Source: Histomonas meleagridis
Taxonomy: Eukaryota > Parabasalia > Tritrichomonadida > Dientamoebidae
DNA length: 64,000 bases
Assembly (NCBI GenBank): GCA_020186115.1
Contig: WSYJ01000138.1
Coordinates: 186,001-250,000 of the forward strand
Direction: 5' to 3'
A program made the translations under genes and the position numbers. This document shows, piece after piece, positions 1 to 64,000 of this stretch. The first letter of the stretch is position 1. Every line of letters starts with the position of its first letter. Below the pieces are notes generated by a model. That model did not search any database and had not been told where the DNA came from. It saw nothing but the letters and a program-made list of their open reading frames with translations.

Positions 1-1116
1 TATTGGATTATTAACACCTCTAAGTAAATATTGGACCATGAATGTATTGCCTGTTTTTATTGTCTTACTAATGAATAAATCACTAGCTATAACTCCTTCT
101 TTTTCCAAGTATAAAAAAATTTCATAATTATTATATGAAATACATTCTATTTGTGCTTCATTTAATCCAAGAATTATAAGTCAATCTGTCATTTGTTTTG
201 ATGTTGGTAATACTAGATCAGTATAATGAACAGCATTTTTATCCAAGCGTTGTAATTTGTTTTCATAAAAATATTTAAAGATATCATTTCGATGAAACAT
301 AATTGCTGTTTCATAAGCATCCTCAAATGTTGAATTATTTTGTTCACATAAATGAATAATTTCTTCATTTCCACCTGCAACTGCATATTTACCTGCGTTT
401 TTTACTTTTGCTCCATTCACAAATAAATATTTAAAACATTTAATAGATCCAAAAAATGCTGCATAATCAATTAATGTAACATTTTCTTTGTTAATAAATG
501 AACATCTTTCATAAAATGATGGCTCAATTGTTTGATTAAAATCAAAATTTGTCTGTGATGATATTTCTTGAAGTTTTTCTATTTCATCATTTCGAATTAT
601 TTTCGAAATTTCATTTGGATTATGTCCTTCTTCAATCAACTTTTTATGAAGTTCCCAATCATTCTTTGATAGTTCTTCATAATTGTCAAAAAAATTTTTA
701 TAAGATTCATCGCCTTTGAGATTATCAATTTCTTCATTTGACATATTGTGTATAAAATATGATATTCTTTTGTTTTCGATTAAATCTGGTGTAATTAGAT
801 TATTTGTAATCATTTTTTCTATAAGGTAATTTGATTCTTGTGTATGAACAGTATTTAAAAAATGTATAAAAACATCCTTAAAAATATGATACGATAGATT
901 ATATATTTCATTTTCTTTTATTTCAAACTTTTTTAAGAATTCAAGACATATTTTATCAAAGCCTCTTGCTACAAAATATGAATAGATAAGTGAACAAATA
1001 ATATGATTAAATGAAAATATGTAGGTTTGAGTAAAATAAACCATAATTGAATTAATTGTATCTTCAATATTATCATTATTTAACTTAAAAATTATCTGAT
1101 CAAGACTATATAACAT
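1..1116 (-). pseudogene. DUF3447/ankyrin-family gene, 5' part, with an in-frame stop
   Basis: The reading frame starts at the first ATG at 1116 (just after a TCAA initiator-like stretch) and runs to a TGA at 181-183. Past that TGA the same frame stays open to base 1 and keeps family similarity (EIFLYLEKEG, then GNTFMVQYLL), matching the equivalent segment of the paralogue at 25.4 kb (EILTFLEEEG, GNIFLVKYLL). So the stop interrupts a longer gene that leaves the window on the left. Family marks are an N-terminal KLNNDNIED block, the central block RNDEIEKLQEISSQT, and FYERCSFINKENVTLIDYAA. DUF3447 is the degenerate ankyrin-like domain that precedes ankyrin repeats in a very large trichomonad family of unknown function. 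Either this is a pseudogene, or the protein is truncated at about 311 residues. The upstream GTG at 1149 is unlikely to be the start. Confidence 0.75.
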
Positions 1117-1188
1117 TTGAAGATTATCCCATCCTGTATGTTTTGTCACTTTTTATTGAACCAAAATCTTCTCAATTGAATATAAGCA

Positions 1189-3579
1189 ATGGTCGAGCAG
1201 CAAAAAATGGAGCCAAAAGATCTATTCGAAACATTAACAGAATTTTGCAAAGAACAAACAGATGCAAATGATGAGGTTCCTCAAAATATTCCAGATCCAA
1301 ATAAAATTTGGACATCTTTATTTAATGCTGCAAAAATAGATTTAAGACATTTCTATGTTTTTTCTCCTTTAGCTCGCCAATATATGTTAGCTTCAGAAGA
1401 ATATGAAGTTGAAAAAACACCAATAATTTCAGAATCAATTTCTATTTTTACAGATTCAAATAAAGAAACAGAAGCAAGATTGGAATTATTGGCACCAATT
1501 ATTAACATCCTTCCATTTATTAAAATTAATTTATATCAAAAAATATTCGAATCAATACAAGATTTAATTTCTATAGAATTTAAAAGTAAATGTTTCCCTG
1601 AAGATATATTAAGCACCACCAATTGTGTCGATTTAGAATTCTTACCTGTTGAAGCACATGACATTTTATTACAATTATTAAAAAAGTCAGAAGATGCTTC
1701 ATCAATGATATTAATATCTCCATTCGTTTCTATCATCACAGAAATAGACAACGAAGCTATACCATTCTTCCTTAGTGTTATTGTTAAAGGTTTACAAGGA
1801 GATAATAATCAAATTACTGCATCACTAGAACTACTTAAATCTATTTCACCATCACTTTATCCTCATGTGAAAGACAGATCTGTAAATCAATATTTTGGTT
1901 CTATTTTCCAATCCATTTTATCATTATTAATTATCGAAGATGAATTTATCTCAACAAAGGCAAATAAAACTCTTCGTAAACTTATAGAAGGAGTTTATGA
2001 TAACAACAAATATCTTAATTTAATTATATCTCAATATCCACAATACAAATCAGACAGATTAATATTCTTTTTTAAACTTCTTGAAAGGTATCTCGATAAT
2101 ACCGAGAACATAACCAACATTCAAGTTATATATGATTTTGCAGTTAGTCTAATTCAGTCAAAAGAATGCTCATCCTCAGCCAAAGCGCAGTCCCTCAATC
2201 TCCTATCGGCCATCGCATCAATTCAAAGTGACTTCATCGAAGACGTTTATCCAACCGCCCTTAACGTCTCCCTGTCGATTCTTTCTAACAATGAAAAACT
2301 CTATTATACCGAAGCAACAAATTTCTTTTTAACAGTTGTTCAATATCTTCCAAATTCTACACTTGAAACTGTTAATGAAAAATTACCATTTTTAATTGAT
2401 ACATTAACAGACGATTCAACTGGTAGTAAGAAACAACGAATGGAACGAGCCGAATCAATAGCATCTATTATTGAGCTATCACCAACAAGTTCAACATTAT
2501 CAAATAAAATTATTGATTTTACAATATCATCAATCGATACCTTAACACATGAAGATGAAATATTTTATATATCCACAATTATATTAGCACTTAAACCACA
2601 AATTAATGAAGAGACATCTCTTCTTTTATACAACAAATTAATTTCGTTATCGAAGACGTTTATTAACAGTTCACCTCTTAACGTTCTCCTGTATACTTTG
2701 TCAGAACTTCAAAAATCGATAACACAAATAAACTCTCCAGAATTTATAATTACAATTCTTAAAGGTGATATTTCCTATTTTGGAGGATATCCAATTTATA
2801 CTTATCATGAAGATGACACACGAATTTTTGATTTTATTAACACATTTATCCAACAAAATCCGACGCAAACGAATGAAATATTTCATATATTGATTGAATA
2901 TTTATCATTAATTCGTAGTAACATGTTACCCATTTATTTCAACAGCATCAAGATTGGAATTATTCAACAAATTATTAATGAAACAGAAATCGAAAAATTA
3001 TATAATTTAATTATAGAAATGTTGGACAAGTTTCTTATCTCTGATGAAACAGAAATATGTTCAAGCATTGATATATTAATTGAGATATGTAAACATAAAT
3101 ATTCATTTATTAAAATCGATTCATTACTGTTATTAATGAATCAATTATTAATATCACCGAATGATGAAGAAAATATATTAAATTCGATTGCAAATATTAT
3201 CATTTTTATATTTAAGATTTATTTGATTTATACCGATATTGAAGTTAATGATGAATTAATCGAATCATTGTTAATTCGATTACCAATTCCTGCCGATGTT
3301 GAGAATGCAATGGAAAACATTTTAAAAGTTGTTATTTTGCTTATTAATGATAAACGATTTAAGAAATTCGAATTCAAATTTTTGGAACTCATAGTAAACG
3401 TTTTGGTGTTGAGTAAGAAGGAATTGGACGAATATAACATGAAGAAAGAATTCGTGGGCGAGATGAAAAATTTAATAAAAAATAAAATTAAAGAAGATAA
3501 AACGTTGGAAAGAAAATTATCAATGAACTTAAGAAGCTCAAGAATCAAACAAAACAGATTTAACGCAATTTTGAAATAA
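1189..3579 (+). CDS. ARM/HEAT-type alpha-solenoid protein
   Basis: A 796-residue protein made almost entirely of amphipathic helix pairs rich in Leu/Ile/Ser, e.g. LELLKSISPSLYPHV near residue 210 and SSAKAQSLNLLSAIASI near 335. The pattern is that of an ARM/HEAT solenoid such as importin-beta/karyopherins or other scaffold proteins. No signal peptide or membrane segment is visible. The C-terminus is basic and coiled (KNLIKNKIKEDKTLERKL, then RSSRIKQNRF). I see no diagnostic importin-beta N-terminal domain, so nuclear transport is only one option. The start is the first ATG at 1189; another in-frame ATG follows at 1207. It is divergently oriented to the DUF3447 gene, with a 72-bp spacer. The protein is confidently real (long frame, conserved-type repeats), but its specific role is unassigned. 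Confidence 0.6.
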   Translation: MVEQQKMEPKDLFETLTEFCKEQTDANDEVPQNIPDPNKIWTSLFNAAKIDLRHFYVFSPLARQYMLASEEYEVEKTPIISESISIFTDSNKETEARLELLAPIINILPFIKINLYQKIFESIQDLISIEFKSKCFPEDILSTTNCVDLEFLPVEAHDILLQLLKKSEDASSMILISPFVSIITEIDNEAIPFFLSVIVKGLQGDNNQITASLELLKSISPSLYPHVKDRSVNQYFGSIFQSILSLLIIEDEFISTKANKTLRKLIEGVYDNNKYLNLIISQYPQYKSDRLIFFFKLLERYLDNTENITNIQVIYDFAVSLIQSKECSSSAKAQSLNLLSAIASIQSDFIEDVYPTALNVSLSILSNNEKLYYTEATNFFLTVVQYLPNSTLETVNEKLPFLIDTLTDDSTGSKKQRMERAESIASIIELSPTSSTLSNKIIDFTISSIDTLTHEDEIFYISTIILALKPQINEETSLLLYNKLISLSKTFINSSPLNVLLYTLSELQKSITQINSPEFIITILKGDISYFGGYPIYTYHEDDTRIFDFINTFIQQNPTQTNEIFHILIEYLSLIRSNMLPIYFNSIKIGIIQQIINETEIEKLYNLIIEMLDKFLISDETEICSSIDILIEICKHKYSFIKIDSLLLLMNQLLISPNDEENILNSIANIIIFIFKIYLIYTDIEVNDELIESLLIRLPIPADVENAMENILKVVILLINDKRFKKFEFKFLELIVNVLVLSKKELDEYNMKKEFVGEMKNLIKNKIKEDKTLERKLSMNLRSSRIKQNRFNAILK

Positions 3580-4184
3580 ATAAATATAAATTGATCAAAT
3601 GTTTTAAATAAAAATTTCTTTTGAATTGTTTTTGTGTAAATAAAATGTGAAATATATTTTGCACTTATAATCAGATACAATGTCAAATAAAAATACTCTT
3701 TTATGTATGAGATAGGTTATTAATTGATTCTTTTTTATTAATTTAGAGTTTTCATGGGTAACTTAAGTCTGTGTCTAACTAAAATATTTAATAATTTTCA
3801 AATATTTTTATGAAATAAATCTGTGTTCCAAGGAAAAACAAGAATTATTGAATAAAGGAAATTAAGTTTATCACAACAATCTGAAAATTATATCTTAATT
3901 TTTGATTTCTTAAGTAAGCCAGAATTATGTATGAAGGTATAAATGCATTAAATTTTATTTAAGGAATGCTTTTTGATTATGAAATACCAAAATATTTTGA
4001 TATCTCTCAACTTTAGTTAATTTTAACTATTTCAAATGAAAGCGAAATAAAAAGATAATCTCGTAATATACATACGATAAAATAACTGTTCACATTTTTA
4101 CAATGTGTTCAAATGATTAAAAAGTCAAAAATATTGAGAATAAAAATGAATGTGCGATAAAAAATGAAGAGAATACCATAAGCA
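3580..4184. other. intergenic, AT-rich
   Basis: About 600 bp without a supported gene. It holds the 3' flank of the solenoid gene and the upstream region of the oxidoreductase gene. Short frames here are AT-rich noise. I see no tRNA, repeat array or family relic. Confidence 0.5.
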
Positions 4185-4201
4185 TCACTTCATTTTTTAA
4201 T
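4185..4201 (+). promoter_or_regulatory. initiator-like element of the oxidoreductase gene
   Basis: TCACTTCATTTTTTAAT lies immediately before the ATG at 4202. It contains two overlapping TCAYTT/TCATT matches to the trichomonad initiator consensus (TCA, pyrimidine, then T/A), which in Trichomonas vaginalis sits within about 20 bp of the start codon. An almost identical string precedes the ATG at 10487. Confidence 0.65.
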
Positions 4202-4936
4202 ATGAAGGTCCTTATTGTCATTGCTCATTGTGATCCAAACAAAAACGCAACAGCATATAGATTTGCTAATGCAGCTAAAGAAGCTTTGGAAGCTGCAAAC
4301 AATGAAGTTAAAATAACTGATCTTGTTCATGAAGGTTTCGATCGTACTGCTACAGCTAACGATTTCAAGAAACTTGCTGATCCAAATAAGTTTGACTACA
4401 TCGGGAACCAATTACCTCCTGATAATTTATGTGAAGATATCAGAAAACAGCAAGAACTATTCGGATGGTGTGATCACATAGTTGTTATTGCGCCAATGTA
4501 CTTCTTCCGTTTGCCATCTTGTCTTTATGCATGGTTTGAACGTTGCTTCACAAATGAATTCGCATTTGGTGATGGAACAATGGAGAAAGGTCCACTTAAA
4601 GGTAAGAAAGCATCACTTATAGTTACAGCAGGTGGTTCATTAGCTCACTTTACAACAAGAGGATATACTCCTCTTGAATCAATAATGTATTCATCAACAT
4701 ATCAATTCCGTTATTGTGGCATTGACGTAACTCGCACAGTGCTCTATCCTCATGCGAACAAACCTGAGGTCGTCGAAAAGGAAGGTGAATACCTTGAAAA
4801 ATTCAAGAAAGCAATCATTAAACTTGATGCATGGCCACTTCTTCCAGTTCTCCATGGGAAGCCTAAAGAAGGTGAAAAGAATGAGCCAGAAATCTTTTCA
4901 CAACTCGAACCATTACTTATTGACGAACTTCTTTAA
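4202..4936 (+). CDS. flavodoxin-fold NAD(P)H dehydrogenase (quinone) / NADPH oxidoreductase
   Basis: A 244-residue protein of the NQO/MdaB/KefF flavodoxin-like family, which uses FMN or FAD to reduce quinones or similar acceptors with NAD(P)H. The N-terminus MKVLIVIAHCDPNKNATAYRF is the first beta strand plus phosphate-binding loop. The signature stretch CDHIVVIAPMYFFRLPSCL (about residues 97-115) is the hydrophobic strand and flavin-contact loop, followed by KGKKASLIVTAGG, the next strand. Length and order match soluble cytosolic family members. No targeting peptide is evident. The family is patchy in eukaryotes and common in bacteria, so transfer is plausible, and in microaerophilic protists such enzymes would serve redox defence (inference). 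The start is set by the initiator directly upstream. Confidence 0.85.
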   Translation: MKVLIVIAHCDPNKNATAYRFANAAKEALEAANNEVKITDLVHEGFDRTATANDFKKLADPNKFDYIGNQLPPDNLCEDIRKQQELFGWCDHIVVIAPMYFFRLPSCLYAWFERCFTNEFAFGDGTMEKGPLKGKKASLIVTAGGSLAHFTTRGYTPLESIMYSSTYQFRYCGIDVTRTVLYPHANKPEVVEKEGEYLEKFKKAIIKLDAWPLLPVLHGKPKEGEKNEPEIFSQLEPLLIDELL

Positions 4937-5372
4937 AATGATATCAAATTCTTCAACTGACTAAATCAAATAATAAAAATCCTTTCTAATATTTGGCATA
5001 ACTTGTTCACTAAACATTTTTGATAAAAGCGAGTTTTAACAGAATTTTATATATATATAAAATATCATCCATTTAAAACAGATTTTAATAATAAGCAGTT
5101 CAAACTTTTACTTCTTGGTTTACACAATAATAATATTAAAAATTATTTATTATTGGATATGCCAAAAGTATAGTTTTTCCAAGTATTGTTTTCATATCAA
5201 TGATTAAATATCTGATAATTATTTCTAGGAAGACTAAAATAAGGATAAAACAGTAACCACAGCTTTATAATGATTGAATTTTAATATCAAAGAAATATTT
5301 TACAGTGGCAAATTAATATCAGAACAAGAAAAAACTTTAAATTAATATTTATTATAAAATATTTATTATTTC
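4937..5372. other. intergenic between convergent genes
   Basis: A 436-bp AT-rich spacer between the 3' ends of the oxidoreductase and Ctf4-like genes, with a short TA dinucleotide run near 5050. I see nothing else in it. Confidence 0.5.
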
Positions 5373-8258
5373 TTATTGAAACAGCGGCATAAAGTTTTCT
5401 TTTTCTTCTTTTTTCTTTCTTCCTCTTTTTTGCTTCCTTACTATTGGTTCCATATTTGGTTTCTTTATTTTCTTTACTTTTTTCTTTTTATTTTCGCCAA
5501 TATCAGCGCCGAAAGTTGTTGCACTATGTTCACCGATTTCCTTTAATGTATCGAATATATTCATTGGCTTTGGAGCTTGTTCCACACTTAAACTTGTTGG
5601 CTTCTTGACGACACTTCTTACGTAAACCTTTTTTTCTTCTACGTTTTGCTTAGCGGAATTTACTAAGTTTTGTTGAATGTTACTAATAAACTTAAACTTC
5701 TTTTTCTTTTGTTTTTTAATTCGCTTTGTTCCTGTCAATTGATCAGCAACAATTTGTTCGCCAGATTCATCCGCATATTTAACAATGAAATCGCGAACTT
5801 TTTTGGATTTTGACATTTTAGCTATTTGAAATGCTCTTAATTGTTGACCATTTTGTATTGCGTCGGAAAACATTTTGAGTAATTCGGCATCAATTTTCGA
5901 TTTTTGTTGATGTTTCTTTAGTCCGAAATTCATTTGTTTTAATAACCAATTTCGAACTTTCTTATCGAAAGTTAATGGGATCATTTCAATTTCATGAGGA
6001 TTTGGTATTGGATTTGTCGAAGGGGAAATTGTACCTCTTAAAGGTACTCCATAAATATATTGCTCATCAGCATAAACAACCCAATAACCATCAGTATTTG
6101 TATCAAAAGTTTCTTCCAAATCAACAACAGGAATCCATTCTAATGAGAAATCTCCTGATAATTTATATATTATATTCATATTATCTTGTGCTACTAATAA
6201 ATTATCAGTAGAAAATGATACCCATTTTAATGGTTGCCTAATAGGCATTATACCTTGAACAACAATTTTCATTGTATTCACATTTAATACAATAAAATCG
6301 AGTTCAGAACCATATGCAAAAAATAAAAACTCATTTCTTCCTGTCATTACTGTACATTGTAATGGAAGATTAAATATACCAATCTCAAGTCCAGCACTTG
6401 TAAAGATTCGAATACATGGGAAATCAGTTGCAATAGCAAACCATTCATTACCACATGCAATTAACTTAATTTTTTCTTCATTAAACGCTAACGACGTTTC
6501 TTGATCAGGTGCCCAAGTCTTATGATGTCGATAAACTATAGTAGTTTCAGATGCACAAAGTAAACCAAATTCATCAATCGTAACTATAGTAAAATTGTTT
6601 TGATTTGTTAATGATTCGATTCTTCCATCAGAATAATGGATATCAATCTCTTGTGATCCATCATCTTCTTGACGTAATAATACTGCGGCATATTCGTTCC
6701 AACATAAATACCTTCGATTACCAATATAACTATCACAATTTCCTGGCATGAAAGGAAATGTTGTGTCTGGATAAAGTTCTGTTAGATCAATATCTTCATC
6801 ATCGATTTCGGAATTCGTTGCAGAACTTGATGATGTTGATTGAAAGTCATTCTTTTCTTCGCCTTCTTTCTTTGGTAAATATTCAGTGATGTCGATTTCA
6901 TGATCAGACGATGTCTCAGATTCGGATTCTTCTTCATAAATCGGTTCTTGTGGTGCATTTGCATGAAGTCGTTCTTCGAATTCATCAGCATCTTCAATTA
7001 AATCGGAAAATTCATTTTCTGAATCGTCACTAACTTTTTCATGATATTTTTCGAAGTTACTTGCTTTTAATGAATGACTTTTAGTTTTAGATTTTGTTTT
7101 AGTTTTAGTTTTAGATTTGGATATTATTTTGGGTTTAGCTGGAGTAAATTTATGAATTTCTTCTTCGCTAATTTCGGATAATGATTCATCTTCACTTTCA
7201 ATATCTTTCTTTGGTCGTGTGATTTGTTTGTTTAATGCATCAATTATGCTGACTGGCGATTTTATGATTTTTTCTGATTGATTCGATCTTTTGATTGTTT
7301 TTGGTTGGATATAATTTGACGTAATCCATAAATGAATTGTTCCATCTGAATCACCACAACATAATGAGTTTTCACACCAACACATTGAAGTAATTGGTTC
7401 TTCTTCGTAATGAAGAGTTTCTGTTATTGTTAGGATTTGTGGCGTTTGTGGATTTTCTGAATAAACAAATAACGAATGATCAAATTCCGAAATTATAATT
7501 TGATTATCTTTTGTATATGTTGCAATATAATCTGAATTTGGTGATGTGGCAATACATGTAATTACTAAACTATCAAAGTCTTTGTATTTAAGAAGAACAC
7601 CTTGCTTTTTATGTAAATTGAAAATTCTGATGAAATTATTTTCACAAATAAGTAAATCCGACTTCCTGGTAAAGGATGGTAGACAGACTCCACCTTTTTG
7701 CATTATTTGCGCTTGAAGAATTGACTCACAGTTTGGAATAGAAAATGCATTCAATTGATAATCTGATGTAAATATTGCTAAAATTGGATTTTTGGGATCG
7801 AAGCCAATCCAAATAATATCACCATTGAGTGAATTGAAAACTTCTTGAATTAAATCACTACTATTTTTATGTTTCTTTAATAAATATACAACTTTTTTAT
7901 CTGAAAATGCAATAAATTGTCCATCAAAAGAAATTGAAAAATGTTCAATTATTTCGTTGTGTTCAAATAAATCTGTTACTGATGAACATTCTGGCCAATT
8001 AAGAAAAGAGATTTTTTTATTTTCACCAGCTATATAAATTTTTGTTGATGAATCTCCAAAACAAAAATCTCTTATTTTTGCTTCTTCAAGAAATTCGCTG
8101 GAATGACCTGAGGTAAATGTTAAATCAGATCTTGAAAAAGTTCTTAACAAACAGTCATCATCTCCCAATGATATTATTTCTTCACTTGCTGGCTCGTAAA
8201 GTATTTTTCGTATTCCACCAAAATGTGCCGAATTCTGATATTTTGGGGAATTCTCCAT
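5373..8258 (-). CDS. CTF4: Ctf4/WDHD1 (AND-1) replisome adaptor
   Basis: 961 residues with Ctf4 architecture: an N-terminal WD40 beta-propeller (about 1-320), a long acidic, Ser/Glu-rich linker with an embedded Lys/Thr tract (about 330-490), and a second propeller of the SepB type (about 500-790, with GYWVVYADEQYIYGVPLRGT, matching the WDHD1 block that ends in VPLRG). A helical C-terminal part follows (about 800-870, AFQIAKMSKSKKVRDFIVKYA), then a Lys-rich tail. Ctf4 trimers tether CMG helicase to DNA polymerase alpha-primase at nuclear replication forks, and the helical domain binds client peptides. The C-terminal tail is very basic (KQKRGRKKKEEK), as in the WDHD1 tail, although I see no clear HMG box. 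The ATG at 8258 begins MENSPKYQNSAHFGGI, leading straight into the first blade. Confidence 0.85.
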   Translation of the reverse strand: MENSPKYQNSAHFGGIRKILYEPASEEIISLGDDDCLLRTFSRSDLTFTSGHSSEFLEEAKIRDFCFGDSSTKIYIAGENKKISFLNWPECSSVTDLFEHNEIIEHFSISFDGQFIAFSDKKVVYLLKKHKNSSDLIQEVFNSLNGDIIWIGFDPKNPILAIFTSDYQLNAFSIPNCESILQAQIMQKGGVCLPSFTRKSDLLICENNFIRIFNLHKKQGVLLKYKDFDSLVITCIATSPNSDYIATYTKDNQIIISEFDHSLFVYSENPQTPQILTITETLHYEEEPITSMCWCENSLCCGDSDGTIHLWITSNYIQPKTIKRSNQSEKIIKSPVSIIDALNKQITRPKKDIESEDESLSEISEEEIHKFTPAKPKIISKSKTKTKTKSKTKSHSLKASNFEKYHEKVSDDSENEFSDLIEDADEFEERLHANAPQEPIYEEESESETSSDHEIDITEYLPKKEGEEKNDFQSTSSSSATNSEIDDEDIDLTELYPDTTFPFMPGNCDSYIGNRRYLCWNEYAAVLLRQEDDGSQEIDIHYSDGRIESLTNQNNFTIVTIDEFGLLCASETTIVYRHHKTWAPDQETSLAFNEEKIKLIACGNEWFAIATDFPCIRIFTSAGLEIGIFNLPLQCTVMTGRNEFLFFAYGSELDFIVLNVNTMKIVVQGIMPIRQPLKWVSFSTDNLLVAQDNMNIIYKLSGDFSLEWIPVVDLEETFDTNTDGYWVVYADEQYIYGVPLRGTISPSTNPIPNPHEIEMIPLTFDKKVRNWLLKQMNFGLKKHQQKSKIDAELLKMFSDAIQNGQQLRAFQIAKMSKSKKVRDFIVKYADESGEQIVADQLTGTKRIKKQKKKKFKFISNIQQNLVNSAKQNVEEKKVYVRSVVKKPTSLSVEQAPKPMNIFDTLKEIGEHSATTFGADIGENKKKKVKKIKKPNMEPIVRKQKRGRKKKEEKENFMPLFQ

Positions 8259-8695
8259 TTGATTTAGTAAACGTACACGTAATTATGAAATGTTATGTGA
8301 AATGACACGAGGGGTGGGTTAATTTAACGGTCTCATAATAAAAAATTCAAATTTGATTTCATGCATTTCTCTCTATTCTTCTGATAAATATCATTTAGAC
8401 CGAATTCAACAGCTACCAATCCACAAAGAGAAAAATTATTTCAAAATGTAATACATACATCAATTTTAGAGTTAAAAATTTGACAAAGCATCTCAATCCA
8501 ATGAAATAAAATTATTGTTCTTATAGCAAGCTTTGTGAAAAATAAGCAATTAAAGAAAATATCTTATTCAGATTGAGATTACCAAAATAACACCAATTTT
8601 AAGGTCAGCATTATTTGCTTCTTGGATGTTGTTGAATGGAATAAAAAAACTATTTCAAAAAAAAATCATTAATTATCACAAGGTCACACAAATTA
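8259..8695. other. intergenic, divergent promoter region
   Basis: This lies upstream of the Ctf4-like gene (minus) and the small ORF at 8696 (plus). It contains TAAACGTACACGT at 8268-8280, directly upstream of the Ctf4 start, and TAACGGTC at 8325-8332. Both resemble elements near other starts in the window. GGTCACACAAATTA just before 8696 contains an initiator-like TCACA. Confidence 0.4.
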
Positions 8696-8971
8696 ATGTC
8701 AAACTACAATGACATATCCATGCGCATACTCTTTGGCATTTGTCATTACGTCGTTTCAAGAAAGACAGCTTGTCACACTTTTTCCCGAGGAATTCCTGTT
8801 GTTTCTACACAACCGCTGGCTAAAACGACGATAAAAGCATTTGCCCCCTCTGAAAATGCGGCCTTCCTCAGGGTGATAACACATTCAAAAGAAAACGATT
8901 ATTCAAAACATGTTTATTACGCACCACAATTATCTCTATCGGACTATAGAATTGGTAGCCTTTCCTCTTAA
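8696..8971 (+). CDS. small orphan protein (91 aa), or a GC-richer non-coding transcript
   Basis: A 91-codon ATG frame in a stretch clearly less AT-rich than its flanks. It is preceded by an initiator-like TCACACA at about 10 bp and ends 47 bp before the pseudokinase gene. The product (begins MSNYNDISMRILFGICHYVV, ends YRIGSLSS) has no signal peptide, membrane helix or motif I recognise. The composition jump argues that something functional lies here. I cannot tell a lineage-specific small protein from a structured RNA or the 5' leader of the kinase transcript. Confidence 0.3.
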   Translation: MSNYNDISMRILFGICHYVVSRKTACHTFSRGIPVVSTQPLAKTTIKAFAPSENAAFLRVITHSKENDYSKHVYYAPQLSLSDYRIGSLSS

Positions 8972-8973
8972 AA

Positions 8974-9018
8974 TAACCGCTCATTGAAAGGATTAATTTT
9001 GTTCCCTCATTTCTTAGA
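8974..9018 (+). promoter_or_regulatory. core promoter of the pseudokinase gene
   Basis: TAACCGCTC at 8974-8982 is followed 24 bp later by an initiator match TCATTTCTTAG (9007-9017) abutting the ATG at 9019. The AACCGC plus initiator arrangement recurs at 37652-37674. Confidence 0.45.
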
Positions 9019-10095
9019 ATGAAATCTTTTCCTCTTGAACCTTCGCAATATCAAATAATGCACAAGATAGGAGTAGGTTCCAAGTCCGATGTTTATGCAG
9101 CTCGATGTCTTTCAAATAACATTGTAGTTGCTATAAAAATTATCGACATGGACGTTTTTCAGATAGATTTTGAGAAATTACGCAAAGAAGTAACTTTTTG
9201 GGCGACTTCAGAGCATCAAAATATGCTTCCATATTACGGATCATTTGTCGTTGATACGAAAATATGGATGTTAACAGAATATATGGACGGTGGCTCCTGC
9301 CGCGATATTCTCCAGTATGCATTTGTTAATGGTTTCAAGGATGAAGCTTTAATTGCTACCATTCTTGAAAAAGTTTTACAATTCCTCAAATATTTCCACT
9401 CAAACCATCAAATACATCGTGACATAAGGCCTGGAAGTATTCTCCTTACCAACACTGGCGAGATTAAAGTTGGCAATCTTGGAGTTGCTGGATGTCTTAT
9501 TCAAGATGGCCAAAGAATGAGAGCCCGCTACACTCAGGCAACATCGTGCTGTTACTCCGCGCCAGAAATGCTCAAAGAGAATAAGGGATACTCTGAAAGT
9601 GTCGATATATGGAGTCTCGGAATGACCGCGATCGAACTCGCAACTGGCAAGCCGCCTTATAATGAACTCAAACAGCTCGAACAGGTCAAGACAATCGTTC
9701 AGGGAGAACTTCCTACGATACCCGATTCGATATCTCCATTGCTCACAAGCTTCATAAAAGCGTGCATCCAATACGACCCTAAGAAGCGCCCAACAGCATC
9801 AGAACTATTAAAACACAAATTTATAAAATTGGCAAAAGACAAAAAATATATATCGACAACATTGATGTCACAATTATTACCATTAGATCGAAGGTTCGCA
9901 ATAACTAACGGGAAAGAACAACACAGATGTGTAAAACCTGTGTTACATTCTCCGAAATTCATTTTTGATTTTCCATCTGATAATGAAGAAAACAATTCGG
10001 ATGGAAGTGAGCCAGAACAAGAAGTTCGAAGCAAACTTGATTCGAGTGTAATGAAACTTGGAAGATTTACGGTTTCAATTTGTCAGAATAAATAA
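9019..10095 (+). CDS. STE20-type protein kinase-like protein, predicted pseudokinase
   Basis: 358 residues. The kinase fold spans about 12-272, closest in layout to the STE20/OXSR1-STK39 group (IGVGSKSDVYAA glycine loop, VAIKI with the ATP-site lysine near residue 40, SAPEML, SVDIWSLGMTAIELATGKPP). Two catalytic motifs are altered. HRDxKxxN reads HRDIRPGS, so the lysine is Arg and the metal-binding Asn is Ser. The DFG position reads NLG (VGNLGV, near residue 153), so the Mg-binding aspartate is missing. The APE motif and C-lobe are intact, so the fold should be stable. By analogy with the STE20-related pseudokinase STRAD it may act as an allosteric partner or scaffold (inference). An acidic, Ser-rich tail follows the kinase domain. 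The start is fixed by the initiator ending one base before the ATG. Confidence 0.85.
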   Translation: MKSFPLEPSQYQIMHKIGVGSKSDVYAARCLSNNIVVAIKIIDMDVFQIDFEKLRKEVTFWATSEHQNMLPYYGSFVVDTKIWMLTEYMDGGSCRDILQYAFVNGFKDEALIATILEKVLQFLKYFHSNHQIHRDIRPGSILLTNTGEIKVGNLGVAGCLIQDGQRMRARYTQATSCCYSAPEMLKENKGYSESVDIWSLGMTAIELATGKPPYNELKQLEQVKTIVQGELPTIPDSISPLLTSFIKACIQYDPKKRPTASELLKHKFIKLAKDKKYISTTLMSQLLPLDRRFAITNGKEQHRCVKPVLHSPKFIFDFPSDNEENNSDGSEPEQEVRSKLDSSVMKLGRFTVSICQNK

Positions 10096-10470
10096 AGATA
10101 AAGATACAGTAACATAATAATCTCGTTCGAGTATATACCAGCAGATAATTTCACCTATTTTTGAATAAATAAAATGATTTGTATAGAATTTGTATTGACC
10201 AATTTTTTCAACTTTGTTTTTGTAAACTTTCAAACAGGTGTTAGGCATTAAGATAAAAAGTTTTAAATCTTAAAGCTTATAGCCTGACAAGAGAAATTGA
10301 AGTTTCATTCCAATGACATTAACGTTCTTTAGCACTTCTATCGTTATAAAATTCTATATGTAAATTCAATGATTTTGAATCAATTTGAAATCGTTAGCCG
10401 AACAATTTTCACAAACTCAATTTTCTGTACTCATTCAATTTGAAGGAACTGAAAGAAAAAGAAGAGAAAT
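10096..10470. other. intergenic
   Basis: About 375 bp, AT-rich, between the pseudokinase stop and the initiator of the next gene. I see nothing recognisable in it. The frame of the next gene extends back to 10385, but those codons look non-coding. Confidence 0.45.
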
Positions 10471-10486
10471 TCACTTCATTTTTATT
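10471..10486 (+). promoter_or_regulatory. initiator-like element of the YwnB-like gene
   Basis: TCACTTCATTTTTATT sits directly before the ATG at 10487 and is almost the same string as the element at 4185. It decides in favour of the internal ATG at 10487 over the in-frame ATG at 10385. Confidence 0.65.
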
Positions 10487-11131
10487 ATGAAAGTTGCTGT
10501 TATTGGTGCTACTGGTTTCATTGGTGCTAAAATATTCGAAGAATCTGTTTCAAGAGGTTATGATACAATTGCTATCAGCAGAAATCCACCAAAAGTTATG
10601 CCAAAAGGAAAATGTTCTCATATTTCAGTCGATATTTTTGATTTACAAAAACTTGAAGAAGCACTAAAAGGTGTTGAAATTGTTATTCATGCATATTGTC
10701 CGCCAAAGGATTCAACATTCGAAAAAATGGAAGAGCTTCAAGTCAACGCGACAAAGAATATCATTGAAGCATCCAAAAAAGTTGGAGCACGTCGTCTTCT
10801 TGCAGTTGGAGGTGCAGGAACACTTATCACGAATGGAGTTAGAAACATGGACGCAGCAGGTTTCCCACCTGAATATATGCCATTAGCAAATGCGACTGCG
10901 AAACTTCTTTCACTTGTTTTAGAGCAAAAAGATGTTTCAGGAACAGTGTTATGTCCTTCAATGGAAATTTATCCAGGCGAAAAACAAGGGAAATTTAGAT
11001 TAAGTGGTGACGAAACGATATTTAATGATAAAGGTGAAAGTAAAATCAGTAATTCTGATTATGCAGTTGCAATGATTGATGAAATCGCAAATGGTAATTA
11101 CATCGGCAAACGTTTCACAGTTGGTTACTAA
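10487..11131 (+). CDS. YwnB-like NAD(P)-binding atypical SDR / putative NADH-flavin reductase
   Basis: 214 residues. The N-terminus MKVAVIGATGFIGAKI is a Rossmann beta-alpha unit with the GxxGxxG NAD(P)-binding motif, followed by a basic stretch (ISRNP) suggesting NADPH preference. VSVDIFDLQKLEEAL-type and GVEIVIHAY strands follow. The C-terminal block SNSDYAVAMIDEIANGNYIGKRFTVGY type is characteristic of the YwnB/NmrA-like family seen mainly in bacteria. There is no catalytic Tyr-x3-Lys, as expected for this atypical SDR group. It is cytosolic with no targeting signal. Function is probably oxidoreductase or redox sensor, substrate unknown. The bacterial affinity suggests lateral transfer (inference). 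The 34 extra N-terminal codons back to 10385 are rejected because the initiator lies inside them. Confidence 0.8.
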   Translation: MKVAVIGATGFIGAKIFEESVSRGYDTIAISRNPPKVMPKGKCSHISVDIFDLQKLEEALKGVEIVIHAYCPPKDSTFEKMEELQVNATKNIIEASKKVGARRLLAVGGAGTLITNGVRNMDAAGFPPEYMPLANATAKLLSLVLEQKDVSGTVLCPSMEIYPGEKQGKFRLSGDETIFNDKGESKISNSDYAVAMIDEIANGNYIGKRFTVGY

Positions 11132-11340
11132 AAAATTAATTGACTCACTTTTCTTTTGAATTAATTTATTATCATATTGCGATTTGGTGTTACATTTATA
11201 TTTAATGTTAATGAAAATTTCGTTTAAGGATTTTTATAATCATTTCTTTCTGATATCAATAATTTTCACATTAGAACGATATCTCACATAACACTTCGAT
11301 AACATTAATATTGATCCAAGTACACAAAAAGATTATACTT
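11132..11340. other. intergenic, 3' flank
   Basis: AT-rich 3' flank of the YwnB-like gene leading into the 110-bp repeat. No gene is seen. Confidence 0.4.
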
Positions 11341-11700
11341 TCCATTTTCATCTTATCCGCTTTTATCATTTATCTCTTCACATCACTTCAACACAACATT
11401 TATTATATTTAAGAAAGTTCTATTTATTAACACACAAACAAATGATAATTTCCATTTTCATCTTATTCGCCTTTATCATTTATCTCTTCACATCACTTCA
11501 ACACAACATTTATTATATTTAAGAAAGTTCTATTTATTAACATACAAACAAATGATAATTTCCATTTTCATCTTATCCGCTTTTATCATTTATCTCTTCA
11601 CATCACTTCAACACAACATTTATTATATTTAAGAAAGTTCTATCTATTAACACACAAACAAATGATAATTTCCATTTTCATCTTATCCGCTTTTATCATT
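11341..11700. repeat. 110-bp tandem repeat, about 3.3 copies
   Basis: The string TCCATTTTCATCTTATCCGC begins at 11341, 11451 (one or two substitutions), 11561 and 11671, an exact 110-bp period. Copies differ at only a handful of sites (TCCGC/TTCGC, TATTTATT/TATCTATT, ACACAC/ACATAC). The last copy is cut after about 30 bp. The unit is pyrimidine-rich on this strand and non-coding in all frames as far as I can see. It lies between the YwnB-like gene and the TPR-like gene, about 190 bp upstream of the latter. Confidence 0.9.
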
Positions 11701-11894
11701 TTTAATTAATATTAATAAAATATGGTCGATTTGCATTTAATTGTGAATAAAAAATAATTTATGTTAATTGCATCTGATATAGTTCTAAATATATAAGCAG
11801 ATGGGTCTTTCCCGGAAAAGCACTGATTCTGTTTTATTATAGATGTAATTAAAATAATTGCAATTTTAAAAATGGCGAAAATGACACTTTTCAA

Positions 11895-12746
11895 ATGTGG
11901 AACGAGGAAAACCTTGAAGAAGACTACCAAAAGATCAAAAATAATTCTTTTGAAGACCTCAACGTTTTTAAGAAGCCTGCTCCAAAAGAAGATTCATATC
12001 TATTATATCGTTACAATTATTTCCGACTTCTTTCATACATCAATCAAAATAAGGTTGATTCCATAAAAAATCTAGGTAATTCCTCAGCTGCCTTAATCCT
12101 TCCATTTCTTATGCAATACAACTATGCTAAAGATCTCATATTAGAAAATGAAGAGCCACCATTTGATTTTTGTGTTCTAACATTTTTCCATCCCAAAATC
12201 AATCCAAACTATTCCTTCTTTATTAGTTATCTTGATCACTTCCTCAAGTTGACTGAACAACTTTCTGATATTCCCGATGATCAAGAAATATATTTATGTG
12301 ATCAACTCAAGCGCTCAGATTTTCTTATCAAACCAGGGAAAGCATTAAGCATTGTACGCAAGCGCATTGATTATATTGTTGAGATTATTCTTAGTATTCT
12401 TCTTGAATCCAATATGACAAATCTAATCAATAGTTTCTTAAATGATTACAAGCCATGGGATTTCGTAACATCCGCAGACACGCTCTCCTTCATTGGCCGC
12501 GTTGCTCTTTCCGTTGGCAACGGCCCTGTTTCCGATCAGTGCTTCTGCAAAGTCAAAACGAATGAACAATTATTCGCAAACAGCGGCTTCACACAGCTCT
12601 ATCATGGATCATTTGCCGAGGCATTGGAGTTCTTCGGTAAGGGTGGCGAGTCATCGCCCCAAAATCTTGACCCCGTGAGGAGATATAATGGAGAAAAACT
12701 CGAAGAATACATCAGCAAAAGTAAAAGTGTGAGTAATAAAAAGTGA
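11895..12746 (+). CDS. helical TPR-like protein, possibly TRAPPC12-related
   Basis: 283 residues with no signal peptide. The sequence is helical throughout. The C-terminal third (about 195-260) reads as TPR-type helix pairs: SFIGRVALSVGNGPVSDQCF, then GFTQLYHGSFAEALEFFGKG, in which small and aromatic residues fall at TPR positions. A TPR C-terminus on a protein with an N-terminal helical segment is the layout of TRAPPC12/TTC15, but similarity is too weak to claim it. The ATG at 11895 is chosen because upstream sequence in this frame closes and CACTTTTCAA just before it is initiator-like. Local GC rises in the last 250 bp, where codons such as GGC, GCC and GAG appear. Real gene; function uncertain. 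Confidence 0.55.
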   Translation: MWNEENLEEDYQKIKNNSFEDLNVFKKPAPKEDSYLLYRYNYFRLLSYINQNKVDSIKNLGNSSAALILPFLMQYNYAKDLILENEEPPFDFCVLTFFHPKINPNYSFFISYLDHFLKLTEQLSDIPDDQEIYLCDQLKRSDFLIKPGKALSIVRKRIDYIVEIILSILLESNMTNLINSFLNDYKPWDFVTSADTLSFIGRVALSVGNGPVSDQCFCKVKTNEQLFANSGFTQLYHGSFAEALEFFGKGGESSPQNLDPVRRYNGEKLEEYISKSKSVSNKK

Positions 12747-13270
12747 CAATCAAATGTAATGTTATTACTAAACATTTCACTGGGATTCATTTGATTTTAA
12801 GTGTCTGATATTTCTTTTGACGAAATGTTCAATTTTTATTATGGAAAATATAAAAATAAAATTTTCAAATTTGATGAATGAATTTTTTTTTTGATCCGAT
12901 ATAAAATTAAAAAACATTTTATATATCACGACAATGTACACATTATAATATTTTTTATTGATATGAAGCATTTCCTTGATTGTATTGATCAATATAACCC
13001 GCAATTATTGCGAAAAATAACCTTTTTATATTACAACAATTAACATTTAAATATAAAAATTATTTAATTTCATTATATATTAATATTAACTTCAGAAACA
13101 CATTAATATTAAAATGAGTGAACCAAATATTAATGAGTAATTAAATTTCTCACAAGATATATGAGTGCGATTTTAGTGATTTTTTTTCAACATTTAATTC
13201 ATTTATCACGAAAAGTTTAAAACTATATCACAAATCAAAAGAAAAAAGAATCAAATAAAGGCAAATTTCT
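12747..13270. other. intergenic between convergent genes
   Basis: 524 bp, very AT-rich, between the 3' ends of the TPR-like gene and RPS5. Only short noise frames on the minus strand. I see nothing in it. Confidence 0.5.
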
Positions 13271-13852
13271 TTAACGGTTAGACTTAGCAATGCGCTCGAG
13301 TTCGTCCTTCTTACGAACGGCATAGCTGTCGTTTGTGTTTCCTGATGCTGCGATGAGTTCATCGGCAAGACATTCAGCAATTGTCTTGGAAGAACGGAAG
13401 GCAGACTTACGTGCACCTTCTGTGATGAGAGCGAGTGATTGGTTGATACGACGGAGTGGAGAAACATCGCATGCTTGACGACGAACTGTACCACCAACAC
13501 CAATACGTGTTGAATCTTCACGAGCTCCACAGTATTGAACAGCCTTAACAAAGACAACAAGTGGGTTTTCGCCTGTAACTAAATTGATAAGATCAAAAGC
13601 TTGACGAACAATGCGAATAGCCATAAGTTTCTTACCAGCATTACGGCCATGGCACATGAGGTAGCAAACAAAACGTTCAACAAGTGGGCAATTAACTTTG
13701 TGGAATTGTTGATGTTGATAACGGCCGGCTGTGTGTGGGAGGATGACTTGTTGTTTTTCATGGACTGAAATATAATCAACAAGAGCTTTGTCAAGTTGTT
13801 CAAAATCAATATCGGAGTAAGACCATTTTCCGAAGAGTTTTACGTCTTGCAT
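13271..13852 (-). CDS. RPS5: 40S ribosomal protein S5 (uS7)
   Basis: 193 residues from the ATG at 13852 ([15 protein letters not shown]). The eukaryotic uS7 blocks are all present: the LFGKW start motif, [63 protein letters not shown] and the terminal [13 protein letters not shown], which is nearly invariant in eukaryotes. It binds the 3' major domain of 18S rRNA at the small-subunit head near the E site. The upstream in-frame codons to 13876 begin with TTG and are not supported as coding. Codon use is less AT-rich than in the neighbouring DUF3447 gene, as expected for a highly expressed gene. It shares a short promoter with the divergent gene at 13939. Confidence 0.97.
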
Positions 13853-13938
13853 CAGAAAGGCCACAGTTTCATTCAATTAGGGCGACCGTTTTGCCAAAAG
13901 TGGCATGTTCAAGCTTAACGGTCCGCATAGTTATTCAT
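13853..13938. promoter_or_regulatory. divergent promoter RPS5 / DUF3447, two AACGGTC elements
   Basis: This 86-bp spacer carries AACGGTC on the minus strand (GACCGTT, 13884-13890), about 32 bp upstream of the RPS5 ATG. It carries TAACGGTC on the plus strand (13916-13923), 15 bp upstream of the DUF3447 ATG. Each gene thus has its own copy pointing at it. The element resembles the Myb-like M3 core-promoter motif that I recall for T. vaginalis. Confidence 0.5.
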
Positions 13939-15117
13939 ATGGAAGTATCCTCAAATGAATTAATAGTTTTTCCACCAGAACTTAAAAAAATGGAAAACAT
14001 TGTTTTTGGTTTATCCCAGGATAATATTCAGGAATCTGTTGAATCAATTTTTAAATTTATAGATAGAAATTTTTTACGTTCTTATAATCTTATTATTTGT
14101 CAATTAGTTTATTCATTTCTTGTTGCAAGAAAAGTAGATAACTTATATATTAATTTTGATTTTTTAAAAGCGATTGAAATGAAAGAAAATTCTATAATTT
14201 TAAATCAAAAATATATCAAAATAACAGTTTTATTTGGTATGTATCTTTGGCTGCTACCTACACAAGAAGCATATTATATTCTTGAGAAGATGTCTTATGA
14301 ACATATTATTCCACCTGAAACCCTTAGGAAACATAAATCTAATCATTTTGCACATTATAAATCTAAAGAAGAACTCAAAAGAAATGCATTTTCCCTTCAT
14401 CAACTCCAACTGGATAATTTTAAGCAATTTAAGTCGTTAATTCATGAAGGTGTTAATCCTTTAACAGTTGCCCGAATAATTCGAAATGATGAAATCGAAA
14501 AACTTCAAGAAATATCATCACAGACAAATTTTGATATTAATCAAACTATTGAGCCATCATTTTATGAAAGATGTTCATTTATTAACAAAGAAAATGTTAC
14601 ATTAATTGATTATGCAGCATTTTTTTCAGCGGTCAAATGTTTTAAGTATTTATTAGAAAAAGGCGCTAACGTATTAAATACAGGTAAATTAGCAATTGCA
14701 GGTGGAAATAATAAAATTATTAAACTTTGCATAAAAAACCATTCATCTTTTAAAGGGTCATATGAATCTTCAATTAAATTTCACCAAAATGAAATTTTTA
14801 AATATCTTTATAAAACAAAAATCAGAAAGGATATTGATTTTAAGAAATTATTTAGAAAATGTGTTAAAAATAACAATTATGAAATCCTTTCTTATTTGGG
14901 ATCAAATGGTTATCAAGCTTGTAATATTGATGATGATTTGATTTATGAAATAGCATCGAATGGAAATATATTTCTCTTTAAAAGTTTAATAAGTGTAAAG
15001 CAAATTCCAAAAGATATTTTGGTTTATGCTTCAAAATCGATTAATACAGAACTTCTAAAGTATATCCTTCAACAAAAATTTGATATAAATGAAAAAGATG
15101 TTTATTTGTTTTATTAA
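13939..15117 (+). CDS. DUF3447/ankyrin-family protein
   Basis: 392 residues from the ATG at 13939 (MEVSSNELIVFPPEL). The N-terminal helical domain (about 20-180) is followed by the family core: RIIRNDEIEKLQEISSQTNF, FYERCSFINKENVTLIDYAA and the ankyrin-like KCFKYLLEKGANVLNTGKLA. A last in-frame ankyrin-like unit follows (TELLKYILQQKFDINEKD), and the frame closes after KDVYLFY. Nine further ankyrin units continue downstream, each behind a stop-containing linker, so the annotated protein may be truncated or may be the first exon of a longer one. The function of the family is unknown. A 150-bp stretch around 14476-14625 is nearly identical to the gene at the left edge of the window. It is divergently paired with RPS5. 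Confidence 0.75.
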   Translation: MEVSSNELIVFPPELKKMENIVFGLSQDNIQESVESIFKFIDRNFLRSYNLIICQLVYSFLVARKVDNLYINFDFLKAIEMKENSIILNQKYIKITVLFGMYLWLLPTQEAYYILEKMSYEHIIPPETLRKHKSNHFAHYKSKEELKRNAFSLHQLQLDNFKQFKSLIHEGVNPLTVARIIRNDEIEKLQEISSQTNFDINQTIEPSFYERCSFINKENVTLIDYAAFFSAVKCFKYLLEKGANVLNTGKLAIAGGNNKIIKLCIKNHSSFKGSYESSIKFHQNEIFKYLYKTKIRKDIDFKKLFRKCVKNNNYEILSYLGSNGYQACNIDDDLIYEIASNGNIFLFKSLISVKQIPKDILVYASKSINTELLKYILQQKFDINEKDVYLFY

Positions 15118-15180
15118 AATTTCGTTTTAGTTCCTTAAAATTTTATAAATATATTTGGAATTTATTTGTTTTTTTTTCGA

Positions 15181-16375
15181 ACAGCGCTTTATGTTGCATC
15201 TTCGAAAGGAAATATTGACGTAGTTAAATTTCTTCTCGATCAAAATGGAATCAATGTTAATGCAATACGTGGATATTTTGATTATGGTGTTTGTTAAAAA
15301 TATTCGAAACAGCACTTATTAAAGCAATTTGCAAGCATCACACTGGCGTTGTGAAGTTACTTCTTAAACAAAATGGGATTAATGTTAATATTCAAAATAA
15401 GATTTATTTTGGAAACACAGAGTTTCGTTTAAAAACATTACTGGACAGCATTAAATGTAGCTACTCGTTATAATAATATAGAAATTGTTAGAATGTTACT
15501 TGAGAACCAAGATATTGATGTTAATCTTTGGAATGTTTACTTTTTATTTTTGAATTTTGTTAATTTATCATAACATCTCATGTTTTATTTTTATGTTTGC
15601 AAATTTTATTTGATACACCACTTATGGAAGCTTGTGGTTTTGGATATTTTGAAATTGCCAAAATGCTTCTTGAGCATGAAAAAATTGATATTTATAATGA
15701 AAATATCCATATAATTTGTTATATGTATATAAATATATTTTGATGTTTAAAAATGATTAAAGGAGTTAAATAATAATTAATAGAACAGCATTTGTTATGG
15801 CATTAGCTTTAGGTTTTAATGATATTTTTAAGTTGTTTCTTAAGCATAAAGATTTTAACGTAAATACTAAAACAAATAGGATTTATTCATTATATTTCCT
15901 TTACTTGTTGTAGCTTCTGAATGTGGAAATAAGGAGGGTGTTCAATTACTTTTAGAACAAGGGGAAATTGATATTAATGATAAAGATATTTGTTTTTTTT
16001 ATTTGAAATTTATTTTAATAATTTTATATTTCAAAATAATATTTGGAAATTATTTAAATTATTTAATACCGCACTTATATGGGCATCTTGTAAAGGTCAT
16101 ACAGAAATAGTTAAATTACTTCTTAAACAAGAAGGAATTGATATTAATGCTAAAAATATTTATTTGTTTTATTTAAAATTTATTTAGATAATTTAAGATT
16201 TCAAAATAATATTTGGAAATTATTTAAATTATTTCAAACAGCATTTAAATTAGCATCTGAAAATGATCATACAGAAATAGTTGAATTACTTCTTGAACAC
16301 AAACAGCAATGAATTATGCGGCCAAAAATAATCACATAAAAATCGTTGAAATGCTTAAGCAATATCAACAAAAAT
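15181..16375 (+). other. array of nine ankyrin units separated by stop-containing linkers
   Basis: This continues the gene at 13939. Units start with Thr-Ala/Ser/Pro codons at 15181, 15309, 15445, 15615, 15785, 15898 (degenerate first two codons), 16068, 16238 and 16303. The first seven are 90 nt (30 codons) and read as ankyrin, e.g. GHTEIVKLLLKQEGIDIN. The last ends in a normal family C-terminus (KIVEMLKQYQQK, stop at 16373-16375). Linkers are 81, 38, 46, 80, 80, 23, 80 and 80 nt, with no linker before the last unit. All stops and frame changes lie in linkers. The 3' boundary reads ACAG in only about half, so standard AG splicing does not fit every case. This is either a decayed 3' part of a gene or an exon-per-repeat structure. 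Confidence 0.7.
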
Positions 16376-16551
16376 AATTTGTACAAATTCAAAATAAGAA
16401 TCATAAGAAATATTTAGCAAATAGTTTTTTACCATTTTACAATCTAAACTAATAATAAAGAGTAAAACATTTTTTTTCATTAATTATTTTTATATATTTT
16501 TGATATAATCATATGGAAAAAATTATAAAACAACCTCCAAAAATTTTATAT

Positions 16552-16635
16552 TTATTTATCTACATCTTGTGATTTTAAAGAATTTTTTAATTTAAAATCT
16601 TCTGCAAAAAGATCTTCTTCAACATTTGAAAATAG
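16552..16635 (-). pseudogene. relic of a BspA-like protein cytoplasmic tail
   Basis: On the minus strand a short frame reads SNVEEDLFAEDFKLK and ends at TAA (16552-16554). It matches the last residues of the BspA-like protein at 41.3 kb (SNIEEDPFADDFKEEKF). One base earlier the sequence GISIF (equivalent to the GISIS before that motif) is in another frame, so there is a frameshift. Nothing of the leucine-rich part is left nearby. Confidence 0.55.
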
Positions 16636-17043
16636 ATATTCCTGTAACAAATGTAATAATGATGAATAATTGTTGTCTTATCATAAAGATTGGAATAATA
16701 TTTATAATCTGTCAAATAAATCACAATTATAAAATTAAAATAAATCAAATATGTTACATTTCAACATATAAAAAATTGGAATTATTCATATAATTGAAGA
16801 TGATTTTGCTTTGTTATATAAATAGTTAATCTCATTTTTGTTTATTGTTTTATTGTGTAATTTGACTTAAGACACATAATGATCAAAATAAGGTGATTAA
16901 AAACATCAGAGAATGAGTGGATATGATAATTTTATTCGAAATAAGAACAATTAGAATTCAACAAATTGCTTAATATCATGTTTGTAAAGTAGTCAATATT
17001 TGAGAGGCCAATCAAATGCACTTTTCATCTATCAGATTTATAT
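16636..17043. other. intergenic upstream of TFIIB
   Basis: About 400 bp, AT-rich. TCATCTATCAGATTTATAT at 17025-17043 supplies initiator-like TCATCT and TCAGAT immediately before the TFIIB ATG. No other structure is seen. Confidence 0.4.
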
Positions 17044-17994
17044 ATGTCTCTTACAGTACAACAGATTAGGCGAGTCCAAAATGAAGGAATGTGTCCTTAT
17101 TGCAAATCTAAATCAATGCGTGAGTCACCAAACTCAGGAGAATATTATTGCGCCAAATGTGGATACATATCACCTCATGCCTATATCGATCAGACATCAG
17201 AATACCGTCAATTTGCTATTGAACATGGTGTAAAAGATCGCTCACGTTCTTCTTATGCTAATGATGAGGCAGGTGAAGATTTATTCACATCAGTTTACTA
17301 TGATGGCACAGATAAGTCTAGAAAAATGGCTCAATTAGCTATGCAAAATTACCGTAATTCAGATCCACAGAAGATGACACTTAAAAAGCATGTACGAAAT
17401 ATTCGACTCATATGCGAATCTTTAAATCTAGAAAAATCTATCAAAGAAAGCGCTAGCAAAACAATCAAGCAAGCTTTAGAAAAGGAAATTGCGAAGAAAA
17501 AGAAGATAGAGGCCATGGATGCTGCAGCAGTATTTCTTTCATGCGAGGCAAGTGGAAATGCTAAATCAATGGTTGATATCCTTCAAGCAACAAACAACGT
17601 AACCAAGCGTGATTTAGACAAAGCAATACATCAACTTCGCGAATTGTATCAAATCGATGCAAATGGACCAGGATGGGAAACAGAGGTCAAGAAGTATATT
17701 CCAACTCTCCATCTTTCAAAGGATGTCGAAAACGCTTGTATTGAATTTGGTCAATATATCAGAGAAAATGGCATCCTTGAAGGTAAGAAGCGTGCAACTC
17801 TTATTGCTGCTATAATTGCGTGCGTAACCCAAAACTCACCAAATCCTGCAGATAAGAGAGACTTGACTGAAATATCTACTATTGTTGGGCCAAAACCAGA
17901 AACAATAAATTCCACGGCTCAAGAAATCAGTGTGTACAGCACCGCAATGATGGAAAAGCCAAATTATTCGGCACTTATGAACAAAAAGGTATAA
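17044..17994 (+). CDS. TFIIB: transcription initiation factor TFIIB
   Basis: 316 residues. The N-terminal zinc ribbon uses CPYC (near residue 17) and CAKC (near 37), both Cys-x2-Cys. It is followed by the TFIIB-type sequence that leads into the B-reader (YIDQTSEYRQF, equivalent to the SEWRTF region). Two cyclin-like repeats follow: about 95-200 (helices with KKIEAMDAAAVFLSCEASG) and about 215-305 (GKKRATLIAAIIACVTQNS, then LTEISTIVGPKPETINSTAQ). TFIIB bridges TBP and RNA polymerase II at nuclear promoters. Trichomonads have several divergent TFIIB-like proteins, and Brf (Pol III) is the main alternative. The length (no Brf C-terminal extension) favours TFIIB. The start is the ATG at 17044, supported by the zinc ribbon register and the initiator. 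Confidence 0.9.
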   Translation: MSLTVQQIRRVQNEGMCPYCKSKSMRESPNSGEYYCAKCGYISPHAYIDQTSEYRQFAIEHGVKDRSRSSYANDEAGEDLFTSVYYDGTDKSRKMAQLAMQNYRNSDPQKMTLKKHVRNIRLICESLNLEKSIKESASKTIKQALEKEIAKKKKIEAMDAAAVFLSCEASGNAKSMVDILQATNNVTKRDLDKAIHQLRELYQIDANGPGWETEVKKYIPTLHLSKDVENACIEFGQYIRENGILEGKKRATLIAAIIACVTQNSPNPADKRDLTEISTIVGPKPETINSTAQEISVYSTAMMEKPNYSALMNKKV

Positions 17995-18395
17995 AAATAT
18001 TTGACATCAAAGAAGGCGACCGTTAAAATGTAGATAAAGTTCATAAAATTATATAATTTAGATATAATATTTTTCATGTAATACCTTTTTTCTGCTCGAG
18101 TTGTTTTTTTGTGACTTTTTTTTTTTTTGAATCATAAGTAATTACTGAATATTCAGCCATTGCGCATTTATTAAATCAAATTCATTTACAAAATCACCAT
18201 AATATTATTATATAAATATCAATATAATTGTAAAGATTTTAACTTTTAGTGTTTTTCAAGGAGGATTGTTAAAAATTGATTTAGATTACAAATTTATTCT
18301 GGCAAATGGCAGAGACACTCTTACCGAAATTTCAAATTCTATTGTGGGAAAGGAAAACACAGATCATCCTGAAAACATCAAAAATAATATTTTAA
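17995..18395. other. intergenic with an AACGGTC element and possible coding relic
   Basis: GGCGACCGTTAA at 18016-18027 shares the ten bases GGCGACCGTT with the RPS5 promoter and points back toward TFIIB (antisense). T-rich runs follow near 18118. Between about 18270 and 18390 a plus-strand frame reads KFILANGRDTLTEISNSIVG before a stop, possibly the start of the relic gene that continues at 18396. No intact gene. Confidence 0.35.
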
Positions 18396-18629
18396 ATTAG
18401 GGTATTTGCCAAAGTTGAAGAAATTATTTTTATTCTAAATAATGATAACATTGAAGAATCCGTTTCTGTTTTATTTGGCAATGATTATCCATATTCTCTT
18501 TTGCGCTTTGTATGTGTATTGGTTTATTCATCACTTTGTGCACAAAGTGGACTTCTTTCATATTTGTGGAAAGAAGATGAAGTAAAAGTAACACAACATT
18601 TTTTTTTACGAAATTTTAATGTCTGGTAA
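18396..18629 (+). pseudogene. relic of a DUF3447-family N-terminus
   Basis: An open stretch without ATG reads EEIIFILNNDNIEESVSVLF and continues through YSLLRFVCVLVYSSL to a TAA at 18627-18629. It aligns with the N-terminal domain of the gene at the left edge (QIIFKLNNDNIEDTINSIMV, SLIYSYFVARG). The core and ankyrin parts are absent, so it is a dead fragment. Confidence 0.65.
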
Positions 18630-19062
18630 TTTATTCATCAAAAAATATTAACCAAATGATTAAGGCAGTTTGTAATATTGAAATGCAGCTATCCTAAATT
18701 AAAAAGAAATCGTACAGAGGGAAATTTTGAAATGCCATGTTTAATGAAAGAGTAAGAAAAGATTATTTTTAGCTCAAGAATAATTTTTTAAATTTATATT
18801 TAATATAATACTTATAAAAATGTTAATAAATTGTTCTTTAACACAAAACAGAATTTGGAAGTGTATGAACTCAAAATTATTTTAATATAAATGTAACAAT
18901 TAAAAACAAAAAGATAAAGAGAAACAAATCGCTTTAAACAAGTTCATAGTTCAATCATCAAAATACTAAATTAAATCCATAAAATGTGTATCACTTTCAC
19001 TTAACTATACAATTTTCATCTATATTAGGCTCTGATATAAACATGATACATAATACATATAA
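18630..19062. other. intergenic
   Basis: 433 bp, AT-rich, between the relic and the 3' end of the OFD1-like gene. It may contain further eroded DUF3447 sequence, but I cannot support it. Confidence 0.4.
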
Positions 19063-20019
19063 TTATGACTCATTACTTTTTCGATATATTTCAATTGCTA
19101 ACTTGAGTTTTTCGCTTTCTCGCTTGGCCTTATTATTTGCAAGTCGAATATCTTCGAGTTCTCGCATTCGTTCTTCCACTTTTCTTTGTATTTGCATTGT
19201 TCTCTCTTTGATCATTTTCAGCTTCTTTTCAGTATCAGCACGAATAGCTGCAGCTTCAGCACAATCTGCTTCGTTTGCAATTTCTTCAATCTTACGATCT
19301 GACCATTTACATATTTCTCTTTCGATTTCACGTTGCTTCATCCTTAGAACTTCTGAGTCTTTTTCAAATTGTACATAAAGATCCGCCGTCTTTTTCTTTA
19401 GGTCAGATTCAAGTTCAACGCGAATTTTCTCAAGTTCAGTTTCATGACGCCGTAGAGTGTCACTTTTTACTTGCGAAAGTTCTGTTGAACGAAAAATTTC
19501 AAGTCGCGAATTAAGTTCTTTCTGGAACTTGATCTCGTAATCGCGATCAATGGTCTCAAGACCACGCCTAAGTTGATCTTCACTTGATTGCATACGTGTA
19601 AATTGCCTTTTTTTACGAATTTGTAATTCAACAGCTTCTAATTTAGAAGAAATGTCATCTGATTCTTTTTGTATTGAAGCATTAGATCGAGATTTATAAT
19701 CTAATAAAAGCTCAGAAATAAGGCCAGGCTGATCATCAATTTGAAGTGATTTTATCATTTCTTTTCGAGACATTTGATGTAATTTAGACTCAGCATAAAA
19801 AATTGATGCAGAACTTTGAAATCCATTGGATAAAAGAAATTCAAAAATTATGTTGTTTGCAATTTCTGATTCTTCAGTTATTGGTCTTTTTGTTTCAATT
19901 TTTCCATTCGAATTGAGCTGATCACAAATCTCCATCTTAAGTTGTGCTTTTAAACTTGGTATTAAGTTCGTTTGAGAAATTTCTTCTAAGAGTATTTTCC
20001 TTTCTTTGTTAACATCCAT
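19063..20019 (-). CDS. OFD1-like LisH/coiled-coil centriolar protein
   Basis: 318 residues. The N-terminal segment LLEEISQTNLIPSLKAQLKM resembles the OFD1 start (Leu-rich helix, then LKTQLRNQL type). A LisH motif follows at about 50-82 (IIFEFLLSNGFQSSASIFYA), and from about 110 to the end there is a long charged coiled coil (heptads rich in Glu, Lys, Arg, Leu). OFD1/FOP/FOR20 family proteins sit at centriole or basal-body distal ends and at satellites; in a trichomonad it would belong to the basal-body complex of the flagella (inference). It is shorter than animal OFD1 (about 1000 aa) and ends inside the coiled coil. The ATG at 20019 has AACGGTC 10 bp upstream. Another LisH coiled-coil protein is possible. 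Confidence 0.65.
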   Translation of the reverse strand: MDVNKERKILLEEISQTNLIPSLKAQLKMEICDQLNSNGKIETKRPITEESEIANNIIFEFLLSNGFQSSASIFYAESKLHQMSRKEMIKSLQIDDQPGLISELLLDYKSRSNASIQKESDDISSKLEAVELQIRKKRQFTRMQSSEDQLRRGLETIDRDYEIKFQKELNSRLEIFRSTELSQVKSDTLRRHETELEKIRVELESDLKKKTADLYVQFEKDSEVLRMKQREIEREICKWSDRKIEEIANEADCAEAAAIRADTEKKLKMIKERTMQIQRKVEERMRELEDIRLANNKAKRESEKLKLAIEIYRKSNES

Positions 20020-20083
20020 TGGAAACTCTGACCGTTAATTTAAATAAACGTCCGCCAAGAGATTTAAACTACATTTTTTTTCC
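20020..20083. promoter_or_regulatory. 64-bp divergent promoter OFD1-like / RanBD
   Basis: GACCGTTAA (20030-20038), AACGGTC toward the OFD1-like gene, lies about 10 bp from its ATG. TAAACGTCCG (20045-20054) lies about 30 bp before the ATG at 20084. The whole spacer is only 64 bp, so both genes must share it. Confidence 0.5.
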
Positions 20084-20746
20084 ATGGCATCTGTAAATGG
20101 TTGGGGTTCAGCTGCTCAGAATTTTGTAAATCCATTTTCTAATGTCACCAAATCCTGGGATACCCCAGCTAATGTTGACGTACTATCTGTATTTTCAATA
20201 GAAGATTTTTCAGTCAAGTTTCATTTTGGAACAGGGAAATTATTTACAGGCAAAACTAAACCTGATTCTCCCTTTACAAAAACAACAGTTAATGTACCAC
20301 TTGTTTTCAATATGCCAAATCAACCTGTTATGCAAGAAAAAGAAGAAGAGACTGATAGTTCATTCAAAATGCAACTCGTAGAAACAAAAACAGGTGAAGA
20401 AGAAGATGAAATTCTCTTCCAAAAGAAAGCTCGTTTATTTGAAGTTCGTATAAATGAAGAAGGTAAAGGAGAAAATGTTGAAATTGCTTTAGACATACTT
20501 CATTTCAACAAATGTAGCGGATTCTACAGGATTGTCATGAGACGAGGTCAAACATATAATTGTTTAAATGCCCGAGTATTCAAAGAAATGAATCCAAAAC
20601 AAACAGGAAAGAACAAAAATTTCATACGCTTTTTAATGATTGATGAAGATAAGAAAGCTAAAACGAAACTTATTCAACTCGAAACGAAAGAAGATGCAGA
20701 TGAACTTATGGGATTATGGCAAAAAGCTATAAGTGAAATTAACTAA
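20084..20746 (+). CDS. Ran-binding domain nucleoporin-like protein (NUP50/Yrb2 type)
   Basis: 220 residues. The C-terminal half (about 100-220) is a RanBP1/RanBD domain: EDEILFQKKARLFEVRI (the acidic-to-ARLF entry strand), ALDILHFNKCSGFYRIVMRR (the strand holding the YRIVMR motif) and a C-terminal helix ending LMGLWQKAISEI. The N-terminal half is low in charge and rich in Ser, Phe, Asn and Pro (NPFSNVTKSW), without FG dipeptides. The typical Trp-Lys-Glu motif of strong Ran binders is not obvious, so Ran affinity may be reduced. Expected place is the nuclear pore or nucleoplasm, binding RanGTP in import or export. The ATG at 20084 has a strong divergent-promoter context. Confidence 0.8.
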   Translation: MASVNGWGSAAQNFVNPFSNVTKSWDTPANVDVLSVFSIEDFSVKFHFGTGKLFTGKTKPDSPFTKTTVNVPLVFNMPNQPVMQEKEEETDSSFKMQLVETKTGEEEDEILFQKKARLFEVRINEEGKGENVEIALDILHFNKCSGFYRIVMRRGQTYNCLNARVFKEMNPKQTGKNKNFIRFLMIDEDKKAKTKLIQLETKEDADELMGLWQKAISEIN

Positions 20747-20972
20747 TGACTTAATAAACTTATTCAACATAAAAATCATAATTAATGCAATTCAATTGAT
20801 TTTTTTTAAATTAAATATAGAGAAGAAAAGCATATAAAAGAAAATCTGTTCGCAAAAAATCATTAAAATTTTCACCATTACTTTAACAAAATGTTGGAAT
20901 AAGTTCGAAAAATTTCAAGCTAAGGAATTCAGAGACAAATCCGGTTATGCATTCAAATTTGTATCGAACAAT

Positions 20973-21839
20973 TCAATCAGGAACGATGGAAATTATCGAG
21001 CCGTTACACTTCAGCTCCTTTAAAATTTTGTCATTATCTTTAAGATGGCAGCAAGGATACATTTGAAGGGTGAAGGAATTAAGACTCATTCCAGTTAGAG
21101 AAGAAACCTTTTTATAAAGTTCACTTACATTAGCGTTCTCTGAGATTTGTAATAAAAATCGTTTCTTGTTTGTGGTTTGAATCATTAAGCTAATTGAATT
21201 TTTTTGTTGTTCATCTTCACTTTCGCCCATTTCACATTCACTATGTGAAGATGAAACAATAAATTCTTGACCTATATCTATATCATTTATATTTATGTTA
21301 TTTGGACATGAATTAATGAATGGATGAAGAATATTAGGAATTTCATTTGGTGAATTCAATGAAAATTTTTTCGGATTATCAGAGCTAGAAGGATCAATAA
21401 TAAGTATACATGGAACCCTATGTACAGCATATTTATTTTTAACCCATTTTCCATCTTCTTCAGTTAAACTAATTTCTAATTTTTCAAATACATGATCAAT
21501 GGAAGAATCAAGTAATGGGATCTTTAGTGACTCGCTAGATAAGTAAATACACAGTAATTTCCCTTTTTCTTTGGCAATTGTTAAAGCCTCTAAAAATCTA
21601 GAGTTTGATAATGTTACAAGAAAGCTTTCTTTAAAAGGTAGCTCTGTGCTTGTAGGGATTATCTCCTCTTTATGTTCATTATTCTGAGTTTCAATAATAT
21701 CACCAAAATAAAATTGTAATGCTTTTTCAATATCCCAATCTGCACCAATCAAAATATCTGATGCAACCTCTATGGGGCAATTAGTAGTATTTACAAATTT
21801 TGAGATAAGCTCGTCATGATCCAATTCTTTGCTTCCCAT
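20973..21839 (-). CDS. UBA-UAS-UBX protein, p97/Cdc48 cofactor (UBXN7/Ubx5-like)
   Basis: 288 residues. An N-terminal UBA-like helix triplet (about 10-48, LISKFVNTTNCPIEVASDIL, then WDIEKALQFYFG) is followed by a thioredoxin-like UAS domain (about 70-180, GKLLCIYLSSESLKIPLL with VPCILIIDP strand). A C-terminal UBX ubiquitin fold follows (about 212-288, ISLMIQTTNKKRFLLQISEN and SLTGMSLNSFTLQMYPC). The order UBA-UAS-UBX is that of UBXN7/Ubx5, which links ubiquitylated substrates and cullin ligases to the p97/Cdc48 ATPase. The FPR turn typical of UBX p97-binding loops is not obvious here, so p97 affinity may be altered. It is cytosolic or nuclear, with its ATG at 21839. Confidence 0.8.
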   Translation of the reverse strand: MGSKELDHDELISKFVNTTNCPIEVASDILIGADWDIEKALQFYFGDIIETQNNEHKEEIIPTSTELPFKESFLVTLSNSRFLEALTIAKEKGKLLCIYLSSESLKIPLLDSSIDHVFEKLEISLTEEDGKWVKNKYAVHRVPCILIIDPSSSDNPKKFSLNSPNEIPNILHPFINSCPNNININDIDIGQEFIVSSSHSECEMGESEDEQQKNSISLMIQTTNKKRFLLQISENANVSELYKKVSSLTGMSLNSFTLQMYPCCHLKDNDKILKELKCNGSIISIVPD

Positions 21840-21916
21840 TTTTTCTGTGAATTTTTTAACACACCAGTGAATTTAAGAAACAAGAAAAAATTGATCGAAA
21901 AGAATAAATTTTAATC

Positions 21917-22492
21917 TTATGTTAAACTATCAATCTGTTGCTGTATTTTTTCAATTTCTTGATAGAACTTAGAAAGTCCTTCGTGGTCAAATTGAATTGA
22001 AATAGGTTTTTCATTGTTGAGATTTAGATCTAATAACATAACTGGATCACGTGTCACACCAACGTTTTGTTCTGCTGTTTTGAGGTTAAGTCGCCATGAG
22101 GTGCTTTCGAGAGTTGTACCAGATATCGTTCTTTGCTTTAAAGTTTCTATTAAATTGTCACCTTCAGCATCCCAAACTGCACTAAAACATTCTGCTGTGG
22201 ATTCGTTTGCTCCACATTGAGAAGCATAAACTTGAGTTTTTTCGGAGTCAAATGAAAAGCATGCTGCTTGCTGAAGAACATATAAACATGAGGAAAACAT
22301 AGCATCGAATTCTGTTGGTGTCATTTCAAATTGTTCTAAGAGGATTTGAACTTCATCTTCGGAAAAAGGCGATGGATTTTGTGTTTCCAAAGCAATTGCA
22401 AGTCTTCGCAGAATTTGTGCAAACTGCCTTGGTTGAATCTTCTCAGGAATTTTTAGCGCCGCTTGAAGTTGTGAATTTGATTGATCGCTCAT
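21917..22492 (-). CDS. COMM-domain protein
   Basis: 191 residues from the ATG at 22492 (MSDQSNSQLQAALKIPEKIQ). An N-terminal helical HN domain is followed at about 125-191 by the COMM domain, recognisable by LESTSWRLNLKTAEQNVG (the conserved Trp strand), PVMLLDLNLNNEKPISIQFD (beta strands) and the final helix KFYQEIEKIQQQIDSL. COMMD proteins assemble into a hetero-decamer within the Commander complex, which recycles membrane cargo from endosomes. I cannot assign which of the ten paralogues this is; COMMD9 and COMMD10 are candidates. The frame extends to a GTG at 22513, but the ATG is preferred. Confidence 0.8.
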   Translation of the reverse strand: MSDQSNSQLQAALKIPEKIQPRQFAQILRRLAIALETQNPSPFSEDEVQILLEQFEMTPTEFDAMFSSCLYVLQQAACFSFDSEKTQVYASQCGANESTAECFSAVWDAEGDNLIETLKQRTISGTTLESTSWRLNLKTAEQNVGVTRDPVMLLDLNLNNEKPISIQFDHEGLSKFYQEIEKIQQQIDSLT

Positions 22493-23099
22493 ATTGTAGA
22501 AAACTACTGTCACTTTTCCCTAACCCCAATTAAAGGAGCTGTATATATCAAAAATAAAATTAGTATAAGCAAATTATCTATGGTGGCAACTGTTTAATTT
22601 TGTTAGATACATATCAAAATGCCATGACTGTGGAGAAATTTTTTTATGAAATGATTTTACTATAACATTTTTAATGAAAATTCGATGATTCTAACTTTAA
22701 AATAAAATGCCTGCATGATAGTTAAAATTTTATATAGGGAAAAAGTTTTCGAAGATTTCATATCTATTTTAAATTAATTACTTCTTAAATCAAATGCTCA
22801 CATATTTTCTAGATAGATCATTAAAATTTTTCTATAAAAGACAGCAAATAATTAAAATGATTAAAAAAAAAAAGATAATTATCTTTGAAATGTAAGATTT
22901 TAGAGAATGGTTAATATTTTTTTATTTAAACCAAAATTATGTATTGGCCAATACATTGGAATAAAAAATTGTTCTTATTTGTTGATTTCCACCAGAATGA
23001 TTTTTTTACTTCATCTTTTTTCTCACACTTCAAAGGAAAAACCGCCGACTATCGTATTTAAATTGGCAGTGTTTGTTTGATTTTGCTCTTGGTCAAGCA
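22493..23099. other. intergenic, divergent promoter region
   Basis: 607 bp, AT-rich, upstream of the COMM gene (minus) and RRP36 (plus). AACCGCCGAC near 23040 is of the AACCGC type seen before other starts. GGTCAAGCA just before the RRP36 ATG may be a weak initiator. Nothing else is seen. Confidence 0.4.
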
Positions 23100-23663
23100 A
23101 TGAAAAAATCGAAAGATAAAGAAGAACAAAAAAAGCAAAAAAAACAAAAAGGTGGCCCGCAAGAAATGACAACAAGTAAACCCGGAGGAGCTTACTCTTT
23201 TTTAAATACACAGAATCTTCCGAAATATTTTGATCCACGTTTTTCTGAGCAATGTGGTGAGATGGATAAAATTGGTTTCGTAAAAAACTATTCTTTCCTT
23301 CAACAGAATAGAGAACGAGAAATCAAAGAAATTACAAATGCCATGAAAAATTCTGATAACTCGACAGATCTTGCTGCTTTGAAACGACAAAGGCAATCAC
23401 TTGTTGATCAACAAAAAACGTTTGACACAAAAATCAAAGACGTTGAAGAAAGAATCAGATGGCATCGTGATGAAAAACAAAGGATTCTCGAAGGGAAAAA
23501 GCCATTTTGGCTGGATAAGAAAGCAATGAGAGAAATGGCAGAACAAAAGAAGTTTAATCAACTAAAACAAAGTGGGAAATTGCAAAAATATCTTGCAAAA
23601 AAGCGCAAAAAGCAGGCAGCAAAGGACAAAAAGTTTGGCCTTGGTGCAGGTGGCATATTTTAA
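23100..23663 (+). CDS. RRP36: rRNA biogenesis protein RRP36
   Basis: 187 residues from the ATG at 23100 (MKKSKDKEEQKKQKK). The diagnostic order is complete: DPRF (FDPRFSEQCG), KNYSFLQQNREREIKEI, a charged helical centre, then GKKPFWLDKK, the QSGKLQKYLAKKRKKQAAKD block and a basic Gly-rich end. RRP36 joins the 90S/SSU processome in the nucleolus and is needed for early cleavages of pre-18S rRNA. The protein is somewhat shorter than fungal and animal orthologues because the N-terminal acidic part is small. The reading frame extends back to a TTG at 23073, which I reject as a start. Confidence 0.9.
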   Translation: MKKSKDKEEQKKQKKQKGGPQEMTTSKPGGAYSFLNTQNLPKYFDPRFSEQCGEMDKIGFVKNYSFLQQNREREIKEITNAMKNSDNSTDLAALKRQRQSLVDQQKTFDTKIKDVEERIRWHRDEKQRILEGKKPFWLDKKAMREMAEQKKFNQLKQSGKLQKYLAKKRKKQAAKDKKFGLGAGGIF

Positions 23664-23752
23664 TCGTTTTCAAGAAATTTTAGAGATATACAATAAAATT
23701 TCATATTGTTTTTAACATTAAATTATATCTTTCTTCCATTTGCTCAAATGGG

Positions 23753-24289
23753 CTATGTTAATGCAATGATTAATGGTAAGAAATAACAAAAATTTGCAAA
23801 AATCCAAATAAAAATGTAATCATTAAATGACCAAAATAAGTGGAAGAAAAGAAGAAGCCAAAAGAGGATAAAAAAGAAGTTTCCAATGTTAAAGCTTTCA
23901 ATTGAGTTTTTGATACATTGATAAAAATTTTGGATGAAATAATATATTACTCCAAAAAACGAAGATATTTCTTCAATGGAGTAACGCTTAATCTTTATTT
24001 CTCCTTTTTCTGTTAGATTTTCACTCATAATGAAAGAATAAAATACTTGGATTATAGATCTTCTTAAATTTGTAGCTTGCGTTGTAATAAACAGAGAAAA
24101 GATGATGCTAAGCACCACAGAAGATTTTATAAAAAATATTCCGCCTATAATCAAATTCAAAATCAATAACAAAAAAATAAAATCAAAAGGCCTATTAAAT
24201 AGAAGCACGTCTTCAAGCCGTTCAATAAAATCGCTTCTTTCGTTTAAATATATGTAAATCTGGTGTGAAAAGTTGGCTGCATCATCCAT
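23753..24289 (-). CDS. multi-pass membrane protein, possibly reticulon/ARL6IP1-like
   Basis: 178 residues, very rich in Phe/Ile/Leu. Hydrophobic segments fall at about 33-72 (FIFLLLILNLIIGG to FSLFITT, probably a hairpin of two) and 135-178 (FFFILFWLLLFFHLFWSF to the C-terminus, again a hairpin). A charged loop between them contains EKGEIKIKRYSIEEISSFF. Two long hydrophobic hairpins with a polar linker is the layout of reticulon-homology proteins such as ARL6IP1, which shape tubular ER, but the sequence is too biased to prove it. No cleavable signal peptide; the N-terminus (MDDAANFSHQ) is polar. It converges on RRP36 with a 90-bp gap. Confidence 0.5.
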   Translation of the reverse strand: MDDAANFSHQIYIYLNERSDFIERLEDVLLFNRPFDFIFLLLILNLIIGGIFFIKSSVVLSIIFSLFITTQATNLRRSIIQVFYSFIMSENLTEKGEIKIKRYSIEEISSFFGVIYYFIQNFYQCIKNSIESFNIGNFFFILFWLLLFFHLFWSFNDYIFIWIFANFCYFLPLIIALT

Positions 24290-24334
24290 CCAATTTCAAA
24301 CAAACATAGTCAATTAGTTGGAAAGTGTCAATAA

Positions 24335-25000
24335 ATGGAAGAAAAAACCATAGTAAAATTATTGAAAATAATCAATAAGCTCAAAGAAGATCCCACATAT
24401 GAAGACTTTGTAAATCTCCTTGATCGAGATTATTTTAAACAATATTATGAAATAATTAAAAAGCCAATGTCACTAAATGAAATTATTAAAAAACTTCAAA
24501 AACGCAAATATCACTCAATCTCACAAGTTGATGAAGACATATCTTTGATTTACAGTAATTCAAGTAAATTTAATGGAAGTGAACATCCGGTTACTGCTTT
24601 GGCATATCATCTCAAAGAAAATTACCAAAAAATGAAAAAAGAAGTATTTATCACAATTAGCTCTTTAGTTTCTGAGTATTGCTCTTTAATAGATCAACTT
24701 GATGATAAACTTCGAAATCCACCAAAATCAATTAATTCTAAAGAAATTCAAGTTTTAATTCAGGAAAATATAACTAAAGGAAAGGTTCAACATTCAAACA
24801 TGAAATTACTTCAAGAATCACTTAAATCACTCACAACGCCAGATCAACAATTACAACTTTTGCACATCATAAAAGAGAATGAACCTGATTATGAAACAGA
24901 TCTCAACGACATTACTGTTGACATCCAAAAATTGCAACCGGACACTTTAACTGCTCTTTCGAATTATGTTGAGTCGCAGAGCGGTTCTGCCATGAAATGA
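24335..25000 (+). CDS. short BET-type protein: one bromodomain plus NET (ET) domain
   Basis: 221 residues. Bromodomain about 5-105: DYFKQYYEIIKKPMSLNEI covers the ZA loop with its conserved KPM/L, and SNSSKFNGSEHPV holds the acetyl-lysine-contacting Asn (usual YN replaced by FN). The WPF shelf is replaced (YEDFVNLL). The C-terminal domain (about 150-212) matches the BET extra-terminal domain: LTTPDQQLQLLHIIKENEP, then the ITVDIQKLQPDTLTALSNYV block, close to the family core [20 protein letters not shown]. BET proteins read acetylated histones and recruit transcription machinery through the ET domain. Metazoan BETs have two bromodomains; this one-plus-ET form is minimal. It is divergent from the membrane protein gene, with a 45-bp gap. 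Confidence 0.85.
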   Translation: MEEKTIVKLLKIINKLKEDPTYEDFVNLLDRDYFKQYYEIIKKPMSLNEIIKKLQKRKYHSISQVDEDISLIYSNSSKFNGSEHPVTALAYHLKENYQKMKKEVFITISSLVSEYCSLIDQLDDKLRNPPKSINSKEIQVLIQENITKGKVQHSNMKLLQESLKSLTTPDQQLQLLHIIKENEPDYETDLNDITVDIQKLQPDTLTALSNYVESQSGSAMK

Positions 25001-25421
25001 CGGGGTGCCCCGAAACCGAAACTTTATGTAAATATCTATCATCTTTTTTTTTGAAAAAAATGAGTATTAAAAAGTTTGGCTATAAGCACTGTTAATGAAT
25101 GTTTCTAATTTTCCTTTTGTTGATACGTTCAATCCTCGAAATTCGATTTTTTAAATAATTTAACAAATGTAAATAATGATTGAAATAAAAGTGGCTTGTA
25201 TCGCATATGAAAAAACAATAAAGTCAGAAGTGATAGTTTTGTCTATAGAATTATAGGTATTTATACCAATTTTAACATTAAATGCCTTTGAGACTTATAA
25301 ATAAACGTTTGTATACAAACAATAACTTAAATATATTCAAGATATTCTATGAGATCACTCATTTTAATATAGGTTCAAAACATTTTATTATTTGGTCAGC
25401 ACATTACCAACGACCTGAAAC
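25001..25421. other. intergenic with GC palindrome
   Basis: GGGGTGCCCC at 25002-25011 begins one base after the BET stop codon. The rest is AT-rich upstream sequence of the DUF3447 gene. No other feature is seen. Confidence 0.5.
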
Positions 25422-26543
25422 ATGAGCATTCCAAATGAGAGGGAATCACTTCAATTAGCCATAAAAATAATTACCAATCTAAATCATGAAAATATTAGTC
25501 AGTCAACACTTTCAATAACCAATTTATTTGATAAAAATTATAATTACTCTTTTGATTTTATTATTAGCCAAATGATATATTTTTCATTTAATGCTTTTAT
25601 TAACGATTCTGATACATGTTTAAATTTCATCAAGGAATTAGAAAAAATTGAAGAAGTTAATAAATCCAAAAGGAAAATATTTGATATATTTGCACAAATA
25701 ATTTTAAATAAAAATACACAAGAATCATATTATTTAATTAATAAGATGGTTAAAGAAAATTTAATTGAATTAAATATAATTCAAAATTTGAAAATTCCAT
25801 ATTTTGTCCATTATTTATCAGATGACGAAATTAAAAAAATAATTCAAAAAGAAGAAATTAATAACAACCACGAAGAACTCCTTAAGAATAATTGGGAACT
25901 TCATAAGAAATTAATTAAAGAAGGAGTTAATCCGAATGAAATTGCAAGAATAATTCGAAATGATGAAATAGAAAAACTTCAAGAAATATCATCACAAACA
26001 AAATTCAATTTTAATCAAAAAATTATACCATCACTTTATGAAAGATGTTCATTCATTAACAAATTCCCTATTTCACTTATTAGTTATGCAGCATTTTTCG
26101 GATCAATTCTATGTTTTAAATATTTACTTATGAATGGCGTTAAAGTTTATAAAACAGGTAAATACGCTGTTGCAGGTGGAAACATTGAAATCATTCATTT
26201 ATGCGAACAGAATCATTCATCATTTGAAGGTGCATACGAAATTGCAATTCAATTTTATAGAAATGATATCTTTAAATATCTTTATGAAAACAAATTAGGA
26301 AAAATTCGTGATTTAACAAAATTGGGGAAAATGTGCATTTTATATCATAACTATGAAATACTGACATTCTTAGAAGAAGAAGGTATAAATGTTGACTCAT
26401 CTTTTATTAGTGAGTCAGCAAAAATTGGAAATATATTTCTTGTAAAGTATTTACTTGAATTTCATTTTATTGGATGCAGGAAATTCAGGAAATTTCGAAC
26501 TTGTGAAATATATTTTAGAACTAAATGTAATCGATATCAATGA
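25422..26543 (+). pseudogene. DUF3447/ankyrin-family gene, frameshifted near its 3' end
   Basis: The intact frame encodes 373 residues (MSIPNERESLQLAIKIITNL). It has the N-terminal domain, the core RIIRNDEIEKLQEISSQT, FYERC-like LYERCSFINK, KTGKYAVAGGNIEIIHLCEQ and GNIFLVKYLL. After about 26463 the annotated frame becomes unrelated (CRKFRKFRTCEIYF). The +1 frame from 26464 restores family sequence (ILLDAGNSGNFELVKYILEL, then VIDIND), equivalent to ILVYASKSINTELLKYIL in the gene at 13.9 kb. So there is a one-base insertion (or two-base loss) at about 26460-26470. Downstream ankyrin units continue to 27184. Family function is unknown. Confidence 0.75.
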
Positions 26544-26604
26544 TATTTATTCGTATTGTTTGATGTTTCAAAATAATATCTAAAATTTCTCGAAATTTTT
26601 TAAT

Positions 26605-27184
26605 ACAGCACTTATTTTAGTATCTAAAAATGGTCATACAGAAATAGTTAAATTACTTTTACAGCATAAAGAAATTGATATTAATAATAAAACTAAAATT
26701 TATTATATTAATTTGATATTTCATAATAATATTTGGAAATTATTTCATTTATTTAAAACTTCACTTATGTTTGCATCTCTTAGTGGCCGTAAAAAAATCG
26801 TTAAATTATTACTTCAACATGAAAAAATTAACATAAATGCACAAGATTTTTAATCATATAATTTAATATTTGAATTAATGTATTAATATTTAAAAAGAAA
26901 ATTTAGTAATTGTTTTCAATATTTAAAACATCGTTGATTTTTGCAACTGAAAATAGTAATAGAGAAATAGTTAAATTACTTCTTAAACATAAAGATATTG
27001 ATATTAATATCAAAGATATTTTTAATGAACAATTAAAAATTATTTAAATGATTTTGGATTTCAAAATAATATTCGAAAATTATTCCCCATATTTTGGACA
27101 GCCATTACGTATGCAACAGAAAATTCTGATGATGAAATATATGAAATGCTTCATGAAAAACAAGAAACAGTTAATAAAATGTAA
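26605..27184 (+). other. four ankyrin units separated by stop-containing linkers
   Basis: Units begin at 26605, 26758, 26928 and 27098. The first three are exactly 90 nt and read as ankyrin, e.g. NGHTEIVKLLLQHKEIDINN. The last ends in a normal stop at 27182-27184. Linkers before them are 60, 63, 80 and 80 nt (26545-26604, 26695-26757, 26848-26927, 27018-27097) and contain stops. Three of the four share the core TTTCAAAATAATAT or a close variant with linkers of the array at 16.0-16.2 kb. Same architecture as the array at 15.2 kb. Confidence 0.7.
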
Positions 27185-27261
27185 ATATTCCAAATAAACA
27201 AATTTTTACATGTAAATCTTTTTGACTATTTTATGAATTTCGTTTTTTGGGAATAGCAAAC

Positions 27262-29564
27262 AACAAATGACAACTTCCCTCCAGTGCATTTACGACAAAT
27301 GACAACTTCCATCCAGTGCATTTACAACAAATGACAACTTCCATCCAGTGCATTTACGACAAATGACAACTTCCATCCAGTGCATTTACAACAAATGACA
27401 ACTTCCATCCAGTGCATTTACAACAAATGACAACTTCCCTCCAGTGCATTTACAACAAATGACAACTTCCATCCAGTGCATTTACGACAAATGACAACTT
27501 CCATCCAGTGCATTTACAACAAATGACAACTTCCCTCCAGTGCATTTACAACAAATGACAACTTCCCTCCAGTGCATTTACAACAAATGACAACTTCCCT
27601 CCAGTGCATTTACAACAAATGACAACTTCCCTCCAGTGCATTTACAACAAATGACAACTTCCCTCCAGTGCATTTACAACAAATGACAACTTCCATCCAG
27701 TGCATTTACAACAAATGACAACTTCCCTCCAGTGCATTTACAACAAATGACAACTTCCCTCCAGTGCATTTACAACAAATGACAACTTCCATCCAGTGCA
27801 TTTACAACAAATGACAACTTCCCTCCAGTGCATTTACGACAAATGACAACTTCCATCCAGTGCATTTACGACAAATGACAACTTCCATCCAGTGCATTTA
27901 CGACAAATGACAACTTCCATCCAGTGCATTTACAACAAATGACAACTTCCATCCAGTGCATTTACAACAAATGACAACTTCCATCCAGTGCATTTACAAC
28001 AAATGACAACTTCCCTCCAGTGCATTTACAACAAATGACAACTTCCCTCCAGTGCATTTACGACAAATGACAACTTCCATCCAGTGCATTTACAACAAAT
28101 GACAACTTCCATCCAGTGCATTTACAACAAATGACAACTTCCATCCAGTGCATTTACGACAAATGACAACTTCCATCCAGTGCATTTACAACAAATGACA
28201 ACTTCCATCCAGTGCATTTACAACAAATGACAACTTCCCTCCAGTGCATTTACAACAAATGACAACTTCCCTCCAGTGCATTTACGACAAATGACAACTT
28301 CCATCCAGTGCATTTACAACAAATGACAACTTCCATCCAGTGCATTTACGACAAATGACAACTTCCATCCAGTGCATTTACAACAAATGACAACTTCCAT
28401 CCAGTGCATTTACAACAAATGACAACTTCCCTCCAGTGCATTTACAACAAATGACAACTTCCATCCAGTGCATTTACGACAAATGACAACTTCCATCCAG
28501 TGCATTTACAACAAATGACAACTTCCTCCAGTGCATTTACAACAAATGACAACTTCCCTCCAGTGCATTTACAACAAATGACAACTTCCCTCCAGTGCAT
28601 TTACAACAAATGACAACTTCCCTCCAGTGCATTTACAACAAATGACAACTTCCCTCCAGTGCATTTACAACAAATGACAACTTCCCTCCAGTGCATTTAC
28701 AACAAATGACAACTTCCCTCCAGTGCATTTACAACAAATGACAACTTCCCTCCAGTGCATTTACAACAAATGACAACTTCCATCCAGTGCATTTACAACA
28801 AATGACAACTTCCCTCCAGTGCATTTACGACAAATGACAACTTCCATCCAGTGCATTTACAACAAATGACAACTTCCATCCAGTGCATTTACGACAAATG
28901 ACAACTTCCATCCAGTGCATTTACAACAAATGACAACTTCCATCCAGTGCATTTACAACAAATGACAACTTCCATCCAGTGCATTTACAACAAATGACAA
29001 CTTCCCTCCAGTGCATTTACAACAAATGACAACTTCCCTCCAGTGCATTTACAACAAATGACAACTTCCCTCCAGTGCATTTACAACAAATGACAACTTC
29101 CCTCCAGTGCATTTACGACAAATGACAACTTCCATCCAGTGCATTTACAACAAATGACAACTTCCATCCAGTGCATTTACAACAAATGACAACTTCCCTC
29201 CAGTGCATTTACAACAAATGACAACTTCCCTCCAGTGCATTTACAACAAATGACAACTTCCCTCCAGTGCATTTACAACAAATGACAACTTCCCTCCAGT
29301 GCATTTACAACAAATGACAACTTCCATCCAGTGCATTTACGACAAATGACAACTTCCATCCAGTGCATTTACAACAAATGACAACTTCCATCCAGTGCAT
29401 TTACAACAAATGACAACTTCCATCCAGTGCATTTACAACAAATGACAACTTCCATCCAGTGCATTTACGACAAATGACAACTTCCATCCAGTGCATTTAC
29501 AACAAATGACAACTTCCATCCAGTGCATTTACAACAAATGACAACTTCCATCCAGTGCATTTAC
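27262..29564. repeat. 32-bp minisatellite, 72 units
   Basis: The unit is AACAAATGACAACTTCC plus A/C plus TCCAGTGCATTTAC. The array is 2303 bp, which is 72 x 32 minus one base; one unit near 28525 lacks a C. Only two positions vary: A/G at the first base and A/C at the eighteenth. Every unit that starts with G that I read carries A at the second site, so only three of four combinations occur. 32 is not a multiple of three and each unit has TGA, so it is not coding. There are no spacers, so it is not CRISPR. It fills the gap between the third DUF3447 locus and the C2 gene. Confidence 0.97.
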
Positions 29565-29746
29565 GACACCTGAATGAAGCACTTTGATCGGCTGCTCGAA
29601 GTGAAGACAATTAAATGATGAAGTACTTACACCAAAAGTGACATACATTCAAACTGAATTGTCGGGGTACCCTTAAAAAACAGATAATTATCTATTTTAA
29701 TTAAAATCGTACTTGGAACTTTTACTAGCAAGCATAGTATAGACTT
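29565..29746. other. spacer with GC palindrome
   Basis: 180 bp between the minisatellite and the C2 gene stop. GGGGTACCCT at 29664-29673 is a near-palindrome of the class listed elsewhere. Nothing else. Confidence 0.4.
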
Positions 29747-31576
29747 TTACCTGCCTTGTCCTGGTTGACTTGGTTGGCCTGGCATTCCTGGGTATTGCTG
29801 ACCTGGCATTCCTGGATACATTTGTTGGCCTGGATATTGTTGTCCCGGCATACCTGGGTATTGTCCTGGTTGACCCGGCATACCTGGGTATTGTTGACCT
29901 GGCATTCCTGGAGCTTGTCCTGGTTGTCCTGGCATACCTGGAGCTTGACCTGGCATTTGTGGAGCTTGACCTTGTGATCCTGGCATTCCTGGAGCTTGTC
30001 CTGGTTGTCCTGGCATACCTGGAGCTTGACCTGGCATTTGTGGAGCTTGACCTTGTGATCCTGGCATTCCTGGAGCTTGTCCTGGTTGTCCTGGCATACC
30101 TGGAGCTTGACCTGGCATTTGTGGAGCTTGACCTTGTGATCCTGGCATTCCTGGAGCTTGTCCTGGTTGTCCTGGCATTCCTGGAGCTTGACCTGGCATT
30201 TGTGGAGCTTGACCTGGCATACCTGGTGCTTGACCTGGCATTCCTGGAGCTTGTCCTGGTTGACCTGGCATACCTGGAGCTTGACCTGGCATTCCTGGAG
30301 CTTGTCCTGGTTGACCTGGCATTCCTGGTGCTTGTCCTGGTTGACCTGGCATTCCTGGAGCTTGTCCTGGCATACCTGGTGCTTGACCTGGCATTTGTGG
30401 TGCTTGACCTGGTTGTCCTGGCATACCTGGTGCTTGACCTGGTTGACCTGGCATACCTGGTGCTTGACCTGGTTGTCCTGGCATACCTGGTGCTTGACCT
30501 GGTTGACCTGGCATTCCTGGAGCTTGTCCTGGTTGACCTGGCATTCCTGGTGCTTGACCTTGTGATCCTGGCATACCTGGTGCTTGTCCTGGTTGACCTG
30601 GCATACCTGGAGCTTGACCTTGTGATCCTGGCATTCCTGGAGCTTGTCCTGGCATTTGTTGACCTTGAGATCCTGGTTGTCCTTGCATTCCTGGATACAT
30701 TTGTTGATTTGGATATTGTTGTCCTGGCATTCCTGGATACATTCCTGGTTGACTTGGTTGGCCGGGACCTGGTTTACCTGGTTGTTGACCTGGCATTCCT
30801 GGTTGCATTCCTGGGTACATTTGTTGTCCTGGCATTCCTGGATACATTTGTTGATTTGGATACATTCCTGGTTGACTTGGTTGCCCTGGTCTGCCTGGTT
30901 GACCTGGCATTCCTGGTTGCATTCCAGGGTACATTTGTTGACCTGGCATTCCTGGTTGCATTCCTGGATATTGACCTGGATATTGGCCTGGGTATTGACC
31001 TGGATACATACCTGGTTGTCCTGGCATTCCTGGTCTGCCTGGTTGACCTGGCATTCCTGGTTGCATTCCAGGGTACATTTGTTGACCTGGCATTCCTGGT
31101 TGCATTCCTGGATATTGACCTGGATATTGGCCTGGGTATTGACCTGGATACATACCTGGTTGTCCTGGATATCCCATTCCATGAGGTTGTGGAGTATTAA
31201 CAAATGGTTGGGCACCTCTTGGTGCAAGGTGAATAAGTACGTGAAGTCTGCCTCCTTTTTTGACCTTCCTAGCTGGTGTCATTTGGATCCATTGATCATT
31301 AAGTTGTCCTACCCTCAAGCTGCCAATTTGGATATTTGTTTCAGAGATTGGATCATCCTTGAATGCATCCTTATCTTTCATTGTGATTTTAAGTGAGCCA
31401 CTTGCTGTATTTAATGGGAAATGGAATTCTTCATTCCATCTTGGTGTCATAGAATTTTTAATAACGCGTGTCTTTCTTGTTTGGCCATTAAAAGTGAGGA
31501 TGCAGTAGGCATCAGTAGCATTAACATCCATCCTTGGGATGTCAAGAGCTTCGATAATTCGAACGTGAAGTTCCAT
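29747..31576 (-). CDS. C2 domain protein with a long Pro-Gly-Met-Gln collagen-like tail
   Basis: 609 residues. The N-terminal C2 domain is about 1-122: [52 protein letters not shown], then [14 protein letters not shown]. Acidic loop residues (Asp in DVNATDAY and KDKDAFKDD) fit Ca2+-dependent phospholipid binding. From about 125 to the end are imperfect repeats of [23 protein letters not shown] and PGQYPGQY type. C2 plus Pro/Gly-rich tails occur in large numbers in trichomonads, probably as peripheral membrane proteins; function unknown. There is no signal peptide, so it is not secreted collagen. The tail DNA is itself a repeat, which leaves several other frames open. The ATG is at 31576. Confidence 0.85.
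29760..31190. repeat. coding tandem repeat (PGQ tail of the C2 protein)
   Basis: Degenerate in-frame 9-, 15- and 30-bp repeats of GGTTGACCTGGCATACCTGG type. A longer duplication of about 190 bp repeats the whole [16 protein letters not shown] module (around 30880-31010 and 31030-31160). GC content is much higher than in the surroundings. Expansion and contraction in frame are expected. Confidence 0.85.
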
Positions 31577-32102
31577 CTATAGAAATGATGGTTTTTTTGG
31601 AATTGTAATAAATATTGAATAATTAAAAGCTTTTTGAAAGAACGTTCGGCGTTATCCTTTCAAATAACATAATCCGTTAACTTTTCACTTCAGTCATTCA
31701 GGCCAAACAACAAAATGCCTCCTCACATTGATTTCTTCTAGTGTTTTGACTTTGGTGAGAAATTTTAATGAGAAATACTCATCATAAGAAGCTTTGTGCT
31801 TCGTTGGCATGAAGATATGTAACCATCTTCATTTTGTCCTTCAGTTTTTTTGTTTGCACATCAAGAAAACATCAATTAATATTCAAATGTTTACAACAAA
31901 AAATATAACCGCCCAATTAACTTCCCATTGAAAACCACTTTTTCTTAGAAAGAATTATAGTTGGGAACAGTTGAGCGTATGAGGCTTTTCGTGAAAGTTT
32001 TTTCAATAAAGCTTGTCTGTTGATAACTAATTGCAAATCATAATTTAGAAATTAAGAATAACGAATCAATAAAAAAATTGATATGTATAAATACCGCAAT
32101 AA
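31577..32102. other. intergenic, upstream of the C2 gene, with RNA-like hairpins
   Basis: Contains an initiator-like TCACTTCAGTCATTC near 31685, an eight-codon ATG frame (31715-31741) and two hairpins ahead of a T run (separate entry). TAACCGCCC is at 31906-31914. No protein gene. Confidence 0.4.
31785..31851 (+). ncRNA. candidate small structured RNA
   Basis: Two perfect short stems lie in tandem. GAAGC (31788-31792) pairs with GCTTC (31798-31802). ATGAAGAT (31809-31816) pairs with ATCTTCAT (31825-31832) around an eight-base loop. A run of seven T at 31845-31851 follows, as a Pol III terminator would. The 5' end is unknown. I recognise no RNA family. Confidence 0.2.
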
Positions 32103-32672
32103 CTAAAAAGAATCAGTACCGATTCCGTTGATGACTTGAGCTTCTCTTCTTCGAGCCTTGTTATGTCTAATGTGTTCAGAAGTAAATTCAGGACCTTTAA
32201 GACAAAACCAATTTTCTTTCGGAGGGCGATAAAACTCTTCATCGACTCTTTTCATCTCTTCTGACAAGTGTAAAGCCTTTCGTTTCAGTTCTAGTCGAGT
32301 AGTTTCAAAAGCCCCAAATGACATTATGTCATTTTCGTATGGTGTGAAACAATTGTTGAGAACTCCGTTTCCAGGATAGCTTATTTCTTTATTTGATATA
32401 ATTGAATCAGATCTAAGGGAATTGACAGATGCACGAAATTCCAGTGGTTCAATTCCAGGAATTTCTGTATCCCAATATGAATAACATAGATTTTTTGGGT
32501 CGCATGCGTTTTTAGCTTGAAAACCTTCTAAAATTTCTGTTTTACGAAATGATAAATTATTTAATGAATTAGTCGTTTTTTCTTTGCGTCGTAAATTAGG
32601 AGGGTTTTCTTTATGTGCTTTGTACCATTTTTTCTTATATTCTTCTTGTTGGTATTGATATAGAGCTCTCAT
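32103..32672 (-). CDS. conserved-looking hypothetical protein (189 aa)
   Basis: 189 residues from the ATG at 32672 (MRALYQYQQEEYKKKWYKAH). It is hydrophilic, with no signal peptide, membrane segment or recognised domain. The N-terminus is a charged helix. The C-terminal half has helices (TTRLELKRKALHLSEEMKRV) followed by FYRPPKENWFCLKGPEF, a Pro/aromatic motif of the kind seen in microtubule-inner and other axonemal proteins, but that is only an impression. TAAACGTGC lies 11 bp upstream of the ATG and recurs upstream of SKA1. A real gene is likely from its length and ordered composition; I do not recognise it. Confidence 0.5.
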   Translation of the reverse strand: MRALYQYQQEEYKKKWYKAHKENPPNLRRKEKTTNSLNNLSFRKTEILEGFQAKNACDPKNLCYSYWDTEIPGIEPLEFRASVNSLRSDSIISNKEISYPGNGVLNNCFTPYENDIMSFGAFETTRLELKRKALHLSEEMKRVDEEFYRPPKENWFCLKGPEFTSEHIRHNKARRREAQVINGIGTDSF

Positions 32673-33348
32673 AAATTAATTTTAAACGTGCATTTTGACT
32701 ATTTTTTGTAAATGATAAAAGCTCTGGTTCCAGTTAATAATATGGAAATTAGAGAGTTTCGCATAGGGGAAATTACAGGGTGATATGTTAAACATCTAAA
32801 AATTCAACAATTGAATGTAAAATTTAACCAATTTCATATTTATATTTTTTATTGAACCTTTCCAATATGAAACTCCTTAATGTTCTTAAAGATTATGAAG
32901 AAATACATTATGAACAATTGTAGTTATCAAAGTGAATATAAAAAACTAAGAATGATTTTTAGTTGTTGTTACCAACAATTTTTTGTTGATTTTTTTATGA
33001 GTCAATTTGTAATAATATTATTGTATCTTTATACTTTTGGATTTCCGTTTTGCTTTGTGAATATAATTGTTGATGTGTATACATTATAGTGTATTTTTTG
33101 GTTTTGATAATTTTCATTGTTTGAATTAAAATTAAAACATCTTTTGTTATGATACTTTTCTTCTAATGTTTCTCGAACATTTGGTCTATGAGTTCTTTAT
33201 GATTAATGGAATATATGCTTCATTCCATATCTAAGTGAATATGAAGAATTGATGCTCATAGAAGAATCCTCTAATTTAGAATTTTCTTATTTACTGAAAA
33301 ATTTTTCATGAAGTAAATTTGTTATCTGTGTAATTTGATTTGTTGAAA
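32673..33348. other. intergenic
   Basis: AT-rich, with TAAACGTGC (32683-32691) as promoter element of the minus-strand gene. No gene is seen. Confidence 0.4.
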
Positions 33349-33440
33349 TGAATATTTTTTGCATTAACATCCATTCCTACACCTAAAATTAATTTTACTA
33401 TTTCTTTATTATTATTTCTGCAATATGAAGTTCAGTTTCA
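33349..33440 (-). pseudogene. isolated ankyrin-unit relic
   Basis: The minus strand reads TELHIA and then, after a small frame slip, NNKEIVKLILGVGMDVNAKN. This is an ankyrin unit of the DUF3447-family type, including the N-A-K-N end at which the linkers start in the other loci. No other units could be read around it. Confidence 0.6.
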
Positions 33441-33607
33441 AATTATTAAAACATATATAAATTTCATTTCTTTCATTTTTAACATTATTTAATTTCAAAA
33501 AACATTTAAAAAAATGACTTTTTATTTTTATAATTTCCAATCAGGCACATATTAATGCATTATTTATACTACCAAAATTTTAATTAGTTCCAGGGAAAAT
33601 AAAGAGA
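33441..33607. other. short intergenic
   Basis: AT-rich spacer before the Sec16 stop codon. Nothing seen. Confidence 0.3.
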
Positions 33608-36600
33608 TTAAAATTCGTTTACGTATCTTCCAGCTGATCTTACTCTTCCGCCTTTTCTGAATTGTGATGATCCCGAAGGTTTACCCATTGGTGGGGGTGC
33701 CCCACTGCTCATTGGCGGGGGTGCACCGATACTCACAGGGGGTGGTCCTGTACTTATCGGTGGCGGGGGTGGCCCGGAACTTGTTGGAGGAGGTGGCGCA
33801 TAATTTGATGACGTTGGAGGAGGCGCTGTTGTTTCAGGAGGATCATTTTCATGACCTTTAATCACATGTCTTCCATTTACATAAACGTATTCGACTTCAT
33901 CCAATTTATCCAAATCAACTTCATATGATTTCTTCGAAAATGGCGAAATTTTGGAGAATAATCTTCTGAGTAAACCTGGTTTTTCTTCCTTTTCTTTTTC
34001 TTTATTATCATCTTCTTTATTATTCTTCGGTTTTGGTTTTTCAGGTGCAGCAGGATTAAATGTTTTAATTTCAGGTTGTTTCGGAGGAGTAATTGGAGAT
34101 ATATCGAAATCATCATTAAAATCGTCTACAAAATCGTTATCCATTTGATTCGTATCAAACACAACAGACTCAGGCAAAGTCGAATGCTCAATTTCGTCAG
34201 GATTTTTCTCATCTATACCATGTACAATTCCGGTTAAAACTTTATCAAACTTAATCATTATATTTTTCATTAGTCCATCATTCCCTTTGGATGTAATTGC
34301 GTCGAGATTTTTCTGAAGATTTTGAGAGACGTGTAAAAATGTCAAAATTCTTTCTTTCTCGAATCGTTCTTTTAATCTCATGTTATTCATTTTAGCCTTA
34401 TCTATGAATCCATAATCGATCAAAGCCATCGTATAATATATAGCGTAAGGATAAAAATTAATTGAAGTCTTTGAACAAAGTTGTGACATTTGGATTGAAG
34501 ATATTGTTGGATGTTTCCAATCAGATCCAACTAATGTAAATTTGTTTGGTAATTTATTTAATTGTTCTGAAGCTAAAAGTCTACAAACGTGTGACGCCGA
34601 TATTTTCCCTTTATTTTCTAAATATTCGGACATGTTTCTTAATAGTTTTATATTTCCTGGTGTAAAATGTTTTAATATTGTTAACAAAATCTCTTCCCAA
34701 GATTCATTATCGAAATCTCTTGGAGCACTAATTAATGTTAACATAATATTCTTTAAAGGAGAAGGTTCAATACTTTGTTGAATGAATTCTAATGAGACGC
34801 GTTGAAACTCATTAACTGATAAAGAGTTCGATATGACTAAAGCAAATGGCCATAATTGATTCTTAATCGAATATTCTAATGCTTCATGATCTCCTTTTTC
34901 GATTAATATATTTTGAAGTTTATCTATCATTGATTGATTAATTTCGTTGTTCTGATTAAATGTAGGCGCATTCGAGTTATTATTCTTTTGTCCTTGATTT
35001 AATTGTTGTATTAATTGATATTCTGGTGATCCAATAACTTTAGAATTAGAATTAAATGTTTGCGGTAAAATTTGTTGCTCATGTTGAATCCGAACTTTAA
35101 TCGTAGCCCATAGAAGTGCTTCATCTGCTGATTCACATTGTTCTATTCGTGAATTTATAAAATCGGTATTACTATTATTAACTTGTTGTGAACCTGTAAA
35201 TGTTTCAAGTTGTTGTATGACTGGTAATTTCGGATATGTTTCTTTGATTGGTTTAATTTCGATAGTTAAATCTGGTTTCGATCGTAACAGTAATCCTCCA
35301 AACCCAAACGCTGATATTGGTTTCCTTCGCGTGAAAAATGGTAAACTACTATGGCCGATGTCATAAGGCTGTGATGCGCTATGTTGAATGTCTTGTTTAA
35401 TATGCGTATGTGGCTTAATTGGCGGTGTCTTACGTGCTGAGTTATTAATATCGCCAATTGTTGATGAGCGCGTCATGTTAAAGTCTTTATTCGGTGGATT
35501 ATATGGTGGCGGCTGATACGAAGGAATCGTTTTAGGTATATTTGGCGGTGCTTGCGGAGGTTGATATGAAGGAACATTCTTCGGTACATTCGGTGGTGGT
35601 TGATATGAAGGAACGTGAGGTGGTGGTTGATATGATGGAACACTTGGAGGTGGTTGAAATGTTGGTGTGGTCTTAGGCATGTTTGGTGGCGATTGTATCT
35701 TTGGCGGTGGCTGAAATGTTTGTTTTGGTGGCGCATGAATATGTGACGCTGTCGCATTCGTGTTAGAGCTTCCGGGCGTAAATACATTAATTGTTGGCGG
35801 AGGCTGACGTATTGGTTCTTTAATTGGCGAGAATGATGGCATGTTAATGTTTGGCGGTGGTTTCACTTCTTGTTGTGGTTGTGGTTGTGTTTGTTCTGGT
35901 GCTGTATTTACAGTTGTAGTAGGCGGAGGTGGATGATATGGTTTTGAACTTTGGCCAGGTATATATATTGAAGTTGTTTGATTGCTTTGATTACCTGGAA
36001 CATAAGTCTTAGGCTGCTGTGCGTTATTATTTGGAGGTTGATATGTGGGATGGCTAGAGCCGGGAACATATGCTACAGTCGGAGGCTTTGTCATTGCGTT
36101 ATTATTGTTATTAATTCCTGGAACATATATATTCGGATGCGCATTTGTCGTTGTGTGAGTAGCGCCTGGAACATATAAATTAGCATTTGTTGTTGGTGGA
36201 TGTGCATTTGTCGTTGTGTGAGTAGCACCTGGAACATATACATTAGTATTTGTCGTTGGTGGAGGTGCTGTGTGTTGACTTCCAGGAACATATGGAACAT
36301 TACTTGCTGTTATATATTGTCTTGTTTGTTGTGGAACATATACATTTGGTGACGAATTTACAGGTGGAGGAGGAGGTGCCGCATGTGCAGCTGTTCCAGG
36401 AACATATGGTTTAGTTTGTTGTGGTTGAGCTCCGGGTACATAAAGTTGTGTTCTTGAATTAGTTTGTGGCGAAATATTATGTGGAACATATAGATTGGAT
36501 GATGCATTGTTTCCGCCTGGAACATAAATGTTTTGTTGTTTTTGTTGCTGTGGCGCAAAAACTTTTGTTTCTTGCGCTGGGGAATTACCAAAAAATGAAT

Positions 36601-37303
36601 CTGATTGTGGCCCAAAGAGCGAACTCGCGTCGTCGGCTTGCGTCGAGCTAAATAACGAACTTGCATTGCTATCTTCTGATGCTATGGATTCCCCAAATAA
36701 CGAATTCGCATTGACTTCTTCATTGGTGGTGTTGAATAACGTGCTCGCTGTGTCGTTTTGGGAACTAAATAACGACTCTGCGTTTCCTTCTTCAGTAGGT
36801 CCGCCAAATAGTGCACCTGCATTGTCTTCGTTTGTTGTATCAAATAATGTATCCGCAGTTTCTTCTTCTTTAGGTGCATCAAATAATGTATCTTCTGTTT
36901 CCTCATTTTGAGGTGCATCAAATAATGACTCTGCGTTTCCTTCTTTTGGTTCTCCAAACAAAGTATCAGCATTTCCTTCTTCTGGTTCTTTAAATAATGA
37001 TTCTGTATTTCCTTCTTTTGGTTCACCAAATAATGTATCAGCATTTCCTTCTTCTGGTTCTTTAAATAATGACTCTGTATTTCCATCTTCTGGTTCTCCA
37101 AATAATGTGTTTGCATTTTCTTCATCTTGTTCTCCAAATAATGTGTTAGTATTTTCTTCTTGTTCATCAAATAATGTATGAGCATTTTCTTCTTGTGGTG
37201 AACCAAATAAAGTAGATGCATTTTCATTTAAATCAGTGTTTTCAAATAGTTCTGCTGAATCATTTTTATCTTGACCGTCATCTGAACCATCGAATTGATC
37301 CAT
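33608..37303 (-). CDS. SEC16: Sec16-like COPII/ER-exit-site scaffold
   Basis: 1231 residues from the ATG at 37303 (MDQFDGSDDGQDKND), which follows a TCATAAA initiator-like string; an in-frame ATG at 37339 is the alternative. Regions: acidic LFG repeats (about 15-230, NADTLFGEPKEGN type); Thr/Asn-rich YVPG repeats (about 260-480, VYVPGATHTTTNAH type); Pro-rich YQPPP repeats to about 640. The conserved central/helical Sec16 region (about 715-990) includes ADEALLWATIKVRIQHEQQI, then EKGDHEALEYSIKNQLWPFALVIS, the ancestral coatomer element that binds Sec13. An acidic segment and a poly-Pro tail finish the protein. Sec16 organises COPII vesicle formation at ER exit sites. The Pro-rich tail (APPPTSSNYAPPPPTSSGPP type) is unusually regular. 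Confidence 0.85.
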   Translation of the reverse strand: MDQFDGSDDGQDKNDSAELFENTDLNENASTLFGSPQEENAHTLFDEQEENTNTLFGEQDEENANTLFGEPEDGNTESLFKEPEEGNADTLFGEPKEGNTESLFKEPEEGNADTLFGEPKEGNAESLFDAPQNEETEDTLFDAPKEEETADTLFDTTNEDNAGALFGGPTEEGNAESLFSSQNDTASTLFNTTNEEVNANSLFGESIASEDSNASSLFSSTQADDASSLFGPQSDSFFGNSPAQETKVFAPQQQKQQNIYVPGGNNASSNLYVPHNISPQTNSRTQLYVPGAQPQQTKPYVPGTAAHAAPPPPPVNSSPNVYVPQQTRQYITASNVPYVPGSQHTAPPPTTNTNVYVPGATHTTTNAHPPTTNANLYVPGATHTTTNAHPNIYVPGINNNNNAMTKPPTVAYVPGSSHPTYQPPNNNAQQPKTYVPGNQSNQTTSIYIPGQSSKPYHPPPPTTTVNTAPEQTQPQPQQEVKPPPNINMPSFSPIKEPIRQPPPTINVFTPGSSNTNATASHIHAPPKQTFQPPPKIQSPPNMPKTTPTFQPPPSVPSYQPPPHVPSYQPPPNVPKNVPSYQPPQAPPNIPKTIPSYQPPPYNPPNKDFNMTRSSTIGDINNSARKTPPIKPHTHIKQDIQHSASQPYDIGHSSLPFFTRRKPISAFGFGGLLLRSKPDLTIEIKPIKETYPKLPVIQQLETFTGSQQVNNSNTDFINSRIEQCESADEALLWATIKVRIQHEQQILPQTFNSNSKVIGSPEYQLIQQLNQGQKNNNSNAPTFNQNNEINQSMIDKLQNILIEKGDHEALEYSIKNQLWPFALVISNSLSVNEFQRVSLEFIQQSIEPSPLKNIMLTLISAPRDFDNESWEEILLTILKHFTPGNIKLLRNMSEYLENKGKISASHVCRLLASEQLNKLPNKFTLVGSDWKHPTISSIQMSQLCSKTSINFYPYAIYYTMALIDYGFIDKAKMNNMRLKERFEKERILTFLHVSQNLQKNLDAITSKGNDGLMKNIMIKFDKVLTGIVHGIDEKNPDEIEHSTLPESVVFDTNQMDNDFVDDFNDDFDISPITPPKQPEIKTFNPAAPEKPKPKNNKEDDNKEKEKEEKPGLLRRLFSKISPFSKKSYEVDLDKLDEVEYVYVNGRHVIKGHENDPPETTAPPPTSSNYAPPPPTSSGPPPPPISTGPPPVSIGAPPPMSSGAPPPMGKPSGSSQFRKGGRVRSAGRYVNEF

Positions 37304-37674
37304 TTTATGACATGCTATATGAAAATCAAAATTCTTCATTCGACCAAATACATTTCTATATTATTACATAAAATATTACAACATAAATTTTTAAAATGCT
37401 TCAAATTATTCCCTAATGAAATAGTATATAATTGTTTTTTATTTCATTGATGAAATTAGCAATTATTTTCGATTTGATAAATTCCATTCAAATCTAATAA
37501 TAGGAATTTTAAAAACTATAATCATCACCATAAAAATAAATCATAATGTGAAGTTTTTATTTAAGCATCTTTTTTACAATATTTTTCATTTTAATCCAAG
37601 TTCCTCCATCCAAGATTTATGGGGTGCCCTGCATTAAACGTCTTCATGTCATAACCGCCATAGCTTCATTTGCA
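37304..37674. promoter_or_regulatory. divergent spacer Sec16 / BLOC1S2 with GC palindrome, AACCGC and initiator
   Basis: The 3' end holds GGGGTGCCCT (37621-37630), TAACCGCC (37652-37659) and the initiator TCATTTGCA (37666-37674), all within 54 bp of the BLOC1S2 ATG. The remaining 300 bp are AT-rich and featureless. This is the most complete promoter-like set in the window. Confidence 0.5.
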
Positions 37675-38007
37675 ATGACAGAAACAGATTCCGTGAATTC
37701 TATACAAAAATCTGCAGAAGCTCTCGAAAAAGACATTGTAAAATATATGGAACTGCAGACAGAAGAACTTTCTGATACTTTTGATTTGGTTTTCAAATTA
37801 AACCAAGCAGCAATCGGAAAATATAGTGAATTAATTCATGAAGCAGACGCATTAAAAGAAAAGGCAAAATCACTTCAGGAACAAGAAATTGGAATTGCTT
37901 CTTTTTTGAGCAACTTAAGTGTTATTGAAGATGATATTTCAAAACTAGAAGCAACAATCACAAAGCTTGAAAGCTATTGCACTCTCTTGGAACAAAAGGT
38001 TGCTTAG
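37675..38007 (+). CDS. BLOC1S2: BLOC-1 subunit 2 (BLOS2) homologue
   Basis: 110 residues from the ATG at 37675 (MTETDSVNSIQKSAEALEKD); the frame's upstream GTG at 37624 lies inside the promoter set and is rejected. The protein is a continuous coiled coil. Its C-terminal part (LSVIEDDISKLEATITKLES, then YCTLLEQK) follows the BLOC1S2 signature (INVIEEQVAALEQAAYKLDA, then YSKKLEAK) residue by residue. The N-terminal half (MELQTEELSDTFDLVFKLNQ) fits the family's first helix. BLOS2 is part of BLOC-1 and of BORC, which act in endosome-to-lysosome traffic and lysosome positioning. In a trichomonad a role in endolysosome dynamics is likely (inference). A short coiled-coil protein of another complex remains possible. 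Confidence 0.75.
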   Translation: MTETDSVNSIQKSAEALEKDIVKYMELQTEELSDTFDLVFKLNQAAIGKYSELIHEADALKEKAKSLQEQEIGIASFLSNLSVIEDDISKLEATITKLESYCTLLEQKVA

Positions 38008-38162
38008 AAGGAGATCATATTACTAAAATAATATGCAAATATGAGTATTTTATAAAATATTCGAAAAAAGATATTAACTTGAATAATGCTTAGTTCAGTG
38101 GTAGAGAAAAATCAAGGAAAAGTTGTAAATTTAATTTAATTTTTTTCGAAAAAATAATATTT
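38008..38162. other. intergenic with tRNA-like fragment
   Basis: GCTTAGTTCAGTGGTAGAG at 38088-38106 is like the 5' arm and D-arm (A box) of a tRNA, but no matching anticodon or T arm follows. It is probably a tRNA remnant or chance. Confidence 0.3.
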
Positions 38163-38519
38163 TTATTTATTTTCATTGGCTTCCTCTTCCTCTTCTTCTT
38201 CCTCAATATCTTGCGAAGAATCAAAGTATGCACCTTTAACAATGATGGTTCCTTCACCTTCAACCATAAAAATTGCTTTCATTTCTGCATTAAAAATATA
38301 TTGAACATCTTCATCTACTTTGTTCTCTTCTGAAAGTTCGGTTAGATCATATCTAGTCATTTCTCCATCATCATCTTCTTTCACATATAATTTTGTTGCT
38401 GAAATTGGTGAACCTTCTTTGAACTTAGCACTGGAGATATATGCTTCTTCGTTACCTTTAAACTGTGGCGTATAAGGAGAATCCTTTGAAACTGTGAATT
38501 CTAAAACTTGATCGTTCAT
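38163..38519 (-). CDS. nucleoplasmin-like acidic protein
   Basis: 118 residues from the ATG at 38519 (MNDQVLEFTVSKDSPYTPQF). The first about 95 residues alternate beta strands in the nucleoplasmin/NPL order: GNEEAYISSAKFKEGSPISA, TKLYVKEDDDGE, VQYIFNAEMKAIFMVEGEGT and IIVKGAYF. The C-terminus is a poly-Glu tract (EEEEEEEEANENK), typical of histone-chaperone tails. Small eukaryotic NPL proteins form pentamers that bind histones or ribosomal proteins, and the N-terminal domain of nuclear FKBPs is similar. A nuclear or nucleolar histone chaperone is the best guess. The frame's TTG extension to 38543 is rejected. It is divergent from the aminopeptidase gene across 61 bp. Confidence 0.55.
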   Translation of the reverse strand: MNDQVLEFTVSKDSPYTPQFKGNEEAYISSAKFKEGSPISATKLYVKEDDDGEMTRYDLTELSEENKVDEDVQYIFNAEMKAIFMVEGEGTIIVKGAYFDSSQDIEEEEEEEEANENK

Positions 38520-38580
38520 ATGAGGACACTTTTTTTGGACCAATTTATGTAACGGTTGCCATCGGCGTTTATTTGCTAAA
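38520..38580. promoter_or_regulatory. 61-bp bidirectional promoter
   Basis: The spacer between the nucleoplasmin-like gene and the aminopeptidase gene contains TAACGGTTGCC (38550-38560), 20 bp before the ATG at 38581. There is no room for separate promoters. Confidence 0.5.
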
Positions 38581-41049
38581 ATGTCTAATTTTAGACTTTC
38601 TCTTGATATTATTCCTCTTGACTATTCATTAAACCTCACACCTAATATCCGTGCAAAAACATTTGCAGCAGTTGAAATCATTACTTTTCAGCAAAATAAA
38701 CCTACTGAACATGCAGAATTATTTGCTCATAATTCGATCAAAATCAAGTCAATCGAACAAAATAATAAGCCATTAAAGTTTACACATGAAAATGGAAGAT
38801 TAACAATATATGGAAATTCTCTTGCTGAATCACCTGTTAAAATTGAATATGATGGAGCTCTCCAAACAAATTCAATGGGTTGGTATTATGTTAATGATGA
38901 ATGTTGTAGCACTCAATTCGAAGCTACTCATGCTCGTGAATGCTTCCCATGTTTTGATGAACCAACCATCAAAAGTACTTTCCAAATCACCATTAACATT
39001 CCAAGTCACTTAATGGCACTAAGCAACATGCCAGTCAAATCAGTGTTTGCTCTTGAAAACAACATCAAATCTTACACATTTCATCAAACACCAAAAATGT
39101 GCACTTATCTCCTTGCACTTGCTGTTGGCGATTTTGATGTTCTTACTGGATATACAAAACGTGGAATGCCTGTTGAGATATATGCAGTTAAAGGAAATTC
39201 TGATCTTTTTGAATATCCACTTGCAGAAGCAATTCAAGATATTGATTGGTATGAAGACTTTATCGGAGTCAAGTTCCCTCTTCCAAAGCTTCAATGTCTT
39301 GCAGTCCCTGAATTTCAATTTGGAGCCATGGAAAATTATGGACTTTTAACATTCCGTGAGACAACACTTCTTGCAAAACCAGGTAAAACGCCAATCAGGA
39401 ATTGCCGCATTGTCGCACTCGACGTTGCGCACGAGTTAGCGCACCAATGGTGCGGCGACTCAGTCTCACCCAAATTCTGGGACTCTGTTTGGTTGAACGA
39501 AGGCTTCGCAACAATCTTTCCTTATATTCTCTTTGAAGAGACACACCCAGAATGGGACTTTTGGTCCGACTTTATTTCAAGTGATCTAGTGAGCGCTCTT
39601 TCAACAGATGCTTCATCTCATACACATCCAATTCATTGTAATGTGAAAAGTGAGGAAGAAATCGAATCCGTTTTTGACTCGATTTGTTACTCGAAAGCTG
39701 GTTGTGTAATTAGAATGTTAATGAAAAAAGTAGGAAATGAAGGAATGAGAAAAGTTTTAAGATCTTACTTCTCAGAATTTCAAAATAAGAATGCAGACAC
39801 TGATGACCTTTGTAATACTTTTACACGTGAACTTGGTTATGATCTTCGTCCATTTTTTGACGCTTGGACCAAAACCACGGGGTACCCCGTTGTAATTCTT
39901 GAGGATGACCTCACATTGCATCAAATACAATATACTAACAAAGGCCTTATCGAAGGAAAGACATGGCCTATTCCATTAACTATCCTTCGTAGTAAGAATG
40001 GTGAAATTAGTGAGATCAACATTGAATTAAATGATAAACCAATCAAACTTGAAAGTGGTTATGATTGGATTAAAGTCAACACTGGTTATTACTCGTTCTG
40101 TCGCACATGGCATAAAGGCCAAAATCTTACGAATCTTCTTGATGCAATCAAATCTAAGAAATTGCCACGCATCGATCGTTGGGCTATACTTAATGACCAA
40201 AGAGCACTTGCAAAGATTGGCGTTGTTTCATATGCGGACGTCATCAAACTCCTTGAGAACTATTCGACTGAAGAAGACTTTTTAGTTGCAAACGAAGTTG
40301 TTTCGACATTTTCATTGTTACTTTCCACGTTTGTAACCTGCAAACCAGAGCTCAAAGCACTTGGCCGCAAAGTTCTTTCACACATCTTAAATTCCATTGG
40401 AAGAGAGCCCAAAGACAATGAACCAGACACAACAAAACAACTTCGCACATCACTTTTAATCTTTTTAACATTCCAATGTGAAGACAGCGACTGCATAACA
40501 TATGGGAAACAATTATATGAAAAGTTTAAAGAGGATTACACTCAATTGGATCCAAATTTACTTGCATATTCATTACGTTGTGGATGTTTACATGTTCCTG
40601 GTGCTATTGAATATGTAACTGAGCTTTCTAAGACTAATAACCCAATGTTAAAAGCTTGCGCTCTACAGTCGTTGGGTACTGTGCAAGAAAGTCGAATCCC
40701 TGAAATACTCCAAATGATATTCAGAGTGAATTCACAGGACATTTTGACAATGTTCCGTTCGATCGCTAACGGTCCCAATAACACAACACAATTGTGGAAC
40801 TTTTTGAAAGAGAATTATTCGAAGTTGTTTGAAATGTTTAAGAACGTTTCATTCAATTTGGCAGCTTTCATTCAAAGCGCGGCTGGAAAATTCAATACAA
40901 TTGAACAGGCTGAGGAGGTCGAGGAATTCTTCAAGAAAAACCCAACGCCAATCGCTGAAATGACAATAAGCCAAGTCGTGGAAAACATAAGGATTAAGGC
41001 AGAAGCAATGAAAAGAGATGAAGAAGCTGTAAAAAGCATTTTTAAGTAA
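38581..41049 (+). CDS. M1-family zinc aminopeptidase (puromycin-sensitive type)
   Basis: 822 residues. The N-terminal beta domain has the substrate-binding Gly-Ala-Met-Glu-Asn motif (FGAMENYGLL, about 248-252). The zinc site is HELAH (about 284-288) followed by NEGFA with the third ligand Glu (about 307), and the Tyr of VFDSICYSKAGCVI-type (near 369) is at the position of the catalytic tyrosine. The C-terminal half is the ERAP-like helical superhelix. It removes N-terminal amino acids from peptides, finishing proteasomal degradation in the cytosol. There is no signal peptide or membrane anchor, which fits the puromycin-sensitive group. The GGGGTACCCC string at 39879 is inside this coding region (TTGYPV) and probably unrelated to the intergenic palindromes. 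Confidence 0.95.
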   Translation: MSNFRLSLDIIPLDYSLNLTPNIRAKTFAAVEIITFQQNKPTEHAELFAHNSIKIKSIEQNNKPLKFTHENGRLTIYGNSLAESPVKIEYDGALQTNSMGWYYVNDECCSTQFEATHARECFPCFDEPTIKSTFQITINIPSHLMALSNMPVKSVFALENNIKSYTFHQTPKMCTYLLALAVGDFDVLTGYTKRGMPVEIYAVKGNSDLFEYPLAEAIQDIDWYEDFIGVKFPLPKLQCLAVPEFQFGAMENYGLLTFRETTLLAKPGKTPIRNCRIVALDVAHELAHQWCGDSVSPKFWDSVWLNEGFATIFPYILFEETHPEWDFWSDFISSDLVSALSTDASSHTHPIHCNVKSEEEIESVFDSICYSKAGCVIRMLMKKVGNEGMRKVLRSYFSEFQNKNADTDDLCNTFTRELGYDLRPFFDAWTKTTGYPVVILEDDLTLHQIQYTNKGLIEGKTWPIPLTILRSKNGEISEINIELNDKPIKLESGYDWIKVNTGYYSFCRTWHKGQNLTNLLDAIKSKKLPRIDRWAILNDQRALAKIGVVSYADVIKLLENYSTEEDFLVANEVVSTFSLLLSTFVTCKPELKALGRKVLSHILNSIGREPKDNEPDTTKQLRTSLLIFLTFQCEDSDCITYGKQLYEKFKEDYTQLDPNLLAYSLRCGCLHVPGAIEYVTELSKTNNPMLKACALQSLGTVQESRIPEILQMIFRVNSQDILTMFRSIANGPNNTTQLWNFLKENYSKLFEMFKNVSFNLAAFIQSAAGKFNTIEQAEEVEEFFKKNPTPIAEMTISQVVENIRIKAEAMKRDEEAVKSIFK

Positions 41050-41306
41050 AAATGATTTGAAATTAATTTGCAGAAATTCATTACCAAATTCATGTCGCAC
41101 TAAATGTTGGAGAACAGCAATACAAATTCATTTTGATTTTACAAATCTGTTAAAGAGTTTTTATTAACGAAATATTTCACAGTTATTATATTTAAGTAAT
41201 TACATCACAATCTGTTTTATAAAAGCTGTTAATTATAATTTGTTTGTATATACATATTAACAACTTTGTAAAATAAAAACATGTGATGTATGAAGTATTA
41301 ATTAAG
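41050..41306. other. short intergenic between convergent genes
   Basis: 257 bp, AT-rich, no feature seen. Confidence 0.3.
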
Positions 41307-43736
41307 TTACATTTGTTCTATAAATTTTTCTTCCTTGAAATCGTCTGCAAATGGATCTTCTTCAATGTTTGAAATAGAAATCCCTGTTGTGAATGTATTT
41401 GTAGTTTCATTTTCTTTTTGTTCTGAGGTATCATTTTCATTAATTTCTACTTTTTTGTTTCGAATACGGATTAATAATACAATAAGTAATGATATTATAA
41501 TAATAACTACAACAGTAACACAAACCGCAATAATTATTGTTATTTTATTGTCTTTAGTATGTGATTCATCCATGAAAAACATTGTATAGAAATCAGAATA
41601 ATAATTATAATATGTTGTATAAATAACTATAGTATAATTATAAAAAATAAATTCTGTTTCAATATAAATATTTGATGAATTATTTATAAGGAATGAAAAT
41701 GATTTTGTTTGAGTTGTATAAACAGTTACTGAACATGAAATAGTTAATGATATTGTTAATGTATATGAAAAAGATAAAGTTATATCACTATTAAATATTG
41801 ATTCAGTAAATGTGTTTGAATGTGTAAATGTATTTGTTTTAACAAATGAACTTGATTGTGAAAATATATTTGAATATGTAAATTTTGATTCAGTATATGT
41901 ATTAGAATGTGTGAGTGTATTTGATTGTGTAAATATGAGTGTCAGCATTGGTGCACATCCTTCAATGGTTTCTATGCTAATGCCTAAATTTCCAAAAAAT
42001 TTGTCTTTGTATTCGTTTAATACCATAACAAATATTGAAGCATTGATAAAGGCATTTGCCTCAATGCTTGGCTCTTGTGTTCCATAAAAATAAATACATT
42101 GTAACTTTTGACAATATCCAAATGCATAACCTCCGATTTCTTTTACATTTTCACCAATTATAACATTTTCTAAATTGCTACAATTATAAAAAGCATAACC
42201 TCCAATTGATGTAACTGAATTTGGAATTGTAATATTATATAACTTTGTACAAGATGCAAATGCAGAACCTCCGATTTCTTTTACATTTTCACCAATTATA
42301 ACATTTTCTAAATTGCTACAATTATAAAAAGCATAACCTCCAATTGATGTAACTGAATTTGGAATTGTAATATTATATAACTTTGTACAAGATGCAAATG
42401 CAGAACCTCCGATTTCTTTTACACTTTCGCCAATTATAACATTTTCTAAATTGCCGCAATTATAAAAAGCAGAACTTCCTATTGATGAAACAAATTTGCC
42501 AATGCAAACATATTTTAGTAAAGGCCATTCACTAAATTCATCACCTGGAATCGAAAAATTTCCATTTACAAAAACATTAACTGTTGAATTATAATATGCG
42601 ACTGTAAAATCATTTTCATTAAATATCAAAAGTGTATTGTTTTCATTGATATATATTTGAAATGTGTTGGTAAAAAATAATATAAAAAGGAATATACAAG
42701 AATTTGTTTTAGCTCGTTTTAGTTTCAAATAATATTTTGTGAAAAATAAAATCAAAGCAATAAAGAATATTATAACAAAACATTTAATCAAATTCAAAAT
42801 AAGATGAAAGATTTTTGAACTTATAATATTACAAATGGAGATTTTAAGACACTTTAAAGCAAATTTAGAATACAAGTCTCCAAATTTAATTGAAAAAATA
42901 TTGATGCTAACATTTTTTATTCGTAATTTAGAATTAACTGTTAACATATATAAGAAAGAACCTTTTGTAAATGGATAGTATTGAGTGAGGAAAGAATGTA
43001 ATAAATTTGGATTGTTTTTTGCAATTAAAATATATTTTGGATTGAGTTCATTTGGCACAGAAATCAAAAGTGACCATTTTTCTTTATTAAATTTTTGAAT
43101 TGAATTGAAGAGTTCTAAAATACCGATAAGTTCGGTTTGTTTGTTTTTTGTTGTTGTCACTTCACCAGCTGTAAAGTTTTTCTGTGGTTGAATTGTGTTT
43201 TGATGTGAAAATTTGACAGAAACTGATATTTGCATTGAAAAAATTGAAATAAAAGAAAGTAACGCATTGAATTTTGTTTGGTTTTCTTGTGCAAAACAAT
43301 CATTGAGTAAAAAATGCATGAAATCAGCATAAAACAATGCTGAATCATTAGGGCTATTAATAGCTATCTGAGCGAGTGCACTTTTTCCAGTAAGAGTCTT
43401 GGAATTTAAGATATCTATATGTAAATATGTTGAAATAAAAATTGGCTTGAGATGAAAATCAAAATGCCACAACGACATGCGTTGACTTAAAGCGAATGTT
43501 TTTGGAGAAAAATGGTTTTGAAATTGTGTTTGTTGAAATTTGGTTACATCAATGTTCATCTTGTTAAATTCCAAAGTTGATATCTCTGATTTATGTGTTA
43601 TATAATATGGGATCTTAGTGTTATTTTTATGTATTTTAAATATGACTTTTGGATGAAAAAATGATGATTTATGGTTTATATTGTTCATAATTATGTTGAT
43701 AGAAACCAAAATGATTAGGAAACATGGTTTTCGCAT
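41307..43736 (-). CDS. BspA-like leucine-rich-repeat surface protein, with an unusual N-terminal region
   Basis: 809 residues. An N-terminal hydrophobic stretch (MRKPCFLIILVSINIIM) may be a signal peptide. About 20-310 is a region I do not recognise. Two membrane-like segments follow (about 315-340, CFVIIFFIALILFFT; and 347-358). Then come BspA-type LRR_5 repeats (about 400-545, NVKEIGGSAFASCTKLYNIT and NSVTSIGGYAFYNCSNLENV), a Ser/Thr-rich stalk (SNTFTHSNTFTES type), one C-terminal membrane helix (about 730-757, ITIIIAVCVTVVVIIIISLL), and a charged tail ending near SNIEEDPFADDF. DPF is an AP-2-binding type endocytic motif. BspA-like proteins are abundant in trichomonads and linked to surface adhesion. 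The second hydrophobic pair just before the LRRs could be the original signal peptide of a separate BspA gene now fused in frame. Confidence 0.8.
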   Translation of the reverse strand: MRKPCFLIILVSINIIMNNINHKSSFFHPKVIFKIHKNNTKIPYYITHKSEISTLEFNKMNIDVTKFQQTQFQNHFSPKTFALSQRMSLWHFDFHLKPIFISTYLHIDILNSKTLTGKSALAQIAINSPNDSALFYADFMHFLLNDCFAQENQTKFNALLSFISIFSMQISVSVKFSHQNTIQPQKNFTAGEVTTTKNKQTELIGILELFNSIQKFNKEKWSLLISVPNELNPKYILIAKNNPNLLHSFLTQYYPFTKGSFLYMLTVNSKLRIKNVSINIFSIKFGDLYSKFALKCLKISICNIISSKIFHLILNLIKCFVIIFFIALILFFTKYYLKLKRAKTNSCIFLFILFFTNTFQIYINENNTLLIFNENDFTVAYYNSTVNVFVNGNFSIPGDEFSEWPLLKYVCIGKFVSSIGSSAFYNCGNLENVIIGESVKEIGGSAFASCTKLYNITIPNSVTSIGGYAFYNCSNLENVIIGENVKEIGGSAFASCTKLYNITIPNSVTSIGGYAFYNCSNLENVIIGENVKEIGGYAFGYCQKLQCIYFYGTQEPSIEANAFINASIFVMVLNEYKDKFFGNLGISIETIEGCAPMLTLIFTQSNTLTHSNTYTESKFTYSNIFSQSSSFVKTNTFTHSNTFTESIFNSDITLSFSYTLTISLTISCSVTVYTTQTKSFSFLINNSSNIYIETEFIFYNYTIVIYTTYYNYYSDFYTMFFMDESHTKDNKITIIIAVCVTVVVIIIISLLIVLLIRIRNKKVEINENDTSEQKENETTNTFTTGISISNIEEDPFADDFKEEKFIEQM
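42110..42445. repeat. 138-bp repeat inside the BspA LRR region
   Basis: A 46-codon pair of LRR_5 units occurs about two and a half times, nearly identical at DNA level (e.g. GATGCAAATGCAGAACCTCC at 42255 and 42393, a 138-bp spacing). Recent duplication or homogenisation within the gene. Confidence 0.8.
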
Positions 43737-45185
43737 GTTTTAACCTGAAGTTTTGCTGAAGGCCAGCGCCAAATGTCCATCGGTTCACTCAAAAGTTAAA
43801 ATTTCACGGTTTAAAATTGTTTCATACTTTGCTTTATTTAAGTTTTCTAATTCATGCTAAAATATCATTCTAAATAGTTATGCATATTTAAAGAAGATAT
43901 TATTAAAATACGTGAGGACACTTTTAAAATAACTCAATGAACATCACCATTAAACATTTATATTTATATAAAATATTAATTAAAATTGAAATTTGAATGG
44001 ATGTTTGTTCGATTTCGGCTTTAAAATTTCATTTATTGTTTGATTCTATTATAAATTGTAAAGATAATTAAGTTGACCTTTTCTTCATCTCTTGGTTATA
44101 CCTTATTTTGCAAAAAATATTTATTTATCAATTAGTGAATGGATAATATTTCAAGTATTAATGAATTAACCAATTAAATAAATGTATTTGTTTTTTAATG
44201 TGTCTGTAAAGTAACATTAGTTTATATATAATATTTTGGTTTTAGGAACATATTGTTACAATAAAAAATCATTTCAAATAAATAAACATATTTGTTTTTA
44301 ATATTATATTTGAAATAGTGAAATGTGTTAATAAATACAAATAATATTAAAATTGTTAACCGCGCAATCATTTCCTCCACTTTAATGAAAATACACATTT
44401 AAAAAAGAATGAAGAACTTGTTTTGAATTTTGTTTTATGGCACTAAAAAAAATTCAACAGTATATTTATATGCAATTATTATCCTTAAAGAAATAGGATT
44501 CTTTTAAAGATTGTTGTTGAGCTTTGTATCTTCGAAAATAGCTTAACGTGGTATTTTTATCATTGATAACGTTTACCAAATTTCTTTACCATAAAGTGCT
44601 TGTTTAAAAAAAGCAAGTCAAAAATTTTTAATGTGAAACAGCAATTTCGTTGAATTAGACATGTAAAAATTTTTCATTTAGAAAACGAACTTTCTTTTTC
44701 TTCATCACTGTGATTGCTTTTAAAGTTAACTTATACGCATTCTTAGTAGATGTTAATTGATCCAGAAAGATCAAATTTCATATTTTTCTTGTGTACAGTT
44801 ATAAACCCAAAGTCAAAAACAACAATTCACTCTCTTGTTTTCGATATGTTTTTGATATACAGTGGCATAAGAACTGTGGAAATCGGTTTCGGTACAACAT
44901 CAATTGAATAAAACTGAAAACAGATATCAACATCATAAATTACTTTAAGGAATTTTAAAACTTGTTATATATTCTTAGCATTTTGTGTTATAATAAATAT
45001 TTTTTATACTTTATAATACAAAATTTAAGTTAAAAAGATTTACTGAACTACAACACCATGTAAAAGCTGAATAAAAAAAAAACGATAATTTTTCATGGCA
45101 AAGGTGTCATCATTGGTGAGTAATTCTTTGCTAGTTTAGTTCTTAAATTTTAAATTTTGGAATTGAGCCTCGTAGGTATTATAAA
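43737..45185. other. large intergenic, no gene recognised
   Basis: 1449 bp, AT-rich. CCAGCGCC near 43763 is in the promoter of the BspA gene. I find no ankyrin, BspA or tRNA relic. A stretch with slightly higher GC at 44860-44910 (GTGGAAATCGGTTTCGGTAC) is unexplained. Confidence 0.4.
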
Positions 45186-45500
45186 TCACAAAAAAATCAT
45201 AGGCCAATAGTATCCTGGACATTCAGTATATATTTTGTAGGCCAAATACAATGTATAAGAACCCGAAGAAAGGGTAAGAAGTCCAAAAACAAAGAACGCC
45301 CACCTCCCGTTTGTACCTAATTTTCCATCAGGGTCGACAATAGTTAATATGAACAATGAGAAACAAATGAAACCAATTAAACAAATTAAAATTGCGATGA
45401 TAATAGATTTAACTGCTTGGCCTGGAATTTTCTGTCTAATTTTCTTTTCTTTAGGTGGAATTAATCGTTCAAGGTCATCATTTCTTCTTCTACGAAGCAT
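45186..45500 (-). CDS. TMEM230/TMEM134-family membrane protein
   Basis: 104 residues. A basic N-terminus (MLRRRRNDDLERLIPPKEKK) precedes two membrane helices, about 31-55 (SIIIAILICLIGFICFSLFI) and about 67-88 (WAFFVFGLLTLSSGSYTLYL). After them comes the family end motif with a Pro-Gly-Tyr turn (CPGYYWPM). This matches the DUF872/TMEM230 layout: short proteins of endosomes, secretory vesicles and Golgi with a conserved glycine-rich second helix and GY at the end. The loop between helices (DPDGKLGTNGR) is short and hydrophilic. TMEM230 takes part in vesicle traffic in animals. Assignment is by layout plus partial motif. Confidence 0.65.
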   Translation of the reverse strand: MLRRRRNDDLERLIPPKEKKIRQKIPGQAVKSIIIAILICLIGFICFSLFILTIVDPDGKLGTNGRWAFFVFGLLTLSSGSYTLYLAYKIYTECPGYYWPMIFL

Positions 45501-46108
45501 GTTTTATAACCACTTTTATATAAGCATTTGAAATTATGACCGAAGCCATGAATGGGTTCCAATTGGTCTGTGCTTGAGAATGAATTTCATGAATTAATGA
45601 GTTAACACTTTAGAAAAATTAGGGAAACAAAGTATAACCATCACTTTAAAAATGTATTCTTGCATTTTTTATTCATGATAAATTAGATAACATTCAGTCA
45701 AATTGACATATAAATTAATAAATTAAAACACTAGTTTTGTTGGGAAGAACAGGTTTTAAGCCTATTTCTTTATATGTAAAAAACAATTAAATAACATTGA
45801 ATTCGAAAGAAGTATAGTTTAATATCAGAAATTTTGAAACTGAAAGAAAATGAGTCAAAACTGGTGTATTGAAAAGATAAAATTAATTATTATAGAAGAA
45901 CACATTCAATTCTATTTAAAATCAAAGAAACATGGAAATTTTGTATTTTCCCACTATATATATCTGCTTTTAGTTATAAAAATATAATGCTTTATGCAGA
46001 ACCGAACTGGAAAGCATAAATTATTAAATTATCAAATTATCAAATAGAAAACATATTTTTGAATTTGGCTATTTTGGAAAATGATTTCGAGATAAATAAC
46101 GAAAATTT
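45501..46108. other. intergenic, no gene recognised
   Basis: 608 bp, AT-rich, upstream of the TMEM230-like gene and downstream of eIF4E. Nothing seen. Confidence 0.45.
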
Positions 46109-46633
46109 TCATTTGTTCTTTATTTGAATAACTTTAACTTCAGATTGCCAGTTTGTTAATTTTTTAAGATCAGCTGAAATGGATTGTACCTCCTCTTCCT
46201 CACATGGAGCTGTCCATATTCCGATCTTGTAGTTTTGAGCACGAACGCTAAATTCAATTCCATTAACGAGTTTTGATTGTGTTAAAGTTTCACCAAGGCA
46301 TGCAAGGATCACGTCAATCCACCTTTCAGTAACATTAGCTTTCTTAGAACCTGAAATTTGATGTTCAATTGAGATTTCATATCCATTAATATTAGAACGA
46401 TCCTCCCAAAGTGGTAAAACACCTTTCTTAAACACATAGTACCTACATCCCTTTGGGAGCTTATGAGCTGGTTCAATTGCGTTTAATGTTGACCATATAT
46501 CTTCAACAGATTCTATAGAGCAAAGAGAATGCAAAAAATCACGCCAATTAGCATCTATATTAGTTGACCGGTCAGGAATTATATACCAAAAGTTCCAAGG
46601 TCTAAAGAGCTTTGTCTCGTTTGTACTCTCCAT
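46109..46633 (-). CDS. eIF4E: translation initiation factor eIF4E family
   Basis: 174 residues from the ATG at 46633 (MESTNETKLFRPWNFWYII). The eIF4E fold is complete but compact: WNFWY (start of the cap-binding sheet), VEDIWSTLNAIEPAHKLPKG (helix 1 and dorsal Trp strand), then YYVFKKGVLPLWEDRSNING holding the cap-stacking Trp and the m7G-contacting Glu (PLWED), and the C-terminal EFSVRAQNYKIGIWTAP strand. It binds the mRNA 5' cap in the cytosol. It lacks the long N-terminal tail of animal eIF4E. The frame runs back to 46882, but that region overlaps the FANCM gene on the other strand and has no initiator, so it is excluded. Confidence 0.9.
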   Translation of the reverse strand: MESTNETKLFRPWNFWYIIPDRSTNIDANWRDFLHSLCSIESVEDIWSTLNAIEPAHKLPKGCRYYVFKKGVLPLWEDRSNINGYEISIEHQISGSKKANVTERWIDVILACLGETLTQSKLVNGIEFSVRAQNYKIGIWTAPCEEEEVQSISADLKKLTNWQSEVKVIQIKNK

Positions 46634-46708
46634 TTTGCCTGGTTTTGGTGCGCCCCACCGATAGAATTTTTTTATTTCAAATAAACGGTCACTATCAATG
46701 CTGTTTGA
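46634..46708. promoter_or_regulatory. 75-bp bidirectional promoter eIF4E / FANCM
   Basis: AAACGGTCAC (46683-46692) lies 16 bp before the FANCM ATG and is followed by TCAATG-type initiator sequence. It is one of four divergent pairs with an AACGGT/AACGGTC element in the spacer. Confidence 0.5.
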
Positions 46709-49189
46709 ATGAGGAGGAAGGGAAGCCGGTTCCCTTGGCTCAAGAACAAAGAACCAGAAGAGATCAAAGATTTCCCACCAGTTGAAAATAATCGACCTGC
46801 TGATGCCACATATCCTCCAATTGACACTACAACATCTCAAACTTTTATTTATATCAGTAATTTTAGTCGTAGAGATTATCAATTTGAAATAGCACTAACA
46901 GCAGTTACAGCTAACACATTGGTGATTATACCAACGTCACTTGGGAAAACATTTATTGCAGCACTTTTAATTTTTAATTATTATCGATGGTTTCCGACCG
47001 GCAAAATCATTTTTATAGCACCAACACGTCCATTAGTCTCACAACAAATGAAAAGCGTACAAGAAACAACACAAATAGTTCAAAGTGATATTGCCGAAAT
47101 TACGGGAGCGATTTTACCTGAGACAAGGGCATCAAAATGGAAATCAGCACGAGTTTTTTTTGCAACTGCACAAACAGTTCAAAAAGATATTGAAAAAGGG
47201 ATATGTCCAACGACTCAAATTGTGTTATTGGTTGTCGACGAAGCACACAGAGCCAGTGGAAACCATTCCTATTGCGTTGTGGTTCGTCAAATTGCATCAG
47301 TCACCAAATTTTTCCGCGTTGTAGCACTGACTGCTACACCTGGATCAACATTTAGTGATGTCCAGCAAGTTATTTACAATCTTCTTATACATAAAATCGA
47401 AATCAGAGATGATAATGATTGTGCGCAATATATTCATTCCAAAGATATTCAAAGCGAAATTGTTCCTAACGCTGAAGGTACTGAAGAATTATTAGCAAGA
47501 CTTAATTCAATTCTTCAGTTTTATTTAATTGAATTAAGAAAGTTTTCTTTAGTTTCTCATGTGGACCCTTTAAGAACTACAAAAGGTTCGATTACGAAGT
47601 TGTTAGCTTCTCCTTTACCTGATAAATCTTCTTATCCAATAACTCAAGCAATTCGAATTTTAAATTTAAGAGAAAAATTGGAAGGGTATTCAATTCCACT
47701 TTTTGTGAGAGAATTAACGGATTTACTCAGAACAGAGAACGTTAACGGCGATGAACAATTTGATGAGTTAAGAAAATTACTTGAAACAGCTAAGAGACTT
47801 CCACAAGTAGATAATAAGATGGAGAAACTTACTGAAATCGTTGTTAATTTTCTTCAATCTTCAGTTAGTTCAAAAATTATCATTTTTTGTAATTATCGAA
47901 AAATCGTATCTGAAATTGTGCAAAAACTTAGTGCTTCATCGAACATTGTTAAGTGTACAGAGTTCATAGGCCAATCTTCTAAGTCTGATATGAGAGGTCA
48001 AAATCAATCCAAACAATTAAAAGTCATGGATGCATTTAAACGCGGTATATATAATACACTTGTATCAACATCCATAGGAGAAGAAGGACTTGATATAGGT
48101 GAAGTCGATCTTATCATATGTTATGATGCGCAAAAATCACCTGTTCGTACTATACAACGTATGGGACGTACTGGGAGACATCAGGATGGCCATGTAATCT
48201 TTCTTTTAACAGAATCTACTCAAAATCTTCTTCATAATGCTGAAAATGCACAAAACACAATTAGTAGTCTTATCACACGACGTCGCAAGGACTTTGTTTT
48301 TTATCAAAGCCCGCCCATGAACACAAGTAAATTCGAAGTCATTTTCAAGCAGATGCAAATTCGAGATTTTATACATCAAACATCAACAAAAGAAATCAAA
48401 CGCGCGACACTTTTAACCTCCGAAATTGAAGAGCTTCATGAACGTCACGGCGAACGTTTATTCTATCCTATGTTATCACTTGACAAATATTTATACATTC
48501 AGTCATCATTACGGAATTGTAATTACACAGCATCATCTGAAAGTGAGATATTGTCAAAACTCTTAAACATAAATGCTGAATCTGATTTACATTTAAGTGA
48601 ACAACTTAAACATCATTCAGCTACATCAATACCAACGACATTCTCATTCGAATTAGATGAAAGTATCAAATCAAATCCTTCGACGTCTTCAATTGATTCA
48701 CTTTCAATTCCATCACTTATCCCACTGAGTAGCGAAGATGAAATCCCAAGTGTTAAAAGTTACAACGATAACACCAAACAAATATCAAACATACAAAAGA
48801 TAGTGAATGCGTTAATTTTGGAATCAACTTCTTCGCAGACAGAAGATGAAACACTTGGAGGTTTTCTTGTGCATTCAAGTGACATAACACCACCGAAAAC
48901 TATGAAAAAGAAATTCGAAGAAATCATTGATGAAATAAGCGAAACAGAAAGTTCCACTTCGGAATTATCATCCAAAAAAGAGGATAACGGTAACAAAGAA
49001 AATGTCGAAAATATCGAAAATAAGTTTTTGGACTCCGAAAGTACCGACTTCTTGTTCGGAGATACGAGCGACGTGATTAAAGAAACGCAAAAAGTCCATT
49101 GCGAAGAAGAAAAAGAACTAAAATTCGAATTCTCTGAGTCTTCGTCTTTTGTTTCGGAATCTTCTGATGTAATTGAGGAATTAATTTAA
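46709..49189 (+). CDS. FANCM: FANCM/Hef/Mph1-type DNA translocase, without nuclease domain
   Basis: 826 residues. SF2 helicase motifs: Q-region YQFEIALTAVTANTLVIIP, motif I PTSLGKT (about 76), motif II VVDEAHRA (about 176), motif III TATPGS (about 206), and motif VI QRMGRTGRHQDGH (about 485). Hallmarks of FANCM are FIAAL..YRWFPTGKIIFIAP, ICPTTQIVLLVVDEAH and the ATPGSTFSDVQQVIYNLLIHKI segment. A helical insert domain (about 260-360) fits the Hef thumb. The last 250 residues are Ser/Glu-rich and disordered, with no ERCC4 nuclease or (HhH)2 domain. FANCM remodels stalled forks and D-loops. It starts at the ATG at 46709, 75 bp from eIF4E. Confidence 0.9.
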   Translation: MRRKGSRFPWLKNKEPEEIKDFPPVENNRPADATYPPIDTTTSQTFIYISNFSRRDYQFEIALTAVTANTLVIIPTSLGKTFIAALLIFNYYRWFPTGKIIFIAPTRPLVSQQMKSVQETTQIVQSDIAEITGAILPETRASKWKSARVFFATAQTVQKDIEKGICPTTQIVLLVVDEAHRASGNHSYCVVVRQIASVTKFFRVVALTATPGSTFSDVQQVIYNLLIHKIEIRDDNDCAQYIHSKDIQSEIVPNAEGTEELLARLNSILQFYLIELRKFSLVSHVDPLRTTKGSITKLLASPLPDKSSYPITQAIRILNLREKLEGYSIPLFVRELTDLLRTENVNGDEQFDELRKLLETAKRLPQVDNKMEKLTEIVVNFLQSSVSSKIIIFCNYRKIVSEIVQKLSASSNIVKCTEFIGQSSKSDMRGQNQSKQLKVMDAFKRGIYNTLVSTSIGEEGLDIGEVDLIICYDAQKSPVRTIQRMGRTGRHQDGHVIFLLTESTQNLLHNAENAQNTISSLITRRRKDFVFYQSPPMNTSKFEVIFKQMQIRDFIHQTSTKEIKRATLLTSEIEELHERHGERLFYPMLSLDKYLYIQSSLRNCNYTASSESEILSKLLNINAESDLHLSEQLKHHSATSIPTTFSFELDESIKSNPSTSSIDSLSIPSLIPLSSEDEIPSVKSYNDNTKQISNIQKIVNALILESTSSQTEDETLGGFLVHSSDITPPKTMKKKFEEIIDEISETESSTSELSSKKEDNGNKENVENIENKFLDSESTDFLFGDTSDVIKETQKVHCEEEKELKFEFSESSSFVSESSDVIEELI

Positions 49190-49910
49190 TTTTTGTTTGA
49201 TTTTAGTAAAATTTTTTATGGATATTTTCAAAACGGTTTTAAAACTGACAGATTCACGAGACATGTGATATAGTGGTAAACGCTCCGGCATTGATTTGGG
49301 CAAAAAACATATCCAATTGGTGCAACCTTAAAGTATCGTACCAACTTTTTGAACATAAGCGACCAAACAAGGCTACAAAAATTATTGTCATTCAATTTTT
49401 TTGGTCCGAGTGGATTTCAAAAAATCGCCACATAATTTAATAGAAATTTTCATGCCAAATATTTAGTCTCAAAAAATAGATGCAACTATAGTCAAATCAG
49501 CGCCAAACACTCTTGTTAAACACATTTTCACATTTTTTAACAATGCAAAAGGTCCGCCCACAACTCTCTAATTGATGTCATAACTTGTATCAAACGAATT
49601 TTTCATTTCTTACATATTGTTTGAACACGAAATATCAAAGTGAATCATCATAACTTAATTGTTTGAAAAGCTTTTTGCCAAAGAAAAAATAACACCTTTT
49701 TAGTTTGATTGAAATCAAATCGAAATTTGATACTGACCAAAATTACACAAGAAATGATAACAAATTTTTAAACAACTCCATAATGTAAATGAATTTAAAG
49801 AATGCGTTTCACCATGATTTGACAACTCAAATTTCATCAAAAACAACAAACCGAAAATCAAAATGCAGTTAATTTTTAACCCAAATTTGAAATTGGGGCA
49901 CCCCGTACAT
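49190..49910. other. intergenic with tRNA-like fragment and GC palindrome
   Basis: GTGATATAGTGGTAAACGCT near 49265-49284 looks like a tRNA D-arm (A box), but I find no anticodon or T arm. GGGGCACCCC (49895-49904) lies 6 bp before the ATG at 49911. The remainder is AT-rich. Confidence 0.45.
49895..49904. promoter_or_regulatory. GGGGCACCCC palindrome at the start of the next gene
   Basis: A GC-only palindrome-like decamer in very AT-rich sequence, 6 bp upstream of the likely start ATG at 49911. The same class of string sits 8 bp upstream of the start at 61503. If translation began at 49863 the string would be coding (LGHPV), which the recurrence argues against. Confidence 0.45.
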
Positions 49911-50462
49911 ATGATAAAAGAAGAAACAGATCCAGCAACATTATATTTTACACATCTAAAAGTGGAGGAACAGGTAAAAAAAGTAGAGGCAAAAATGATT
50001 AGTATACGGAAAGATTCAATGATACCAAATCAAATCAAGACTTTGGAAATAATGAGATTGCTTGAAGTACATAATACTCTTGAAATAGAATCGATCAGAC
50101 AACAAGAGGAATATATGAAGTGCTTTCTGGAATCTTTAAAACTAGAAGAAATCGGTGCACGTCCAATGACAGAAGGAAGATTAAAATGCCACATAGCTCC
50201 TACATTGGCTAAAAAACTAAAACCACGTGCAATCAGCTACGGATTTTGTGATACATATTCTGATAAACCACCAGAAGAAAAACAACGAGCATTATCAGCA
50301 ACAGTTTCACAATCATTCATGCAAAGTTCAGGAATTTTAGTGCAAAGGAAGGTAGAAATAAACAGAGAGCTAGCTATGATGTCACAGAAGGCTAAATTAA
50401 CAGAAGATGAAGAAAAGCATCGGAAGGAATTAGCAGATGAACTTCGCCAAATAACTAGTTAA
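49911..50462 (+). CDS. hypothetical helical protein (183 aa)
   Basis: 183 residues from the ATG at 49911 (MIKEETDPATLYFTHLKVEE). Mostly charged helix: VEEQVKKVEAKMISIRKDSM, TLEIESIRQQEEYMKCFLES and at the end KLTEDEEKHRKELADELRQI. A Pro/Lys-rich middle (APTLAKKLKPRAISYGFCDT) separates two coiled parts. There is no membrane segment. I recognise no family; size and composition suit a cytoskeletal or flagellar component, which is a guess. The longer frame from 49863 is disfavoured because the GC palindrome would be translated. Confidence 0.5.
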   Translation: MIKEETDPATLYFTHLKVEEQVKKVEAKMISIRKDSMIPNQIKTLEIMRLLEVHNTLEIESIRQQEEYMKCFLESLKLEEIGARPMTEGRLKCHIAPTLAKKLKPRAISYGFCDTYSDKPPEEKQRALSATVSQSFMQSSGILVQRKVEINRELAMMSQKAKLTEDEEKHRKELADELRQITS

Positions 50463-50595
50463 AGTGTATTATTTTGAAATTAATAAATATATTTCAATCA
50501 CAATTTATCATTTTGATACTTTTAAAAACTTTTTCTGATTCAATCTTTATTGTTTTTATATAATTCATACAAATTATTACCTTTGTATTCAGTTC

Positions 50596-50667
50596 TCTCC
50601 CGTAGTGTAATGGTTAGCACATGGGACTTTGAATCCCGGGACGGAGGTTCGATTCCTCCCGGGAGAA
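50596..50667 (+). tRNA. tRNA-Gln (anticodon TTG)
   Basis: Full cloverleaf, 72 nt without CCA. Acceptor stem TCTCCCG pairs with CGGGAGA and the discriminator is A. The D arm contains TAGTGTAATGGTTAGCA. The anticodon stem TGGGA/TCCCG encloses the loop CTTTGAA, anticodon TTG, reading CAA glutamine. The T stem GGAGG/CCTCC has loop TTCGATT. No intron. The internal A and B boxes are as expected for Pol III. It lies in the spacer between the hypothetical gene and SKA1. Confidence 0.95.
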
Positions 50668-50671
50668 CTAC

Positions 50672-50676
50672 TTTTT
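50672..50676 (+). terminator. Pol III T-run terminator of tRNA-Gln
   Basis: TTTTT starts five bases after the tRNA discriminator, with a second T run at 50680-50684. Confidence 0.7.
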
Positions 50677-50763
50677 AATTTTTTGTAATTTTTTGATGAG
50701 TTCAAAATTTTGTCTATTTTTGCATTTAATTCTAATAAAAAGTTTTGCGACACAAACAACATT

Positions 50764-51534
50764 TTATTTGATAAAGTACCTACACGTGCCAGAATCTGTT
50801 GATTGTGTGATTCTTCCAATCTTCTGCAATACTATCAACATTTTACGGTGTGATGGCTTAAATGAAGTATCTTTAATGTCTTCCTGAGTAAAGAATATTC
50901 GATCATCATCAGGAAGTTCTTCATTTTTGTATCTATCAAAAAGCAATCTTGATTGTTGACGAAGCTTATTAGGGTTTGTTGTCTTTAGTAACGCATATTT
51001 TTTGTTAATGACAGTGTTAAGTTCTTCTATCCAAGAATTCAAATTATCAATTTTAATCCTAAAATTGATATACCGAGCAGCAGATTGAACCTCATCTTCA
51101 GTAGCTGGTCTTATTATCACATCTGTAGGTTTCTGTGTTTGTTGAGGTATTTTAGATGTTCTTTTTGATTTTTGAGGGAGAGGTAGATTTGAAACGTGAG
51201 GTTGCTGTGTAGAACTTGGAGCTGGTTCGGAAGGTATGATTTCTTGTTTTTTCAGTGGGAGATGTGCAATTTGAATATTTGCTTCTTCTGCTTCTGGTAT
51301 TTGTTTACATGCTTCATACATTTTTTTAATATCTACAATCAAGTCAGGAATTACATTTAATAATGGAAGTTGTGAATCAACCTTTTCTTCCATTTCAGTT
51401 AACAAATTTTCTATCTGCTCAATTCTTGATGTCATTTGATTGATAAGCTCTTTATCATAATTTCCGTTTGCTATATAAGCAATACATTGTTGAATTGAGT
51501 ATATTCTTTGACCAAGTTCTTCAATTTCTTCCAT
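50764..51534 (-). CDS. SKA1: spindle and kinetochore-associated protein 1 (SKA1)
   Basis: 256 residues. The N-terminal coiled coil (about 1-75, MEEIEELGQRIYSIQQCIAY) is the Ska-core helical part. A Pro/Lys-rich linker (about 85-140) and the C-terminal winged-helix microtubule-binding domain (about 140-256) follow. Matches to animal SKA1 are AARYINFRIKIDNLNSWIEE (as in YMKSRLTYNQINDVIKEIN), then INKKYALLKT, the RQQSRLLFDRYKNEE block, FFTQEDIKDT and the last helix KMLIVLQKIGRITQ with the RYFIK end. SKA couples kinetochores to depolymerising microtubules. Trichomonads divide by closed mitosis with an extranuclear spindle, so the partner proteins would be interesting. The ATG at 51534 follows a TAAACGTGC element. 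Confidence 0.9.
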   Translation of the reverse strand: MEEIEELGQRIYSIQQCIAYIANGNYDKELINQMTSRIEQIENLLTEMEEKVDSQLPLLNVIPDLIVDIKKMYEACKQIPEAEEANIQIAHLPLKKQEIIPSEPAPSSTQQPHVSNLPLPQKSKRTSKIPQQTQKPTDVIIRPATEDEVQSAARYINFRIKIDNLNSWIEELNTVINKKYALLKTTNPNKLRQQSRLLFDRYKNEELPDDDRIFFTQEDIKDTSFKPSHRKMLIVLQKIGRITQSTDSGTCRYFIK

Positions 51535-51645
51535 TACAAATTTACGTTTAAAATTAATTATAAACGTGCTCCAACGCCGATAACGTTTTTCAAAAACATT
51601 TCAATGTTTAAATTTAAAAATTTTTGCTTTATTTATAGTTATTTC

Positions 51646-52140
51646 TCAAAGTAATAAGCTTTTTAAATAATTTTCTGATTCGTCCCTTGACTTGAAAATG
51701 ATGATTTCTTTGTCTCTTTGATATTTATCTATTAAATCATATATTTTTGGTAATTGATTTTTGGGAAAATTGATAACCCATTGTTTAAATTCTTCATCAA
51801 GCTCGCTTTCAATCCATGGCATGTCTTCACGTGGTTTACCAACCCTTTCCTCAATGCTTAGTAGACATTCTTCCAATGGATAATCAAGAAGAAAAACTGT
51901 ATCACATGCTTTTAATCGCGCTTCTAATGTCCTTACATAACTTCCATCAATAATCCATTTGTCTTTTTTAATAATTTCATGAAGTTTCATATCAAATTCT
52001 TCTCGAGAAATATTTGTTTTATCAGGGTTATGCCATAACATATCTAAATAATATAATGGAATATTTGTTTTGTCTTTTAATTTTCGTGCAAATGTACTTT
52101 TACCTGCTCCAGAATTTCCAATTACAATGATTTTTTGCAT
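51646..52140 (-). CDS. bacterial-type P-loop nucleotide kinase (FlaR/AAA_17 'topology modulation' family)
   Basis: 164 residues from the ATG at 52140 (MQKIIVIGNSGAGKSTFARK). Walker A is GNSGAGKST. LYYLDMLWHNPDKTNIS is the D-x-x-x-W strand of the family. WIIDGSYVRTLEARL contains the substrate strand, and TVFLLDYPLEECLLSIEERV carries the Asp of Walker B and an arginine lid. This small adenylate-kinase-like family is widespread in Firmicutes and other bacteria, usually annotated as FlaR or topology modulation protein; substrate unknown. The frame reaches back to 52269, but that extension lacks a plausible start context. Bacterial origin by lateral transfer is likely. Confidence 0.8.
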   Translation of the reverse strand: MQKIIVIGNSGAGKSTFARKLKDKTNIPLYYLDMLWHNPDKTNISREEFDMKLHEIIKKDKWIIDGSYVRTLEARLKACDTVFLLDYPLEECLLSIEERVGKPREDMPWIESELDEEFKQWVINFPKNQLPKIYDLIDKYQRDKEIIIFKSRDESENYLKSLLL

Positions 52141-52564
52141 ATTTTTAAATTGTATTGAATTTAATCGTAAACCGATGTATTCACTTTTAAAAGATCTACA
52201 AAAACGATAAAAAGTGTGTTCCAGGAGAAAAATGCGAAATGCATCAGGAATGTGAAGGCTGAAACCCATTTTTAATCCAATCTGTATATATTTGTACAGG
52301 AAAAAATCAATAAATGAGCTTACTTATGATGAAAAAAATATGTTTTAATTATTATTATTATTTTTAATATTCATTTTGTGATAATAACATTTTTTGTTCG
52401 ACAAGATATTTTTTTGTGAGTTAAAACAAAGTGTTCAATACTATGAAGGTTCATAGTATGTTTTAGATGTTACCATAAAGGTGCAAATGATGTTTCTTGG
52501 GTTCCACTCATTATATCAATATATTGATTTGTATCATTGTATATTTATGAAATCATATTCATAA
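52141..52564. other. intergenic
   Basis: 424 bp upstream of the kinase gene; AT-rich; no feature seen apart from the initiator-like TTCAATACAATTT directly before the kinase ATG. Confidence 0.4.
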
Positions 52565-52822
52565 TATCCAAATAAAAAACCATTCGTATCATCGAATGGA
52601 ATTACAACACCAGCTTTTATTGGAATAATTTGTGGATCAATTGCATTTGTTTTGATAATTATTGGAATCGTTATATTTTTAGTTAAATATAACAATAAAA
52701 AAGATTAATCTACTTCAAAATTACACTTCAAAGATTCAACAACATCAAGTACAAAACAACATGAAAATGTGAATTATTTAGTTGCAGATATTGTTAAAGA
52801 AGATGAAAATAATTGGTTATAA
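52565..52822 (+). pseudogene. relic of a BspA-like C-terminus (membrane helix and tail)
   Basis: One frame reads NGITTPAFIGIICGSIAF and continues as a hydrophobic helix to IVIFLVKYNNKK, then TAA at 52706-52708. The same frame goes on with a charged tail to ENVNYLVADIVKEDENNWL and a second TAA at 52820-52822. Helix plus short acidic tail is the usual end of trichomonad BspA-like proteins. No leucine-rich part remains. So there is one in-frame stop inside a dead 3' fragment. Confidence 0.7.
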
Positions 52823-53282
52823 TGCAAATATATAATAAAAATCAATTATTTTAATTTTGATATGATATAAAAATTTTTTATATAAGAAGGCACATACTTT
52901 TTTAATAATGTGAGGATTAAATAATTGGATACAATTCTCGTATCAATGTGAACAATGTTTCCAAATTTGAAGAAAATGGTATATAAATCAATGCTTCAAA
53001 TGCACATGTGCATTCGTCCAGAGCATAATCAAAACTACGGACTTAAATTAGGTTGAATATCATGATTCAGGCTTATCTAATTCAATTAAATGAGCATATG
53101 AACTCTGAAACATAATCTTTAATGATATCTACCTGAATAGTTATGTATATTCAAATTTCTGCAAATGCATCTCGAAAATTTCGCATACGCATTTCGATAT
53201 ATTCAATATCCAAAACTCCAAATTTTATACTTTCGCATCATCACACAACGTTTGCGAACATATCAAAAGAAATTTAAAACAT
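52823..53282. other. intergenic
   Basis: 460 bp between the BspA relic and the CFAP44 stop codon; AT-rich; nothing recognised. Confidence 0.4.
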
Positions 53283-56200
53283 TTACCTACGCTTTAGCAG
53301 CCCAATTTCTTCGTTCAGCTTATCGATCAGCTCGTCGTTCTTCACGTACTCCGACAGCAGCTCGTCCGGGTTGGCGAGCCCCAAGTCCTGCTTGAACTCG
53401 TCCGCTGTTTGGTTTCTTCTCGGGCTCTGCAGCACGTGCTCTATTTCGCTCTGCTGCTCGGTCAGCGTCGCCAAGTTGTTCAGCAGCGCAGTGTTACGTT
53501 GTATCTCCGCGTTCAGTGTCTCCTTCGCCTCTTCGATTTTGTTTAATATTTTGTTCATTTCGTCGTTTTGCTTACTTTCGACTTCTTTAATCGTTTCTTT
53601 GATTTTGTCGGCTTCGGGATTAACTTTCATGCTTTCTAAGGTGACTAAGTCAACGCTTTGCCCAAATTTAAGTTGCTGAATGTCCAAAAGTTTCTTTTGT
53701 TGTGCCGCAATCATTTGTCTGATCTTTTCTTTCTCTTTTTGATCTTCATGGAACTTGGCAATGTTGCCTTTCATCATTGTAATACATGCTGCTCTATCAT
53801 TCTTTAAGTTTTGTTCTTGTTGTTGTAATCGTTTTAATCCAGAATTTGTAAATACTAATGATCGACTTAAATCACTCGGTAAACCCTTAGTAATTGTAGT
53901 GCCTTTAGGTGTTTGTACTTCTGTTGATTCGAGATTTTGTATTTGATGAAACTGTAATGACATTGAAAAGTTTAAATCATTTAAATGTCGTTGTTTCTCA
54001 TGTTGGAACTCTTCAAATTCTTGTTTAATTTGACAGAAAGATGTTTCTAATCCTTTTCTTTTGAATTGTATTGAGTCACATTCATGTTTGATTTTCTCTT
54101 TAGTAGTTTGCGCGGCGGTTATTTTATCGACGATATCCATTTTTGACTCCCTCAAATCGAGAACTTTATCGAAAAGTGCCGGGTCACAGCCTTGCGGACA
54201 AGTGTCTTCTTCTTTCTCCATCGATTGGGCCTCAAACATCTTTTTAACAGCGTCCACGTCAAGCGTACTAATATCCACGTCAATTTCGTCGCTTTCATTT
54301 TTCTTAGCATTTCTTCTAATATTAAAACTAAAAATTTTTTGTAATTGATCATGAAATTTTGAAGATGAATCAACTAACAAATCGAATTTTTTGGTAATTT
54401 TACGTAAATCTTTTTGAGCATCTTCAATTAATTGTTCTTGTCTTTTTAAATTTTTTGTTTGTTTTTCAACTTTAGCATCGATATCATTCATTAGTTTTTG
54501 TTGTTCTTTTAATTTACTATTTAATTCATGATCTTTCATTTCAAGTTTAGCCAAAAGTTTAAATTCTCGATACATTAAAACGAGTCTTAATTCAGCGAGT
54601 TCAATTGTCGCATTAACAGAAACTTTTTCATGTATTAAATCCACAACTTTTTGATCGAATTTTTTAATTGCGTTTTTAATTCTAGAAATTAAAGTTTTTC
54701 TTCGATAAATTAAATTAATTTTCATTTCATTTTGTTCAATTAATTCTATTTCGGAATATTTTTGTTGATTATTTGATTTCTTTTTATTTATTATTATATT
54801 ATTTTGTTTATTTCTCATTAAATTCCTTCGATTTATATTCGATGATTGTTTTTGTTTGTTCATTTGTAAATCAATTCGTTTCTTAGCAGCAATTGCAACT
54901 TGTTCATTAAAAGATAAAATTTCAGGTGTTGGTAAATTAATTTGAATTTTTTCATTTGATTTCTTTACGATATTTGAGTTATTATCAATATGATATTTAA
55001 TAAATTCATTATCTTCTGTTCCAATAGTTAAGTTAATGTTTTCTAATTCTTGATTTGTATCATTAATTGATTTAATTAATTTTGTTTTTAATTCATATAA
55101 ATTCTTTAATTTATCATTGAAATTTAATTTCAAATCTTGAATTGCGTTTTGTATTCGCATAATTTGTTTACGTTTTTTAGTCGCATTAATTCTTTCTTCT
55201 TCTGGTGCAATATATTCAGAATCATCTTTTAGTTTATAATCACCTATAGTATTCTTTGCGATCTCAATCGCACGTAAATCATCTGGATCTGAATAATTTA
55301 ATGGTGGCTTCATATCCATTATAGCCTTTTTCCGTTCGTCACGTTTTTGCCGCATTTTTAAATGTTCATTTGGTGTATGGACAATATTTTTCATTGGTTT
55401 TAATCGACTAAAAGTTTTCCGTTTGTTTCTAATAGTATTATTATCAAGTGTTGAAATTGATATTAAATCCGTTTTCTCAGTAATCGATTTTTCTGATGAA
55501 TCAATTAATGAAGTTTCATTTGTAGATGATTCGATATCAGATTGAATACTTGTGTTGGTATTACTTTCTGTTTGGATTAAGTCAATAACTTCGGAATCTA
55601 ATTTGATAATACGAAATGATTCAACAGATATTTCCCCATTAATTGTCGATACTTTAAATGATTCTTCTTCAATATTACGTAAAAGTCGTTCTTTAACTTT
55701 ATTTAATGAAACACGACTTTTCTCTGCTTCCCACATTGTCGAATTCGATGCATCTTTTTCAAGTTCTTTCGATTTCTTTTCTTGAATATCATACATAAAT
55801 GGATCTATCTTAAATGATTCTAATCCAAGTTTCATATAATTCGGCGCTTTATTATTTTCTTCGACAATACTATTAAATTCTTTTCGTTTCTCTTCGATTT
55901 TTTGTTTGATTAATTCCTTCTTCTTTTCTGCTTCTTGAATTCTTTTATCTAATTCCGATTTTTGTTTTTCTTCTTCTATTGAATAATCATCTTTTTTAAT
56001 ATCATTCACTTTAGGTATTAATTCCATATTAATATCTTTTAGATTTAATGGCGTGAAAATTCGAGTTTTAATTTGAGATCTTTTAAACAAAAATAATTCT
56101 CCATTCGAAGAACCAGTCACTAACCAAATATCATCGTTTGAAAATGCAATAGCAGTAATTGCAGAAGAATGAATTTTCTTACTATAATTATCGAATACTA

Positions 56201-58028
56201 TACATCCATCTTTTTTACCGATTACGTCACCTTCATCTCTCATACAAAATGATGTAATATCTTCGTCGATTTTTCCATTTTGTAATATTTCTATTGGTAT
56301 ATCTAAATAATAAGATTCATTATTATCATTCGGTATTAAAGAAGGAGGTGATACTGATGCTATAGTACCATCACTACATTCAATACTAACGACATCACTC
56401 CATCTAATTCGTATACCTTTCGAATATTCTTTATCATCTTTAATCGGTATTCCAGTGATTGCTGCTTGTGTAATCTCTTCTTTAGTATTCGGTTTCTTAC
56501 CATTTATATATGTGAATCCTAATGGTACTAATTCGCTTTCGATCGCAAAGAAAAAAACAGATCCATCATCACCTGTTGTCGCTAACATTTTTGTTATAGG
56601 TGATTTAGCTATATCACGTATAGCTTTAGTATGAGGCTTTAATGGTTGTTTTAATATTATTCCATTTTTACCGATTAATAATACTCGTAAACAACCATCT
56701 TTAAACCCAACATATAATGTGGTGCCATTCATGTCGATATCTAATGATGGCCAATATATTTTTGTAATACTACATTCGAACTTAATTTCATTGATCATTT
56801 TGTTCTCATTAATGTCCCATATTCGGAGATATCCATCTTCACCACCTGTAACAAACATTGGTTCATTTGGTGAAAATGAAATAGTATTAATTGATCCAGA
56901 ATGGAATTTTTGGATATTAGTGACTTCTTTCTTACTTAAATCTGCTTTATATATGCCAGAATTAGAATCAACAATTAAATATTCATTGCCTAACATATGC
57001 ATACATTTAATCGATGCATTTTCATTAATTCGAAGTTTCGATTTCATGGTTAAATTAACAGGTATTGTGGTGTCATCTGTTTCGGCTGTATCGATGGTGG
57101 AAAAGTCCCAAACTCGAATTACTCCGTCTTTTCCACCAGTGATTATGTCATGGCCTTTATGAAAGACGGATTCAATCATCCCATTATGACATGACTTACC
57201 ATTAGATCGTCGAAATTCACATTTAACAATGGAATCTTGCCATAACAAAAGATTACCATTCTCACTTCCACTTAATACTTTACCATCAGGAAACATTGAA
57301 TATCCTGATATATCTGATATTTCAATGTTCCCGAATTTTCCGATTTCGCCTTGAAGCTTAAGGCCTGTAAATGTGTGTGCCATCTCCCAAAAGCGAATAT
57401 GGCCAACACCTGAGGTGGTTAGATTTCCTTTAAGTGTCTCTGAAAAGGTGACCCGAAATACATCTTGTGAAAAAGCTTTTGAACGAAGAAGTAATGTTTC
57501 CTTTTCCCAATCCCATATGGTTAATGTGTAATCTGGATATGTACCAACAGATGCTAACATGGTACCATCGGCTGAAAAGTTAAGGGCTGTGAATGCTGAT
57601 TCAGTCCCACCTTTAAGGATACGATATAATTTCTTATTTCGAAATTGATAAATATATATTGAAGGATTATCACCAATTTCTCCAATTGCGACATATTTAC
57701 CTTTAGGATGAACTGCAATGCAGTTAACACCTTTGTCATGACCATTAATGATATATTCTCGACTATTTGATATATCAAGAAAAAAAGAAAAATTACCAGC
57801 AGAGAGAAGAAGTGTATCTTCATCAACAGGAATTGCATTGTAACGCTTATTTAAATCAAATCCATATACATATGATATTTGATAATTATCATCAAATTGT
57901 GATTTTGTTGGTGATTGTTCAAGTAACTCCAAATCATCGTAGAAAAAATCAGGAGTTAAATGTGATTTATTATTTTCATCTTCTGTTTCTGGTTGGGTCT
58001 GGGAATCATCTTTTGTTTCTTCATTCAT
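53283..58028 (-). CDS. CFAP44: cilia and flagella-associated protein 44 (CFAP44)
   Basis: 1581 residues. The WD40 region is about 25-640 (two propellers) and the coiled-coil region about 660-1581. CFAP44 hallmarks are strong: YVYGFDLNKRYNAIPVDE, YRILKGGTESAFTALNFSAD, LLRSKAFSQDVFRVTFSETL and FWEMAHTFTGLKLQGEIGKF, each close to the animal sequence. CFAP44 with CFAP43 forms the tether/tetherhead that links inner-arm dynein f (I1) to the axonemal doublet. The C-terminal 80 codons are clearly GC-richer than the rest. The ATG at 58028 starts an acidic leader (MNEETKDDSQTQPETEDENN). With the OFD1-like protein it marks a flagellated organism. Confidence 0.93.
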   Translation of the reverse strand: MNEETKDDSQTQPETEDENNKSHLTPDFFYDDLELLEQSPTKSQFDDNYQISYVYGFDLNKRYNAIPVDEDTLLLSAGNFSFFLDISNSREYIINGHDKGVNCIAVHPKGKYVAIGEIGDNPSIYIYQFRNKKLYRILKGGTESAFTALNFSADGTMLASVGTYPDYTLTIWDWEKETLLLRSKAFSQDVFRVTFSETLKGNLTTSGVGHIRFWEMAHTFTGLKLQGEIGKFGNIEISDISGYSMFPDGKVLSGSENGNLLLWQDSIVKCEFRRSNGKSCHNGMIESVFHKGHDIITGGKDGVIRVWDFSTIDTAETDDTTIPVNLTMKSKLRINENASIKCMHMLGNEYLIVDSNSGIYKADLSKKEVTNIQKFHSGSINTISFSPNEPMFVTGGEDGYLRIWDINENKMINEIKFECSITKIYWPSLDIDMNGTTLYVGFKDGCLRVLLIGKNGIILKQPLKPHTKAIRDIAKSPITKMLATTGDDGSVFFFAIESELVPLGFTYINGKKPNTKEEITQAAITGIPIKDDKEYSKGIRIRWSDVVSIECSDGTIASVSPPSLIPNDNNESYYLDIPIEILQNGKIDEDITSFCMRDEGDVIGKKDGCIVFDNYSKKIHSSAITAIAFSNDDIWLVTGSSNGELFLFKRSQIKTRIFTPLNLKDINMELIPKVNDIKKDDYSIEEEKQKSELDKRIQEAEKKKELIKQKIEEKRKEFNSIVEENNKAPNYMKLGLESFKIDPFMYDIQEKKSKELEKDASNSTMWEAEKSRVSLNKVKERLLRNIEEESFKVSTINGEISVESFRIIKLDSEVIDLIQTESNTNTSIQSDIESSTNETSLIDSSEKSITEKTDLISISTLDNNTIRNKRKTFSRLKPMKNIVHTPNEHLKMRQKRDERKKAIMDMKPPLNYSDPDDLRAIEIAKNTIGDYKLKDDSEYIAPEEERINATKKRKQIMRIQNAIQDLKLNFNDKLKNLYELKTKLIKSINDTNQELENINLTIGTEDNEFIKYHIDNNSNIVKKSNEKIQINLPTPEILSFNEQVAIAAKKRIDLQMNKQKQSSNINRRNLMRNKQNNIIINKKKSNNQQKYSEIELIEQNEMKINLIYRRKTLISRIKNAIKKFDQKVVDLIHEKVSVNATIELAELRLVLMYREFKLLAKLEMKDHELNSKLKEQQKLMNDIDAKVEKQTKNLKRQEQLIEDAQKDLRKITKKFDLLVDSSSKFHDQLQKIFSFNIRRNAKKNESDEIDVDISTLDVDAVKKMFEAQSMEKEEDTCPQGCDPALFDKVLDLRESKMDIVDKITAAQTTKEKIKHECDSIQFKRKGLETSFCQIKQEFEEFQHEKQRHLNDLNFSMSLQFHQIQNLESTEVQTPKGTTITKGLPSDLSRSLVFTNSGLKRLQQQEQNLKNDRAACITMMKGNIAKFHEDQKEKEKIRQMIAAQQKKLLDIQQLKFGQSVDLVTLESMKVNPEADKIKETIKEVESKQNDEMNKILNKIEEAKETLNAEIQRNTALLNNLATLTEQQSEIEHVLQSPRRNQTADEFKQDLGLANPDELLSEYVKNDELIDKLNEEIGLLKRR

Positions 58029-58336
58029 TTTCTCAATAACGTATTTTGCATTTGAACAAACATTGTCAATATTTTGGTTTTAGATTGAGAATCCCTCATT
58101 GATCCTGAACAACAAATTACTTTCATTTATTTTTAAGTTCACTTCTAGAACCAACCAGCCTCTTACTTCAAATTTTTGTTAGTTTTCCTAAATTAATTAT
58201 TAATGATTGGCAAAAAATTAATGCTTCTAGATTTATTAATTCCATGAAAAAGAATTTTAGTTTATTCTTCATATACTAATGCTGTTGAATTTTTTTAATA
58301 TTAACTTATGCTTAAATATAAATAAATTTGTTTTTT
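58029..58336. other. intergenic
   Basis: AT-rich 308-bp upstream region of CFAP44; no element is obvious beyond AACG near 58040. Confidence 0.35.
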
Positions 58337-58530
58337 AGAGGGCAGTGGAATTGTGCTTTTTGGCTCATTAATCTATCGGCTTAGTTCAATTTCCTATCAA
58401 CATTTTCAATTTTTAAATTCAAAAATCTTTATTTTTATGAGCGGCGTACAGTTAGCTGCGGCATGGCTGTTAAAAACATTGAAAAAGCGCATCATCGGCG
58501 GCTTAAAATTCCAGTTTTTAAATGCCCTCT
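58337..58530. ncRNA. candidate structured RNA closed by a long-range stem
   Basis: The ends pair. AGAGGGCA (58337-58344) is complementary to TGCCCTCT (58523-58530), and TGGAATT (58346-58352) to AATTCCA (58507-58513). The 194-nt interior is less AT-rich, with GCGGCGTACAG and GCTGCGGCATGGC segments that could form internal stems. A 35-codon ATG frame (58438-58545, starting MSGVQLAAAWLLKTLKKRII) also lies inside it. Strand is unknown. I recognise no known RNA family such as RNase P, SRP or spliceosomal RNA. Confidence 0.3.
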
Positions 58531-58813
58531 GTTCGGTCGATTAACACTGAAAATTGAATTATTCGTTTATAATTCCGTTATTTATATAATTCAAATGATT
58601 TTATTCTTCTGAAACGACTAATAATATCAAAAATAACATATAATTATCTTCTAGCAATAAAAGTATTATATTGTTTTGTGATATATTTGATAAAAAATTA
58701 GAATATGCCGAGAAATGTATGTTCCATTTTTTCGTGGTTGGTTTAAATGGAATTCAAAATTGAATGCTCTCAAAATTGGGCTTTGGATATTTATAACATT
58801 TTTTAAAATCGAA
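58531..58813. other. intergenic upstream of CK1
   Basis: AT-rich; the CK1 frame extends back to 58715, but the hydrophobic leader it would add (KIGLWIFITFFKIE) is not expected in CK1, so I place the start at 58814. Confidence 0.35.
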
Positions 58814-59989
58814 ATGAAAGGTTCAGAAACTTCGTTTAATAAAGAATATAGCTTTGGGCAACAAATTGGTGCTGGTAGCTTTGGTAAGATATTTATTTGT
58901 GAAGATTCAAATGGACGCAAATATGCAGCAAAATTTGAAGATAACCAAGTTAATTCACCAAAATTAAAATTTGAAGCCAAGGTCTATCAAGAACTTTCAG
59001 GGTCTCCAAATATTCCAAATATGTACTGGTTTGGAACACAAAATAATAATGACATCATGGTATTAGATTTATTAGGGAAATCACTCGAAGAAATTCATGA
59101 AACTTATCATCAGCTTTCACTTAAAACAGTTCTTATGTTAGCAGATCAAATGATATCCAGTATCGAATTTGTTCATAAGAGGTCATATATCCACAGGGAC
59201 ATCAAACCCGACAACTTTGTCATGGGTCTTGATGAAAAATCGAACCAAGTGTTTCTAATTGACTTTGGTCTTTCCAAGAAATATTGTGATCCCAAAACAC
59301 ATCAACATATTCCATACACAGAAGGAAAATCTCTTACCGGCACTGCGCGTTATGCATCTATTCATGCTCTTTCAGGTTGCGAACAATCACGTCGAGATGA
59401 TTTGGAATCACTTGGCTATGTATTCGTATACCTTCTTAAAGGAAGTCTTCCGTGGATGGGTCTGAAAAGCAACAATCGATATAAGACGCAATATGATCAT
59501 ATTCTTAAAGTCAAAGAAAAAACGCCAATCAGTGATCTTTGCAAAGGCATTCCAAAAGAGTTTTGCCAATACTTAGAGCTTGTCCGTAACCTTGACTTCG
59601 ATGAAGAACCTGATTATTCACTTTATCGAAAAATGTTTCATGATCTTTTTTTGAGAGAAGGATTTGTTTATGACTGTAACTACGAATGGAAGAATGGTAC
59701 AATACCAAAGCAGGCTCAAAAGCATAAATTCCTGTTCAGAATGAAATTGTTTGGAAAAAACGCTGGAAGTGGTTCTAATATGCCAATTGGTGGAACCCGG
59801 TTTCGGCCAGCGGCAACAAATAAAAGTACAGCGACAAAGGGAAAGATCGAAAATAATATCGCGCCGAAAATGTTGCCGAAAATACCTGTATGCAGGGCAA
59901 GAGCTCCAGCAGTAACACCTATCAATCCTATAAATTTGCCAAAAAAGTACAGCCCGCCACTGGTGCCCGTGGAATTGATGAAAAAATGA
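58814..59989 (+). CDS. casein kinase 1-type Ser/Thr protein kinase
   Basis: 391 residues from the ATG at 58814 (MKGSETSFNKEYSFGQQIGA). All kinase motifs are intact: GAGSFGKI (about 19-26), the ATP lysine in KYAAKFE (40), HRDIKPDNF (about 127-135), DFGLSKKY (about 150), and the CK1-specific SIHALSGCEQSRRDDLESLG in place of the usual APE-DVWSLG segment, plus the nucleotide-sensing KEKTPI stretch. The C-terminal tail (about 325-391) is basic, rich in Ala, Pro and Thr (PAATNKSTATKGK; KKYSPPLVP). CK1s phosphorylate primed or acidic Ser sites in many pathways. Trichomonads have many CK1 genes; the specific role is unknown. Confidence 0.93.
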   Translation: MKGSETSFNKEYSFGQQIGAGSFGKIFICEDSNGRKYAAKFEDNQVNSPKLKFEAKVYQELSGSPNIPNMYWFGTQNNNDIMVLDLLGKSLEEIHETYHQLSLKTVLMLADQMISSIEFVHKRSYIHRDIKPDNFVMGLDEKSNQVFLIDFGLSKKYCDPKTHQHIPYTEGKSLTGTARYASIHALSGCEQSRRDDLESLGYVFVYLLKGSLPWMGLKSNNRYKTQYDHILKVKEKTPISDLCKGIPKEFCQYLELVRNLDFDEEPDYSLYRKMFHDLFLREGFVYDCNYEWKNGTIPKQAQKHKFLFRMKLFGKNAGSGSNMPIGGTRFRPAATNKSTATKGKIENNIAPKMLPKIPVCRARAPAVTPINPINLPKKYSPPLVPVELMKK

Positions 59990-60609
59990 ACAGAACTTTT
60001 GTTGTTATTAAAACATTACCTGATTATATAACCGTTTTATGTAACGATATATGTACTAAAATATTCAAAACATTAATGTCCGCATTCAAATGCAACTTTT
60101 TGAAACATATCAAACTGATTCGGCAAAAAATTTTCATTTCATTTTTTGTTATTATATTCAGGAATAACTGTTTTTCAAATCACAAAACAACAATATTCTG
60201 TTAATCTACTTTTGAAGTTATAATAGGAAATATAAACCACTCATCGAATAAATTTATGGAGAAATGAAGAAATGATGTTATCCGATCAGCCTACAGATAG
60301 CATTATCCATTCACACTCTGGAAGCATCACTTATTGGTAATACAGTAATAGTTGAATATTGGTGAATCAATATTTATGAATTTTATTCATGTATTTCTAA
60401 ATCATATTAGGAAATATTTGAAACAACATTTAGGCACCATCAAAAGGTTAAAAAGAAATAGTCAAAATAAAACTTAAACATGATGTTTTTTATATATAAT
60501 AACAAATGAAAAGATTTTCGTCAAATAATAGGTACAACAATATGTTTGATCAAAGAGAATTCATCTATAATTCAAATGACACTTTTCTGTACACCAGTTA
60601 AAAAGTGCG
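59990..60609. other. intergenic between convergent genes
   Basis: 620 bp, AT-rich. TAACCGTTTTATGTAACG near 60028 contains two Myb-site-like strings but is 3' of both genes. No gene is seen. Confidence 0.4.
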
Positions 60610-61503
60610 TCAAACGGGCACTGGAACAACTTGAAGTATGGAATTTGCAAAGGCAACGCATGCCTCGAAACTTGTGTATCCTGGGAGAAGAAACTTATGA
60701 GAAACTAGAACAGAAAATATCGATTGAACATCATCAGGAATGATGAAATCACGTCCATTTAAGATCGCAAAATCTTCAACTGCTTTCATTAGTAAAAGCT
60801 TTGTTTTTACATCTAAAAAAGATGTCAACATTGGCTTGCAATCCACATTTAACATAAGCTTTGATGTATAAGTCGTAATATCGTAATGTGTGAAAACTGG
60901 AATCATTGTGGACTGAACAAGAGAATCATACGACTGGTAAAGAGGGGATTCTATTTCTGGAAATTTTAGATTTAATTCTTTGAGATTAATATGAAATGCA
61001 AATTGAGCTATTGTGTTTCTTGGAAGATGAACACTTTCTGGAACAATTGCAACCACAAGGAAAGGGATAGGAACAGATTTACTCCCTTCTCCCACAGGAA
61101 ATTCAAGTTCTTTCATTACCTTTATTATTGAATCATTTTCAATTTCATCGAAATTTTTAACAATGCAAACATTTTCAGTAAAAGGAGATAAAGTTTCTTT
61201 TGGAGCTTTAGATGGGTTTGATTTTGGCTGCTTTGTAAAAAACTTTTCTTTGTAGCCACTATGGCGTACTGTTCCATCAAGTTCGATTGTTGATATTGAT
61301 AAAGGAAGGAGAGCACAAGAAATATATTCTATAAAACGGCAAATTGAATTTTGTTTTATATCTGGCGAATATGATATCAAAATATGCTCATCACGCTTAA
61401 TTGCAGTTATAAACGTAGATACAGCAACTCTTAGCGTCGCATCATATTTCTCTTTTAAAGGATCTAAAAGTTGTTTGAAAACATCTTTTGCTGGAAGACA
61501 CAT
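60610..61503 (-). CDS. MoxR/magnesium-chelatase-like AAA+ protein with degenerate ATPase motifs
   Basis: 297 residues. The C-terminal lid is typical of MoxR/Mg-chelatase AAA+ proteins (LLLMKAVEDFAILNGRDFII, then PDDVQSIFSVLVSHKF). The core can be followed: HILISYSPDIKQNSICRFIE occupies the Walker A position but lacks Gly-Lys-Thr. VCIVKNFDEIENDSIIKVMK is at Walker B with only a partial acidic pair. PIPFLVVAIVPESVHLPRNT fits sensor 1 (usual FLVVATQNP). So ATP binding is probably lost. Possible roles are a structural partner in an AAA+ complex or a MCM-like paralogue; unknown. The palindrome GGGGTGCCCC lies 8 bp upstream of the ATG. Confidence 0.55.
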   Translation of the reverse strand: MCLPAKDVFKQLLDPLKEKYDATLRVAVSTFITAIKRDEHILISYSPDIKQNSICRFIEYISCALLPLSISTIELDGTVRHSGYKEKFFTKQPKSNPSKAPKETLSPFTENVCIVKNFDEIENDSIIKVMKELEFPVGEGSKSVPIPFLVVAIVPESVHLPRNTIAQFAFHINLKELNLKFPEIESPLYQSYDSLVQSTMIPVFTHYDITTYTSKLMLNVDCKPMLTSFLDVKTKLLLMKAVEDFAILNGRDFIIPDDVQSIFSVLVSHKFLLPGYTSFEACVAFANSILQVVPVPV

Positions 61504-61511
61504 ATAGAAAT

Positions 61512-61521
61512 GGGGTGCCCC
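61512..61521. promoter_or_regulatory. GGGGTGCCCC palindrome before the AAA+ gene
   Basis: Perfectly placed 8 bp upstream of the ATG at 61503 (minus strand), in otherwise AT-rich sequence. Compare 49895, 62294 and 37621. Confidence 0.45.
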
Positions 61522-61714
61522 GTATTTCTTTCTTGTTTAATGAAACAAAAAAACTTTATTCATCAAAAACTTAAAATATATCTAAATACATACTTCCCAT
61601 CATCAAATTCAACTCATATATGTACAATATATTCGTCATTTTTTGGTAAAAAATTATTTCATTAATGTTGAAAAATTTAAAAATAATCCAATGTTATTTG
61701 TTTATTTATAATAA

Positions 61715-62263
61715 TTAAGTTGTTTTTGGTGGAAGAACTCCATGTGAATCTTTGATTAAGGCTTCAAGCGTGCTAAAATCGCGTGTATTATTTCGAGGTA
61801 TTTGTTTGAAATCAGAGAACTTTTCGTTTAGGTTTCTTTCATCAATTATGTTTTTAATCATATTAAATGCTTTTTCGCAGAACATGTTATGATCATAGAT
61901 TTGATCAGAAAGAATACTTTCGCGTTCTGCAGGTGATGCATTTCCTAACCCATGCTCAAAGATTTGTTCTTGATAACGTTGCTTTGAAAGAGCGTTATCA
62001 GAAATTAATTCAGGGATATCTGTAGAACTTAAAAAGCTTGGTGCGTTTGGCTCATACTTTGTAGGATACGCTACAAAGTGTTTAAGTTCTGGTCTAATTG
62101 AAGCTATAGCATCTTCAAAATGGTAAGCCAAAATTGGTGCTTTTTCAAGGATTTTACTCCATTCAAGGTAAGAAGGTTCTAAGTCTCTAGTGTTTAAGTC
62201 TTCTCTTAGAATTTTGATTGTTCTTAATATTTTCTGTATTTGGTTATTTAGTTGGTTCTGCAT
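61715..62263 (-). CDS. Mediator subunit 8-like protein
   Basis: 182 residues from the ATG at 62263 (MQNQLNNQIQKILRTIKILR). The helical N-terminal half has the MED8 pattern of a leucine-rich helix, then LEWSKILEKAPILAYHFEDA (W-x-x-L-L/K-K-x-x-x-L) and a second helix. It is followed by YPTKYEPNAPSFLSSTDIPELI, comparable to the MED8 stretch with PVFSHEVVPDHLRTKP. The C-terminal part is helical and ends VLPPKTT. MED8 bridges the Mediator head module to TBP and MED18/20. Similarity is modest and based on pattern. The reading frame extends to a TTG at 62278, which I reject. Confidence 0.5.
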   Translation of the reverse strand: MQNQLNNQIQKILRTIKILREDLNTRDLEPSYLEWSKILEKAPILAYHFEDAIASIRPELKHFVAYPTKYEPNAPSFLSSTDIPELISDNALSKQRYQEQIFEHGLGNASPAERESILSDQIYDHNMFCEKAFNMIKNIIDERNLNEKFSDFKQIPRNNTRDFSTLEALIKDSHGVLPPKTT

Positions 62264-62293
62264 AAAATGTATTGACAAAGATAGTCAAAAATT

Positions 62294-62303
62294 GGGGCAC
62301 TCC
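62294..62303. promoter_or_regulatory. imperfect GGGGCACTCC palindrome before the MED8-like gene
   Basis: One mismatch from GGGGCACCCC, 30 bp upstream of the ATG at 62263. The spacer to GMD (62304-62502) is AT-rich and otherwise empty. Confidence 0.35.
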
Positions 62304-62502
62304 ATATCTCAAATTTCCAAATGGAATGAGAAATTTTCATTTATGTTCACTCTTACTTAAAATTGCAATCACATCTCACTTTATTTCGTTGTTAAACAGA
62401 TATCGTCCAATTTTATATATCTTTATAAAATCATTTAATTATTTGTAATTACTTCATCGAAATTAAACAAATAAAAACAATTTCCCAAAAAGATTTCTCT
62501 TT

Positions 62503-63660
62503 TTACTCGAAGTTGTTTGGTACGTGATATCCACCATCCTTAATATATTTCTCCTTCTTGATAAGTTTGAGATCGGAGCTCATCATATCATAGCATAATC
62601 CCTTTAAGTCGTATTCAGGCTTCCATCCGAGCATTTTCCTTGCTTTAGATGAGTCACCAAGTAACAAATCGACTTCTGTTGGACGGAAATATCTTTCGCT
62701 AACAGTGACGACAATCTTTCCGACAAGTCCCTTTGCGTATTCTAAGTATTCCTTGCCAACTGCCTTTTGGAACTTCTCTTCATCGATTGATTTGATTTTG
62801 CCGATTTCATTAATTCCTTCTCCTTCGAATTCAATTTCAACACCAGCATAGTCAAAGCTAAGCTTGACAAAGTCACGTACTGTGGTAGTGACGCCAGTGG
62901 AGATAACGAAATCTTCGGGCTTATCTTGTTGAAGAATGAGATGCATGGCACGAACATAATCTTTGGCATGACCCCAGTCACGGCTGGCTGAGAGATTACC
63001 AAGTTCGATCTTTTCTTGGAGACCAATAAGGATCTTGGACGCGGCAAGTGTAATCTTACGGGTAACAAAGGTTTCACCTCGGAGTGGTGATTCGTGGTTG
63101 AAAAGAATACCATTGCTAGCGTGGATACCGTAGGCTTCACGATAGTTAACTGTGATCCAATATGCATATAATTTGGCACATGAATATGGTGAACGTGGAT
63201 AGAATGGAGTGTGCTCATTTTGGACAGGCTCTTGAATAAGACCAAAAAGCTCTGATGTGGAGGCTTGATAGAAGCGTGTCTTCTTGGTAAGGCCAAGAAG
63301 TCTGATGGCTTCTAAAATACGGAGTGTACCAATACCATCGGCATTAGCAGTGTATTCTGGTGTGTCAAAGCTAACCTTAACATGACTCATGGCAGCAAGA
63401 TTATAAATTTCATCTGGCTGAACTTCTTGGATAATCTTGGTGATGTTCATGGAATCAGTCAAATCACCGTAGTGAAGAATTAACTTACGATTAGGTTTTT
63501 CTGGGCCTTCGTAAAGATGATCAATTCTTTCAGTGTTGAAGAGAGATGATCTCCTTTTAATACCATGGACAATATAACCAAGGCTAATAAGGTATTCAGC
63601 AAGGTATGCACCATCTTGTCCGGTAATACCGGTAATGAGAGCGACTTTGTGCTCACTCAT
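62503..63660 (-). CDS. gmd: GDP-mannose 4,6-dehydratase
   Basis: 385 residues. The extended SDR fold starts with the NAD(P) motif [18 protein letters not shown] (about 8-25), then [18 protein letters not shown], typical of GMD. Catalytic residues are in QASTSELFG (Thr-Ser-Glu) and [11 protein letters not shown] (Tyr-x3-Lys, usually YAVAK). Substrate motifs [17 protein letters not shown] and [20 protein letters not shown] are complete, and [13 protein letters not shown] is near the C-terminus. It converts GDP-mannose to GDP-4-keto-6-deoxymannose, the first step to GDP-fucose or GDP-rhamnose, in the cytosol. Coding sequence is less AT-rich than the neighbours, suggesting high expression. Bacterial-type sequence; transfer is possible. 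Confidence 0.97.
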
Positions 63661-64000
63661 AACAAGGTGAAGCCAAACGGACTCATTGAAAAACTTGGAT
63701 CAAAACAAACAAATTACCACGGCTTTTGGGTGAAAAATGTTGACATTTTTGACTATGTATACCTGGACTTATGGAAAAAAAGAATTTGTGTAAAAAATAA
63801 TCGATTTATATTCAAATCTGGAGGCATGCTGGGCTGCAGCCAAATAAACTCAGAAAAACTTAAAAAAAACGCATTTTTATCGTTTTGGCAGGGGGCCAAC
63901 TCTTTTTAAATGAAAATATCTCATTTTATAATCATCTACTATTCCTTAACAAGGTTGCTTAGAATGTATCTGCAATGCATAATATTATATTAAAATTTAT
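63661..64000. other. upstream region of gmd, no gene recognised
   Basis: 340 bp to the window end. A frame on the plus strand continues from the gmd shadow but looks non-coding. Nothing else seen. Confidence 0.4.

Follow-up and report, generated by a model that had tools for sequence, protein, structure and literature searches.

Frame-breaking linkers, mostly of 80 nt, between ankyrin repeats of Histomonas meleagridis as putative non-canonical introns

Introduction

The parabasalid Histomonas meleagridis is a parasite of poultry. In the 64,000-nucleotide stretch of its genome analyzed here (the window), a gene at 13939-16377 on the forward strand raises the question of how a protein could be made from a run of 30-codon ankyrin units that are separated by linkers, often of exactly 80 nt, in which the stops and frame changes lie. 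A preliminary description of the locus, made from the sequence of the window, offered three options, i.e. an intron-like element per repeat, spliced in phase 0, programmed recoding, or very recent inactivation of a repeat with conserved spacing.

In Trichomonas vaginalis, 63 introns are reported, all of which are GT-AG with the branch site fused to the 3′ motif (PMC12316389). The virulent-strain genome of H. meleagridis has 28.66% GC, and its annotation, made using AUGUSTUS trained with the transcriptome, contains 573 introns, with no gene having more than one (PMC8529796). A search of the open-access literature returned no description of the linkers considered here.

Results

The open frame from the first ATG to the last codon before linker 1 (13939-15099) encodes a DUF3447 domain and the first ankyrin part. 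Over 13930-15114, Pfam analysis gave DUF3447 at 5.3e-8 (33.1 bits, cut-off 26.9) and Ank_2 at 4.3e-9 (37.2 bits, cut-off 27.3); with matches above the curated cut-offs, the window genes belong to the ankyrin repeat family with DUF3447. Linker 1 (15100-15180, 81 nt), read from the sequence outside the unit scan, is a putative intron minus its last codon and lies inside a 107-nt direct repeat (15070-15176), with copies at 15958-16064 (72%) and 16128-16234 (73%). The unit scan then gives, all on the forward strand, unit 1 (15181-15270, 30 codons), linker 2 (15271-15308, 38 nt), unit 2 (15309-15398), linker 3 (15399-15444, 46 nt), unit 3 (15445-15534), linker 4 (15535-15614, 80 nt), unit 4 (15615-15704), linker 5 (15705-15784, 80 nt), unit 5 (15785-15874), linker 6 (15875-15897, 23 nt), unit 6 (15898-15987), linker 7 (15988-16067, 80 nt), unit 7 (16068-16157), linker 8 (16158-16237, 80 nt) and a last in-frame unit of 24 codons and a TGA stop (16238-16312). 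The lengths of linkers 2, 3 and 6 are atypical. The putative introns in linkers 4 and 5 would most likely span 15535-15611 and 15705-15781, respectively, by inferred borders; linkers 7 and 8 are putative introns of the common type, with the 3′ block TTTGGAAATTATTTAAATTATTT at 16042-16064 (located also by word search) and at 16212-16234. A second terminal-type ankyrin unit, identified by reading the sequence (16303-16377, forward strand), overlaps the last in-frame unit out of frame, with no linker between them. Given these two overlapping terminal units, the 3′ end of the gene looks rearranged, and with its three odd linkers and doubled end the gene may be a partly decayed member of its family.

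These data reproduce all eight linker lengths given in the preliminary description and locate the stops and frame changes in the gaps between the window units, as it had stated; its claim that the units are open for exactly 30 codons holds for seven of the eight, the eighth stopping after 24. It had also remarked that linkers 4 and 5 are barely alignable with each other despite their equal length, and they are indeed identical at only 32 of 80 positions, close to the value for shuffled sequences (29.2, sd 3.7). When each is compared with the two later 80-nt linkers, identity is 43-44 of 80 (shuffled 31.9-35.0). The equal length is not due to chance, because 381 of 484 gaps in the arrays fetched from the genome, which are related copies, are also of 80 nt.

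The window contains two further DUF3447 frames. The second DUF3447-ankyrin gene (25422-27184, forward strand; unit scan and Pfam) has a DUF3447 frame followed by units at 26461-26550, 26605-26694, 26758-26847 and 26928-27017 and by a terminal unit whose stop comes after 28 residues (27098-27184); the gaps measure 54, 63, 80 and 80 nt, and a frame change precedes the ankyrin units. The third DUF3447 frame (181-1149, reverse strand; Pfam DUF3447 2.7e-8) has only 180 nt of its downstream region inside the window. The adjoining genes in the window are eukaryotic, encoding by Pfam ribosomal protein S7/S5 and TFIIB, and in the DUF3447-ankyrin genes nothing was seen that marks a toxin or known virulence factor.

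The virulent-strain assembly (43,276,120 bases in 121 contigs) was searched for further copies. For a 170-nt segment of the window comprising one unit and its linker, at least 189 matches were obtained, for the ankyrin unit protein at least 150 scored matches (2394 candidates) and for DUF3447 at least 150 (1695 candidates); these similarity counts are lower bounds as scores cover part of the candidates. The 23-nt word TTTGGAAATTATTTAAATTATTT, which comes from the 3′ end of the linker, occurs 4383 times (2178 + 2205) at up to two mismatches, compared with four times (2 + 2) for the reversed control word. In the fetched loci, which were chosen for ankyrin similarity and to which this proportion applies, an ankyrin unit comes next in 361 of 381 copies of the block (up to three mismatches), in 357 of them at a single offset. 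A search of phage records with the 170-nt unit returned no match.

From 71 fetched loci, 61 were used (ten overlapped others) and 58 gave gaps, 535 in all between neighboring units, of which 484 with good anchors and a length of 54-90 nt were kept and 51 dropped. Since the 484 linkers are related copies, they are not independent; copy weights were applied in the consensus, stop counts, stem covariation, entropies, triplet strictness, diverged columns and per-codon analysis, not in plain counts, and in the analyses of 5′ offset and TTTGG spacing solely in motif building. The 103 gaps of other than 80 nt are mostly (89) of 63, 83, 81, 66 or 60 nt; their lengths modulo 3 are 0 in 74, 2 in 26 and 1 in 3, and 79 nt never occurs. 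Whole-codon changes at the exon edge explain only part of the rarity of the last class. The 17-nt difference between 63 and 80 nt was considered as a unit length and dropped, as a deletion leaving a codon explains it equally well.

Which parts of an array are coding was addressed by counting stops per codon position over the 381 linkers of 80 nt, weighted, with expectations from independent columns; codons are numbered from the start (+) and the end (−) of the linker. The codon directly before the unit has no stops where 21.4 are expected (0/484 unweighted), a result on which the unit profile does not bear, in that it penalizes stops within units and not in the codon preceding them. The fifth unit codon, which is variable, has 0.0 stops versus 21.3 expected (unweighted one in 381, in locus L009), and codons of the preceding unit's final third each have 0 versus up to 5.8 expected. 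In the linker interior, stops are near expectation in all frames, e.g. 15.0 versus 17.6 at codon +2 and 15.1 versus 16.4 at codon −3. Thus, translation covers the unit and the preceding codon and may extend to one or both of two further triplets on which stop counts give no information, the ATT at the start and the TTT at the end of the linker. The linker interrupts the coding frame and is itself untranslated, as an intron would be.

The same counts bear on two ways in which the linker might stay in the mRNA. That it is a translated insert, i.e. a loop of about 27 residues read with errors, is a reading to which we give hardly any credence: the downstream frame is open in many copies (its last 20 codons are stop-free in 153 of 257 different 80-nt linkers), but a length of 80 nt is not divisible by 3, stops are near expectation, and 3-base periodicity is unclear in the linker (entropies 1.05, 0.99 and 1.05, versus 1.09, 0.67 and 1.11 in units). 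Translation of the 63-nt linkers in particular was dropped, as nine of 25 have an in-frame stop. Translational bypass or programmed frameshifting, in which ribosomes would skip a linker retained in the mRNA, would fit with the remaining 16 of 25 being open and with the non-80 lengths falling mostly into two frame classes; it is nonetheless quite improbable, given the near-expected stops in every linker frame, the absence of a covarying RNA stem in a search among the 381 linkers, and the consensus, in which, read by eye, no take-off codon is matched by a landing codon in the right frame. The recoding option raised at the outset is accordingly disfavored.

The ends of arrays provide further evidence on what is translated. 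Among 45 ends, 17 have a stop 19-28 residues into the final unit, e.g. ...EIVKLLNEKGDN*, 26 read beyond residue 30, mostly into the next linker, and two have no stop in the stretch read. Stop-bearing units (18 of 376) have their stops nearly all at codons 20-30 by weight, which is where those of terminal units are expected.

Selection was compared between units and linkers. Linker divergence is 0.78-1.08 times the unit synonymous rate. In units, the closest pairs (61 of them) have a pN/pS of 1.93, the next two classes 1.22 and 0.97, and distant pairs 0.75. Variability is highest at six codons, namely that preceding Thr and unit positions 5, 8, 9, 12 and 28; there pN/pS is 1.83 for pairs less than 10% apart, falling to 1.12. 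The remaining 25 codons give 0.84, 0.68, 0.62 and 0.70 over the four classes of distance. Three of the six, the codon preceding Thr and positions 8 and 9, coincide with positions randomized in designed ankyrin proteins. Values of about 1 or above among close pairs could by themselves mean relaxed constraint.

A rival reading is that only the DUF3447 frame is a gene, the downstream repeats being relics or silent cassettes kept alike by recombination and untranslated past the first unit. Several observations are consistent with such silent arrays, including the high pN/pS among close pairs, the shortness of two annotated H. meleagridis relatives (P0014, 421 aa; P0013, 428 aa), the 38-, 46- and 23-nt linkers and overlapping double end of the window gene, and the frame change before the units of the second. 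Against it are the depletion of stops in the codon before the unit and in the fifth unit codon, the confinement of nonsynonymous excess to the most variable codons, and the final units that carry their own in-frame stop, so that we regard silent arrays as unlikely. The same stop depletion and terminal stops disfavor recent inactivation for the family, although that option of the preliminary description may hold for the window gene.

Reading of the aligned copies gives the linker consensus RTTTATTTRTTTTATTTRAWATTTATTTTAATAATTTNATATTTCAAAATAATATTTGGAAATTATTTAAATTATTT (77 letters), followed by the variable codon. Its edges are RTTTAW at the 5′ side and TTATTT at the 3′ side, with a variable 5′ part and with the block TTTGGAAATTATTTAAATTATTT directly before the variable codon. 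When the 54 linkers of greatest divergence are considered, the GG of TTTGG gives the strongest columns, and others well above background include L35-L37, L41-L44, L17-L19, L61, L63-L64 and L1-L3 (L1 being the first linker base). The distance from the first G of TTTGG to the unit is 23 nt in 337 of the 359 80-nt linkers that bear the motif (22 of 381 lack it) and in 86 of 100 motif-bearing linkers of other lengths (10 of 110 lack it); hence linker length varies mostly on the 5′ side of a fixed 3′ part. An invariant distance from branch point to 3′ splice site is reported for Giardia introns (PMC6679479). The 5′ motif could be scored in 79 of the 103 non-80 linkers, and its offset is divisible by 3 in 62 of the 79, or in 29 of the 46 with nonzero offset, which fits with an exon edge that gains whole codons.

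The two triplets on which the stop counts are silent are used strictly. The +1 triplet is ATT in 89%, versus 60% of Ile codons in units, and the −2 triplet is TTT in 96%, versus 82% of Phe codons in DUF3447 frames and 79% in units. Such strictness favors fixed signals over codons; it is not proof, given that Ile 24 of the unit uses ATT in 85%, nearly as strictly as the +1 triplet. A four-codon exon remainder, I-Y-F-x, was dropped because stops are about as frequent as expected at codons +2 and −3, despite the four-residue junction of relative P0003 described below.

Among the 381 linkers, L1-L2 is AT in 317 and GT in 30, and L76-L77 is TT in 344. GT-AG solutions, i.e. in-frame, stop-free and within 15 nt of both edges, exist for 29 of the 484 linkers, versus a mean of 22.6 (16-34) in 20 rounds of shuffling. 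Ordinary GT-AG splicing fits the linkers poorly, and their ends are not those of spliceosomal introns of the T. vaginalis type. The ACAG noted at about half of the linker ends encodes Thr-Ala and is no splice acceptor, since the codon before Thr-Ala is free of stops; coding thus resumes one codon earlier than had been proposed. With that correction to its 3′ boundary, an intron-like element in phase 0 per repeat, with the KD/KN boundary as described, is the best fit genome-wide.

The T. vaginalis 3′ motif, ACTAACACACAG, is absent from the linker consensus and occurs three times in the genome, versus two for the reversed control; given its essential absence, the ordinary introns of the species probably differ as well. 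A search of 362 kb for canonical-looking introns gave none of T. vaginalis type and three loose matches. In the H. meleagridis genome, a U2 gene scores 80.5 bits (cut-off 46), and U6 has a match of 43.7 bits that narrowly misses its cut-off of 44; both have their usual boxes, GTAGTA and ACAGAGA. At loose E-values the U2 and U6 models also give below-cut-off matches in 2 and 7, respectively, of 14 control genomes. A search with the Rfam model RF00003 did not find U1. Prp8 is named in the H. meleagridis proteome (PMC10063853).

Ordinary GT-AG spliceosomal introns with misplaced signals, e.g. with the GT eight bases into the linker, would be in keeping with the usual boxes of U2 and U6 and with a GT at L9-L10 in 51% of the 381 linkers (unweighted). 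Such introns have little to recommend them, however, as, leaving the Thr-Ala codons aside, AG reaches at most 7.1% in any two adjacent columns near the linker 3′ end, codon +2 is non-coding, and the GT-AG solutions, 19 of which have GT at L9 and AG a single base ahead of the unit (the most frequent arrangement), are close in number to those in shuffled linkers.

Relatives were examined for the state of the equivalent junction. The closest are proteins of 40-49% identity, and among the 19 relatives examined 13 reach the unit end (P0001-P0012 and P0015). In six of the 13 (P0004, P0006, P0007, P0009, P0010 and P0011), Lys-Asp or its equivalent is followed by a single terminal residue, Ile or Val, implying a stop at codon +2. 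The second unit of P0003 is uninterrupted (...KN-VMFE-SALM...), the four residues VMFE replacing the linker; this suggests a junction longer than the stop counts allow in H. meleagridis and so counts against the linkers being introns with the borders given here. Also to be set against them is that the outermost borders would give a repeat of only 31 residues, without the xxG (glycine turn) of the usual hairpin. An intronless repeat pair of the H. meleagridis family was sought in the fetched loci and none was found; genome searches with intronless junction words gave no matches in one case and in another a single match, at C77:137677, a locus that is not an ankyrin gene. Pattern searches for relatives of P0003 in genome contigs and of P0017 in viral contigs gave 21 and six matches, respectively, none of which was confirmed.

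P0017 itself (TRFO_07820), a DUF3447/ankyrin protein of Tritrichomonas foetus, and the relatives P0034-P0038 have a break in their reading at the equivalent hairpin, after Asn-x-Lys-Asn/Asp. The break continues with Val-Cys, Val-Ser or Val-Phe in P0017 and P0034-P0037, which, judged from the protein letters, could be readable as a GT start, and with Ile-Phe in P0038. An intron at the same position in Tritrichomonas was considered and dropped, since alignment A1 (made without P0035) puts the break at an earlier repeat than in H. meleagridis, i.e. at an analogous position.

Discussion

The units of these arrays are coding, the spacers between them are untranslated and break the frame, a block of fixed length stands at the spacer 3′ end, and gene ends are in frame; this combination is explained most simply if the linker is removed from RNA. 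We put at roughly 0.6 the probability that the linkers are phase-0 introns removed from the RNA, such that each repeat is one exon of about 31 codons, splicing being what we infer from sequence. Weighing against this reading are the published annotation, in which genes have one intron at most (PMC8529796), the scarcity of GT-AG ends and of the T. vaginalis motif, and the negative searches for U1 and for an intronless repeat pair. The exon would consist of the variable codon before Thr-Ala-Leu and the 30 codons up to Lys-Asp/Asn. The introns between these single-repeat exons would be short, AT-rich, in phase 0 and most often of 77 nt, starting with RTTTAW, continuing with a variable 5′ part and ending with the fixed-length block TTTGGAAATTATTTAAATTATTT before the variable codon. 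In an 80-nt linker, the 5′ cut would lie within L0-L5 and the 3′ cut within L73-L77. Removal would take place at the RNA level and presumably be carried out by the spliceosome; as the linker would leave the RNA before translation, the repeats would join in frame, and the 170-nt exon-intron unit could be duplicated or deleted while leaving the protein intact.

A wider proposal is that H. meleagridis, in which introns had been described as scarce, has more than 4,000 non-canonical introns in one diversifying ankyrin family, with a repeat per exon, RT...TTT borders and recognition through a 3′ block of fixed length that replaces the branch site fused to AG, and that each intron is copied with its exon as a 170-nt module so that ankyrin repertoires grow and recombine in frame. 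We advance this proposal tentatively, at somewhat below even odds.

The putative introns resemble several known systems in some respects and differ in others. Like the spliceosomal introns of T. vaginalis and T. stableri, they are parabasalid and short with a 3′ signal of fixed length, and three of the intron genes listed for those species are ankyrin genes; unlike T. vaginalis introns, the linkers exist in thousands of block copies, have RT...TTT ends and occur many per gene (PMC12316389). The nonconventional introns of euglenids likewise have non-canonical borders (PMC4770533); RNA structure brings their ends near each other, whereas no covarying stem was found among the 381 linkers. Diplonemid non-canonical introns (PMC12621601) and the invasive intronic elements of Amoebophrya (PMC7789003) are also abundant, non-canonical and found in protists; in contrast to both, the H. 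meleagridis linkers spread with the ankyrin unit and occupy one repeat position.

If the proposed introns are real, the intron count of H. meleagridis would grow from 573 in the annotation (PMC8529796) to several thousand, and most introns of the species would have ends that ordinary gene finders ignore. Thousands of copies with the same edges would constitute unusually good data on how introns are recognized without GT-AG, be it by the spliceosome or by another machine, and the family would illustrate how a repeat repertoire can grow with introns as its in-frame joints. Should the linkers instead be unspliced, H. meleagridis would have a large family of repeat arrays that is under coding constraint and yet contains untranslated spacers, a situation that would itself call for explanation.

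Linker length classes and the second ankyrin gene

Among the anchored gaps between 30-codon ankyrin units in 61 of the ankyrin-similar genomic loci L001-L071, lengths of 1 modulo 3 are seldom seen, accounting for only 3 of the 103 gaps that differ from 80 nt; in the same 61 loci there are 13 linkers of 81 nt and none of 79 nt. In the second ankyrin gene of the window (25422-27184, plus strand), the DUF3447 frame and the ankyrin unit that follows it overlap at 26461-26543 in differing frames, i.e. there is a frame change within an exon, which may reflect either decay or an assembly error.

Immediately 3' of this gene lies a 32-bp satellite (27260-29568; ~72 copies, 97% match). At 29725-31576 there are GC-richer, repeat-rich open frames of 476-609 codons, with both strands open and with repeat periods of 21, 30, 51 and 81 bp.

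On the minus strand, 41307-43736 holds a BspA-type leucine-rich repeat (LRR_5) gene, which has a 138-bp tandem repeat. P0014, a DUF3447 protein from the H. meleagridis annotation, has a long insert of Asn-Pro-rich repeats.
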